A stretch of DNA of 43,989 bases from Ferrovibrio sp. (lineage in GTDB: Bacteria > Pseudomonadota > Alphaproteobacteria > Ferrovibrionales > Ferrovibrionaceae). Location of the stretch: assembly GCF_029255545.1 (NCBI RefSeq), contig NZ_JANLJJ010000030.1:1-43989 (forward strand), in the 5' to 3' direction. The notes beneath the pieces are model-generated. The model was not told the origin of the DNA. It ran no database searches and saw only the letters and a list, made by a program, of their open reading frames with translations. Numbering within the stretch: position 1 is the stretch's first letter; the number at the start of each line of letters is the position of its first letter. A program made the position numbers and the translations under genes. Below, piece by piece: positions 1 to 43,989 of this stretch.

Positions 1-139
1 TGAGGGCATTTTCCGCGAGATGAAGCTGCGCGGCCATTACGAGAAGCCGTCCGAGCGCCGCGCCCGCGAGAAGGCCGAGGCGATCCGCCGCGCCCGCAAG
101 CTGGCCCGCAAGCGCGCCCAGCGCGAAGGTTCGATGTAA
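1..139 (+). CDS. rpsU: 30S ribosomal protein S21, 3' part only
   Basis: The reading frame starting at base 2 encodes the last 45 residues of ribosomal protein S21 and stops at TAA 137-139. The beginning lies outside the window. The segment has the family's hallmarks: a [13 protein letters not shown]-like motif followed by a very Arg/Lys/Ala-rich helix that contacts 16S rRNA. S21 is a small-subunit protein near the anti-Shine-Dalgarno region and takes part in translation initiation. A strong terminator follows 31 bases after the stop, so this is the last gene of its transcript. Identification is firm although only the C-terminal part is visible. Confidence 0.93.
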
Positions 140-170
140 GTCCGACGCAGATTTCTGCGTGGCAGGAATG

Positions 171-194
171 AAGCCGCCTCCGGGCGGCTTTTTT
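171..194 (+). terminator. Rho-independent terminator of rpsU
   Basis: Perfect 8-bp stem, AAGCCGCC (171-178) and GGCGGCTT (183-190), with a TCCG tetraloop. The stem runs into a six-T tract at 189-194. It sits 31 bases downstream of the rpsU stop codon. Confidence 0.9.
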
Positions 195-252
195 CATGAG
201 CCTTTCCCATCCCCTCCCCACAGGGATTATTCTACACTTGTATTGAACAACC

Positions 253-1926
253 ATGGAGCTCGGCGGCGTGCACCAGAATGCGCTGCTCCTGCAGGGTCTC
301 GACCATCTCGATCAGGGCATCAGCATCTTCGATCGGGAGCTGAAACTGATTGCCTGCAACCGTCGTTATCTCGATCTGCTGGGATTCCCGCATGACCTCG
401 GCGTGCCGGGCATTTCCGCTGAACGCTTTTTCCGCCTGAATGCCGAGCGCGGCGAATATGGGCCGGGCGACATCGACACCCTGGTGCGCGAACGCGTCGA
501 ACTGGCGCGACAATTCCTGCCTCATCATCTGGAACGCCAGCGGCCCAACGGCATAATCCTCGATATCCGTGGCACCCCCCTGCCGGGCGGCGGCTGGGTG
601 ACGGTATACAGCGACATTACCGCATCCCGGCGCAATGAACGGGCCTTGCTGCTGGCGCATCAGGAGCTTGAGCGGAAGGTGCTGGAGCGCACCGCCGAAT
701 TGCAGGACCAGAAACGCCTGCTTGACGTGGTGGTGGAGAATATCAGCCATGGCATCACGCTGTTCGACACTGATTTGAAACTGCTGATCTGCAACCAGCG
801 CTTCATGGACCTGCTCGACTATCCGGCTGAACTCGCCAGACCGGGTACGCAATTCGAGAGCTTCGTGCGCTGGAATGCCGAGCATGGCGAATACGACGTG
901 GGCGACGTGGAGGCGATGACCCGGGAAAGGGTCGAACTGGCGCGCCATTTCCTGCCGCACCGGATTCAGCGACGGCGCCCGAACGGGCGGACCATCGAAG
1001 TCATCGGCACCCCGATCCCGGGGGTCGGTTTCGTGACATCCTATTCCGACATCACCGACCTGCGCCGGGCGCAGGACCAGTTGCGCGACCTGGCCGATAC
1101 GCTGGAGACCCGCATCGATGAACGCACCGAAGCGCTGACCCGTTATATCGCCGACCGCGAGGCAACCGAACGCGAATTGCTGCGCGCCAAGGAAATGGCG
1201 GAAGTCGCCAACCGCTCGAAAAGCGCCTTTCTGGCCAACATGAGCCATGAATTCCGCACGCCGCTGAATGCGATCATCGGCTTTTCCGAATCCCTGCTCG
1301 GCGGCTATTTCGGCGCCCTCTCGGCCAAACAGGCGGAATATGTCGATGACATCCATAAATCCGGCATCCACCTGCTGCAGCTGATCAACGACGTGCTCGA
1401 CCTGGCCAAGGTGGAGGCCGGCCGGATGGAGCCGCATGTCGAAATGGTCGACCCGGCCCTGGTGATCGGAGACAGCCTGGAAATGATGCGCGGCCAGGCC
1501 GAGCAGGCCGGCGTGAGTTTGAGCGAGGACCTGCCAGCCGGATTACCGCTGTTGCCAGCGGATGAACGCATGCTGCGGCAGATCCTGCTCAACCTGCTGA
1601 GCAACGCCGTGAAGTTCACGCCGCGCGGCGGCCGCGCCTGGGTGACGGTCCGACCCGATACGGAAACCCTCAGCATCAGCGTGCACGACACCGGCATCGG
1701 CATGGCACCGCAGGATATTCCCAAGGCGCTGGCGCCGTTCGGACAGGTGCGTGGCGTGCTGACGCGCGAACATCAGGGCACCGGACTTGGCCTGCCGCTG
1801 GTGAAATCCCTGACCGAACTGCATGGCGGTCGGCTGGAACTGGCATCGGAGACCGGCCAGGGCACGGTGGCGACGGTGATCCTGCCCTTGCGCAGGATCA
1901 CGCCTGGGCATGGCTCAGGGGCATAA
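253..1926 (+). CDS. Soluble sensor histidine kinase with two PAS domains
   Basis: A 557-residue histidine kinase with no transmembrane segment or signal peptide, so a cytosolic sensor. Order: PAS 1 (about 17-122), a short coiled linker, PAS 2 (about 162-267), a coiled coil (about 270-320), then HisKA with the phospho-acceptor His332 in an [12 protein letters not shown] motif. The HATPase domain follows, with an N box ([11 protein letters not shown]), a G1 box (DTGIGM) and a G2 box (GTGLGL). It would autophosphorylate and pass phosphate to a response regulator, but no regulator gene lies beside it, so its partner is elsewhere. The two PAS domains look like an internal duplication. The ATG at 253 is the first start in frame; no clear Shine-Dalgarno site precedes it. 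Its last 12 bases overlap the convergent peroxidase gene. The sensed signal is unknown. Confidence 0.9.
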
Positions 1927-3129
1927 CCGGCGCGCGTCCGCCCGCCGGGCGGCATAATCGGCGGCCGGCGCATCCAGTGACGCACTGAGGCTGCCCAGAA
2001 AGGCCAGAAGATCATCGATCTCCTGGCGATCCAGCCGCAGCGGCCTGAGGATCGCCTCGCCGTCGCTATGGAGGCGGTCTTCGTCGAGCTCGGAATAATG
2101 CCGCACCACAGATTCCAGGTCGGGCTTGCTGCCATCATGCATGTAAGGCGCGGTGAACAGCAGGCTGCGCAGGGTCGGCACCTTGAATTCCCCCCAATTG
2201 CGGTGCTGCTGCACGACATGTCGCACGGGAATGACGGCGGCAGAACCGGGATCGGCATTGTAGCGCCCCAGGCGGTTGAACGGATTCTCCTTCAGTCGGG
2301 CGATACCGCGATGCCGGCCGGGATCAACCCGGCGGACCCCATCCGCATCAGTGATAAAAAACGGCAGGCCGGTATCATGGAACTCGCCATTGCTGAAAGC
2401 CGGCCCGCTATGGCAGGTGGCGCATTGGCCCCGGCCGGTGAACAATGCCAGGCCACGCTGCGCCGAAGCGGGATAACGCGCCATGGCATCGCGGTCGCCG
2501 GCCAGCACGGCATCGCGGAAATCATCAAAGGCCGTGCGCGGGCTGACCAGGGTTTCCTGGAAAGCCGCCAATGCCCGGGCCGCCAGGACCAGCAGCTCCT
2601 CGTCATTCTGCGCCAACTGTGCTCCGTCCGCCGCATGGCCGGCCAGGCAGGCCAGCACCGGATCGCCGCGCAGCAATGTGGCCGTGGCAACCACGCTGCC
2701 GCCCATCTCACGCGGATCGAGGATCGGACGGATCGCCGCCGCCCACAGGCTGTCGCTGGCGCCATCCCAGCCGAACCAGCGCTGCAACCGGCTGTCGAGC
2801 AGACCCGGCGCATTGCGATCGAGCCGCTCCAGTCCGCGACTGCGCGCTTGGCCATCGGACCAGCCCTGCTGCGGCTGGTGGCAGCTCTGGCAGGCTATGC
2901 CGCCGTCTTTTGACAGGCGCGGCTCGCCAAACAAGGCCGCGCCCAGCAGTACAGCCGATGGACGGCCAGACAGCGGATTGCCGGTATCAGGATGGAAGGC
3001 CGGCGGCCAGGGACCGAAACTGCGGATCAGGCGGAGCTGGGTGGCATCAAAGACCGGCGGCTCAACGGCCTGCGCCCGGCAGGCAGTGACGGTCAGCAAC
3101 AAGGCGAGCCAGACACGGAACAGCATCAT
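1915..3129 (-). CDS. Di-heme cytochrome c peroxidase / MauG-family protein
   Basis: A 404-residue exported di-heme protein. An N-terminal hydrophobic signal (about 1-21) sends it to the periplasm. Two c-type heme sites are visible: CxxCH at 80-84 and CxxCH at 236-240. Trp90 in the GWSDG motif is at the usual bridging-Trp position. Met330 in the APYMHDGS motif is the Met expected as distal ligand of the electron-transfer heme in bacterial cytochrome c peroxidases; MauG has Tyr there. Family members reduce H2O2 or oxidise a partner protein. The ATG overlaps the stop of the upstream YtkA-like gene by 4 bases, so the two are translationally coupled. That pairing suggests the small protein is a partner or substrate, which is an inference. 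Confidence 0.88.
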
Positions 3130-3530
3130 TGGGCATCGAAACGGAAACTCAGCTGTTCCTCGCGCTCAAGGGCGATGAAATCGAACGCGAACTCCCATTC
3201 ACCCGGCATATGCAGCAGCAGCCCTTCGGCGCGGTAATGCCCCCAGTCGAGCTTGGTGAGGCTTGGCGCATAATTCATGCCGTGGCGATGCGCCGGCATC
3301 CAGGCATCGACCCGCACCAGTCGCGGCAATTCGGCCATGCGGGCATCGCAGAGCCGGATGTCGAAGGCGAATGGCGCATTGAGCGGGATCGGCATGGGAT
3401 CAGACAGCACGACCAGCTTGAAACGCGGCCCTTCGATCACCCGCGCCGCGATTGGAATCTGCTCACAGGCCGCTGCCGGCAGAACAGGCAGAACCAGCAA
3501 GGTGGCGGCCAGAAACAATGCCCGCCGCAT
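3126..3530 (-). CDS. Small exported YtkA/FixH-like protein, possible metal binder
   Basis: A 134-residue protein with a signal peptide (about 1-21, cleavage likely after an Ala-Ala-Ala run) and a single beta-sandwich-like domain typical of YtkA/FixH-type proteins. Conserved-looking residues are Trp77, His81, His83 and Met85 in a WMPAHRHGMNY stretch and His107-Met108 in LLHMPGEWEF. These are the kinds of residues that bind copper in related periplasmic proteins; I infer rather than see metal binding. The ATG at 3530 is chosen because it begins a clean signal peptide, lies 8 bases after the amidohydrolase stop, and excludes a non-conserved 112-residue extension that overlaps that gene. The stop overlaps the start of the di-heme peroxidase. 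It is probably a periplasmic partner of that enzyme. Confidence 0.75.
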   Translation of the reverse strand: MRRALFLAATLLVLPVLPAAACEQIPIAARVIEGPRFKLVVLSDPMPIPLNAPFAFDIRLCDARMAELPRLVRVDAWMPAHRHGMNYAPSLTKLDWGHYRAEGLLLHMPGEWEFAFDFIALEREEQLSFRFDAQ

Positions 3531-3538
3531 CGCCGGCC

Positions 3539-4405
3539 TCAATCCACTGGCCGGAAGCCGGTGCGGGCAAACAGCGCCTCGGCATTGCGCCAGGCGATCT
3601 TCTCGGCCAGCGGCCTGGGCAGGTTGGCGAGCCAGCCGCGCGACCATTTGGCGTGCTCCTCGATATAGAACCAGCGTTCCGGCGTGAACGTGTCGGTGCC
3701 GACCATGAAGCGGTCGGGAAATTCCTCGAACAGAGCCCGCCAGGCCGGATCGACCTGGCCCTGTGCGGCATGATCGTTGCGGAAAGCCAGATCGGCCCAG
3801 AGCGCAGGGTGGCGTCGCAACATGACGCGCACCGCATCGGGGCGGTCGAAACCGGAATGGGCCCACAGGATCAGCGCCTGCGGATCGTGCCTGAACAGCC
3901 GCTCAACCGCGTCGGCATCGCTGTGGGCATGCAGGAACAGCTTGTGCTGCCGGGCCAGCGCCACCACGCGCTTGAGCACGGGCAGATCGGCATCGGCGCC
4001 ATAGACATGGAACTCACCGATCCCGACGTATTTGTATTTCGCCAGCCGCGCCTCGATATGCTGCAGCACGGTTTCATCCCGCATCCAGCTGCCGATCTCG
4101 CCGCGGCTGCGATAGGGCCGCAATTCCGGCACGATCAGGTCGGGGGCGGCCTGGTAGAGCTTCTGGGTGCCATCGTCGCTGGAACTGGAGACCAGCACCT
4201 TGCGCAGGCCGGCGCGGCGCAGGATGGCGATGGCGTCTTCGGTCGGCACCATCTGCCAGGCATCATGGCTGTAATGCACATGGGCGTCGATCAGCGGCAG
4301 GATGGCCGGCTGGGCGGCCGCCGGCACGGCTGCAATAATGGCTGCAATAATGGCTGCAATAACGGCCGACAGCATGGCGATGGCAGAAAGGCTGTGCCGA
4401 ATCAT
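3539..4405 (-). CDS. Exported amidohydrolase-superfamily protein
   Basis: A 288-residue protein with a signal peptide (1-31, ending AAAQ) followed by a TIM-barrel metal-dependent hydrolase. The first metal motif is His42-x-His44 in DAHVHYSHD. Later barrel motifs include LHAHSD, WAHSGFDRP and MVGTDTF, which supply the remaining His and Asp ligands expected in the amidohydrolase_2 group. The substrate cannot be read from the sequence. It is the first gene of a three-gene minus-strand operon with the YtkA-like protein and the di-heme peroxidase, so the product acts in the same compartment. GGAG lies 7 bases before the ATG. The hydrophobic core of the signal peptide is encoded by three copies of a 12-bp repeat. 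Confidence 0.75.
   Translation of the reverse strand: MIRHSLSAIAMLSAVIAAIIAAIIAAVPAAAQPAILPLIDAHVHYSHDAWQMVPTEDAIAILRRAGLRKVLVSSSSDDGTQKLYQAAPDLIVPELRPYRSRGEIGSWMRDETVLQHIEARLAKYKYVGIGEFHVYGADADLPVLKRVVALARQHKLFLHAHSDADAVERLFRHDPQALILWAHSGFDRPDAVRVMLRRHPALWADLAFRNDHAAQGQVDPAWRALFEEFPDRFMVGTDTFTPERWFYIEEHAKWSRGWLANLPRPLAEKIAWRNAEALFARTGFRPVD
4328..4363. repeat. Three 12-bp tandem repeats inside a signal-peptide coding region
   Basis: The unit GGCTGCAATAAT occurs at 4328-4339 and 4340-4351, and again at 4352-4363 with one change (final C). Read on the minus strand it encodes V/I-I-A-A three times, residues 15-26 of the amidohydrolase, in the hydrophobic core of its signal peptide. Because the unit is a multiple of three, copy-number changes would lengthen or shorten the core by four residues without a frameshift. 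Confidence 0.9.
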
Positions 4406-4473
4406 TCGTCTGCTCCGTCTGACCGGCGCAGTTTACGCCAGAAAGCGGCTTTGCCATCGTGACAAATACGACA

Positions 4474-4501
4474 GCGGCCCCGCAGGTTGCTGCAGGGCCG
4501 C
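4474..4501 (-). terminator. GC-rich hairpin, probable end of the ABC transporter operon
   Basis: GCGGCCC (4474-4480) pairs with GGGCCGC (4495-4501), extended inward by GCAG/CTGC across one mismatch. It lies 27 bases after the stop of the MetE-like gene on the minus strand. Only a weakly T-rich stretch (TGTCGTATTTG) follows, so termination may be partial or Rho-assisted. Confidence 0.5.
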
Positions 4502-4528
4502 CGGGATACGCTGCCGCGACTCGACCGG

Positions 4529-5641
4529 TCAGGCCTTGCCCCAGACCTCTTCGGCCAGCTCGACGATCATGCGCAGCTTGGCCCATTGCTCGTCCTCGGC
4601 CAGCACATTGCCTTCCTCCGTGCTGGCGAAACCACATTGCGGGCTGAGGCAGAGCTGGTCGAGATCGGCGAACTTGCTGGCCTGCTCGATGCGCCGTTTC
4701 AGGGCATCCTTCGATTCCAGCGAGCCCGTCTTGGTGGTGACCAGGCCAAGCACCACCGTCTTGTGGCCCTTGGGCAGATAGCGCAATGGCTCAAAGCCGC
4801 CGGAGCGCTCGTTGTCGTATTCCATGAAATAGCCATCGACCTTGATCTTGTCGAGCAGCACTTCGGCCACCGGCTCGTAGCCGCCCTTGGAAATATAGGT
4901 CGAGCGGAAATTGCCGCGGCAGAGATGCATCGAGATCACCATATCGGCCGGGCGGTCGGCGATGGCGGTATTGATCATCTCGGCATATTTCATCGGCAGC
5001 GAATCCGGGTCGTCGCCGCGCTGGCGCGACAGTTCGCGCTGCTCGGGGTCGCACAGATAAGCCAGGTTGGTTTCATCCAGCTGCAGGTAGCGGCAGCCGG
5101 CGGCGGCGAAATCCTGCACTGCCTTTTTGTAGGCCTGGCCGAGATCACGGAAAAACTCGTCGAGATTGGGATAGAGGTCGCGGCTGATCGCGTTACGGCC
5201 GCTGCGGAAATGCAGCACGCTCGGCGACGGAATGGTCATCTTCGGCGTCTGCCTGGTATGCGCCTTGAGAAATTTGAAATGCTCGATCATCGGATGGCCG
5301 GAATAGCCGATCTTGCCGGTCACCCGCACGCCTTCCGCCCGGGTCTGCACGCCGGCAAACTGGATGCCCTTGTCGGCCGAGGTGTAGTATTCGACGCCAT
5401 CGAGATACCCAAGGAAATCGAAATGCCACCAGGAGCGCCGGAATTCGCCATCCGTGACGCTCTTGAGGCCGATCTCTTCCTGGCGCCGGATGACATATTC
5501 GATCGCCTTGTCCTCGACGGCCTTGAGTTGCTCCGCGCTGATCTTGCCCTCTTTGCGCTGGGCACGCGCCTCTTTCAATTCAGCGGTGCGCAGCAGGCTG
5601 CCAACATGGTCGGCGCGGAATGGCGGTTTGGTCCGTTGCAT
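4529..5641 (-). CDS. Short MetE-like (cobalamin-independent methionine synthase family) methyltransferase
   Basis: A 370-residue protein equivalent to the catalytic barrel of MetE without the N-terminal domain, like the YxjG/YxjH group. The zinc and thiol-activating site is complete: His239-x-Cys241 (MHLC), Glu274 (FMEYD) and Cys336 (SPQCGF). An N-terminal DHVGSLLR motif and an LDET motif (Asp189-Glu190) are typical. The family moves a methyl group to homocysteine or another thiol; for the short forms the methyl donor is often unknown. The start lies 19 bases after the livF-type ATPase stop on the same strand, so it belongs to the ABC transporter operon. This suggests the imported compound may be a methyl donor or sulfur compound (inference). 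A housekeeping methionine synthase role is the alternative. Confidence 0.82.
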   Translation of the reverse strand: MQRTKPPFRADHVGSLLRTAELKEARAQRKEGKISAEQLKAVEDKAIEYVIRRQEEIGLKSVTDGEFRRSWWHFDFLGYLDGVEYYTSADKGIQFAGVQTRAEGVRVTGKIGYSGHPMIEHFKFLKAHTRQTPKMTIPSPSVLHFRSGRNAISRDLYPNLDEFFRDLGQAYKKAVQDFAAAGCRYLQLDETNLAYLCDPEQRELSRQRGDDPDSLPMKYAEMINTAIADRPADMVISMHLCRGNFRSTYISKGGYEPVAEVLLDKIKVDGYFMEYDNERSGGFEPLRYLPKGHKTVVLGLVTTKTGSLESKDALKRRIEQASKFADLDQLCLSPQCGFASTEEGNVLAEDEQWAKLRMIVELAEEVWGKA

Positions 5642-5660
5642 GGTTTCTCTCCCTTTCAGT

Positions 5661-6374
5661 TCAGTGAGTGGCTTCGGCGACGGTCAGCCAGGCCTCGAGC
5701 ACCGAAGGATCGGCGCGCAGGGCCGCGCTGGTTGCGGCATGGACGATACGGCCACGTTCCAGCACCAGGACGTGGTCGGTCAGGCTGAGAAGTTTCCTGG
5801 CATTCTGCTCGACGATGATCGCCGACAGGCCCTCGTCGCGCGTGATCCGGCCAAGCGCCGCCAGCAATTCCTCGACGATGATCGGGGCCAGGCCCTCCAA
5901 TGGCTCATCCAGCAGCATGACTTTCGGATTGAGCATCAGCGCGCGGCCGATCGCCAGCATCTGCTGCTCGCCGCCGGAAAGCTGGTTGCCCATGTTGCGG
6001 CGCCGCTCGGCCAGGCGCGGAAACATGTCATAGACCCGCCGCGCATCCCATGGCCCGGGGCGGGCCACGGCGGTGAGATTCTCCTCCACCGTCAGCGAGC
6101 GGAAGATGTTGCGCTCCTGCGGTACCCAGCCAATTCCGGCGGCGGCGCGCTGATCGGGCCGCAGGGCCGTGATGTCATGGCCGTCGAGCCGGATGCGGCC
6201 AGCGCGATAGCGGGTGACGCCGACAAGGGAATTGATCAGCGTGGTCTTGCCCATGCCGTTGCGCCCCAGCAGGGCAAGCGAAACCCCGGCGGCAAGGCTG
6301 AAGCTGAGGCCGTCCAGCACGACGGCCTCGCCATAGCCGGCGGCAAGCCGCTCGACAGTCAGAAGCTCAGCCAT
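5661..6374 (-). CDS. livF: ABC transporter ATP-binding protein, LivF type
   Basis: A 237-residue cytoplasmic ATPase of the branched-chain amino acid/amide (HAAT) uptake class. It has a Walker A GRNGMGKTT, Q-loop region WVPQERNIF, signature LSGGEQQ and Walker B VMLLDEP followed by EGLAP, the usual LivF pattern. The ATG at 6374 is chosen because it starts the conserved MAELLTVERL-type beginning. It overlaps the end of the livG-type gene by 8 bases. A longer frame upstream would only read through livG in another frame. It works with the LivG-type ATPase to power LivH and LivM. The symbol reflects the family; the substrate is not established. Confidence 0.9.
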   Translation of the reverse strand: MAELLTVERLAAGYGEAVVLDGLSFSLAAGVSLALLGRNGMGKTTLINSLVGVTRYRAGRIRLDGHDITALRPDQRAAAGIGWVPQERNIFRSLTVEENLTAVARPGPWDARRVYDMFPRLAERRRNMGNQLSGGEQQMLAIGRALMLNPKVMLLDEPLEGLAPIIVEELLAALGRITRDEGLSAIIVEQNARKLLSLTDHVLVLERGRIVHAATSAALRADPSVLEAWLTVAEATH

Positions 6375-7137
6375 AGACGGGCTCCTCGCCAAGATAGACC
6401 TGCTTGACGCGCGGATCACGGGCAACCTCGGCGGCCGGTCCCTCCATGAACAGCCCGCCATTGACCAGCACCGAGATCGTGTGGGCGAAGCGGAACACAA
6501 GCTGCATGTCATGTTCGATCAGGACCAGGCTGACCGAATCCGGCAGGGCGGCGACGACGTCGAGGATCTGGTGCCGCTCGGCCTCCGGCACGCCGGCCGC
6601 CGGCTCATCCAGCAGCAATACCGAAGGTTTGGCCGCCAGCGCCACGGCGATTTCCAGCAGGCGCTGCTTGCCATAGGCAATCGTGGCCACCGGCTGGTCC
6701 CGCTCCTCGGCGATGCCAAGGCGCTCCAGCAGGTCGCCAGCCTCATCAAGCAGCTCTCCGCGCCGGCCGACCGGGCGCCACCAGCCCGTCGCCTTGCCCT
6801 CGCGCTGCGCCACCGCCAGCACCAGGGTTTCGAGCGGCGTGAGATCGGGGAAGAGCTGGTTGATCTGGAACGTGCGCGCCAGGCCGAGCTGCACACGGCG
6901 ATGCGACGGCAGGGTCGTGACGTCGCGGCCGTTGAGCAGGATGCGGCCATCGGTGGGCTGCAGCACGCCGGTCAGCAGATTGACCAGAGTGGTCTTGCCG
7001 GCGCCGTTTGGCCCGATCAGGGCGTGGCGGGCCCCGGCCGGCAGCCGGAAACTGACATCATTGGTGGCGATCAGGCCGCCAAAGGCCTTGCGCAGGCCTC
7101 GCGTTTCGAGAACTGGAACCTCCGGCGCCGGCGTCAT
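6367..7137 (-). CDS. livG: ABC transporter ATP-binding protein, LivG type
   Basis: A 256-residue ATPase of the LivG group. Motifs: Walker A GPNGAGKTT, Q-loop LARTFQINQLFPDLT, a signature region reading IAYGKQRLLEIA (the LivG form of the signature, here with Lys in place of the usual Gln), Walker B VLLLDEPAAGV and the H-loop LIEHDM. It overlaps livM by 4 bases at its start and livF by 8 at its end, a tight co-translated group. It would pair with LivF under the LivH/LivM permease. Confidence 0.9.
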   Translation of the reverse strand: MTPAPEVPVLETRGLRKAFGGLIATNDVSFRLPAGARHALIGPNGAGKTTLVNLLTGVLQPTDGRILLNGRDVTTLPSHRRVQLGLARTFQINQLFPDLTPLETLVLAVAQREGKATGWWRPVGRRGELLDEAGDLLERLGIAEERDQPVATIAYGKQRLLEIAVALAAKPSVLLLDEPAAGVPEAERHQILDVVAALPDSVSLVLIEHDMQLVFRFAHTISVLVNGGLFMEGPAAEVARDPRVKQVYLGEEPVYG

Positions 7138-8150
7138 GCCCTGCCCCCCAACCCGCGCAGGCGGTCGCGTAGCATGCCGGCCAGGCCGAGCAGCCCGCCG
7201 CGGCCGAACAGCACGATGGCGACCAGCGCCATGCCGACCCAGAACTGCCAGTATTGCGGGGTGATCGCCGCCAGCCAGTCATACATCAGCTTGAAGGCGA
7301 CGGCGCCGATAATGGCGCCCCATAGCAGACCGCTGCCGCCCAGCACCAGCACCAGCAGCACATCGGCAGAGCGGTGGAAATCCAGCACGTCGAGCGAGAC
7401 AAACTGCGTCGTCTGCGCCAGCAGGCCGCCAGCAATGCCGGCATAGGCGGCGGCAATGGTGTAGATCGTCACCAGCCGCAGGTTGGTTGGCACGCCCATG
7501 GCGCTGGTACGCAGGCTGTTGCCCTTGATCGCACGCAGCATCAGGCCGAACGGCGAATGCACCAGCTGGCGCGCCACCAGGAACAGCACGAACAGCACGC
7601 TGAGGCTGTAGAGATAGGCGGTGCTGCCGAAGATGTCGAATTCGAACAGGCCCAGCACCGGCCCCATCGTCACGCCGGTCAGGCCATCGGCGCCACCGGT
7701 GATGGCGTCGAACTTGTTGGCCAGTTCGCGCAGGATGAGCGCCACGCCGAGGGTGACCATCAGCTTGGTCAGGTCGGTGCCACGCAGCACCAGGAAGCTG
7801 GACAGCAACCCGAGCAAGCCGGCGCCGGCCCCGGCGGCCAGCAGTCCGAGTATGGGATCATTCATGCCATGTCTGGCCAGCAGGCCGGCGATGTAGGCGC
7901 CAAGGCCGAAAAATGCGGCATGGCCGAGGGAGACAATTCCGGCATAACCGAGAATCAGATCCAGCGACAGGGCGAACAACGCCAGGATGGCGATCTCGTT
8001 GAGCAGCAGCAGCCGGGTCGGCAGCAGCCAGAGCAGGGCCAGCGCCAGCACCCAGAAGCCGATTTCCAGCGGATGCCAGCGTGCTGCATCGGCGAGTTTG
8101 CCGCGGGATGTCGCGCGGCCGGGCCAGATCATGGAGAGGAATTGCGGCAT
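7134..8150 (-). CDS. livM: ABC transporter permease, LivM type
   Basis: A 338-residue inner-membrane protein with about nine or ten hydrophobic segments. The family motif LDLILGYAGIVSLGHAAFFG is present, cytosol-facing and contacting the ATPases. A hydrophilic N-terminal stretch of about 30 residues precedes the first membrane segment. The ATG at 8150 is 8 bases after the livH stop and the end overlaps livG by 4 bases. It forms the translocation pore with LivH. Confidence 0.9.
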   Translation of the reverse strand: MPQFLSMIWPGRATSRGKLADAARWHPLEIGFWVLALALLWLLPTRLLLLNEIAILALFALSLDLILGYAGIVSLGHAAFFGLGAYIAGLLARHGMNDPILGLLAAGAGAGLLGLLSSFLVLRGTDLTKLMVTLGVALILRELANKFDAITGGADGLTGVTMGPVLGLFEFDIFGSTAYLYSLSVLFVLFLVARQLVHSPFGLMLRAIKGNSLRTSAMGVPTNLRLVTIYTIAAAYAGIAGGLLAQTTQFVSLDVLDFHRSADVLLVLVLGGSGLLWGAIIGAVAFKLMYDWLAAITPQYWQFWVGMALVAIVLFGRGGLLGLAGMLRDRLRGLGGRA

Positions 8151-8158
8151 GGCGGGCC

Positions 8159-9019
8159 TCAGCGCGCCGTGGCGCGGCCAAACAGGCCCTGAGGACGCCA
8201 GATCAGCACGAGCACCATGATGGTATAGATGATGAAGGATCCAATCTTGGGCATGTAATACTTGCCCGCGACATCGGCGATGCCGAGCAGGATCGAAGCC
8301 AGGAAGGGGCCGGTCAGCGTCGTGGTGCCGCCAACGCTGATCACCACCAGGAAATAGATCATGAACTTGACCGGAAAGCCGGGATCGAGGCCGAGGATTT
8401 CCGCGCCCAGTACGCCACCGAGGCCAGCCAGGCCGGAACCGAAGGCAAATGTAAGCGAAAAGATCAGGTTCACGTTGATGCCCAGACCCTGGGCCACGCG
8501 CGGATCGTCGACGGCAGCCCGCAGCTGGCTGCCGAACCGCGTTTTGCTGAGGACCAGTTGCAATGCCACCGCCAGCAGCAGGCAGATACCGATCACGAAC
8601 AGCCGATAGACGCCGATGCTGATGCCGAACAGATCAATGCGGCCGCGCAGGGAATCGGGCAATGTGATCAGCTGCTGCTGCGCGCCCATGAAATAGTCGA
8701 TTGCCGACATCGCCATGAAAACCAGGCCGATCGAAAACAGCACCTGGTCGAGATGGCTCTTGCCATAAAGATGGACATAGAGCGTGCGCTCCAGAATGGC
8801 GCCCAGAAACGCGGTGGCGATGAACCCGGCCGGCAGGCAGAGAAAGAATGAAACGCCATAGCGGTTCATCAGCACGACGGTGAGATAGCCGCCAGCCATG
8901 GCGAAAGCGCCATGGGCCAGGTTGATGAAATTCATCAATCCGAGAGTAATCGAGAGGCCGCAGGCCAGGACGAACAGCAGCATGCCATAGGCAAAGCCGT
9001 CGAACAGGATGGTCAGCAC
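8159..9019 (-). CDS. livH: ABC transporter permease, LivH type
   Basis: A 286-residue inner-membrane permease with about eight hydrophobic segments and the LivH hallmark GLMNFINLAHGAFAMAGGYL near residue 30. The start is GTG at 9019; no better ATG lies upstream and the first membrane helix begins at once, as in the family. It is separated from the binding-protein gene by 65 bases that hold a strong hairpin. It pairs with LivM. Confidence 0.88.
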   Translation of the reverse strand: MLTILFDGFAYGMLLFVLACGLSITLGLMNFINLAHGAFAMAGGYLTVVLMNRYGVSFFLCLPAGFIATAFLGAILERTLYVHLYGKSHLDQVLFSIGLVFMAMSAIDYFMGAQQQLITLPDSLRGRIDLFGISIGVYRLFVIGICLLLAVALQLVLSKTRFGSQLRAAVDDPRVAQGLGINVNLIFSLTFAFGSGLAGLGGVLGAEILGLDPGFPVKFMIYFLVVISVGGTTTLTGPFLASILLGIADVAGKYYMPKIGSFIIYTIMVLVLIWRPQGLFGRATAR

Positions 9020-9041
9020 GGGAATCTCTTTCGCGATACGG

Positions 9042-9068
9042 ACGGCCGGCAGCTTGTATGCCGGCCGT
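9042..9068 (-). promoter_or_regulatory. Intercistronic hairpin between binding-protein and permease genes
   Basis: Perfect 10-bp inverted repeat, ACGGCCGGCA (9042-9051) and TGCCGGCCGT (9059-9068), with a 7-base loop. It lies 17 bases after the binding-protein stop on the minus strand. No T tract follows, so it is more likely an RNA-stabilising or attenuating element that keeps the binding protein more abundant than the membrane proteins. That role is inferred from other binding-protein operons. Confidence 0.65.
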
Positions 9069-9084
9069 CCCGACGGGGCCGGGG

Positions 9085-10260
9085 TTACTGCTTGGCCGCC
9101 TTGACCGGATCCTTCACCGCTTCCAGCGTGGCGAATTCGACGTTGTAGAGCTCGCCATCCACCTTCTCGACCTTGCGGATATAGATATTCTGCACGATGT
9201 CGCGGGTCTGCGGGTCGATCGATACCGGGCCACGCGGGCTGGTCCAGCTCATGCCTTTCATCGCCTCGATCAGCTTGGTGCCGTCGGCATCGCCATTGGT
9301 CTTCTTCAGCGCCTGATAGACCAGATGCATGCCATCCCAGCCGCCAACCGCCATGAAGTTCGGCCGCATGTCCTTGTTGGCGGCGCGGAAGGCATCGACG
9401 AAGGCCTTGTTCTCGGGCGACTTGTGCGCCGCCGAATAATGATGGGAATTGACCACGCCAAGCGCCACGTCGCCCATTTTGTTCAGGATGTCGTCGTCGG
9501 TGACGTCGCCGGTGGCGATCAGGCGGATGCCATCCTTGGCCAGTTCACGCTCGGCGAACTGCTTCATCACCAGCGCGCCGACGCCCGACGGCACGAAGAC
9601 GAACAGGGCATCGGGCTTGGCATCCCGGGCCCGCTGCAGGAACGGGGCAAATTCCGGATTCTGCAGCGGCACGCGCAATTCAGCGGCGACCTGGCCGCCG
9701 GCCTTGGTGAAACGCTCCTTGAAGGCCTTCTCGGCATCATGGCCCGGGCCATAATCCGTCACCATGGTCACGACCTTCTTGATGCCGTTCTTGGCTGCCC
9801 AGTCGGCAATACCGACAGTGGCCTGCGGCAGGGTGAAGCTGGTCCGCGCGATATAGGGCGACTGCTCGGTGATGATCGAGGTTGCCGCCGCCATCACGAT
9901 GGCCGGCACCTTGGCCTGGGTGGCAATCGGCGCAGTGGCCAGCGCCAGCGGGGTCAGGCCAAAACCGGCCAGCACGTTGACCCGCTCGGTCACCACCAGT
10001 TCCTGCGCCAGGCGTTTGGTGACATCCGCCACGCCGGTATCGTCCTTGACGATCAGTTCGATTTTCTTGCCGGCCACCATGTTGCCGTTCTGCTGCATGT
10101 AAAGCCGCGCCGCCGCCTCGATCTGACGGCCGGTGGAAGCGAAAGGTCCGGTCATTGGCAGCAGCAGACCGATCTTCACCGTCTGCTGGGCCTGCGCCGC
10201 AGCCGCGCCGAACAGACCGAGCCCGGCAAGCAGGACTGCAAGAAATTGTCTGCGTTTCAT
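9085..10260 (-). CDS. Periplasmic branched-chain amino acid/amide-type binding protein
   Basis: A 391-residue solute-binding protein of the Peripla_BP_6 (LivJ/LivK) type. A signal peptide covers about residues 1-25 with cleavage near AQAQ|Q. The mature protein starts with the family pattern VKIGLLLPMTGPFASTGRQI. The fold is the two-lobed receptor that delivers ligand to LivHM. The ligand is unknown; many members bind aromatic acids, amides or urea rather than leucine. GGAGG sits 6 bases before the ATG, a strong ribosome site. It is the first gene of a six-gene operon that ends with the MetE-like protein. Confidence 0.9.
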   Translation of the reverse strand: MKRRQFLAVLLAGLGLFGAAAAQAQQTVKIGLLLPMTGPFASTGRQIEAAARLYMQQNGNMVAGKKIELIVKDDTGVADVTKRLAQELVVTERVNVLAGFGLTPLALATAPIATQAKVPAIVMAAATSIITEQSPYIARTSFTLPQATVGIADWAAKNGIKKVVTMVTDYGPGHDAEKAFKERFTKAGGQVAAELRVPLQNPEFAPFLQRARDAKPDALFVFVPSGVGALVMKQFAERELAKDGIRLIATGDVTDDDILNKMGDVALGVVNSHHYSAAHKSPENKAFVDAFRAANKDMRPNFMAVGGWDGMHLVYQALKKTNGDADGTKLIEAMKGMSWTSPRGPVSIDPQTRDIVQNIYIRKVEKVDGELYNVEFATLEAVKDPVKAAKQ

Positions 10261-10286
10261 CGTTTCCTCCGTTTTTATTCATTGAT

Positions 10287-10317
10287 CCGCCATCGTGCGT
10301 TATGCGCACGACGGCGG
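10287..10317 (-). promoter_or_regulatory. Leader hairpin upstream of the binding-protein gene
   Basis: CCGCCATCGTGCG (10287-10299) and CGCACGACGGCGG (10305-10317) pair with one mismatch around a TTATG loop, 26 bases before the binding-protein start. On the minus strand no T run follows directly. It may shield the 5' end of the operon mRNA or stop read-through from the ferredoxin reductase gene. Confidence 0.55.
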
Positions 10318-10325
10318 CCTCTTTT

Positions 10326-10352
10326 TTCATACCGTAGCGGACTTTGGCGCAA
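10326..10352 (-). promoter_or_regulatory. Possible promoter of the Liv-type operon
   Basis: On the minus strand TTGCGC (10352-10347) is followed after 15 bases by TATGAA (10331-10326). The spacing is short (16 if GTTGCG is taken as the -35 box), so this is a weak match. Its place just upstream of the leader hairpin is sensible. Confidence 0.3.
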
Positions 10353-10390
10353 CGCCACGCGGATGCAAGCGGAATCTGCGGGCCACGGCG

Positions 10391-11368
10391 TCACTGATCA
10401 GCGCGCCAGGCCGTATCGATGACCAGACCACCATGGACGGCACGCGAAACGCAGGCGCAGAGGCGATGGTTTTCGCGCTTCTGCTGTTCGCTCAGGAAGA
10501 CATCGCGGTGATCGATTCCGCCTTCCACCGCCACGACATCCACCGCGCAGAGACCACATTCCCCGCGCCGGCATTCCGACATCACTTCGACGCCAGCCGC
10601 TTCCAGCGCGTCAAGCATCGTACTGTTTTCCGGCACCGCGATTTCGATGCCAAGCCGCGGCACCTTTACCCAGAACGGTTCATTCGGCTGCAGTCCGCCG
10701 CTGCCGAAGGTTTCAAAGCGCAGGCTTGATGAGGACCTGTCCAATTGAGCCAGCACGTCCTGCAGGCCGGCCAGCATGCGGGATGGACCGCAGAAGTAAA
10801 TGTCTGCATGTGCCGGCAGGACCGCGACCTCCCGCATCAGGTCCATGCGGTTCGCCTCATCGGATACGAACAGGCCGAGGCGATCACCCAGCCGCGTGGT
10901 CAGCATGTCCGCGAAGGCGAGGTCGCGCCGGCTGCGCACGGCATAGAGCAGGCGGAAGTCGGCGCCACGCTGCAGCAGCGCCTCGGCCATGCCAAGCAGT
11001 GGCGTGATGCCAATGCCGCCGGCGATCAGCAGATAGGATGCCGCGCCATGTTGCAGCGGGAAGCGATTACGCGGCGCGGAGACCTGCAGGCGCTGGCCTG
11101 GCAACAGACCATGCAGCCAGGACGAGCCGCCGCGGCTGGCCGCGACCCGCTTGACCGCAATGCGATAAACCGCCGGGTCAGCCGTGCCGACCAGCGAATA
11201 GGAGCGCCGATCCAGCCGGCCATTGAGATCGACGGCAAGGTCGATGTGACTGCCTGGATCCCAGGCAAGCGCGCCACCAACTGGCGCAATTTCAAGAAGC
11301 CGGATATCGGGCGTCAGGTCCCGGGTTGCCGTCAGGGTCGCCTCAGTCCAGACCGGATCATTCTGCAT
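10391..11368 (-). CDS. Ferredoxin-type oxygenase reductase (VanB/phthalate dioxygenase reductase family)
   Basis: A 325-residue one-protein electron carrier. Order: flavin-binding beta barrel with RSYSLVG (about 55-61), NAD-binding lobe with IAGGIGITPLL (about 115-125) and YFCGPSRML (about 191-199), then a C-terminal plant-type [2Fe-2S] domain with Cys266, Cys271, Cys274 and Cys306 (SECRRGECGLC and CVSR). It moves electrons from NAD(P)H through FMN and the cluster to the Rieske oxygenase encoded two genes upstream. The start is 18 bases after the GntR regulator stop. Domain order and pairing with a VanA-like oxygenase make this assignment firm; the substrate is not known. Confidence 0.9.
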   Translation of the reverse strand: MQNDPVWTEATLTATRDLTPDIRLLEIAPVGGALAWDPGSHIDLAVDLNGRLDRRSYSLVGTADPAVYRIAVKRVAASRGGSSWLHGLLPGQRLQVSAPRNRFPLQHGAASYLLIAGGIGITPLLGMAEALLQRGADFRLLYAVRSRRDLAFADMLTTRLGDRLGLFVSDEANRMDLMREVAVLPAHADIYFCGPSRMLAGLQDVLAQLDRSSSSLRFETFGSGGLQPNEPFWVKVPRLGIEIAVPENSTMLDALEAAGVEVMSECRRGECGLCAVDVVAVEGGIDHRDVFLSEQQKRENHRLCACVSRAVHGGLVIDTAWRADQ

Positions 11369-11386
11369 GACGTCTTCCTCGTCGCT

Positions 11387-12106
11387 TCAGGCCGATTTGC
11401 GGATCAGCGCCATGCCAGGCACCAGATCGCGCGCCGCCTGGTGCCCCAGCGCCAGAACCAGATTGCGATGGGCGACGCGGGAATGCTCGCGCATCAGGGC
11501 TTCGGCGCGGGCTCCCTCGCGATGTTCGATGGCCTCGATCACACCACGATGCTGCTCCTGCGCCACCAGCAGGATGGCCCGCGATTCCGGCAGCGCCGCC
11601 TGCACTTCGACAAAGGCGCTGGGCGAGGCGAAGGGCAGCGCCACCGCACGCTCGATCTGGCGCGTCACCACCCGGCTGCCCGCCAGGCCAATCAGCAATT
11701 GATGGAATCGTTCGTTCAGCGTGACATAGTCGGAGAACATCTCCTCGTCCTGCTTGCCCTGCACCAGGCGGTCGAGGCCATGCAGGCATTCCTTGATCTC
11801 GGCAAGCTGCCCCGGCCGCACCCCGCGTTCAGCGGCCAGCCGCGCCGCCAGTCCTTCCAGCGTGCCGCGGGTTTCGATGGCGTCGAAAATATCGGCCTCG
11901 GAGAAATGCCGTACGGCATAGCCACCCGACGGCAGTGCCTCCAGCAGTCCTTCCTCCTCCAGCCTGACCAGCGCCATGCGCACCGGCGTGCGCGAGACGC
12001 CGAGACGGTCGACGATGGAAAGCTCGGACAGCCGCTCGCCGGCCTTGAGCTCGCCGCTGAGGATCAGTTCGCGCAGGGACAGGATCGTCTTGATTGATTG
12101 CGACAT
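11387..12106 (-). CDS. GntR-family regulator with FCD ligand domain
   Basis: A 239-residue regulator. An N-terminal winged helix-turn-helix (about 1-70) holds LSELSIVDRLGVSRTPVRMALVRLEEEGLL. The C-terminal all-helical FCD domain (about 75-220) has LNERFH and later EQHRGVI and REHSRVAHRNL histidines at the usual metal and effector site. VanR-like members repress aromatic demethylase genes and release DNA on effector binding. The ATG at 12106 lies 2 bases after the oxygenase stop, so it is co-transcribed with the enzyme it most likely controls. The two ATGTATACAT palindromes upstream of the oxygenase are the best candidate operators (inference). Confidence 0.85.
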   Translation of the reverse strand: MSQSIKTILSLRELILSGELKAGERLSELSIVDRLGVSRTPVRMALVRLEEEGLLEALPSGGYAVRHFSEADIFDAIETRGTLEGLAARLAAERGVRPGQLAEIKECLHGLDRLVQGKQDEEMFSDYVTLNERFHQLLIGLAGSRVVTRQIERAVALPFASPSAFVEVQAALPESRAILLVAQEQHRGVIEAIEHREGARAEALMREHSRVAHRNLVLALGHQAARDLVPGMALIRKSA

Positions 12107-12108
12107 GA

Positions 12109-13212
12109 TTATTCTGCCGCCGCCGTGAAGAGCATCCCGCGCTCCGCCTCGATCATGCGATCGATCTTGCGGCGGGCCCACATCGAACCGGCATCGATAT
12201 TGAGGTTGTAGAAGGGCCGGCCTGGATGGGCATCGATGGCCCGCTGCTGCGCTTCCAGGATGATTTCATCTTCGCGGAAAATGCCAGACACGCCCTGGCG
12301 CAGTTCGGTGGTCAGGCTCTGCTGATCCAGCCGGTAGTTGCGGGCAAAAGCCCAGAAGTAATGGCAGGTCTTTTCGGTTTCCGGCGTGATCGTATTCAGC
12401 ACATAGCCGTTGACGCCCTGACTGCGGTCGCCGTCTGGCGCCCCCGTACCCGTCGGCGCAACGCCGACATCGATCACCACTGTGCAGGGCGCCTCGAAAC
12501 GGATGATCTGCCAGCGGTCGACCCGGCCCGGCTTGCCCAGTTGTCCGGCCCAGAATGGCGGCGGCTCGATATCGCGCATCCAGCGGGTGACCGTGGCGAA
12601 CCGTTCGCCATGCGTCACCTCGAAGGGGGCCTCCGCCACGGCGCGGTTGCCGATGCTGGAGCCATGCACGAAGGTCTCGTGGGTCAGATCCATCAGGTTG
12701 TCGACCACCAGCCGGTAATCGCAGCGAGCATGGATGGTCTCGCCATCGCCGGTCCAGGCCGGATCATGATTCCAGTGCAGATCCGGCACTTTCGCCGGAT
12801 CGGCCAGAACCGGATCACCAAGCCACAGCCAGATGAAGCGATGGCGTTCGACCACCGGAAAGCCGCGCACGCAGGCGGAGGGGTTGATGGTGTCCTGCGA
12901 CGGCATATGGGTGCAGCGGCCACGGGCATCGAAGACCAGGCCGTGATAACCGCAGACCAGGCTGCCGTCAGGCTGCAGATGCCCTTTCGAGAGCGGCAGC
13001 AGGCGATGCCAGCAGGCATCCTCCAGCGCCGTGACGCTGCCATCGGGCTGGCGATACAGCACGATGGCTTCATCGCAGATTGTCCGGGCCAGCAGGCTGC
13101 GTTTGACCTCGTGATCCCAGGCGACCGCATACCAGGCATTTTTCGGCCAGGGCTGGTTGCCGGATTTCGCTGTCGTCGCCTTATCCGAGGCGAATGGCTG
13201 CAGATCGGCCAT
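12109..13212 (-). CDS. Rieske non-heme iron oxygenase, VanA/O- or N-demethylase-like
   Basis: A 367-residue oxygenase alpha-type subunit. The Rieske [2Fe-2S] ligands are Cys67-x-His69 and Cys87-x2-His90. The mononuclear iron site shows NLMDLTHETFVH, giving Asp175 as bridge and His178 and His183 as ligands. Length and domain order match the VanA, dicamba demethylase and toluenesulfonate methyl-monooxygenase group. These enzymes hydroxylate a methyl group or an aromatic ring with O2 and electrons from a VanB-type reductase, which is encoded two genes downstream. The substrate cannot be fixed; the nearby ring-opening amidohydrolase and amidase suggest an N-heterocycle or ureide. GGAGG lies 10 bases before the ATG. 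It is the first gene of the oxygenase-regulator-reductase operon. Confidence 0.88.
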   Translation of the reverse strand: MADLQPFASDKATTAKSGNQPWPKNAWYAVAWDHEVKRSLLARTICDEAIVLYRQPDGSVTALEDACWHRLLPLSKGHLQPDGSLVCGYHGLVFDARGRCTHMPSQDTINPSACVRGFPVVERHRFIWLWLGDPVLADPAKVPDLHWNHDPAWTGDGETIHARCDYRLVVDNLMDLTHETFVHGSSIGNRAVAEAPFEVTHGERFATVTRWMRDIEPPPFWAGQLGKPGRVDRWQIIRFEAPCTVVIDVGVAPTGTGAPDGDRSQGVNGYVLNTITPETEKTCHYFWAFARNYRLDQQSLTTELRQGVSGIFREDEIILEAQQRAIDAHPGRPFYNLNIDAGSMWARRKIDRMIEAERGMLFTAAAE

Positions 13213-13242
13213 TGCGACTCATCCTCCCTTTTATTGAATGCA

Positions 13243-13255
13243 GTATGTATACATT
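13243..13255 (+). promoter_or_regulatory. Operator-like palindrome, copy 1
   Basis: GTATGTATACATT contains the perfect 10-bp palindrome ATGTATACAT (13245-13254). It covers the -10 box of the oxygenase promoter, so a bound repressor would block RNA polymerase. The core GTATAC flanked by T and A resembles GntR/FCD operators. Confidence 0.7.
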
Positions 13256-13274
13256 GAAGTGTAATTCAGGGCAA
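13246..13274 (-). promoter_or_regulatory. Promoter of the Rieske oxygenase operon
   Basis: On the minus strand TTGCCC (13274-13269), a 17-base spacer and TATACA (13251-13246) form a good sigma-70 promoter in an AT-rich region. It lies about 33 bases upstream of the oxygenase start. The -10 box lies within palindrome copy 1. Confidence 0.65.
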
Positions 13275-13317
13275 ATTTTCGTATTTTGTTCTTATAATTC
13301 GGCAATAAATCATGATT

Positions 13318-13330
13318 AATGTATACATAC
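13318..13330 (-). promoter_or_regulatory. Operator-like palindrome, copy 2
   Basis: On the minus strand the same 13-mer GTATGTATACATT is present, so the two copies face each other. The 10-bp palindrome ATGTATACAT is at 13319-13328. Its centre is 74 bp from that of copy 1, close to seven helical turns. It is 36 bases before the amidase start, where it could control the plus-strand gene. A TATAAT sequence at 13293-13298 may be the amidase -10 box, but no good -35 box pairs with it. Confidence 0.7.
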
Positions 13331-13365
13331 CATCAATAGGAGAATTTGATTAAAACCAACCAGCC

Positions 13366-14787
13366 ATGCCGATACCCAACCATCCCTGGCAGCTTTCCGC
13401 TGCCGACCTGCATCAAAAATTCCGCACCCAGAGCCTGTCCCCCGTGGTGGTGGCCGAGGCCGTGCTGGCGCGGATCGCAGCGCTCAATCCGACCCTGAAC
13501 GCCTTCGTCCATCTGGATGCGGCCAGCGCCATCGCGGCCGCAGAGGCCAGCGCCGAACGCTACCGGGCAGGGCGGCCCCTTGGACCGCTGGACGGCGTGC
13601 CGGTCTCGATCAAGGACAGCCTGCTGGTTGGCGGCATGCCCGCCACCTGGGGCAGCCGGCTGCTGGAAGGCAATGTCCCGGCACAGGACGAATTACCTGT
13701 GGCGCGGCTGCGTGCCGCCGGCGCCGTGCTGCTGGGCAAGACCAACGTGCCGGAATTCACCGTGCAGGGTTACACCTGCAACCTGCTGTTCGGCGCCACG
13801 GGCAATCCGTGGAATCCGGCGCTGACGCCGGGCGGTTCGAGCGGCGGCGCGGTGAGCGCGGTGGCAGCCGGGCTTGGCCCGCTGGCGCTGGGCACCGATG
13901 GTGGCGGCTCAACCCGGCGGCCGGCCGGCCATACCGGCCTGGTCGGCCTGAAGCCCAGCCTGGGGCGCATCGCGCGCACCGGCGGCTTCCCGGAAATCTA
14001 CAACGACCTGGAAGTGATCGGCCTGTTCGGCCGCCGCATCGAGGATGTCGCAACGATGCTTTGCGCGTTATCCGCGCCAGATCCGCGCGACCGCCATTCA
14101 CTGGCCTTCCGCGCCGCTGTTGCGATGGAAGAAACGCAGGACCTGACGAAGCCGCCGCGCATCCTGTATGCGCCACGTCTAGACCAGCATCCGGTGGATT
14201 CCGGGATAGTCGCTGCCACCGATACCGCCGCCGATGCCCTGCGCCGTGCCGGCTGCCTGATCGAAAACGGCCCCCTGCCCTTTGACATCGATGCCGCGAT
14301 TGCTGCCCTGGCCGTGCTGATGCCAACAGGTCTGGCGATGATCGTGGATCGCCTTGGCGGACCGGAGCGGATCACCCCGGCGCTGCTGCCAATGTATGAA
14401 AGCGGCAAAGCGGTCAGCGGCGGCGCCTATCTCGCCGCGCTCAATCATGCGACCGATCTGCGCCGCGATCTTGCCGGCTTCTACAGCGCCTATGACGCTA
14501 TCCTGACGCCGAGCACCGCGGCCCAGCCCTGGCCAAAAGATAAGGTTTATCCCGAGCGGATCGCCGGACAGGATGCCGGTCCGCGCGGCCATGCGGTCTA
14601 TACCGGCTGGGTCAATCTGGCCGGACTGCCAGGCATCAGCCTGCCGGCGGAACCCGATGCCAATGGCATGCCGATCGGCATCCAGCTGGTTGGCGGTTTC
14701 GGCAGCGATGCGCTGCTGCTGGCGATCGGCCGACGCTACGAGGCGATCGCGCCCTGGGCCGAGCGCTGGCCAGCCATCGCAGGTTAA
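13366..14787 (+). CDS. Amidase-signature hydrolase
   Basis: A 473-residue cytoplasmic amidase-signature enzyme with the full Ser-cisSer-Lys triad: Lys83 (VSIKDS), Ser158 (PGGSSGG) and Ser182 ([12 protein letters not shown]). The 24-residue gap between the serines is standard. It hydrolyses a carboxamide to acid and ammonia; possible substrates include the ring-opened product of the nearby barbiturase-like enzyme, by analogy with ureidomalonase or AtzE. It is transcribed divergently from the Rieske oxygenase and shares its palindrome-bearing promoter region. The ATG at 13366 is the first start after an in-frame stop; an AGGAG 23 bases upstream is too far to be its ribosome site. STRRPAG replaces the more common SIRIPA, which may alter the substrate pocket. 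Confidence 0.87.
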
Positions 14788-14795
14788 GCGGCGCT

Positions 14796-16010
14796 TCAGG
14801 CCGCCGGAATGTCGCGGTAAAGCTTCGCCAGCTTGGCCTGGAAATCCGGCCTGGTCTTGGCCAGGCTGCCGGCCACCGGATCGGCGCCGGCCAGCATGGT
14901 GTCGGTGGCATCGCGCGAAAAATCGACCACGAATTCCACCCGGGCACGACGGCGCTGCTCGATGGCCTCCAGCGCATCGCCCAGGGCATGCCCGCCATCG
15001 CCCAGGGCAGTACCGAGCATGCTCACGGCCACGCAGGCATCTTCGATCGCCTGGGTGGCCCCCTGGCCCAGGGTTGGCACCATCGGATGCGCGGCATCAC
15101 CCAACAGCAGAATCCGGCGACCCGGATCGCTGAATACCGGGGTCGCCTCCTGCAGCCGTGCCCAATGGATTTCCGACAGGTTGTTGCAGATGGCATCGAT
15201 CAGGAAAGCGCACTGGTCGCTGGGCACTGCATCCTGCGGCGTATAGAGCGCGCGCAATACCTCGGCCCGCCTGGCTTCCAATGGGACATCCTGGTCGGGC
15301 AGGATCGGGAAAGAACCGGCGATATAGGTTCCATTCCCCGGCACGCGGAAAGCCAGCAGGCGGTTCGGGCCGTTGAACCACTGCTCGTAATCGTCGACCA
15401 GATCAGGGCGGCTCTGCTCGATCAGCAGCCGGAAAATGCAGACGCCGAGAAAATAGGGCTGCGGCTTGCCGAGGAAGGTTTCGCGCACCCGGGAATAGCG
15501 GCCATCACCACCGACCAGCAGGTCGACGCCGTCGATCCTGCCTTCAGCGCCGGTCTGCCGATCCACGGTCTCGACGACGATCGGCCCGGCCTCTCCCGCG
15601 CGGGCATAGCGCATGGCGGTCACCTCGACACCGAAGCGCACGCGGTCCAGCACCGGCTGGCGCAGCAGGGCATAAAGCTGCGACCAGCGGATGCGGATGC
15701 CGTCATTGTCGGCCACTTGCGTCAACGGCAGGTTCATCAGTTCCCGGCCATCGGTGAGAGAAATGCGCCAGTTCGACCAGGGCAGGCTGGATGAAACCAG
15801 CAAATCGGCAAGATCAGGCAGGAAATGCCGCAGGGCCTTAATCGCATTGGGACCGACATTCAGACCGGTGCCGGCATCGCTGTGATCATCGGCGCTGGCA
15901 CGCTCCAGGCAGATCACCTCGGCATCCGCAATATTGCGCAGGCCATAGGCCAGAATGCTGCCGGCCACCCCGGAACCGACGATGACGATGCGTTTCCGCT
16001 GACTGCTCAT
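14796..16010 (-). CDS. FAD-dependent aromatic-ring monooxygenase (PHBH/salicylate hydroxylase type)
   Basis: A 404-residue class A flavin monooxygenase. N-terminal Rossmann motif IVIVGSGVAGSILAYGL (GxGxxG), the DG motif LVGGDGRYSRVRE, and the second FAD motif LLLGDAAHPMVPTLGQGATQAIEDA. Such enzymes use NAD(P)H and O2 to hydroxylate activated aromatic or heteroaromatic rings; relatives act on salicylate, 6-hydroxynicotinate and urate. The ATG at 16010 overlaps the permease stop in an ATGA arrangement and follows a G-rich sequence, so it is preferred over the TTG at 16022. It is the last gene of the VOC-transporter-monooxygenase operon and ends 8 bases from the convergent amidase. It probably acts on the imported compound. 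Confidence 0.87.
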   Translation of the reverse strand: MSSQRKRIVIVGSGVAGSILAYGLRNIADAEVICLERASADDHSDAGTGLNVGPNAIKALRHFLPDLADLLVSSSLPWSNWRISLTDGRELMNLPLTQVADNDGIRIRWSQLYALLRQPVLDRVRFGVEVTAMRYARAGEAGPIVVETVDRQTGAEGRIDGVDLLVGGDGRYSRVRETFLGKPQPYFLGVCIFRLLIEQSRPDLVDDYEQWFNGPNRLLAFRVPGNGTYIAGSFPILPDQDVPLEARRAEVLRALYTPQDAVPSDQCAFLIDAICNNLSEIHWARLQEATPVFSDPGRRILLLGDAAHPMVPTLGQGATQAIEDACVAVSMLGTALGDGGHALGDALEAIEQRRRARVEFVVDFSRDATDTMLAGADPVAGSLAKTRPDFQAKLAKLYRDIPAA

Positions 16011-16771
16011 TTCCCGCCCCAATGCACAAAGGTTTTCTCAATGGTGAGGAATATCCAGTTCATGCCGTAGCCCAGCGCCCCGGCCGCGAAGATCGCCGCA
16101 TACATGGTCGGCATCTCGAACAGCATCTGCGCCTCGATCAGGCGGTGGCCGATGCCATCGGTCGAGCCGATGAACATTTCGGCCACCACGATGATGACCA
16201 GGCAGAGCGAGATGCCATTGCGCATGCCGATGAATGTCTGCGGCAGGGATTCCCAGAAATATACGTCAGTCAGCACCTGAAATTGGTTGGCGCCCATCAC
16301 CCTGGCCGCCAGAACGCGGGTCTTGCGCGCATTCATCACGCCATAGGCAACGTTGAACAGGATCACCAGCACGGCGCCGAAGGCGGCCACCGCGATCTTG
16401 GTCTTGTCGCCGACGCCGAACAGCACGAGGAAAAGTGGAAACACCGCCGAGGCCGGGGTGGAACGGAAGAAATCGATCACGAATTCGACCGAGCGGTAAA
16501 ACTTGTCGGCGGCGCCCAAGGCCACGCCAAGCGGAATGGCAATCGCCGAGGCGATCAGGAAGGACAGAACGGTGCGATAGATGGTCTGGACGAAATCGGT
16601 CAGCAGCGGCCCGCCGACCAGACCGTCATACAGCGCCTTGAAAGCCTTCTGCGGCGGCGGCAGCAGCACCGGGTCGGCTACCTCCAGCACAGTCGCCACC
16701 CACCAGACCAGCAGCAGCAGGACCACACCGATCATCGGCCGCAGCCGGCCGAGCTTTCCCGCGATGTCCAT
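16007..16771 (-). CDS. ABC transporter permease, SsuC/TauC type
   Basis: A 254-residue inner-membrane permease with about six hydrophobic segments and the cytoplasmic EAA-like loop (ARVMGANQFQVLTDVYFWESLPQTFIGMRNG). It belongs to the nitrate/sulfonate/taurine/pyrimidine uptake class. The ATG at 16771 shares its A with the stop of the ATPase gene (TGATG), and the C-terminus overlaps the monooxygenase start. I chose it over an upstream TTG because of this coupling and the family-like length. It forms the pore for the system with the two neighbouring genes. Confidence 0.88.
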   Translation of the reverse strand: MDIAGKLGRLRPMIGVVLLLLVWWVATVLEVADPVLLPPPQKAFKALYDGLVGGPLLTDFVQTIYRTVLSFLIASAIAIPLGVALGAADKFYRSVEFVIDFFRSTPASAVFPLFLVLFGVGDKTKIAVAAFGAVLVILFNVAYGVMNARKTRVLAARVMGANQFQVLTDVYFWESLPQTFIGMRNGISLCLVIIVVAEMFIGSTDGIGHRLIEAQMLFEMPTMYAAIFAAGALGYGMNWIFLTIEKTFVHWGGK

Positions 16772-17643
16772 CACAATCTGGCCTCCCGGCGGAAGATATC
16801 GAGGCAATGGCTTTTGATCTCGACGAATTTCGGATCTGACAGCGTTTCGGCCGAGCGCGGTCGCGGCAGCGGCACCTCGACGAGATCAGCGATTTTCGTG
16901 GGCCGCCGGGTCAGCAGCAGCACGTAATCGGCCAGGTAGACGGCTTCTTCCAGGTCGTGACTGACGATCACCATGGTGGTGTTCGTCTCCATGAACGCCT
17001 TCTGCATCTGGTCGCGCATGAACAATGTCATCTCGTAATCCAGCGCCGAAAAGGGCTCGTCCAGGAACAGGACTTCCGGCTCCATCACCAGCGAGCGCAG
17101 AATCGACACGGTCTGCTGCTGGCCGCCAGATAGCTCGTAGGGGTAACGGTTGAAATCGATCTTGACCTGGAAGCGGCTGAGCAGTTTCTGGACCTTTTCC
17201 TCGCGCTCCCTGCGGCCCAACCCCATCAGCTTGAGTGGATAGTGGATATTGTCGATGGCGCGCAGCCAGGGAAACAGCGCCTCGCGGTAATTCTGGAACA
17301 CATAACCGATGCGGGTCTCGTCGATGGTCTTGCCATCGAACAGGATGTCGCCCTTGTCGACCGGGATCAGGCCGGCAATCATGTTGATGATGGTGCTTTT
17401 GCCGCAGCCATTCGGACCGAAGACCGAGACTACCTTCCCGCGCGGCAGATCAAGGTCGAAATCCTGATATAGCGGGCTGCCCTGGAACTGCTTGGACAGG
17501 CCCCGCACGGTGATATGCGTGCCGGGCGGAAACCAGCGATAGGACTTCTCGCTCTGATCGGCCGGCGGGCTGCCTGGTGCGGCAGCCGAAGCCGCCGCAC
17601 CGCCCGTGACCAGCCGCATCGCCGCCCGCGTGCGCGCAATCAT
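16771..17643 (-). CDS. ABC transporter ATP-binding protein, SsuB/TauB type
   Basis: A 290-residue ATPase with Walker A FGPNGCGKST, Q-loop YVFQNYREALFPW, signature ELSGGQQQTVSI, Walker B VLFLDEPFSALD and H-loop IVSHDLEEAV. An N-terminal Ala/Pro-rich extension of about 40 residues precedes the ATPase fold; it is unusual for the family but the ATG overlaps the binding-protein stop as TGATG, which supports it. It powers the SsuC-like permease. The class imports small organic ions and heterocycles. Confidence 0.88.
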   Translation of the reverse strand: MIARTRAAMRLVTGGAAASAAAPGSPPADQSEKSYRWFPPGTHITVRGLSKQFQGSPLYQDFDLDLPRGKVVSVFGPNGCGKSTIINMIAGLIPVDKGDILFDGKTIDETRIGYVFQNYREALFPWLRAIDNIHYPLKLMGLGRREREEKVQKLLSRFQVKIDFNRYPYELSGGQQQTVSILRSLVMEPEVLFLDEPFSALDYEMTLFMRDQMQKAFMETNTTMVIVSHDLEEAVYLADYVLLLTRRPTKIADLVEVPLPRPRSAETLSDPKFVEIKSHCLDIFRREARL

Positions 17644-18644
17644 CAGCTACCCGCCTTCTTGTCGAGCACCACCAGGTATTTCAGGCTGTCGACCTTGTCC
17701 TTGATCACACCGCTCTCGACGGTGAAATCGATCACCTTCTTGAAATCCTGCTTGTCCTGCGCGGAGAGCTGGTCGACCATCAGCATGCGCGGCAGCGGAA
17801 TGGTCATGGCCAGCTCCGGCGGCGTGAAGGTATTGCCCTTCAGCAGTTCGCGGGTGGTGGGATCCTGCTCGATATCCTTCAGCGCCTTGCGCCAGGCAGC
17901 CGAGAAACGCCGGGCAACATCCGGCTTCTCCTTCATGAACTTGCCGGTGATGGCGCCGCCGGCCATATAGGCATAAGCCTCTTCCCGGCCGATGATGTAT
18001 TTCGCCACCACGCCGGCCTCGACGGTCTTGGCCGCGCCGGTATTGTTCATCACCGTGGCATTGGGCTCGAGCGTATAGCCGATATCGAAGGTGCCGGCCT
18101 TCATGGCATCGACATGCAGGTTCATCGCCAGTTCGGTCAGCGTATAATCCGCGCCTTCCTTCAGGCCGACGGCGCCAAGCACGGCGCGCGCCATGGCCAT
18201 GTTGCCGGCGCCCGGGGCCGACATGATCTTCTTCGGCGAGCCCTTGAAATCCTTCACCGACGCCGCGGCGAGGCCGGGCCTGGCGACGAACTGCTCCATC
18301 TGGGCGAACTTGTTCTGCCCATAGAGCGATATGTAATGAACCAGCCCCTCCTTCTTGGTATTGGCGTTCATGCCATCGACAGTAACAAGATTGGCGCCGG
18401 CATCCAGATCGCCGGTCAGCATGCCCTGCACGATCGGCGGCGCGCCCATCAGCTTGACCATCTCGGCGTCGATATTCTGCTCCTTGAAATAACCGCGCTC
18501 GACCGCGACAAAATACGGCAGCGCGGAGGAGACCGGAAAGACGCCGACCTTCACCTTATCGGCGGCTTCGGCACCCTGGCCAAGGCCAAGGGCAATGAGC
18601 GTGGCGCCGGCTAGAGCGGCAATTCGGACAGAGCGGATGGTCAT
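17643..18644 (-). CDS. Periplasmic binding protein, NMT1/SsuA type
   Basis: A 333-residue solute-binding protein. A signal peptide covers about residues 1-27 with cleavage near AEA|AD. The mature part starts VKVGVFPVSSALPYFVAVERGYFKEQNID, the standard NMT1/SsuA opening. Members bind sulfonates, taurine, hydroxymethylpyrimidine, riboflavin precursors and aromatic acids. The ligand is unknown here. It lies 17 bases after the VOC gene and overlaps the ATPase gene as TGATG. The context with a ring hydroxylase and a barbiturase-like enzyme favours a heterocyclic or aromatic ligand over a sulfonate (inference); no sulfonatase is nearby. Confidence 0.87.
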   Translation of the reverse strand: MTIRSVRIAALAGATLIALGLGQGAEAADKVKVGVFPVSSALPYFVAVERGYFKEQNIDAEMVKLMGAPPIVQGMLTGDLDAGANLVTVDGMNANTKKEGLVHYISLYGQNKFAQMEQFVARPGLAAASVKDFKGSPKKIMSAPGAGNMAMARAVLGAVGLKEGADYTLTELAMNLHVDAMKAGTFDIGYTLEPNATVMNNTGAAKTVEAGVVAKYIIGREEAYAYMAGGAITGKFMKEKPDVARRFSAAWRKALKDIEQDPTTRELLKGNTFTPPELAMTIPLPRMLMVDQLSAQDKQDFKKVIDFTVESGVIKDKVDSLKYLVVLDKKAGS

Positions 18645-18661
18645 TGGTATCTCCTTGTCGG

Positions 18662-19153
18662 TCAGACGTATTCTTTTTGCGGGGAAACGAAGAAGCTGCT
18701 GCCAGCGACATAGCGGCGGCCGGGCGACATATCGGGTGGCGCGCCCTGCTCGGCACGACCGTCAAAGGTCAACTCAAGCTGCACGCCACTGGGATCATAA
18801 ACAAAGAGCTGCCAGTAGGTTGTGTTGGGCACGAGGAACTCACGCCAGTCCAGGCCGTGTTTCCTGAAGCGCGCGATGAAATCGTGATAGCCGACGCCGG
18901 TCAGCGAGATATGGTCAATGGCGCCAGTGCCGCTTGGCACCTGGCCATCGGCACCCAGTGCCGGGCCGCCGGCATAGACATGGATGATCGCTTCGCCCAC
19001 CGGCGTCGGGACAGCGATCCAGGCGCCGGGATACCCGAAATCGGGCCGCGTCACTTCCGACAGTCCGAGCACGTCACAATAAAACCAGCGGGTCCTTGCC
19101 AGATCCGCGGTTTTGATCGCCACATGGAACAGACCAGTGATGGTTCCCGACAT
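18662..19153 (-). CDS. VOC-superfamily protein (glyoxalase/extradiol dioxygenase fold)
   Basis: A 163-residue protein with the paired beta-alpha-beta-beta-beta modules of the vicinal oxygen chelate fold. Candidate metal ligands are His10 (LFHVAIKTADL), the His of GAIDHISLTGV and the Glu of GVQLELTF. Members include glyoxalases, extradiol ring-cleavage dioxygenases, epimerases and resistance proteins; I cannot say which this is. It is the first gene of the operon with the SsuABC-type transporter and FAD monooxygenase, so it could act on a hydroxylated ring product. The ATG at 19153 starts just before the first conserved strand. An ATG at 19168 would add five residues, and neither has a strong ribosome site. 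Confidence 0.7.
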   Translation of the reverse strand: MSGTITGLFHVAIKTADLARTRWFYCDVLGLSEVTRPDFGYPGAWIAVPTPVGEAIIHVYAGGPALGADGQVPSGTGAIDHISLTGVGYHDFIARFRKHGLDWREFLVPNTTYWQLFVYDPSGVQLELTFDGRAEQGAPPDMSPGRRYVAGSSFFVSPQKEYV

Positions 19154-19416
19154 AACACGCTGCGTCATCGATTTTGCTGTCCATTGCTGTGCATACAATG
19201 TGCCAGCCATGGCGATGGCAGGAATCCGGGCCTGACTCGGGCGTGTCACAGCTTTGCCGCGCAGCGGGTCAGACATGGGGTTGCAGACAGCCCATCACAG
19301 CAGCAGTCGACGCCCAATATTTAGGCGCACGCTCTTGCGGCATGCTGAATCGCCCGTGGAAACCGCCGGAATGCATCTTGCTTCTGCTGCAGCAGTCCGT
19401 TTGTGGAGTGCGATTG
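19154..19416. other. Divergent regulatory gap between the VOC operon and the ring-opening amidohydrolase
   Basis: This 263-base gap must hold promoters in both directions, but I find no convincing -35/-10 pair. A GGAG at 19405-19408 lies 8 bases before the amidohydrolase ATG and fixes that start. Near the VOC side GCATACAAT at 19191-19199 recalls a half of the palindromes at 13243 and 13318, but it is imperfect. No terminator or small RNA is visible. Confidence 0.4.
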
Positions 19417-20517
19417 ATGCAGGCTTTTGTTTACCGGCTCGCCATGAACCATCCTGGCGATCTCTCCGCCCTGACAGCCCTGTTTGATGCGGGGCAGCTT
19501 GATCCCGCCCATGTGGTGGCCGTGATCGGCAAGACCGAGGGCAATGGCGGCGTGAATGATTTCACCCGCGGTTATTTCACCCTGGCTTTTTCCAGCCTGC
19601 TGGCCGAGCGGACCGGCCGGCCACGCCAGGAGATTGTCGCAAGAATCCCCTGCGTATTGTCGGGCGGCACGGAGGGCGTCCTGTCGCCACATTATCTGGT
19701 GTTCGCGCGCAGGCCGGGCGGGCCGGCCGCTTCATCGGCGAAACGCCTGGCCATCGGGGTCGCCTTCAGTCCGCCGATGCGGCCCGAAGCCGTTGGCCGC
19801 ATGATGCATGTCGAGATGGTGGCGGAAACCGTTCGGCGCGCCATGACAGACGCCGGCATCGACGATCCGCGCGACGTGCATTTCGTGCAGGTGAAGGCAC
19901 CCTGCATCACTTCAGCCCGCGCGCAGGAAGCGGCTGCGCGTGGCGCCAGCGTGCTTACCGCCGATTCCAACCGCTCGATGGCCTATGCCAGGGTAGCCGG
20001 CACCTTTGGCGTAACGCTGGCGCTAGGGGATGCGCCTGTGGAACGGATCACCGAGGCGGCCATGTTCAACGACTATACTGTGCAATCCGACCGCGCCAGC
20101 ATCTCATCCGGCGTCGAGGTCGACTGCAACGAGGTGATCCTGCTGGGCAATTCCGCGCGCTGGCGCGGCGAGTTGGCCATCGCGCACCGGCCAATGCAGG
20201 ACGCGCTGGATATCGGGGCGGTTGCTGCGGTGCTGGATGATCTGGGCATCCGCGCCACGCCACAGGTCCCGGCAGCCGATGCGGTGCGGATTCACGGCGT
20301 GCTGGTGAAATGCGAGCCCGACCGGCGCGGTCAGGTGCGCGGCAACCGTCATACCATGCTGGACGACACCGACATCAATGCCCAGCGCCATATCCGCGGC
20401 GCGGTCGGCGGTCTGGTGGCAGGCATGCTGGGCGATGGCCGGATCTTCGTTTCCGGCGGGGCCGAACATCAGGGGCCCGATGGCGGCGGCCTGATCGCCG
20501 CCATCGCCCGGGTGTGA
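19417..20517 (+). CDS. Ring-opening amidohydrolase, cyanuric acid hydrolase/barbiturase family
   Basis: A 366-residue protein of the small AtzD/barbiturase family, which hydrolyses an amide bond inside a six-membered cyclic imide or ureide. The threefold repeated architecture shows three Lys/Ser pairs: Lys39 (GKTEGNGGVNDFTRGY) with Ser82 (LSGGTEGVLSPH), Lys160 (VQVKAPC) with Ser231 (RASISSGVE), and Lys298 (VKCEP) with Ser346 (VSGGAEHQGPDGGG). RGNRHTMLDDTDI is also typical. The length equals that of known members. I cannot tell cyanuric acid hydrolase, barbiturase or a new specificity apart without a tree. The ATG at 19417 has GGAG 8 bases upstream; an extension upstream is non-conserved. It is divergent from the VOC-ABC-monooxygenase operon and convergent with an acyl-CoA dehydrogenase, 4 bases away. 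Confidence 0.9.
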   Translation: MQAFVYRLAMNHPGDLSALTALFDAGQLDPAHVVAVIGKTEGNGGVNDFTRGYFTLAFSSLLAERTGRPRQEIVARIPCVLSGGTEGVLSPHYLVFARRPGGPAASSAKRLAIGVAFSPPMRPEAVGRMMHVEMVAETVRRAMTDAGIDDPRDVHFVQVKAPCITSARAQEAAARGASVLTADSNRSMAYARVAGTFGVTLALGDAPVERITEAAMFNDYTVQSDRASISSGVEVDCNEVILLGNSARWRGELAIAHRPMQDALDIGAVAAVLDDLGIRATPQVPAADAVRIHGVLVKCEPDRRGQVRGNRHTMLDDTDINAQRHIRGAVGGLVAGMLGDGRIFVSGGAEHQGPDGGGLIAAIARV

Positions 20518-20521
20518 ATCC

Positions 20522-21727
20522 TCAGAGTCCGAGGATCAGCTTTGACATGATGTTGCGCTGGATCTCGTTCGAGCCGGCGTAGATCGTCACCTTGCGCATG
20601 TTGAGATAGCGCGCGGCGACGCCATCGGCGTAATCAGGGCCGATGCCGGGTTCATTCCGGCCTTCGACCAGCGCCGTGTAGGGCGCGGCGTAATAGCCGA
20701 TCGCCTCGGCCGAGAGTTCACTGACCAGTTGTTGCAGCTCGGTGCCGCGCGTCTTCAGCATCGATGAGGCCGCACCGAGATTCTGGCCGCTCTTGGTGCC
20801 GCCCAGCACACGCAACTCCAGCATCTCCATGGCCATGATGCTCATCTCGGCCTCGGCCAGCTTGGCAGCGAAATCCGGATCGGCGGCCAGCGGGCGATCA
20901 TAGGCGCGTTCGGCCTTTGCAATCTTTTTAAGATGCGACAGATGGCGCTTGAGATGACCGGAATAGGCATTGCCGCGCTCGAATTCGAGCAGGTATTTGG
21001 CGCAGGTCCAGCCCTGGTTCAGTTCGCCGACCAGGTTCTCCTTCGGCACCTTCACGTCGTCGAAGAAAACCTGGTTAACTTCCTGCATGCCCTCGCTGGC
21101 CTCGTCGATCGTGACGATCGGCGTGACGGTGACGCCCGGCGACTTCATGTCGATCAGCAGGAAGGAAATGCCTTCCTGCGGCTTCTTGGTCTGGGCCGTG
21201 CGCACCAGGCAGAAGATCATGTCGGCATGCTGGGCCTCCGAGGTCCAGATCTTGCTGCCATTGCAGAGGAAATGATCACCCTTGTCCTCGGCCTTCATCT
21301 GAAGGCTGGCAAGATCGGAGCCGGAGCCGGGCTCGGAATAACCCTGGCACCACCAGGTGTTGCTGGCCAGGATATCGGGCAGGTATTTCGTCTTCTGCGC
21401 CTCGGTGCCGAATTTCATGATCACCGGCGCCAGCATGCGCGGACCGAAGGGCACCGTGATCGGCGCGCCGGCCGAACTCATCTCCTGCTCGTAGATATAA
21501 CGCTGGGTCGGCGTCCAGCCCGGGCCGCCGTATTCGACCGGCCAATTCGGCGCCAGCCAGCCCTTTTCGTTCAGGGCCTTCTGCCAGCGGATATGCAGAT
21601 GCTTGGCGATATAGCCGGTGCGGGTACGCGCCATGGCCTGACGCATCTCGCTGTCGAAATTCTGATCGATGAACCGGCGGACCTCGTCGCGGAAAGCCAG
21701 TTCCTCGGCTGTGAAATTCAGATCCAT
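20522..21727 (-). CDS. Acyl-CoA dehydrogenase
   Basis: A 401-residue FAD enzyme with the usual order: N-terminal helical domain, middle beta domain with WWCQGYSEPGSGSDLASLQ and GSKIWTSEAQHADM, and C-terminal helical domain ending TIYAGSNEIQRNIMSKLILGL. It oxidises an acyl-CoA to the enoyl-CoA and gives electrons to ETF. The WCQGYSEP form is common in members with branched or unusual acyl-CoAs rather than straight fatty acyl-CoAs (family impression). It stands alone on the minus strand with about 113 bases upstream. That gap holds a TATACA (21765-21760) that could be a -10 box. A link to the neighbouring catabolic block is possible but unproved. Confidence 0.88.
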   Translation of the reverse strand: MDLNFTAEELAFRDEVRRFIDQNFDSEMRQAMARTRTGYIAKHLHIRWQKALNEKGWLAPNWPVEYGGPGWTPTQRYIYEQEMSSAGAPITVPFGPRMLAPVIMKFGTEAQKTKYLPDILASNTWWCQGYSEPGSGSDLASLQMKAEDKGDHFLCNGSKIWTSEAQHADMIFCLVRTAQTKKPQEGISFLLIDMKSPGVTVTPIVTIDEASEGMQEVNQVFFDDVKVPKENLVGELNQGWTCAKYLLEFERGNAYSGHLKRHLSHLKKIAKAERAYDRPLAADPDFAAKLAEAEMSIMAMEMLELRVLGGTKSGQNLGAASSMLKTRGTELQQLVSELSAEAIGYYAAPYTALVEGRNEPGIGPDYADGVAARYLNMRKVTIYAGSNEIQRNIMSKLILGL

Positions 21728-21840
21728 TTCCTCGCCTCCGGACTTTCTGTTTGCGCCAATGTATAGCAGTCCGGCCCGGCCGCAAGATACGGTGGCCGAC
21801 CTGCCCTAGCGTCAAGTTTGCCGGATGAAGCGAAAAATCC

Positions 21841-22827
21841 TCAGGCTGCCGCCAACTCGGCCAGGCGCAGGCAGCGTGCGCTGTGCTGCGGACCGACGGC
21901 GACGGAGCCCGGCGCCTCGGCCAGGCAGGCCGCGGCGCTGAACCTGCAGCGCGGCGCGAAAGCGCAGCCGGGCGGCAAAGCTGCCAGGTCGGGCGGCGCA
22001 CCGGGAATGGCATCCAGCCGCGCGCCGGACATGGCATCATGGGCGCGTGAGGCCAGCAGGCCCTGGGTATAGGGATGGCGCGGATTGCGGATGATTTCGC
22101 GCACCGGCCCCGTCTCGACGATGCGGCCGGCATACATCACAGCGACCCGGTCGGCGACTTCCACCGCCACGCCGATGTCATGGGTAACAAGGATCACGGT
22201 AAGGCCCAGCTCACGCTGCAATTCGCGCAGCAGAAGGAGAATCTGGATTTGCACGGTGGCATCCAGCGCCGTGGTCGGTTCGTCGGCCAGCAGGATCTGC
22301 GGATTGCAGGCCAGCGCCAGGGCGATCATGGCGCGCTGGCGCATGCCGCCCGACATTTCATGGGGAAATGCCTGCAGCCGTCGCTCGGGTGACGGTATGC
22401 GCACCTTCTGCAGCAGGGCCAATGCCCGCGCCTGCGCCACGGCAAGCGTCGCTTTCTCATGCCGGCGGATCGCTTCCACGATCTGCGCCCCCACGGTATA
22501 GACCGGGTCGAGCGCCAGCAGCGGCTCCTGGAAGATCATCGAGGCGACCCTGCCGCGATAATCGGCCAGCGCACGACCTGAAAGCTTCAGCACATCCTGG
22601 CCGGCGGCAATCACACTGCCGTTCAGCCGGCTGCGATGCTTCGGATGCATGTTGAGCAGCGAGCGCAAGGTGACGCTCTTGCCCGAGCCGGACTCGCCCA
22701 GCAGGGCCACCACCTCGCCACGCTGCACCGAGAGGGTGACGCCATTCACCGCATGTACCGGCTTGCGCCCGCCGGTGAATGTAACCGTCAGGTCGCGGAT
22801 ATCGATCATCGGTGCGGCATCATTCAT
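21841..22827 (-). CDS. Peptide-type ABC transporter ATPase, DppD/OppD group
   Basis: A 328-residue ATPase with Walker A LLGESGSGKS, signature EMSGGMRQRAMIA, Walker B ILLADEPTTALD and H-loop LVTHDIGV. The C-terminal oligopeptide region has cysteines in GCAFAPRCRFSAAACLAEAPG, the iron-sulfur-like Cys cluster of OppD/DppD proteins. Its ATG at 22827 shares a base with the upstream ATPase stop (TGATG); a GTG one codon earlier is possible. It is the last gene of the five-gene transporter operon. Confidence 0.9.
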   Translation of the reverse strand: MNDAAPMIDIRDLTVTFTGGRKPVHAVNGVTLSVQRGEVVALLGESGSGKSVTLRSLLNMHPKHRSRLNGSVIAAGQDVLKLSGRALADYRGRVASMIFQEPLLALDPVYTVGAQIVEAIRRHEKATLAVAQARALALLQKVRIPSPERRLQAFPHEMSGGMRQRAMIALALACNPQILLADEPTTALDATVQIQILLLLRELQRELGLTVILVTHDIGVAVEVADRVAVMYAGRIVETGPVREIIRNPRHPYTQGLLASRAHDAMSGARLDAIPGAPPDLAALPPGCAFAPRCRFSAAACLAEAPGSVAVGPQHSARCLRLAELAAA

Positions 22828-23873
22828 CACGCCACCTCCAGGGCCGGCATGGCGGCCGGATGACCGGAGCCCGGCTGGCGCATCAGGCAGGCGACCCGTT
22901 GACCCGATGCGGCGTCTTCCAGTGCCGGTTCGACCTGGCTGCAGACCGACGCCACCGAACCGCAGCGGGTATGGAAACGGCAGCCGGATGGCGGATTGAT
23001 CGGGTTGGGCGGATCGCCATAGAGCGGCGCAGTTTCGGTGCGCGCGTCAGGATCCATCGCCGGCATCGAGGCCAGCAGAGCGGCGCTGTAGGGATGACTC
23101 GGCTGGGCGAAGACCTGCTGCGCCGAGCCGATCTCGGCCACCTTGCCCAGATACATCACCATCACGCGGTCGGCCATGAAACGGACCACGTTCAGGTCAT
23201 GTGAGATGAAGATATAAGTGAGGCCAAAGGCTTCCTTGAGGTCGAGCAGCAGGTTCAGCACCTGGGCTTCGACCGATTTGTCGAGAGCCGAGACTGCCTC
23301 GTCGAGGATCACCAGCCGCGGCTCAAGCGCCAGGGCGCGGGCGATGTTGATGCGCTGACGCTGGCCGCCGGAAAGCTCATGCGGATAGCGGCCGGCGAAA
23401 CGGGAGGGTTCCAGCCCCACCCGGGCCAGAAGGTCATGGGCCCGGCCCAATGCCTCGCGGCGCGGCACGCCATGGACGCGCGGGGCGAAAGCGATCGAAT
23501 CCTCGATGGTCAGGCGCGGATTGAGCGAGGCGTAGCTGTCCTGAAACACCATCTGCACCTGCCGGCGATAATCCGGCAGCGGCAGATCATGGCCGACGCT
23601 TTCGCCATCAAACACGATTTCACCATGGTCCGGCGGGATCAGGTGCATCAGCAGACGGGCCGTGGTCGACTTGCCGCAGCCGGACTCGCCGACGATCCCC
23701 AGCGTCTCGCCCTTCAGCAGGTCGAAATCAACGCCATCGACGGCGCGTACCACGGTCTTGCTGCGCCCCAGCAGGCCCTTGTTCACAGGAAAATGCTTGA
23801 TCAGGCGATTGACCGACAGCAGTGGCTGCCGTGGGCCGCCGCGGTCGCGCGGGTCATGCGGGACATCCTTCAT
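22827..23873 (-). CDS. Peptide-type ABC transporter ATPase, DppF/OppF group
   Basis: A 348-residue ATPase with Walker A IVGESGCGKST, Q-loop VQMVFQDSYASLNPR (the OppF/DppF form), signature ELSGGQRQRINIA and Walker B LVILDEAVSALDKSV. The Walker B motif has DEAVSALD, seen across the family. The C-terminus has the Cys motif SGCRFHTRCGSVASVCSQVEP. The ATG at 23873 lies 10 bases after the permease stop; a longer frame would begin inside that gene. It works with the DppD-type ATPase. The order A-B-C-F-D is slightly unusual, since the F-type gene comes before the D-type gene. Confidence 0.9.
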   Translation of the reverse strand: MKDVPHDPRDRGGPRQPLLSVNRLIKHFPVNKGLLGRSKTVVRAVDGVDFDLLKGETLGIVGESGCGKSTTARLLMHLIPPDHGEIVFDGESVGHDLPLPDYRRQVQMVFQDSYASLNPRLTIEDSIAFAPRVHGVPRREALGRAHDLLARVGLEPSRFAGRYPHELSGGQRQRINIARALALEPRLVILDEAVSALDKSVEAQVLNLLLDLKEAFGLTYIFISHDLNVVRFMADRVMVMYLGKVAEIGSAQQVFAQPSHPYSAALLASMPAMDPDARTETAPLYGDPPNPINPPSGCRFHTRCGSVASVCSQVEPALEDAASGQRVACLMRQPGSGHPAAMPALEVA

Positions 23874-23883
23874 GTCGGCCTCC

Positions 23884-24774
23884 TCATGTCCGTACGTCCA
23901 TGGCCGTGCGCAAGCCATCGGAGAACAGGTTGAAGGATATCGAGGTGATGAAGATCATCACGCCCGGCAGGGCGGCCACCAGTGGGCTGACATAGATCGC
24001 GGTACGCAGGGTATTGAGCATCAGGCCCCATTCCGGCTCCGGTGGACGTACGCCGAGGCCGAGAAAACTCAGGCCCGAGGCCAGGATCATCGAGACCGAG
24101 ATCAGGCTGGTGGCATAAACGAAGATCGGGCTCAGCACATTGCCCAGTACATGCACCCGCACGATGGTGAAGCCGTGGGCGCCGCTGGCCCGCGCGGCCT
24201 CGACATAATCGCGATTGCGAACCTGGGTGGTAACGCTTTCCGCCACGCGGGTAATCGGCGGAATGAACACGATGGTCAGAGAGACCAGCGCATTGGTCAG
24301 GCCCGCGCCCAGCGCGCCCGAAAGCGCCACGGCCAGCAGCACGGAGGGAAAGGCATAAAACACGTCAATGGTCCGCATGATGGCGGTATTGATGGCGCCA
24401 CCGACATAGCCGGCGAAAATGCCCAAGGCCGAGCCGAGGGCGAAGGCCGCCAGAACCGGGGTGACGCCCATGAACAGCGACAGTCGGGCGCCATAGATCA
24501 GGCGGGACAGCATGTCACGGCCCAGTTCGTCGGCGCCGAGCGGATAACCCGGTGTGCCGATCGGCTTCAGCCGGCGCAGCATCGAGCCCTTGATCGGATC
24601 GCCCGGCGCCAGGTAAGGCGCAAAGACCGCCATCAGCACCAGGGCCACGATGATCGCCAGCGCCACCATGGCGACCGGGTCGCGGCTCAGGCGCCGCGCG
24701 ACACCGCGCCAATAGCCCTCGGAGACCTGGATGGGTGTGATGGTCGCCCTGCTGTCCATTGCGCCAACGGCCAT
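23884..24774 (-). CDS. Peptide-type ABC transporter permease, DppC group
   Basis: A 296-residue inner-membrane protein. A cytoplasmic N-terminus of about 30 residues leads into a first membrane helix (MVALAIIVALVLMAVFAPYLAPGDP, the DppC hallmark), followed by five more helices. The EAA loop reads YVEAARASGAHGFTIVRVHVLGNVLSPI. It starts 3 bases after the DppB-type stop and pairs with it. Confidence 0.9.
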   Translation of the reverse strand: MAVGAMDSRATITPIQVSEGYWRGVARRLSRDPVAMVALAIIVALVLMAVFAPYLAPGDPIKGSMLRRLKPIGTPGYPLGADELGRDMLSRLIYGARLSLFMGVTPVLAAFALGSALGIFAGYVGGAINTAIMRTIDVFYAFPSVLLAVALSGALGAGLTNALVSLTIVFIPPITRVAESVTTQVRNRDYVEAARASGAHGFTIVRVHVLGNVLSPIFVYATSLISVSMILASGLSFLGLGVRPPEPEWGLMLNTLRTAIYVSPLVAALPGVMIFITSISFNLFSDGLRTAMDVRT

Positions 24775-24777
24775 GGT

Positions 24778-25731
24778 TCAGCTCCGCTGGATGCGCGGAT
24801 CGAGCGCCGTCTGCAGCACGTCGACCAGCAGGTTGAGCAGCACGAAGAACATCGCCAGCACCAGGATGGTGCCCTGCAGCAGCGGCAGGTCGCGCTGGAA
24901 GATCGCCGCGTTGAGCAGGAATCCGGTGCCCGGCCAGGAGAATACCGTCTCGATCAGGATCGAGCCCCCCAACAGATAACCGAGCTGCAACCCCATCACG
25001 GCCAGCGCGGTGGGTGCCGTGTTCTTCACCACATGACGGAAGATGCCGCGATCGGTCATGCCCTTGGCGGCCAGTGCCTGGATGAATTCCTGCGACAGGA
25101 TTTCGGCCACCAGGGCACGGATGGTACGGGCGATCACGCCCATTGGGATCACCGACATGGTGATTGCCGGCAGGATCAGATGGCGGATATGGTCCCAGTT
25201 CCAGGCCCAGTCGGCCGAGCCGCCCGGCCCGGCGCCGGTCGCCGGCAGCCAGTTAAGTTGCACCGAAAAGATGATCACCAGCACCATGCCGAGCCAGTAA
25301 TGCGGCACGCTGACACCGAGCACCGAGAGCGCCGAAGCCAGGCGGTCGACCGGCGAGCCGCGGTAATAGCCGGCGACAAAACCAAACAGGCAGCCGAAGA
25401 AGAAGCCGATGGCCGTTGCCACCGCCGAAAGGATCAAGGTGTTACTGACAGCGCGGGAAACCTCGGTCAGAACGGCACGGCCACTGGCGATCGAGGTGCC
25501 GAGATCACCAATCATCACCTTGCCAAGCCATATGACATATTGCACCGGCAGCGGCTTGTCGAAGCCGTAAGCGGCGCGCATTGCCGCCTGCTGCTCTGCA
25601 CTGGCATCAATTGGCATCACAGCGGTCAGCGGATCGCCGGGCGTGATATGCACCAGCAGGAAGCAGACGACGCTGACGCCGAAAGCGACCGGCAGGACAT
25701 ACAGCAGCCGCTTGAGGGTATAAATCAGCAT
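24778..25731 (-). CDS. Peptide-type ABC transporter permease, DppB group
   Basis: A 317-residue inner-membrane permease with six hydrophobic segments. The N-terminus MLIYTLKRLLYVLPVAFGVSV and the following HITPGDP motif are diagnostic of DppB/OppB. The EAA loop reads QALAAKGMTDRGIFRHVVKNTAP. The ATG at 25731 is chosen because it gives the family start; the open frame goes further up but is not conserved and overlaps a hairpin. Confidence 0.9.
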   Translation of the reverse strand: MLIYTLKRLLYVLPVAFGVSVVCFLLVHITPGDPLTAVMPIDASAEQQAAMRAAYGFDKPLPVQYVIWLGKVMIGDLGTSIASGRAVLTEVSRAVSNTLILSAVATAIGFFFGCLFGFVAGYYRGSPVDRLASALSVLGVSVPHYWLGMVLVIIFSVQLNWLPATGAGPGGSADWAWNWDHIRHLILPAITMSVIPMGVIARTIRALVAEILSQEFIQALAAKGMTDRGIFRHVVKNTAPTALAVMGLQLGYLLGGSILIETVFSWPGTGFLLNAAIFQRDLPLLQGTILVLAMFFVLLNLLVDVLQTALDPRIQRS

Positions 25732-25764
25732 GGGCGGCCCGTCATGGTGATACAGGAGACTGTC

Positions 25765-25794
25765 GCGTCCGGCCCCGCAGACGGGGCCGGACGC
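25765..25794 (-). promoter_or_regulatory. Intercistronic hairpin between binding-protein and DppB-type genes
   Basis: Perfect 12-bp inverted repeat, GCGTCCGGCCCC (25765-25776) and GGGGCCGGACGC (25783-25794), with a 6-base loop. It lies 6 bases after the binding-protein stop, with no T tract. As in the Liv-type operon, a likely role is protecting the upstream mRNA so the binding protein is made in excess. Confidence 0.7.
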
Positions 25795-25800
25795 CAAGCA

Positions 25801-27417
25801 TCATTTCACCATCGTGATCGGCGAGAAGTCCTGGAACCAGTTCTGCGCCTGCACGAAGCCCTTGACCTTCTGGCTCATCGCCCGGGCATTGACGTCATGC
25901 GTCACCATCAGGAACAGCGCCTCGTCGACATACTTCTCGTGCACCTTCTGCAGCACCTTGTCCTGCGTTGCCGCATCGAAGGTGTTGCGGACCTGGTCGA
26001 ACAGCTTGTCCATCTTCGGGTCGCAGTAATGCCCCCAGTTCGTGCCATTCGGCGCCACCAGATTGCATTGCAGGTGGCGGATGAAACCGGTGAATGGATC
26101 CTGGATGAAGTAGGTAAAGTTGATCGATGTGCCACCACGGGCGCTTTCGCTTTTCGCACCAGCGCGCCAGATGTTGATCAGCTGATTCCACTCCACCACT
26201 TCGAAGTCGATCTGGATGCCGATCTCGGCGAGGCTCTGCTGGACGAATTCGTTCATCGGCAGCGGCAGCATCTGGCCCGAGCCCGAGGGGGAAATCAGCG
26301 CCTTGGTCTTCAGCGGCTTGTCGGGGCCATAACCGGCCTCCTTCATCAGCTTCTTGGCTTCGGCCAGATCGTATTTCACCTTGAAGGTCGGATTGCCGAA
26401 CCACTGGTTGCCCGGCGGCATGAAGCCCTCGGCCGGTATCATCAGCCCGCCGAGCAACTCCTTGAGCGCCATGCGGTCGATGGCCAGATTGGCCGCCTTG
26501 CGCACGCGCACGTCATTCCACGGCGAGCCTTCGGCGCGCGAGAGATGCCAGGTCCAGTTATGCGGATAGGCATTGGTGACGATCTGCAGGCCGGCCTGCT
26601 TCAGCGACGGCACCGCATCCGGCGCCGGCGCCTCGATCCAGTCGACCTGACCGGAGCGCAGGGCGGCGACGCGGGCATTCGGCTCGGGCAGCGGCAGCAG
26701 CACCATCTTGTCGAGCTTCGGCACACGGGCTTTGTCCCAGTATGCCGAATTCGGGCTCAGTTCGGCGCGTTCGCGCGGCACGAAAGCCGTCAGCTTCCAC
26801 GGGCCGGTGCCCGACGGGGTCTTGGCGAAGGCATCCCAGCTCTTGCCGAGCTTTTCCCATTGCGCTGGCGACGACATCATCACCCAGGCAATCTGGTAGG
26901 GCAGCGTGGCATCCGGCGTCTTGGTGATGATCTCGACCGCATATTTGCCGGCCGTCTTGTAGCTGGCGACGGCGGGAATGCGCGATAGGCCCTGGGCCGA
27001 CTGGCGTGGATCGAATTGCGGCGCATCCTTCTTCAGCAGCTTGTCCAGGTTCCAGACCACCGCATCCGCGGTGAATTCGCTGCCATCGTGGAATTTCACG
27101 CCTTCGCGCAGCTTGAAGGTCCATTTGGTCTTGTCGGCGGCATCGACGGCCCAGCTGGTCGCCAGGCCGGGCACCAGTACCGACGGCTTGTCGGACTTGC
27201 TCAGGTCCCAGTTGATCAGCGCGTCATAGACCGTATAGCCCATGAAGCGCATACCCTCGCCGCCCTGGTCGGTCTGCCCGGTGGTGAGCGGGATGTCGGA
27301 CGCGGTCATGCCGATGCGCAAGGTGCCCTGAGCGAAAGCCGAACCGGCCGTCAGCACCGTGACAGCTGCAGCGGCAAGCAGGGATAACAGTTTGGGGAAG
27401 CTCGTCTTGGAGGCCAT
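25801..27417 (-). CDS. Periplasmic peptide/nickel-type binding protein (DppA/OppA family)
   Basis: A 538-residue SBP_bac_5 protein. A signal peptide covers about residues 1-29 (SAFA|QG). Family patterns in the mature part include LVPGLATSWAVDAADKTKWTFKLREGVKFHDG and DVRVRKAANLAIDR. The family binds dipeptides, oligopeptides, glutathione, opines, nickel chelates and other amides; the ligand is unknown. The ATG at 27417 is preceded by an AGGA, and a longer frame adds a non-signal extension. It is the first gene of the transporter operon and lies downstream of a terminator that separates it from the amidase operon. By location it probably imports the amide or ureido substrate of those enzymes. 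Confidence 0.88.
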   Translation of the reverse strand: MASKTSFPKLLSLLAAAAVTVLTAGSAFAQGTLRIGMTASDIPLTTGQTDQGGEGMRFMGYTVYDALINWDLSKSDKPSVLVPGLATSWAVDAADKTKWTFKLREGVKFHDGSEFTADAVVWNLDKLLKKDAPQFDPRQSAQGLSRIPAVASYKTAGKYAVEIITKTPDATLPYQIAWVMMSSPAQWEKLGKSWDAFAKTPSGTGPWKLTAFVPRERAELSPNSAYWDKARVPKLDKMVLLPLPEPNARVAALRSGQVDWIEAPAPDAVPSLKQAGLQIVTNAYPHNWTWHLSRAEGSPWNDVRVRKAANLAIDRMALKELLGGLMIPAEGFMPPGNQWFGNPTFKVKYDLAEAKKLMKEAGYGPDKPLKTKALISPSGSGQMLPLPMNEFVQQSLAEIGIQIDFEVVEWNQLINIWRAGAKSESARGGTSINFTYFIQDPFTGFIRHLQCNLVAPNGTNWGHYCDPKMDKLFDQVRNTFDAATQDKVLQKVHEKYVDEALFLMVTHDVNARAMSQKVKGFVQAQNWFQDFSPITMVK

Positions 27418-27495
27418 GGCTACATCCTGTTTTTGACGTTGCGGCAAGCAACGCAAACTCCGTGCCAGCGGCCAACAGGCTGATTCCACGTGCAC

Positions 27496-27527
27496 AAATA
27501 AAAGAGGCAGGCGTTGATGCCTGCCTC
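27496..27527 (-). terminator. Terminator of the diaminopropionate lyase-amidase operon
   Basis: On the minus strand a perfect 9-bp stem, GAGGCAGGC (27527-27519) and GCCTGCCTC (27512-27504), with a 6-base loop, is followed by TTTTATTT (27503-27496). It lies 30 bases after the amidase stop, so the downstream transporter operon needs its own promoter or read-through. Confidence 0.8.
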
Positions 27528-27557
27528 AGTGCATTGTTGCCGAAGAAATGTGCAGCG

Positions 27558-28967
27558 TCAGACCGGAACCCGCTCATGCGCCGGCACCTTCATCTCGAAG
27601 GCGCCAGCCAGGCGATAAAGCAGGGCTTCGCCGAAAGGCCTGCCAATCAACTGGAAGCCGACGGGCAACCCGCCGCGCACGAAACCGGCCGGCACCGTCA
27701 TGGCTGGCAGGCCGAGATAGTTGATCGGCCGGGTCAGGCGCGTGAGGGCTGCAATCGTCTTGCCGGCCTCGGGCCTGCCCGCCACGTCGGTCTCTTCAAT
27801 GGTGGGAGCCGGCCGGTCGCCGACCGGGGCGAAAACCGCATCGGCGCCGTTCATGGCCTTGAGAAAACCCGTGATCGCGTCGCTGCGCCAGCGCTGGGCA
27901 TCTATATAGTCGATGGCGCTTAATGCGAGGCCGTTCTCCAGCCGCGCCCGCACCTGATCGCTGTAGAGATTGGGCCGCGTGCGCAGCCAGTTGCCATGCA
28001 GGGCGGCCGCCTCGGCCGAAACGATGACATTGGCGGCCGCAGTAATGGCATCCATGTCCGGTGGGGTCATTTCGATAATCCTGACGCCGAATTTCGCGAA
28101 CACGCCGAGCGCCTGCTCCAGCAGGGCCGCGCTGGGCTTGTTCAGCTTGTCCCAGAAATACCGCCGTGGCACCGCCAGCTTCAGGCCGCGCACGGCACCT
28201 GAGCGCGCCGCCCTGAGATAATCCTCCACCGGCGCCATACTGGCCGTTGGATCGCGCGGATCGGCGCCTGCCAGCAGGTTGAGCAACAGCGCGCTGTCTT
28301 CCACCCGCCGCGTCAGCGGGCCGACTGTATCGAGCGAATAGCTGAGCGGCATGCAGGCGGCCCGGCTGACCCGGCCCCAGGTCGGCTTCATCCCGACCAG
28401 GCCGCAGAAATGCGCCGGCTGGCGGATCGAGCCGCCAGTATCCGAACCAAGCGCGCCGAACACCAGCCGGGCCGCGACGGCCGCCGCGGAACCGCTGGAC
28501 GAGCCGCCGGTGATGCGGTCGGTATTCCACGGATTGCGGGCATGGCCGTAATGATAATTGTGGCCGGTCGGGCCGAAGGCGAATTCGGCCATGTTAAGCC
28601 GGCCGAGATCCAGCGCACCGGCAGCATCCAGCCGCTGCAGGGCCGTCGCGGTCTCTGTCGCCTTCCAGTGCCGGCGGATCGCCGAGCCGCAGCTGGTTTC
28701 CCTGCCGGCACGGTAATACATGTCCTTGTGCGCCAGCGGTACGCCAGCCAGCGGACCACCCTTCACGCCACGCTTGCGGGCGCGGTCGGCGGCTTTCGCG
28801 GCCTTGATGGCTGCTTCGGCCTCCAGCCTGATGAAGGCGTTGAGGCGCGGCTGCCAGGCTTCGACGCGTGCCAGGCAGGCTTCGGTGAGCGCCTGCGCCG
28901 TCAGTTTACCCTGTGCCACGGCGCGGGCGGCCTCGACAAGGCCAAGGAGAGCGGGGTCCTGGCTCAT
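27558..28967 (-). CDS. Amidase-signature hydrolase, AtzE-like
   Basis: A 469-residue amidase with the catalytic triad Lys81 (LAHKDMYYRAG), Ser156 (TGGSSSGSAAAVAA) and Ser180 (GSDTGGSIRQPAHFCG). The HKDMYYRAG and MPLSYSLDTVGPLTR segments are of the type seen in AtzE (1-carboxybiuret hydrolase) and GatA-like amidases. Its start overlaps the end of a small AtzG-like gene by 4 bases (ATGA), which is the gene pair expected for AtzE-AtzG complexes. The likely reaction is hydrolysis of a carboxamide or N-carboxy-ureide with release of ammonia. The substrate is inferred only. It is the last gene of the operon, closed by a clear terminator. Confidence 0.88.
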   Translation of the reverse strand: MSQDPALLGLVEAARAVAQGKLTAQALTEACLARVEAWQPRLNAFIRLEAEAAIKAAKAADRARKRGVKGGPLAGVPLAHKDMYYRAGRETSCGSAIRRHWKATETATALQRLDAAGALDLGRLNMAEFAFGPTGHNYHYGHARNPWNTDRITGGSSSGSAAAVAARLVFGALGSDTGGSIRQPAHFCGLVGMKPTWGRVSRAACMPLSYSLDTVGPLTRRVEDSALLLNLLAGADPRDPTASMAPVEDYLRAARSGAVRGLKLAVPRRYFWDKLNKPSAALLEQALGVFAKFGVRIIEMTPPDMDAITAAANVIVSAEAAALHGNWLRTRPNLYSDQVRARLENGLALSAIDYIDAQRWRSDAITGFLKAMNGADAVFAPVGDRPAPTIEETDVAGRPEAGKTIAALTRLTRPINYLGLPAMTVPAGFVRGGLPVGFQLIGRPFGEALLYRLAGAFEMKVPAHERVPV

Positions 28968-29239
28968 GCGCGGGCCTTCTTTTTCTTCCTGTTCTTCAGC
29001 AGTTCAGCGACCGGCACCGGAAACAGGCCTGGTTCGCGCTCAAACGGCAGCTTGCGCGCCAGCGCGCGGAATCGCGTCACAGCCGGCCCCAGCGTGGCCG
29101 AAATGGTTTCCGGTCGCCCGGCACGCAGGGCGACACCGGCCTCGCCGAACATCGCCGCGACCAGCGGGGGCGGCAGAGCGACGGCGGCCTTGGCCGGCGA
29201 AGCCGGCTGCAGGGCAACGACCTTGGATTTATGCTTCAT
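28964..29239 (-). CDS. Small AtzG-like (GatC-like) amidase partner, putative
   Basis: A 91-residue protein between the carbamoylase and amidase genes, overlapping both by 4 bases, which marks it as a real co-translated gene. Residues about 25-75 form a helical region with a spaced pattern of hydrophobic and Arg/Leu positions followed by LPFEREPGLFPV. This resembles DUF4089/AtzG proteins, whose C-terminal EP-x-x-x-F stretch packs against the amidase. The N-terminus is Lys/Ala/Pro-rich and the C-terminus ends in a Lys/Arg/Ala tail, both unusual. AtzG is a GatC-like subunit required by AtzE. The resemblance is by pattern and position and has not been tested by alignment. Confidence 0.6.
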   Translation of the reverse strand: MKHKSKVVALQPASPAKAAVALPPPLVAAMFGEAGVALRAGRPETISATLGPAVTRFRALARKLPFEREPGLFPVPVAELLKNRKKKKARA

Positions 29240-30171
29240 GGCGGCGGCTCGGCTCCCTTGCGTTCGGTGATCAGGCCATAATGCTGCGGCATGCGGTGAA
29301 CTGCAAAGTTGAAAGTCGTGGTCTTGTAGCTGGCGCAGGCATCAAGGTCGCAGGCGGCCACCGCCAGCTCGTCACCATCGCCGCGCGTCGCTGCCACGGT
29401 CATGCCCGACGGCGCGATGATCTGGGTGCCGCCAATCATCGGCACATTTTCCTCGTCGCCGGCCTTGGCCACGCCCACCACCCAGCAGCCATTCTGGTAG
29501 GCGCCGGCCTGCATCACCAACTGGTTGTGGAACAGGGACAGGTTGTCATGATCGGGCGCCGGCGGGTTATGCACCGGCGTGTTGTAGCCGAGCAGGATCA
29601 TTTCGGCACCCTGCAGCCCCATCACGCGATAGGTTTCCGGCCAGCGCCGATCATTGCAGATGCACATGCCAAGAATGCCGTCGAAAGCGCGCCACACTCT
29701 GAAACCGGTATCGCTGACATCGAAATAGCGTTTTTCCAGGTGCTGGAAGCGGCGCCAGGGTTCATGCTCGCGATGGCCGGGCAGGTGCACCTTGCGATAC
29801 TTCCCTATTATCCGGCCGTCCCTGTCGACCAGGATCGAGGTGTTGAAGCGTGCCGGGCGGCCGTCCTGCTCGGTCAGTTCGGCATAACCGAGCGAAAATC
29901 CAAGCCGCAGCAGGCGGGCCTCGTCGAACAGCGGCTGCGTCTCCGGACCAGGCATCTCCCGTTCGAAGAAGCTGTCGATCTCGGCCTGGTCGGTCATGTA
30001 CCAGCGCGGAAAGAAGGTGGTCAGCGCCAATTCGGGAAACACCACCAGATCGCAGCCCATGCGTTTGGCCTCGCGCAGATGCGCGATCAGGCGCTCGACC
30101 ACCCGGGCGCGGCTGTCGCTGCGCGCGATCGGGCCAAGCTGCGCGGCGCCAACCGTGATGACACGAGCCAT
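29236..30171 (-). CDS. N-carbamoyl-D-amino acid hydrolase (D-carbamoylase)
   Basis: A 311-residue nitrilase-superfamily enzyme that closely follows the Agrobacterium D-carbamoylase pattern along its whole length. The catalytic triad falls at the same numbers as in that enzyme: Glu47 (FPELALTTFFPRW), Lys127 (GKYRKVHLPGH) and Cys172 (CICNDRRWPE). GYNTPVHNPPAPDHD and FNFAVHRMPQHYGLI are further family motifs. The reaction is N-carbamoyl-D-amino acid to D-amino acid, CO2 and ammonia. The ATG at 30171 lies 2 bases after the lyase stop; the longer frame upstream runs inside the lyase gene. Together with diaminopropionate lyase it suggests decarbamoylation of a ureido amino acid. No hydantoinase is seen nearby. 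Confidence 0.9.
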   Translation of the reverse strand: MARVITVGAAQLGPIARSDSRARVVERLIAHLREAKRMGCDLVVFPELALTTFFPRWYMTDQAEIDSFFEREMPGPETQPLFDEARLLRLGFSLGYAELTEQDGRPARFNTSILVDRDGRIIGKYRKVHLPGHREHEPWRRFQHLEKRYFDVSDTGFRVWRAFDGILGMCICNDRRWPETYRVMGLQGAEMILLGYNTPVHNPPAPDHDNLSLFHNQLVMQAGAYQNGCWVVGVAKAGDEENVPMIGGTQIIAPSGMTVAATRGDGDELAVAACDLDACASYKTTTFNFAVHRMPQHYGLITERKGAEPPP

Positions 30172-30173
30172 GT

Positions 30174-31388
30174 TCAGCCCCTCCCCTTCACATCCTCCGG
30201 ACTGCGGCCAACGATCTGCCGGTACAACGCCGGATCGGTGGCGCCCTCGCTGCCGAACACCAAAATCCGCGACGCCGCATCCAGCCCCAGCGCTGCCGCC
30301 AATGCCGGATTTTCCGCCGCCGCCAATGCGCCCGCCAGCCCGGCCACGGCGGATTCGCCAGCCGCAATGGCCGGATCGCCTGCGGCCGGTGATGCCAAGC
30401 GCCGCATCAGCGCGGCTGCCTGCTCGTCGCTGATCGTCATGAAGGCATCGGCACCGGGATCGAGAATCTGCCACGCCAGCAGCGAGACCTCGCCACAGGC
30501 CAGGCCGGCCATAATGGTGTCCAGCGCGCCCTCGACCACCACCGGCCGACCGGCGCGGGCGCTGCGGAACAGGCAGTCGGCGCGATCCGGCTCGACCACC
30601 ACGAAAACCGGCCGGGCTGCACCGAGCGTTTCCCACAGATAAGCCAGGATCGCCGCCGCCATGCCGCCGACGCCGCCCTGCACGAAAACATGCGTCGGCA
30701 TATCGCCTGCCGGCCATTGCGCCAGCGCCTCGGCGGCCATCACCGAATAGCCCTGCATCACGTCGCGTGGCACATCCTGGTAACCGGGATAGGAGGTGTC
30801 CGAGATCACCAGCCAGCCATTGGCCGTGGCAGCCTGCTGTGCCTGCCGGACGCTGTCGTCGTAATTGCCGGCGGTGCGGACCACCTTCGCGCCATAGCCG
30901 GCAATGGCGGCTTCTCGGCCGGCGCTGACCGTGGCATGGATGTAGATCACGCAGGCGCAGCCGAACAGGGACGCGCCCCAGGCCACCGAACGGCCGTGAT
31001 TGCCGTCGGTGGCGCAGATCACAGTCAGGCGGCTAGCCTCGTCGCGATAGCGACCGGCCCGCAGGTCGGCCACCGTCACGGCTTCCGGCGCGATGCCGCA
31101 CGTGGCGGCAATGGTTTTCTGCAGCTGCCGCAGCACCGCATAGGCGCCACCCAGCGCCTTGAAACTGCCCAGGCCAAAACGGTCGCCCTCGTCCTTGTAG
31201 CGGATGGCTCCCAGTCCATGCCGCACGGCCAGTCCCCGCAGGTCATGCAGCGGCGTGACGGCAAAACCCGGCCACGCCGCGATCTCCCGCCGTGCCGCTT
31301 CATGTGCGGCCAGCGACTGGATGGCTTTCAGTGGCTCGGGATAGGGAATGTCATGCCGGCAACGCGGATTGGAATAAAGATCGGTCAT
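30174..31388 (-). CDS. Diaminopropionate ammonia-lyase family protein
   Basis: A 404-residue PLP enzyme of fold type II. The PLP lysine is Lys77 in RFGLGSFKALGGAYA, the same number as in E. coli diaminopropionate ammonia-lyase (YgeX). Further motifs are ATDGNHGRSVAWGA (PLP phosphate and alpha-carbon region), QGGVGGMAAAI (glycine loop) and EPDRADCLFRSA. The family turns 2,3-diaminopropionate (D or L) into pyruvate and two ammonia. It is the first gene of a four-gene operon with D-carbamoylase, the AtzG-like protein and the amidase, all with gaps of 2 bases or overlaps. An activity on another amino acid is possible but the motif fit is good. No Shine-Dalgarno site is obvious before the ATG. Confidence 0.87.
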   Translation of the reverse strand: MTDLYSNPRCRHDIPYPEPLKAIQSLAAHEAARREIAAWPGFAVTPLHDLRGLAVRHGLGAIRYKDEGDRFGLGSFKALGGAYAVLRQLQKTIAATCGIAPEAVTVADLRAGRYRDEASRLTVICATDGNHGRSVAWGASLFGCACVIYIHATVSAGREAAIAGYGAKVVRTAGNYDDSVRQAQQAATANGWLVISDTSYPGYQDVPRDVMQGYSVMAAEALAQWPAGDMPTHVFVQGGVGGMAAAILAYLWETLGAARPVFVVVEPDRADCLFRSARAGRPVVVEGALDTIMAGLACGEVSLLAWQILDPGADAFMTISDEQAAALMRRLASPAAGDPAIAAGESAVAGLAGALAAAENPALAAALGLDAASRILVFGSEGATDPALYRQIVGRSPEDVKGRG

Positions 31389-31530
31389 GGGAGGCCAGAA
31401 AACTGGGCGGATGAGGATTCTGTTTCAAGCAAGTTGCCTGCCAACGGCGGGCCAACATGCTTTCGGCCATAAAAACGCCTGCCCGCCGCGACGCGCAAAC
31501 GGAAAATGGGCAGCCGTTGTGCAGATGCCT

Positions 31531-32012
31531 TCAATCTGAGCGGACTTCGATCGCCCGGTCGAGCGGCACCAGTTCCTCATCGCCGGCATCGCCGCAGGCC
31601 CACATGACGATGGCGAAACGGCCCGGCCGGTCGAGCGCCGTCATCGGATGATGCCAGGTGCCAGGTGCATAAACGACGCCCTGGTCGGCAGTGGCAATAA
31701 AAGCCGTGGCTTGCCCCGTATCAGGCCGTCCATTGCCGTCGTCCGGGCAAACGGCGACGAGGTACCGCGCCACATCCAGCGGCATGAAACATTGCGATGA
31801 AAAGGCGTGCCGCTCGAATAGCCGCAGGGCCAGCGGCAGTTGCTGGTATGCAACCGTGGTCAGCGAAAAATCGAGCTTCGCGTCTGCGCGGCGATTTTCG
31901 ATCATCTCGCCGCAATAAAGGCGCCCTTCCCCTTCCGGTGCCGCCACAACCCGGCCATAAGGCGCAAAGGCCTCAGCCGTCAACCCGCGCGGCGCCAGAA
32001 TGAGCGCAGGCA

Positions 32013-32013
<1 letters not shown>
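31531..32013 (-). CDS. allA: Ureidoglycolate lyase
   Basis: A 160-residue cupin-fold protein, the same length as E. coli AllA. Family features include the start LTAEAFAPYGRVV, ERHAFSSQCFMPLD and GVVYAPGTWHHPMTALD. It splits ureidoglycolate into glyoxylate and urea, the last step of allantoin (purine) breakdown. Its ATG shares one base with the gyrB stop (TGATG at 32015-32011), so translation is coupled to gyrB, an unexpected partner. No other allantoin gene is in the window. Downstream, TTTTT (31475-31471 on the minus strand) follows a loose GC-rich inverted repeat that could be a weak terminator. Confidence 0.88.
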
Positions 32014-34466
<2,453 letters not shown>

Positions 34467-35675
34467 TCAACTGAAAGCGGCACGCGGCGTCACCACGCCA
34501 TCGGCCACCATGAAAAACTCCGCCTGACCCGCAAGACCCGCGAACAGGTCGTCATCGGTACCGGTCAGCCATACCTGCCCACCCAGAGCAAGCAATTCCT
34601 CGTACAGCGCCGCCCGCCGCCGGGCGTCGAGATGCGCCGAAATCTCGTCCAGCAGCATCAGCGGTGCCATCTGCCGGCGGGCGCGGATCAGCCGCGCATT
34701 GGCCAGTGTGATGGCGATCAACAGCGCCTTCTGCTCGCCAGTGGAGCATTGCGCCGCCGGCTGATCCTTCTCCGCATGCCACACTGCCATGTCACTGCGA
34801 TGCGGGCCTTCGGTGGCCGCGCCAGCCTCGCGGTCGATGCCACGCCGCTCGGCCAGCATGGTCCGGTATTTCTCTTCCGCCGCCAGCGCCGGCATGTCGG
34901 CCAGCCAGGCTTCGATCACGCCCTGCGCCGCCAGTCGCGCCTGCGGGAACGGCCCGGTGGCCAGCGCCATGCCGGCTTCGATCCGCCCCAGTCCGTCACG
35001 CCGCGCCGCCGCCACGGCAACGCCGTGTTCGGCCATCTGACTCTCCAGCGCCGCCAGCCAGGCCGAATCGGCACCACCGATCTTCAGCAGGCGGTTGCGT
35101 TCGCGCATCGCCCGCTCGAAGGCAGCGACCTGACGGGCATGGCCGCCATCGAGGCCGTAAACCAGCCGGTCCATGAACCGGCGCCGCGTCGACAAGCCCT
35201 CGACGAACAGGCGGTCCATCTGCGGTGTCAGCCAGACCACATCCAGATACTCGGCCAAACCATTGGCGCTGGCCGCCGGCTCGCCGTTGACCCGCACGAT
35301 GCGGCGCTCGGCATTGTCCTCATCACCCGCCGCCTCGGCCAGACCGGTGCCGATGGAAACCGGACCGATCACGCTGGCCAGTTCGGCATGAGCCGCCCAG
35401 CAGCACCGTAAAGCCGGTTGGCCTGTGGTGCGGCTGACTTCCGACAGCCTGGCCCGGCGCAGACCGCGGCCAGGGCTAAAAAACGACAGCGCCTCCAGGA
35501 TATTGGTCTTGCCGGCGCCATTCGGGCCAGTCAGCACCACCGGCTGGCCGCTCAAACGCAGATGCAGCTCGGCGTAATTGCGGAAATCGCGCAGGCTGAG
35601 CGAGAGAACGGCTGTGCCGCCCGCTGTCGCACCTTCGTACGGCCTTTCCGCAACCAGAGCTGCGCTACGCACCAA
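34467..35675 (-). CDS. recF: DNA replication and repair protein RecF
   Basis: A 402-residue SMC-like ATPase. Walker A is GPNGAGKTNILEALSFFSPGRGLR, the signature is CSTGEQKALLIAI, and Walker B is LMLLDEISAHLD. RDFRNY near the start is diagnostic. RecF helps load RecA at gaps. No ATG precedes the conserved start; TTG at 35675 or GTG at 35672 must be used, or the protein may start later. It lies 2 bases after dnaN and 12 before gyrB. Confidence 0.95.
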   Translation of the reverse strand: MVRSAALVAERPYEGATAGGTAVLSLSLRDFRNYAELHLRLSGQPVVLTGPNGAGKTNILEALSFFSPGRGLRRARLSEVSRTTGQPALRCCWAAHAELASVIGPVSIGTGLAEAAGDEDNAERRIVRVNGEPAASANGLAEYLDVVWLTPQMDRLFVEGLSTRRRFMDRLVYGLDGGHARQVAAFERAMRERNRLLKIGGADSAWLAALESQMAEHGVAVAAARRDGLGRIEAGMALATGPFPQARLAAQGVIEAWLADMPALAAEEKYRTMLAERRGIDREAGAATEGPHRSDMAVWHAEKDQPAAQCSTGEQKALLIAITLANARLIRARRQMAPLMLLDEISAHLDARRRAALYEELLALGGQVWLTGTDDDLFAGLAGQAEFFMVADGVVTPRAAFS

Positions 35676-35677
35676 AC

Positions 35678-36796
35678 TCAGACTCGCATCGGCATCAGCA
35701 CATACAGCGCGCCATCGTCGCTGGGATCGCGGACGACAGTCGGAGCCAGTGCATCGGCCAACAGGAAACGGGCATTCTCGCCCTCGATCTGACTGGCGAT
35801 ATCCAGCAGATAGCGCGAGTTATAGCCGATCTCGATCGGCTTGGAACTGTAGGCCGCAGTAAGCTGCTCGGAGGCCGAGCCCTGGTCAGGGCTCGTGGCC
35901 GACAGCTCGATGCCGTCGGGCTTGAGCGACAGCTTCACGGCGCGGCTCTTCTCGGTCGAGATGGTGGCGACACGATCAACGGCGGCGGCAAAGGCCTTGC
36001 TGTCGACTTCCATCACCTTGTCGTTGTCGCGCGGAATCACCCGCTCATATTCCGGGAAGGCACCGTCGATCAGCTTGGACACCAGCACCAGATCGCCGAA
36101 GGCGAAGCGGATCTTGGTGTCGCTCAGCTCGATCTTGGCTTCTGCCGCGCCGCCTTCCAGCAGCTTGCGCAACTCATTCACCGTCTTGCGCGGCACGATC
36201 ACGCCCGGCATGCCGGCGGCACCGGCAGGCAGCGGCGCCTCAACGCGCGCCAGACGGTGGCCATCGGTGGCAACGGCACGCAGCATCGGCACGCCGGCGC
36301 TGGAGGCCGCATGCACGTATATGCCGTTCAGGTAGTAGCGGGTCTCTTCGGTAGAGATGGCGAAGCGCGTCTTGTCGATCAGGCGGCGCAGCTGTTCGGC
36401 TGGCAGCATGAAGCTGTGCGGCAGGTCGCCGGCGGCCATCACCGGGAAGTCGTCTTTCGGCAGGCAACTCAGCTTGAAGCTTGAACGGCCGGCACGCAGA
36501 TCAAGGCGTTGCTCGGCCGGGGTGTAGGTCAGCTCGACCTCCGCCCCTTCGGGCAGCTTGCGCACAATATCGTAGAAGGTATGGGCCGGCACCGTGGTGG
36601 CGCCGGGCTGCGCCACCTTGGCGGGCAGCTTCTCGACCACGGCGATATCGAGGTCGGTGGCGGTGAGCGCCAGGCGGTCGCCCTCGGCTTCCAGCAGCAC
36701 ATTCGACAGGATCGGGATCGTGTTGCGGCGCTCGACCACGCTCTGGACGTGGCTCAGGGCAGTGAGCAGGACGGCACGCTCGATAGTGAGTTTCAT
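35678..36796 (-). CDS. dnaN: DNA polymerase III beta sliding clamp
   Basis: A 372-residue clamp subunit with three repeated clamp domains; it starts MKLTIERAVLLTALSHVQSVVERRNTIPILSNVLLEA and ends with the clamp-type tail VLMPMRV. It forms the ring dimer that tethers DNA polymerase III. The gene lies 192 bases after dnaA with its own promoter-like sequence, and 2 bases before recF. No clear Shine-Dalgarno site precedes the ATG. Confidence 0.97.
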   Translation of the reverse strand: MKLTIERAVLLTALSHVQSVVERRNTIPILSNVLLEAEGDRLALTATDLDIAVVEKLPAKVAQPGATTVPAHTFYDIVRKLPEGAEVELTYTPAEQRLDLRAGRSSFKLSCLPKDDFPVMAAGDLPHSFMLPAEQLRRLIDKTRFAISTEETRYYLNGIYVHAASSAGVPMLRAVATDGHRLARVEAPLPAGAAGMPGVIVPRKTVNELRKLLEGGAAEAKIELSDTKIRFAFGDLVLVSKLIDGAFPEYERVIPRDNDKVMEVDSKAFAAAVDRVATISTEKSRAVKLSLKPDGIELSATSPDQGSASEQLTAAYSSKPIEIGYNSRYLLDIASQIEGENARFLLADALAPTVVRDPSDDGALYVLMPMRV

Positions 36797-36826
36797 GGCT
36801 GGAAACCGGTGATGTTTTTTGTTGGT

Positions 36827-36846
36827 TTCGGCAGGGTTTTGCCGAA
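36827..36846 (-). promoter_or_regulatory. Stem-loop at the 5' end of the predicted dnaN transcript
   Basis: TTCGGCA (36827-36833) and TGCCGAA (36840-36846) form a perfect 7-bp stem with a 6-base loop. With the predicted start near 36847, the hairpin would be at the very 5' end of the dnaN mRNA, a position known to protect transcripts from decay. Confidence 0.5.
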
Positions 36847-36853
36847 TCCAAAG

Positions 36854-36862
36854 AATATACCA
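36854..36862 (-). promoter_or_regulatory. Extended -10 promoter of dnaN
   Basis: On the minus strand TGGTATATT fits an extended -10 element (TGn plus TATATT). The -35 region (TCGCGT at 17 bases) is poor, as allowed for this promoter type. It lies about 58 bases upstream of the dnaN start. Confidence 0.5.
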
Positions 36863-36923
36863 AACCCCCCTTTTGTACGCGAGGGATTTGGCCCGGTTCA
36901 GCGCTGTTTTTGCAGATGCGAAG

Positions 36924-36943
36924 AGGCCGCCTTGCGGCGGCCT
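36924..36943 (-). terminator. Inverted repeat downstream of dnaA
   Basis: AGGCCGCC (36924-36931) and GGCGGCCT (36936-36943) pair around a TTGC loop, 45 bases after the dnaA stop. No T run follows on either strand. It may end or attenuate dnaA transcription, or stabilise its 3' end. An AT-rich stretch (36944-36985) lies between it and dnaA; I find no DnaA box in it. Confidence 0.45.
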
Positions 36944-36988
36944 TGATGCTATATTAAACTACTGAACTACATAGATATTTTTTCTAGA

Positions 36989-38497
36989 TCAGCTTTCCAG
37001 TTTGCGGCGCAGCAAATCGATGTCTTCCGCGAACGCGGCGTCGATCTCGCGCAGCTCCTCGATCTTGCGCACGGCATGCATCACCGTGGTGTGGTCGCGA
37101 CCGCCGAATTTGCGCCCGATTTCGGGCAGCGACCGCGAGGTGAGCTGCTTGGCCAGATACATCGCCACCTGGCGCGGGCGGGCCACGGCACGAGCCCGGC
37201 GGGGGCTGTGCATGTCGGCGAAGCGGATCGAGTAATGCTCGGCGACGCGCTTCTGGATTTCCTCGATCGTGACCTTGCGGTCGTTGGCGCGCAGCAGATC
37301 CTGCAGCACTTCCTGCGCCGAGGTGACGGTGACCGGCTTGCCGACCAGGCTGGCATAGGCCGAAATCCGGTTCAGCGCGCCTTCCAGCTCGCGCACATTC
37401 GACGTGATGCGGCGGGCGAGGAATTCCAGCACGTCCTGCGGAATGTTGGTCAGGCCATTCTTTTCGGCCTTGGCCTGCAGGATGGAGAGGCGCAACTCGA
37501 AATCGGTCGGATGGATGTCCGCAACAAGCCCCCAGCCCAGGCGCGAACGCATGCGTTCCTCGATGCCTTCCAGATCCGACGGCGAGCGGTCGCCCGAGAC
37601 GATGATCTGGCGGTTCTGGTCGCACAGCGCATTAAAGGTGTGGAAGAATTCTTCCTGGGTGCTTTCCTTGCCGGCGATGAACTGGATGTCGTCGATCATC
37701 AGCACGTCAACCGAGCGGAACTGCTCCTTGAACGCCATCGTGTCCTTGAAGCGCAGCGCACGGATGAACTGGTACATGAACTTCTCGGCCGACAGGTAGA
37801 CCACCCGGCGTTCGGGGAAGCGCTGGCGGATATGCCAGCCGATGGCATGCATCAGGTGGGTTTTACCCAGGCCCACGCCGCCATAAAGGAAAAGCGGGTT
37901 GTAGGTGACCGTCGGGCTCTCGGCGACGCGCAGGGCCGCGGCGCGGGCCAATTCGTTCGACTTGCCGGTGATGAAGCTGTCGAAAGTGAAACGGGGATCG
38001 AGTGGCGCCGACAATTCGCGCTCGATATCGTCCATGTCGCGGACCTGCAAGATCGGCAGGGTGGACGGGGCGCGCGTCACGGTCGGCCGCACGATCGGCG
38101 CCGTGGCCGGCAGGTCGCTGGCGGCCAGTGGCTTGCTCTGCGGCTGGGTGGCGCCGGTCGGACGGACGTGAATCACGACGCGACGGACAGCGGCGTTTTC
38201 CAGCCGCCAGATTTCACGCAGGCGCTCGCTGTAATGATTGGCGACCCAGTCGCGCATGAAGCGCGTCGGCACCGCCAGATGCACGTCGCCATCCTCGGCC
38301 AGGCCTTCATCAGCCAGGGCCAGAGGTTTCAGCCAGGAATTGAAGGCGGCGTCACCGAACGAGACGCGCAGGCGGGAGCGGACACGCTGCCACTGCACAT
38401 CCAGCGGCTCGCTAGCGGCGGCAACGCGGGTCGCATCGAGCGCGGTTTCGTCAGGCACGGAGACAGATTGCGGCTGTGGATGGGATGACTTCGCCAT
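36989..38497 (-). CDS. dnaA: Chromosomal replication initiator DnaA
   Basis: A 502-residue AAA+ initiator. Order: N-terminal domain (about 30-105), a Pro/Ala/Thr-rich linker (about 110-155), AAA+ core with Walker A GGVGLGKTHLMHAIG and Walker B VLMIDDIQFIAGKE, and C-terminal DNA-binding domain with MHSPRRARAVARPRQVAMYLAK and FGGRDHTTVMHAV. In the DnaA signature SPRR replaces the commoner SKRR. It binds DnaA boxes and opens oriC. It starts 8 bases after a rhodanese gene, with rpsT further upstream, an arrangement seen in alphaproteobacteria for rpsT and dnaA. Confidence 0.98.
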   Translation of the reverse strand: MAKSSHPQPQSVSVPDETALDATRVAAASEPLDVQWQRVRSRLRVSFGDAAFNSWLKPLALADEGLAEDGDVHLAVPTRFMRDWVANHYSERLREIWRLENAAVRRVVIHVRPTGATQPQSKPLAASDLPATAPIVRPTVTRAPSTLPILQVRDMDDIERELSAPLDPRFTFDSFITGKSNELARAAALRVAESPTVTYNPLFLYGGVGLGKTHLMHAIGWHIRQRFPERRVVYLSAEKFMYQFIRALRFKDTMAFKEQFRSVDVLMIDDIQFIAGKESTQEEFFHTFNALCDQNRQIIVSGDRSPSDLEGIEERMRSRLGWGLVADIHPTDFELRLSILQAKAEKNGLTNIPQDVLEFLARRITSNVRELEGALNRISAYASLVGKPVTVTSAQEVLQDLLRANDRKVTIEEIQKRVAEHYSIRFADMHSPRRARAVARPRQVAMYLAKQLTSRSLPEIGRKFGGRDHTTVMHAVRKIEELREIDAAFAEDIDLLRRKLES

Positions 38498-38505
38498 GAC
38501 TGACC

Positions 38506-38949
38506 TCAGCTCTGAATCCAGCCGAGACCAGCAGCCTTCCAGCCGCCCAATCGTCCGCGGTGCTTTTCGGCATCGAGATCGCCCTCGAAACCGCCGGCAA
38601 CATTATAGCAAGGCGAGAACCCTGCTTCCGTCATGGCCTTGGCCGCCGCCCGCGACCGCGCACCGGAGCGGCAAAGAAAAAACAGCGCCTGGCCGGGCTG
38701 GATGCCCTGGGCACGCAATTCATCGGCAAACCGCGGATTGACACTCATTTCAGGATACACTTGCCAGGATACGAACAGGACGCGCTTGCCAAGCTTGCCG
38801 AGATCCGGCGCGCCGACGAAGCTCCATTCCGGTTGGGTTCGGACGTCGATCAGTTGGGCGTCAGGATTGCTCGCAAGCTGGTTCCAGGCTTCGGTAGTCG
38901 TGACATCACCTGCATAGTCCGCGTCCCCCGCCATCACCGAAGCCAACAT
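38506..38949 (-). CDS. Rhodanese-domain sulfurtransferase
   Basis: A 147-residue single-domain rhodanese. The active-site loop is FFLCRSGARSRAAA with the catalytic Cys. An early IDVRTQPEWSFVG motif and a late NVAGGFEGDLD motif are typical. It moves sulfane sulfur between donors and acceptors in the cytosol; the substrate is not known. The ATG at 38949 is preceded by GAGG at 6 bases, so I prefer it. A GTG at 39000 would add 17 residues. It lies 8 bases before dnaA and is probably co-transcribed with it. Confidence 0.85.
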   Translation of the reverse strand: MLASVMAGDADYAGDVTTTEAWNQLASNPDAQLIDVRTQPEWSFVGAPDLGKLGKRVLFVSWQVYPEMSVNPRFADELRAQGIQPGQALFFLCRSGARSRAAAKAMTEAGFSPCYNVAGGFEGDLDAEKHRGRLGGWKAAGLGWIQS

Positions 38950-39000
38950 CCCCAACCTCGCGCCACGTTTATTGTTTAAAAAATCTATCTTGTCCGTCAC

Positions 39001-39293
39001 GCGTGCCGCCCGCTACTCGAAGGTCGTCCGCCTTATATCGCGGAGCGCTTTCCTGCGCTTCACGAGGCATCTTCATTCCCCTTCGTCGCGCGGCTGCAGG
39101 GGCATTAAAGGGAAATAGCAGGGGCCACGCAAGCGGACAGATGAAGACTCCCCGAAAAAAATTTTTCCTTGTTGCAGAATTGGAACTTGCTGCGGCGTTT
39201 TGACGTAATGGGCGTATAGCGCACGGACTAATCGCCTTGATGAAAACGTCCGCGAACGCGGCAAGTCAGCGATGAAGCCCTTCGCAGTCGCAT
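39001..39293. other. Gap between rhodanese-dnaA and rpsT, with promoter and A-tract
   Basis: This stretch holds no supported gene. On the minus strand it has the promoter at 39104-39132 with an A7T5 tract (39154-39167) just upstream, which could act as an UP element or bend the DNA. A second weak -10 (TATAAG, 39037-39032) is also present. I looked here for an origin and found no TTATCCACA-like DnaA box. Confidence 0.5.
39104..39132 (-). promoter_or_regulatory. Promoter of the rhodanese-dnaA transcript
   Basis: On the minus strand TTGCGT (39132-39127) and TTTAAT (39109-39104) are separated by exactly 17 bases. The A/T tract 22 bases further upstream fits an UP element. The leader to the rhodanese ATG would be about 150 bases. 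Confidence 0.5.
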
Positions 39294-39333
39294 AAAAAAA
39301 CATCGCCCCCCTGTCACCAGGCGGGCGATGTTT
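39294..39333 (-). terminator. Rho-independent terminator of rpsT
   Basis: AAACATCGCCC (39298-39308) and GGGCGATGTTT (39323-39333) form an 11-bp stem. On the minus strand it runs into seven T (39300-39294). It lies 46 bases after the rpsT stop and insulates rpsT from the dnaA operon. Confidence 0.9.
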
Positions 39334-39379
39334 TGAACCGATACCGGCTGCAGCCGCGCGAGACCCGCGCGGCGGCAGA

Positions 39380-39643
39380 TCAAGCCATAGCTTTGACGCG
39401 GGCGTTCAGACGCGACAGCTTGCGCGAAGCGGTGCGATCCTTCACCACACCCTTGCCAACGCCCTTGTCGAGCGCCGGCTGCGCTACCTTCAGGGCTGCG
39501 GACGCAGCGGCCTTGTCGCCGCTGGCGATCGCGGTTTCCAGATTTTTGACGGCGGTGCGAACCTTGGTGCGCCGGGCGCGGTTGACCGCCGTGCGCTTCT
39601 TGGTCTGGCGGGCGCGCTTCTCCGCGGACTTGTGCTGAGCCAT
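39380..39643 (-). CDS. rpsT: 30S ribosomal protein S20
   Basis: An 87-residue, very Lys/Arg/Ala-rich protein with the S20 start [17 protein letters not shown] and the end [24 protein letters not shown]. It binds 16S rRNA early in small-subunit assembly. The ATG at 39643 gives the usual length; 13 extra residues upstream are not conserved. It has its own strong promoter and terminator. Confidence 0.97.
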
Positions 39644-39696
39644 AGCTTGAGATTTCCGATAGTTGATACTGCCTTGCGGCATAAATCGAGGCGGGG

Positions 39697-39725
39697 GTTA
39701 TAGCCCCGCCCCCGGCAGGCGTCAA
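39697..39725 (-). promoter_or_regulatory. Strong sigma-70 promoter of rpsT
   Basis: On the minus strand TTGACG (39725-39720), a 17-base spacer and TATAAC (39702-39697) give a near-consensus promoter. The -10 box sits in the loop of a 7-bp inverted repeat (GGCGGGG 39690-39696, CCCCGCC 39704-39710). The predicted start is about 47 bases before the rpsT ATG. Confidence 0.75.
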
Positions 39726-39831
39726 CCCCGCAGAAAGTCTCTATTCGGGCTGGTTTTTCCAGCCCATCCGGCGGCCCGACCTGCCCCCGGTCGGCTTGCC
39801 GAGCAAGGATTCGACCGGGCATAGTGCAGCC

Positions 39832-40416
39832 ATGCCAGACATCATCTTGATTGCACGAGCCGTCTATTTGTTCGGCAGCATCGCCGGCCTTGCCCTGGTC
39901 AGCCGCAGTCCACTGCCAGCCGCCCTGTTTTGGGGCGCTGGCGCTGTTCTCTATCTGGGGGTAGCCGGCAGCGAATTCGCCGCGGCCATGCGCTGGTCGG
40001 CCTTCACCGGGCTGGAGAGCGACCTGCGATACCTGGCTTCCGGCCTCGGTCTGGTCGGCCTGGCGCTGGGGGCCGTGTTCAGCCTGATCGTGCCACCGGG
40101 CAGCAAGCGCCTGACTCTGTTCACCGGCATTGGCCTGGCGATCCTGATTGCCGTTGGGGCAGACCGGCTGCCAATAGGAATATTGCCCCTGCCCATGATC
40201 GTTCTGGGCGTGCTGCTGCTGGCCGCCCTGATCGGCCTGCGCCATCGGCCGGTCCCGGCCCGCTGGTTGCTGCTGGCCACCCTGGCCATGGCGATGGCTG
40301 AACTCGCGCGCTACCGCTATCTGGGCTTTCTGCCCGTCCCACCGCTCGCCCTGGCGAAAATCTGCCTGGGCATGGCTCTGCTCGGTTTTGGAATCACCGC
40401 CTACCGGGCGCGCTGA
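39832..40416 (+). CDS. Small integral membrane protein of unknown function
   Basis: A 194-residue protein with about six or seven hydrophobic segments and short loops, and no catalytic or family motif that I recognise. Features include AGSEFAAAMRW between the second and third segments and an ELARYRYLGFL stretch near the last one. The ATG at 39832 starts close to the first membrane segment; a TTG at 39796 would add 12 hydrophilic residues. It stands alone between rpsT and the fused oxygenase. It is probably real because hydrophobic segments alternate regularly and its codon use matches the neighbours. Confidence 0.6.
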   Translation: MPDIILIARAVYLFGSIAGLALVSRSPLPAALFWGAGAVLYLGVAGSEFAAAMRWSAFTGLESDLRYLASGLGLVGLALGAVFSLIVPPGSKRLTLFTGIGLAILIAVGADRLPIGILPLPMIVLGVLLLAALIGLRHRPVPARWLLLATLAMAMAELARYRYLGFLPVPPLALAKICLGMALLGFGITAYRAR

Positions 40417-40473
40417 CCGGCCTGCCGCCCCTGAGAGTCGACCTGGGCAATCGACTTGGCTGATCAATCCGGC

Positions 40474-40501
40474 TTGTCGGAATTTATTTTAAATATAAAA
40501 T
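40474..40501 (+). promoter_or_regulatory. Promoter with AT-rich palindrome upstream of the fused oxygenase
   Basis: TTGTCG (40474-40479) and TAAAAT (40496-40501) with a 16-base spacer make a plausible promoter. ATTTTA (40486-40491) and TAAAAT (40496-40501) form a palindrome around AATA that covers the -10 box, a typical operator position. The stretch is strikingly AT-rich for this genome. Confidence 0.5.
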
Positions 40502-40564
40502 ATCTCCCGAACGATCTTCGGTGGCCCCATACCGGCCGTGCCGCCAATCTGACGGGGGAAGCCC

Positions 40565-42919
40565 ATGCGCGTCACTATCATCGGCGGTGGACCGGCGGGT
40601 CTTTATCTCGCCTTGCTCATGAAAAAGGCGGACAACCGCCACGAGATCACCATCTACGAACGCAACCAGCCGGACGATACGTTCGGCTTCGGCGTGGTCT
40701 TTTCCGACGAGACGCTGAACCAGTTCCTGGCCGAGGATGCCGGCACCTACGAGGCTATCCGTCAGAATTTTGCCTACTGGACCGAAATCGACGTGGTCGC
40801 CGGTGGCGAGACCATCCGCTCGGGTGGCCATGGCTTCTGCGGCCTGTCGCGCAAACGGTTGCTGCAGATCCTGCAGTCCCGCTGCGCGATGGAAGGCATC
40901 CGGCTGGAATTCGGCGCCGAGCAACATGATTTCGAGGCCCTGCGCCGCAACTGCGACCTGCTGATCGGCGCCGATGGCATCAACAGCCAGGTGCGCGAGA
41001 CCTGGAAGGCGGAGTTTCGCCCCGGCATGGACTGGCGACGCAACAAGTTCGTCTGGCTTGGCACGACGCTGCCGCTCGACACCTTCACCTTCATCTTTGA
41101 GGCCAGCCAGCACGGCCTGTTCCAGGTGCATGCCTATCGCTTCGAGGAAGGGCTTTCGACCTTCATCGTCGAAACCACGGAAGAAACCTGGCGCCGCGCC
41201 GGCCTGGACCAGGCCAGCGAAGAAGACACCATCGCCTATTGCGAAGCCCTGTTCGCCAAACACCTCAAGGGCCACCGGCTGCTCAGCAACCGCTCGATCT
41301 GGCGCACCTTCCCCACCATCAAATGCGAGCACTGGGTCCATGACAACGTCGTGATCATCGGCGACGCGGTGCATACGGCGCATTTCTCGATCGGCTCGGG
41401 CACCAAGCTGGCGATGGAAGATGCGATCGCGCTGAACCGCGCCCTGCATGCCGGCCATGCCGACCTGCCGACGGCCCTGAAGGCCTTCGAGGATGCCCGC
41501 CTGACCGAGGTCTCGATCCTGCAGCATGCCGCCCAGGTCTCGCTGGAATGGTTTGAACAGACCGAACGCTATCGCGGCTTCGAGCCGATCCAGCTGGCGC
41601 TCAGCCTGCTGTCGCGTTCCAAGCGCGTCACCTATGACAACCTGCGCCTGCGCGATCCCGGCTTCATCGCCCAGATCGACCGCTGGTTCGCCGAGAAGGC
41701 CGCGCGTGAGGCGGGAACCTCCCTGCCTGCCGGCACCAATCCGCCGCCGCCGATGTTCACGCCGTTTCGCCTGCGCGGCATGACATTGGAAAACCGCGTG
41801 GTGGTCTCGCCGATGTGCCAATACTCGGCCACCGATGGCCTGCCCAATGACTGGACCCTGGTGCACCTGGGCAGCCGCGCCATCGGCGGCGCGGGCCTGA
41901 TCCTGACCGAGATGACCGATATCGCGCCCGAGGCCCGTATCACGCCTGGCTGCACCGGGCTGTGGAATACCGATCAGGCCCGGGCCTGGCGCCGCATCAC
42001 CGATTTCGTTCACGGTCACAGCCGGGCCAGGATCGGCATCCAGCTGGCCCATGCCGGCCGCAAGGGCGCCACCTGCCTGCCCTGGACCGGCGGCTACGAC
42101 CAGCCGCTGCCGCCGGAACAGGCCTGGCCGATCCTGTCGGCCTCGGCGATCCCCTATCTGCCCGACGGGCCGGCGCCGAAGGCCATGACCCGCACCGACA
42201 TGGATCGCGTACGCGACGATTTCGTGCAATCGACGAAGCTTGCCATCGAAGCTGGCTTCGACCTGGTCGAACTGCACATGGCGCATGGCTATCTGCTGTC
42301 GAATTTCATTTCCCCGCTCAGCAACACGCGCGCGGATGAGTATGGCGGCAGCCTGGAAAACCGCATGCGCTTCCCGCTGGAGGTATTCGACGCCATGCGC
42401 GCCGTCTGGCCGCAGGACAAGCCGATGTCGGTGCGCATCTCGGCCGTCGACTGGGTGCCCGAACGCGGCCTGAGCGTCGAGGATTCAGTCGCCATCGCCA
42501 AAATGCTGAAAGCCCATGGCTGCGACCTGGTCGATGTATCGGCCGGCCAGACCTCGACGGAAGCCCGGCCGCAATATGGCCGCATGTTCCAGACGCCGTT
42601 CTCGGATGCAATCCGCCAGGAAGCCGGCATCGCCACCATTGCTGTCGGCGCCATCACCACGGCCGACCAGGTCAACACCATCGTCGCCTCGGGCCGCGCC
42701 GATCTCTGCGCCCTGGCCCGGCCGCATCTGGCCGACCCATATTTCACCCTGCATGCGGCCGCCGATTACGATTGGCGCGGCGCAGCATGGCCGGCGCAGT
42801 ACGAGGCCGGGCGGGACCAATGGTACCAATTGCGCACCCGCGAACGCGAAGAAGCCAAACTGCAAAGCGGGGCGGCTGATGCCTTCGCCAAACAGCGTGC
42901 CAGACGCGACGAAGCCTGA
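40565..42919 (+). CDS. Fused FAD monooxygenase/old yellow enzyme (anthraniloyl-CoA or salicylyl-CoA monooxygenase family)
   Basis: A 784-residue two-part flavoprotein. Residues 1 to about 390 are a class A FAD monooxygenase: [15 protein letters not shown], the DG motif [13 protein letters not shown], and [26 protein letters not shown]. Residues 397-770 are an old-yellow-enzyme barrel: [54 protein letters not shown] and [12 protein letters not shown]. This fusion matches 2-aminobenzoyl-CoA monooxygenase/reductase and the related salicylyl-CoA 5-hydroxylases, which hydroxylate the aromatic CoA ester and, in the first case, also reduce the ring. A GGGGGAAG precedes the ATG. No CoA ligase is visible, so the CoA ester must be made elsewhere. 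Confidence 0.87.
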
Positions 42920-42992
42920 GCGCAAACTCTGTCGCATGCGGATGGCTCTGGTGTAGGCTCCCCCGAGCACAACAGAGTCCAGGAAGATTCCG

Positions 42993-43989
42993 ATGCGTGA
43001 TCTGCAATTGCCCGGCCGTTCGGTGGTCATGGGCCGTAACGGCGCCGCCGCCACCTCCCATGCTCTGGCGACGCAGACCGCAATCGAGATTCTGCGACGC
43101 GGCGGCAATGCGACCGATGCCGCAATCGCTGCCTGCGCCGTGCAATGCGTGGTCGAGCCGGGTTCGACCGGCATCGGCGGCGACAATTTCGTGCTCTATG
43201 CGCCGGCCGGCACCGACCTGCGCGCCGGCAGCAAGGTTTATGGCCTGAACGGTTCCGGACGGGCGCCCAAGGGCCTGAGCGCCGATCATCTGCTGAAGCA
43301 GGGCATCAGGGAAATCGGGCTGACCTCGGTGCATGCCGTCACCATCCCCGGCGCCGTTGATGCTTGGAGCAAGCTGAATGCCCGATTCGGCAGCATGCCG
43401 CTGGCCGATCTGCTGCAGCCCGCCATCCGCCATGCCGAAGACGGCTTCCCGATCACCGAGCGCGTCGCCACCGACTGGGGCCGCAACGAGGCAAAGCTGA
43501 AGGCCGATGCCAATACTGCGCACATGTGGCTGAAGGATGGCCGTTCGCCCAAAGCCGGCGACGTGTTCCGCCAGCCCGAGCATGCCAAGGTCTTCCGCGA
43601 GATCGCCGCCAAGGGCCGAGACGGCTTCTATGCCGGCTGGGTCGCCGAGGACATGGTAGACTACCTGCGCAGCCTCGGCGGCACCCATGTGCTGGAGGAT
43701 TTCGCCACCCAGGAGGCTTTCTGGGTCGAACCGATCAGCACCAGCTATCGCGGCATTGAGCTGCTTGAGATTCCGCCCAATGGCGTGGGCATCACCACCC
43801 TGCTGATGCTCAATATCCTGAGCGGCTTCGACTTGAGCAAATACGATCCGGTCGGCATCGAACGGTTCCATATCGAAGCGGAAGCCACGCGGCTGGCCTT
43901 CCAGGCACGCGATGCCTATGTGGCCGATCCCGCGTTCGCCGACGTGCCCGTCGAGAAAATCCTGTCCGCCGGTTTCGCCGACGACCTGC
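42993..43989 (+). CDS. Gamma-glutamyltransferase family protein, 5' part only
   Basis: The first 332 residues of a gamma-glutamyltransferase-type Ntn hydrolase; the rest lies beyond the window. Visible features: ATSHALATQTAIEILRRGGNATDAAIAACAVQCVVEPGSTGIGGDNF (family start), LTSVHAVTIPGAVDAW and LLEIPPNGVGITTLLMLNIL. The autocatalytic Thr and small subunit are not in view, so activity cannot be judged. There is no obvious signal peptide, unlike classical periplasmic enzymes, which points to a cytosolic branch of the family. AGGAAG precedes the ATG. Confidence 0.88.
   Translation, partial: MRDLQLPGRSVVMGRNGAAATSHALATQTAIEILRRGGNATDAAIAACAVQCVVEPGSTGIGGDNFVLYAPAGTDLRAGSKVYGLNGSGRAPKGLSADHLLKQGIREIGLTSVHAVTIPGAVDAWSKLNARFGSMPLADLLQPAIRHAEDGFPITERVATDWGRNEAKLKADANTAHMWLKDGRSPKAGDVFRQPEHAKVFREIAAKGRDGFYAGWVAEDMVDYLRSLGGTHVLEDFATQEAFWVEPISTSYRGIELLEIPPNGVGITTLLMLNILSGFDLSKYDPVGIERFHIEAEATRLAFQARDAYVADPAFADVPVEKILSAGFADDL

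Follow-up and report, generated by a model that had tools for sequence, protein, structure and literature searches.

To our knowledge, only a handful of systems contain a MauG-type enzyme that rebuilds amino acids of its protein partner. MbnH has been shown to oxidise its partner MbnP. The MbnP/MbnH pair, in which a partner protein is encoded beside a di-heme MauG-like enzyme, is conserved far beyond methanobactin producers (PMC3621798, available text). In methanotrophs, CorA/CorB and MopE/SACCP associate a copper protein having a two-His copper site with a co-transcribed di-heme enzyme; CorB has been proposed to oxidise CorA, whose Trp-derived kynurenine 62 lies two residues from His64, and a mutant without the di-heme gene grew faster, its authors considering that the copper protein still bound copper (available text of PMC3912023). 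BthA of Burkholderia, a His/Tyr di-heme enzyme whose conserved partner gene codes for a putative phosphatase, works as a peroxidase and turns over H2O2 (PMC6405878, available text). The mtoX-SCO1-mauG genes of methanethiol oxidase combine a MauG-like gene with neighbouring genes for a copper protein and a copper chaperone, the presumed target being the SBP56-type methanethiol oxidase (PMC5739008, available text). Finally, CrdA of Helicobacter pylori, a copper protein with a Met-rich loop and, in the available part of its description, no His in the protein, has measured Cu(II) binding, and a higher affinity for Cu(I) has been proposed (PMC9182242). Here we describe a di-heme enzyme that, like those of the MbnP/MbnH, CorA/CorB, MopE/SACCP and BthA systems, is encoded next to a conserved partner.

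An overlapping gene pair and its upstream neighbour

The window is a 43,989-nt stretch of Ferrovibrio sp. contig NZ_JANLJJ010000030.1, and its relevant features are the following.

1915-3129, reverse strand: di-heme enzyme of the CCP_MauG family, 404 aa, with a signal sequence
2095..2100, reverse strand: His344-Tyr345 of the enzyme; Tyr345 is the aligned counterpart of Tyr294, which is the distal heme ligand in MauG
2410..2424, reverse strand: CATCH at residues 236-240, the second heme motif; H240 is aligned to the His of the second CXXCH in MauG
2743..2778, reverse strand: enzyme residues 118-129; the clade-specific Trp118 and Trp129 flank Trp121 (equivalent to MauG Trp93)
2878..2892, reverse strand: CQSCH at residues 80-84, the first heme motif; H84 is aligned to the His of the first CXXCH in MauG
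3126-3129, reverse strand: 4-base overlap of the enzyme and small genes
3126-3530, reverse strand: small exported protein of predicted YtkA/CrdA fold, probable copper binder, 134 aa; a signal sequence is recognisable by eye
3195..3209, reverse strand: MPGEW of the small protein, residues 108-112; Met108 and Trp112 form a second conserved patch, also found in unpaired YtkA domains
3270..3311, reverse strand: small-protein loop VDAWMPAHRHGMNY, residues 74-87; Met78, His81 and His83 are conserved, Trp77 is not
3539-4405, reverse strand: exported amidohydrolase (Amidohydro_2; Pfam 34.1 bits, cut-off 26.4)

Both open reading frames of the pair and their overlap are as an earlier note on this DNA had described them, as is the placement of Trp77 beside AHRHGM (Trp77-Met78-Pro-Ala-His81-Arg-His83-Gly-Met85). 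Judging from the signal sequences, the pair is probably periplasmic. The amidohydrolase gene, absent from that note, lies upstream of the small gene across an 8-base gap and belongs to the module in one branch of relatives (MNY).

Heme environment of the enzyme

The enzyme matches the Pfam family CCP_MauG (PF03150) with 114.6 bits (E 8.1e-33, gathering score 25.6) and contains two CXXCH motifs, which places it in this superfamily; it is the sole match in the genome at E <= 0.001. A profile of its relatives, searched against the PDB, put MauG (1.7e-43, 152 bits) in a small lead over MbnH (4.1e-43, 151 bits) and cytochrome c peroxidase (CCP; 8.1e-42, 147 bits), and the window enzyme used as a single query ranked peroxidases above MauG (3o5c 99.6 bits; best MauG 68.9). 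In the profile alignment, Tyr345, Trp121, Pro135 and Glu141 are equivalent to MauG Tyr294, Trp93, Pro107 and Glu113, of which we take Trp93 to be the inter-heme Trp and Glu113 the distal Glu; as aligned, the enzyme thus matches the MauG pattern of a His/Tyr heme, an inter-heme Trp and a distal Glu. In BthA, by comparison, the residue between the hemes is Ser257 (PMC6405878, available text). The enzyme nevertheless differs from MauG of methylamine utilisation in scoring below the cut-off of the MauG equivalog TIGR03791 (168 against 443.85 bits). A Pfam scan of five genes of the window recovered none that belongs to mau, and a genome search for the methylamine dehydrogenase small subunit (PF02975) gave no match, the control genomes being equally silent. 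The predicted structure model of the enzyme was poor (pLDDT 60).

In classical bacterial cytochrome c peroxidases, Met is the distal ligand of the C-terminal heme and a distal His is found at the N-terminal heme. Neither has a counterpart here: Tyr345 stands where 3o5c and 1iqc carry Met (A-D-x and TMGRIQ stretches), Leu100 aligns with the His of the 1iqc stretch SIGHKW, and no His occurs between residues 84 and 165. Met330, which the earlier note had read as a distal Met indicative of the peroxidase branch, does not bear that interpretation, since Met occupies this position in 28/28 out-group enzymes, MauG and MbnH included. We rejected Met330 as a heme ligand, the alignments putting the ligand position at Tyr345.

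The Tyr is present at this position in every enzyme linked to a small gene whose row has a letter there (35 in MNY, with 2 gaps; 29/29 in LPT), and also in 28/28 out-group enzymes. Trp118 and Trp129 are found in 64/66 and 66/66 linked enzymes, respectively, and in 0/28 of the out-group, while 28/29 LPT enzymes carry a Cys pair reminiscent of the BthA disulfide. On the enzyme tree (built by a quick method, rooted at the midpoint and including one MauG row, one MbnH row and no classical bacterial peroxidase), a branch with SH-aLRT 97 separates the linked enzymes from the sampled MauG, the sampled MbnH and 26 others. Two enzymes whose upstream ORFs were taken as SBP56 by eye (L134, L135) branch elsewhere. 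Against the MbnH family TIGR04039 the window enzyme scores 119 bits, below the 362.85 cut-off. Distances among small proteins correlate with those among the enzymes (r 0.90 over 62 pairs), with 0/2000 permutations as high, in a test that does not remove shared species history; within the two branches, taken separately, the correlation is 0.82 and 0.92.

The small protein and the recurrence of the pair

YtkA (PF13115) is the only Pfam match of the small protein up to E 1, which sets it apart from CorA and MopE; the match, at 21.6 bits (E 3.5e-4), is below the 25.9-bit gathering score. No NCBIfam family, MbnP (TIGR04052) included, was matched at E up to 1, as opposed to the partner in the MbnP/MbnH system; a search for MbnP elsewhere in the genome found no match, with control genomes equally silent. 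A single-sequence search of the PDB likewise returned nothing up to E 10. The predicted structure (pLDDT 82) resembles CrdA in fold: H. pylori CrdA is its best PDB match (VIA-align Z 11.8, rmsd 2.3, 100 residues aligned; next entry 9.6), a profile of small-protein relatives also matches CrdA (E 1.3e-5), and the copper proteins FetP, P19 and FtrA are among the PDB matches listed. The fold, the sequence profile and the patch of Met108 and Trp112 are thus shared with CrdA and the YtkA/CtaK copper proteins. In place of the Met-rich, His-free loop described for CrdA (PMC9182242, available text), however, the loop here reads MPAHRHGM, with His-x-His in the place of Met, and the protein is accompanied by a di-heme enzyme. 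Given this fold and these loop residues, the small protein probably binds copper.

The co-occurrence search proposed in the earlier note shows that the pair recurs widely and far above chance. Among 64 loci chosen by the small-protein motif, which leave out L001, L012 and L025 (window) as well as L055 and L056 (repeats), the enzyme lies directly downstream of the small gene in 62; conversely, the small gene is present at 22 of the 23 places chosen by the enzyme (a 450-base match, G559:C35, was left out of this count). Some sequences recur within the 64 loci, the 62 pairs and the amidohydrolase loci considered below (L004/L027/L090 are the same sequence, as are L006/L028). Of the two motif-first exceptions, L074 has no enzyme directly downstream, although L124 shows a di-heme ORF on the opposite strand at a distance of about 1.5 kb. 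L072 has none either: in L122 the only ORF bearing the enzyme's cluster label is 275 aa long and lies upstream. The enzyme-first exception, L171, has no small domain detected by the profile; its N-terminal stretch resembles a decayed YtkA domain by eye. In the same scans, 0/12 unpaired YtkA loci lacking His-x-His had an enzyme-length di-heme ORF within flanks of about 1.5 kb; three of them (L075, L077, L078) had a 217-234-aa ORF with two CXXCH. The two proteins can also be joined: L174 encodes a single protein of 625 aa that matches both YtkA (32.0 bits, above the gathering score) and CCP_MauG (123.3 bits).

The profile searches covered the phylum of the window, and the pair was found in Alphaproteobacteria, Burkholderiales and other genomes of the phylum. 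One relative is publicly annotated with 'cytochrome c peroxidase' and 'FixH family protein'; a literature search with these terms, with MauG and YtkA and with the Pfam names returned nothing on this pair, many subscription papers being out of reach. An amidohydrolase lies upstream of the small gene in 26/26 MNY loci examined (window included) and in 0/21 LPT loci within the flanks examined, and L124 (GMNT) is without one; fusions of amidohydrolase and small protein occur in L173 and L175 (L173 also by Pfam). Across 13 amidohydrolase sequences (the window and the 12 loci, out of 31, that passed a filter), His and Asp of a metal-binding kind are conserved, and a search for solved relatives in the PDB gave nothing significant (best E 0.11). 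The idea of a copper neighbourhood was set aside: a scan of eight proteins encoded near LPT loci yielded one copper amine oxidase, in L121, and the other neighbour clusters, C3 to C13, each recur in three or more loci.

Conservation within the small protein was assessed in 24 linked domains that were not selected by motif, namely 22 enzyme-chosen rows and the fusions L174 and L175, detected with the A5 profile (three rows were set aside, one being an additional domain of L145 and the others spurious matches at the N-terminus). Met78, His81, His83, Gly84 and Met108 are present in 24/24, so that conserved Met flank the His pair, in contrast to CorA and MopE; in the 64 motif loci, counts for Met108 and Trp112 hold by construction because the filter required M-x-G-x-W. 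The His-x-His of the loop MPxHxHG tracks the enzyme: 0/12 unpaired YtkA loci carry it, the first His being present and the second absent in L076, L080 and L081. L068, beside an enzyme, has the loop variant MRGHGHG and missed the motif filter by that alone.

Trp77, proposed in the earlier note as the oxidised residue, is W in only 18/64 motif-selected loci and 4/24 linked domains, so the variability that the note named as refuting is what we observe. The position is His in L035 and L043 of the window's own genus, both of which keep the enzyme, and Gly in 25/30 loci outside the MNY branch. Trp77 was found in 9/9 rows of a first alignment, but these had been retrieved with patterns including VDAWMPAH, and on the tree it clusters (3 changes among 37 rows). 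On the counts over the 64 loci and 24 domains it was rejected as a conserved substrate. Nor does its spacing follow that of CorA and MopE: the variable Trp77 lies four residues before His81, whereas kynurenine 62 of CorA is two residues from His64 (PMC3912023, available text). Trp112 is shared by CrdA and by every one of the 15 domains found at the 12 unpaired YtkA loci, and may therefore be structural; it was rejected as pair-specific evidence. Every Trp thus either varies among the paired small proteins or occurs outside them as well.

What the pair may do

We tentatively favour a CrdA-fold copper protein that is serviced by a dedicated MauG-type oxidase and is most likely oxidised at or beside its copper loop. 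The module would be periplasmic, with the small protein, a CrdA/YtkA beta-sandwich, probably holding copper in a His2Met2-type site (Met78, His81, His83 and Met108, with Trp112 close in sequence). By analogy, one heme of the enzyme would be open and react with peroxide, the other would have His/Tyr ligation, and Trp121 would lie between the two; oxidation of the small protein by the enzyme would build or adjust the metal site, as in MbnH/MbnP and as proposed for CorB/CorA. The faster growth of the CorA-system mutant without the di-heme gene, whose copper protein was still considered to bind copper (PMC3912023), counts against this reading. We infer both copper binding and the direction of action. 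As to the residue concerned, Trp112 is possible, and Trp77, which the earlier note would have turned into a copper ligand in the manner of MbnP, is very unlikely: it adjoins the Met/His loop and its occurrences group together on the tree, yet its absence from most paired homologues refutes it as a general mechanism. On a more elaborate version, which we consider quite improbable, Trp118 and Trp129 would be a hole-hopping exit, the enzyme would oxidise Trp112 or the loop Met/His, and the MNY amidohydrolase would finish the product, e.g. by deformylating N-formylkynurenine.

The small copper electron donors of peroxidases known to date are mainly cupredoxins. The small protein belongs to a different family, which counts against the reading, credible if rather unlikely, that the two are redox partners, with a BthA-like peroxidase or Cu(I) oxidase to which the copper-loaded small protein donates electrons, or Cu(I) to be turned into Cu(II), without covalent change; the one-to-one pairing and gene overlap also resemble MbnH/MbnP and CorB/CorA. 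In its favour, the conserved Met/His loop suits redox copper, as does the copper binding reported for CrdA (PMC9182242, available text), the single-chain fusion in L174 suits electron transfer, the LPT Cys pair recalls BthA, and peroxidases come first in the single-sequence PDB search. Pairing and fusion fit such a relation equally well, and Tyr ligation is not proof of protein modification, being general in the out-group and found in BthA, which has His/Tyr ligation yet turns over H2O2 (PMC6405878, available text).

The constant MNY amidohydrolase, its fusions and its metal-binding-type residues could instead mean that the module serves this enzyme, the small protein delivering or holding its metal and the di-heme enzyme protecting or activating it. 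This is improbable, given that LPT loci show no amidohydrolase within the flanks examined and yet all or nearly all keep the pair. The annotation of the relative would suit an ordinary cytochrome c peroxidase adjoining an unrelated FixH/YtkA gene by chance; recurrent pairing, fusions, the single tree group, Tyr at the Met-ligand position and the missing distal His together leave this hardly credible.

The earlier idea of a MauG-type enzyme with its own small, probably copper-binding partner outside the MbnP family is thus sustained by the recurrent pair, and the co-travel of these genes, with their occasional fusion, points to a further type of copper protein that has a dedicated oxidising enzyme. 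With its unrelated copper-protein scaffold, the near-obligate pair offers a clean new way to test how MauG-type enzymes recognise what they act on, and it would make sense of genes that carry the labels 'cytochrome c peroxidase' and 'FixH family protein'. The exchange of Met for His in the loop, which goes together with the presence of the enzyme, is a tangible starting point for working out the enzyme's purpose. Should oxidation of Trp112 or the loop, followed by the amidohydrolase, prove true, this would be a further, independently evolved copper-protein family with an enzyme-made ligand.

A recurrent gene pair and its annotation

A di-heme enzyme gene and a gene for a small periplasmic protein had been placed by the earlier note at 1915-3530 with a 4-base overlap, and both open reading frames were found there, in the following setting.

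253-1926, plus strand: histidine kinase with two PAS_7 matches (Pfam)
1915-3129, minus strand: di-heme enzyme, 404 aa, two CXXCH motifs (Pfam CCP_MauG, 114.6 bits)
3126-3530, minus strand: small YtkA-like protein, 134 aa, signal sequence recognised by eye (Pfam YtkA, 21.6 bits, a weak match under the 25.9 cut-off)
3539-4405, minus strand: amidohydrolase with a signal sequence

A gap of 8 bases separates the amidohydrolase gene from the small gene downstream of it, so the minus strand carries a run of three genes. The 3' end of the enzyme gene and the histidine kinase gene share a 12-base convergent overlap (1915-1926), and the amidohydrolase signal sequence (AAIIAAIIAA) contains about three copies of an in-frame 12-base tandem repeat (4328-4366), whose length could vary from strain to strain. 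A genome search returned no second enzyme match elsewhere at E <= 0.001.

With the small protein as query, a scan of named genomes yielded 10 loci; in nine (L002-L010) the small gene is directly followed by a di-heme gene, and the tenth (L011) ends at the contig end. Profile scans gave matches in 13/398 genomes across the phylum, in 33/385 of the window's class and in 41/369 of a second class (that of the scanned genome G122), the two class-level figures including other kinds of YtkA proteins. Among the matches listed by these scans, 64 loci carry both M[PLA]xHxH and MxGxW (the motif loci), and in 62 of them the next ORF downstream, on the same strand, is a di-heme one. Starting from the enzyme, a set of 190 genomes gave 9 places scoring over 389 bits and a set of 185 gave 14 over 342 bits, all well separated from the next tier (<=234 bits); the small gene is present at 22 of these 23. 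The pair recurs in relatives; a co-occurrence search was among the checks proposed in the earlier note. At the sole exception (L171), the enzyme has an N-terminal extension without a YtkA profile match, which by eye looks like a decayed YtkA domain.

No description of this pair was found in the literature searched. On a Cereibacter azotoformans plasmid, where the motif is present, the two genes bear the labels 'FixH family protein' and 'cytochrome c peroxidase'. Separately, a di-heme gene adjoining an MbnP gene (L178:4001-5152) is publicly labelled 'methanobactin export MATE transporter MbnM', seemingly in error.

Two branches and gene fusions

Small proteins and enzymes alike split into two branches named after the end of the small-protein loop, MNY (MPxHxHGMNY, including the window) and LPT (MPxHxHGLPT). 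In a quick tree of 95 enzymes, whose out-group of 28 comprised one MauG, one MbnH, one PhoX-linked enzyme and 25 more, classical bCCP being absent, MNY and LPT enzymes each formed one side of a branch (SH-aLRT 100 and 99) and were jointly set apart from the out-group (97); the enzyme closest to the window's is that of a Ferrovibrio MAG, which suggests that the window comes from Ferrovibrio or a close relative. Small-protein distances track enzyme distances, with r 0.90 for 62 pairs (0.82 in MNY, 0.92 in LPT), a correlation that shared species history by itself could also produce. The amidohydrolase gene lies directly upstream in all 26 MNY loci examined, a set that includes the window (L002-L009, L085-L096 and L099-L104), and in 0/21 LPT loci. 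In the same 26 small proteins two Cys precede the loop (window residues Cys22 and Cys61) and may form a disulfide. An extra Cys pair occurs in 28/29 LPT enzymes and 0/37 MNY enzymes, recalling the disulfide of BthA (PMC6405878).

Other neighbours of LPT pairs include giant ORFs (L109:154-9711, 3185 aa; L120:1023-8483, 2486 aa), each with two CXXCH and falling in the enzyme's blast cluster. Upstream of LPT pairs lie a copper amine oxidase (L121:10097-12439; PF01179, 2.2e-44; directly adjacent), a Calcineurin-like phosphoesterase (L116:9838-12066) and, in L123, a gene with only a sub-threshold 5'-nucleotidase C-terminal match. Separately, in L136, L139 and L140 two unlike di-heme genes stand in tandem, apparently a recurring arrangement.

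The 625-aa protein of L174 unites two Pfam domains, YtkA (32.0 bits) and CCP_MauG (123.3 bits). In L173 and L175 amidohydrolase and small protein form one ORF (405 and 397 aa), after which comes the di-heme gene; the small domains of L173 and L175 were assigned by profile and the amidohydrolase of L173 by Pfam. Both neighbours of the small protein are therefore found fused to it somewhere. The L174 protein (L174:7671-9548) also has a His-rich stretch N-terminal to its YtkA domain.

The small-protein loop

The AlphaFold model of the small protein is all beta (mean pLDDT 82). Its best solved match is H. pylori CrdA (Foldseek E 3.5e-5; profile search E 1.3e-5; VIA-align Z 11.8), followed at lower rank by the copper proteins FetP, P19 and FtrA. 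The copper loop of CrdA is described in PMC9182242 as Met-rich and without His, and PMC13344008 gives Bacillus YtkA domains a partly redundant part in copper-A assembly.

In 24 domains from loci where the two genes adjoin or are fused (linked), picked independently of the motif (22 found enzyme-first, plus L174 and L175), Met78, His81, His83, Gly84, Met108 and Trp112 are all kept, Trp77 in only four. Among 12 distinct loci with unpaired YtkA proteins from the same scans (L014, L054, L075-L084; 15 domains), none has His-x-His, the His places being mostly taken by Met, with the first His alone in three; the Trp112 equivalent is kept in 15/15 domains. The His pair, rather than a Trp, thus tracks the enzyme; L068 has both enzyme and His-x-His. 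Within the stretches examined, none of the 12 unpaired loci has an enzyme-length di-heme ORF, though in three there is a shorter one of 217-234 aa containing two CXXCH. By eye, several of these unpaired proteins look like copper-efflux adaptors.

The earlier note raised, as a testable idea, an enzyme-substrate pair with Trp77 as the candidate residue, and gave the lack of a conserved Trp in homologues beside the enzyme as part of what would refute it. Judged that way, Trp77 oxidation fails as a general mechanism, since Trp77 is rare in linked domains and present in 18/64 motif loci among the matches listed, all within MNY (18/34), where its distribution takes three changes on the tree. Two loci of the window's own genus (L087, L088) have His at position 77 with all three genes in place. 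The invariant Trp77 of an early alignment came from sequences drawn by patterns that include it.

Enzyme class and possible function

In the PDB, a profile of 19 linked enzymes ranked MauG first (1.7e-43, 152 bits) by a small margin, ahead of MbnH (4.1e-43, 151) and CCP (8.1e-42, 147), and the window enzyme as lone query placed peroxidases on top (99.6 bits vs 68.9 for the best MauG). In the profile alignment, Tyr345, Trp121, Pro135 and Glu141 correspond to Tyr294, Trp93, Pro107 and Glu113 of MauG. Gaps aside, all linked rows have Tyr at position 345, as do 28/28 out-group rows, so this residue marks the MauG-type side without being specific to the linked group. The CCP distal His position aligns with Leu100, and inspection found no His between residues 84 and 165 of the window enzyme. 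Met330, formerly read as a sign of the peroxidase branch, loses that meaning: it sits in PYMH and is not a ligand, Met stands there in 28/28 out-group rows including MauG and MbnH, and among linked enzymes it is replaced by Gly in four and Phe in five. Trp118 (64/66) and Trp129 (66/66) are features of linked enzymes, both 0/28 in the out-group.

The main rival reading, which we consider less probable, is a non-covalent redox partnership of enzyme and small protein; in its favour, BthA demonstrates peroxidase function in a di-heme enzyme with His/Tyr ligation (PMC6405878). For a CorA-type system, the mutant described in PMC3912023 argues that copper may still be bound in that system without the di-heme enzyme. 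The parallel with CorA/CorB and MopE/SACCP (PMC3912023) and MbnP/MbnH (PMC3621798) is one of functional resemblance. The window enzyme reached neither the MauG nor the MbnH model cut-off, and the small protein, tested likewise, did not match the MbnP model. We tentatively favour the reading that the pair comprises a putative copper protein and a MauG-type oxidase dedicated to it, which would oxidise the small protein itself, most likely close to its predicted copper loop.
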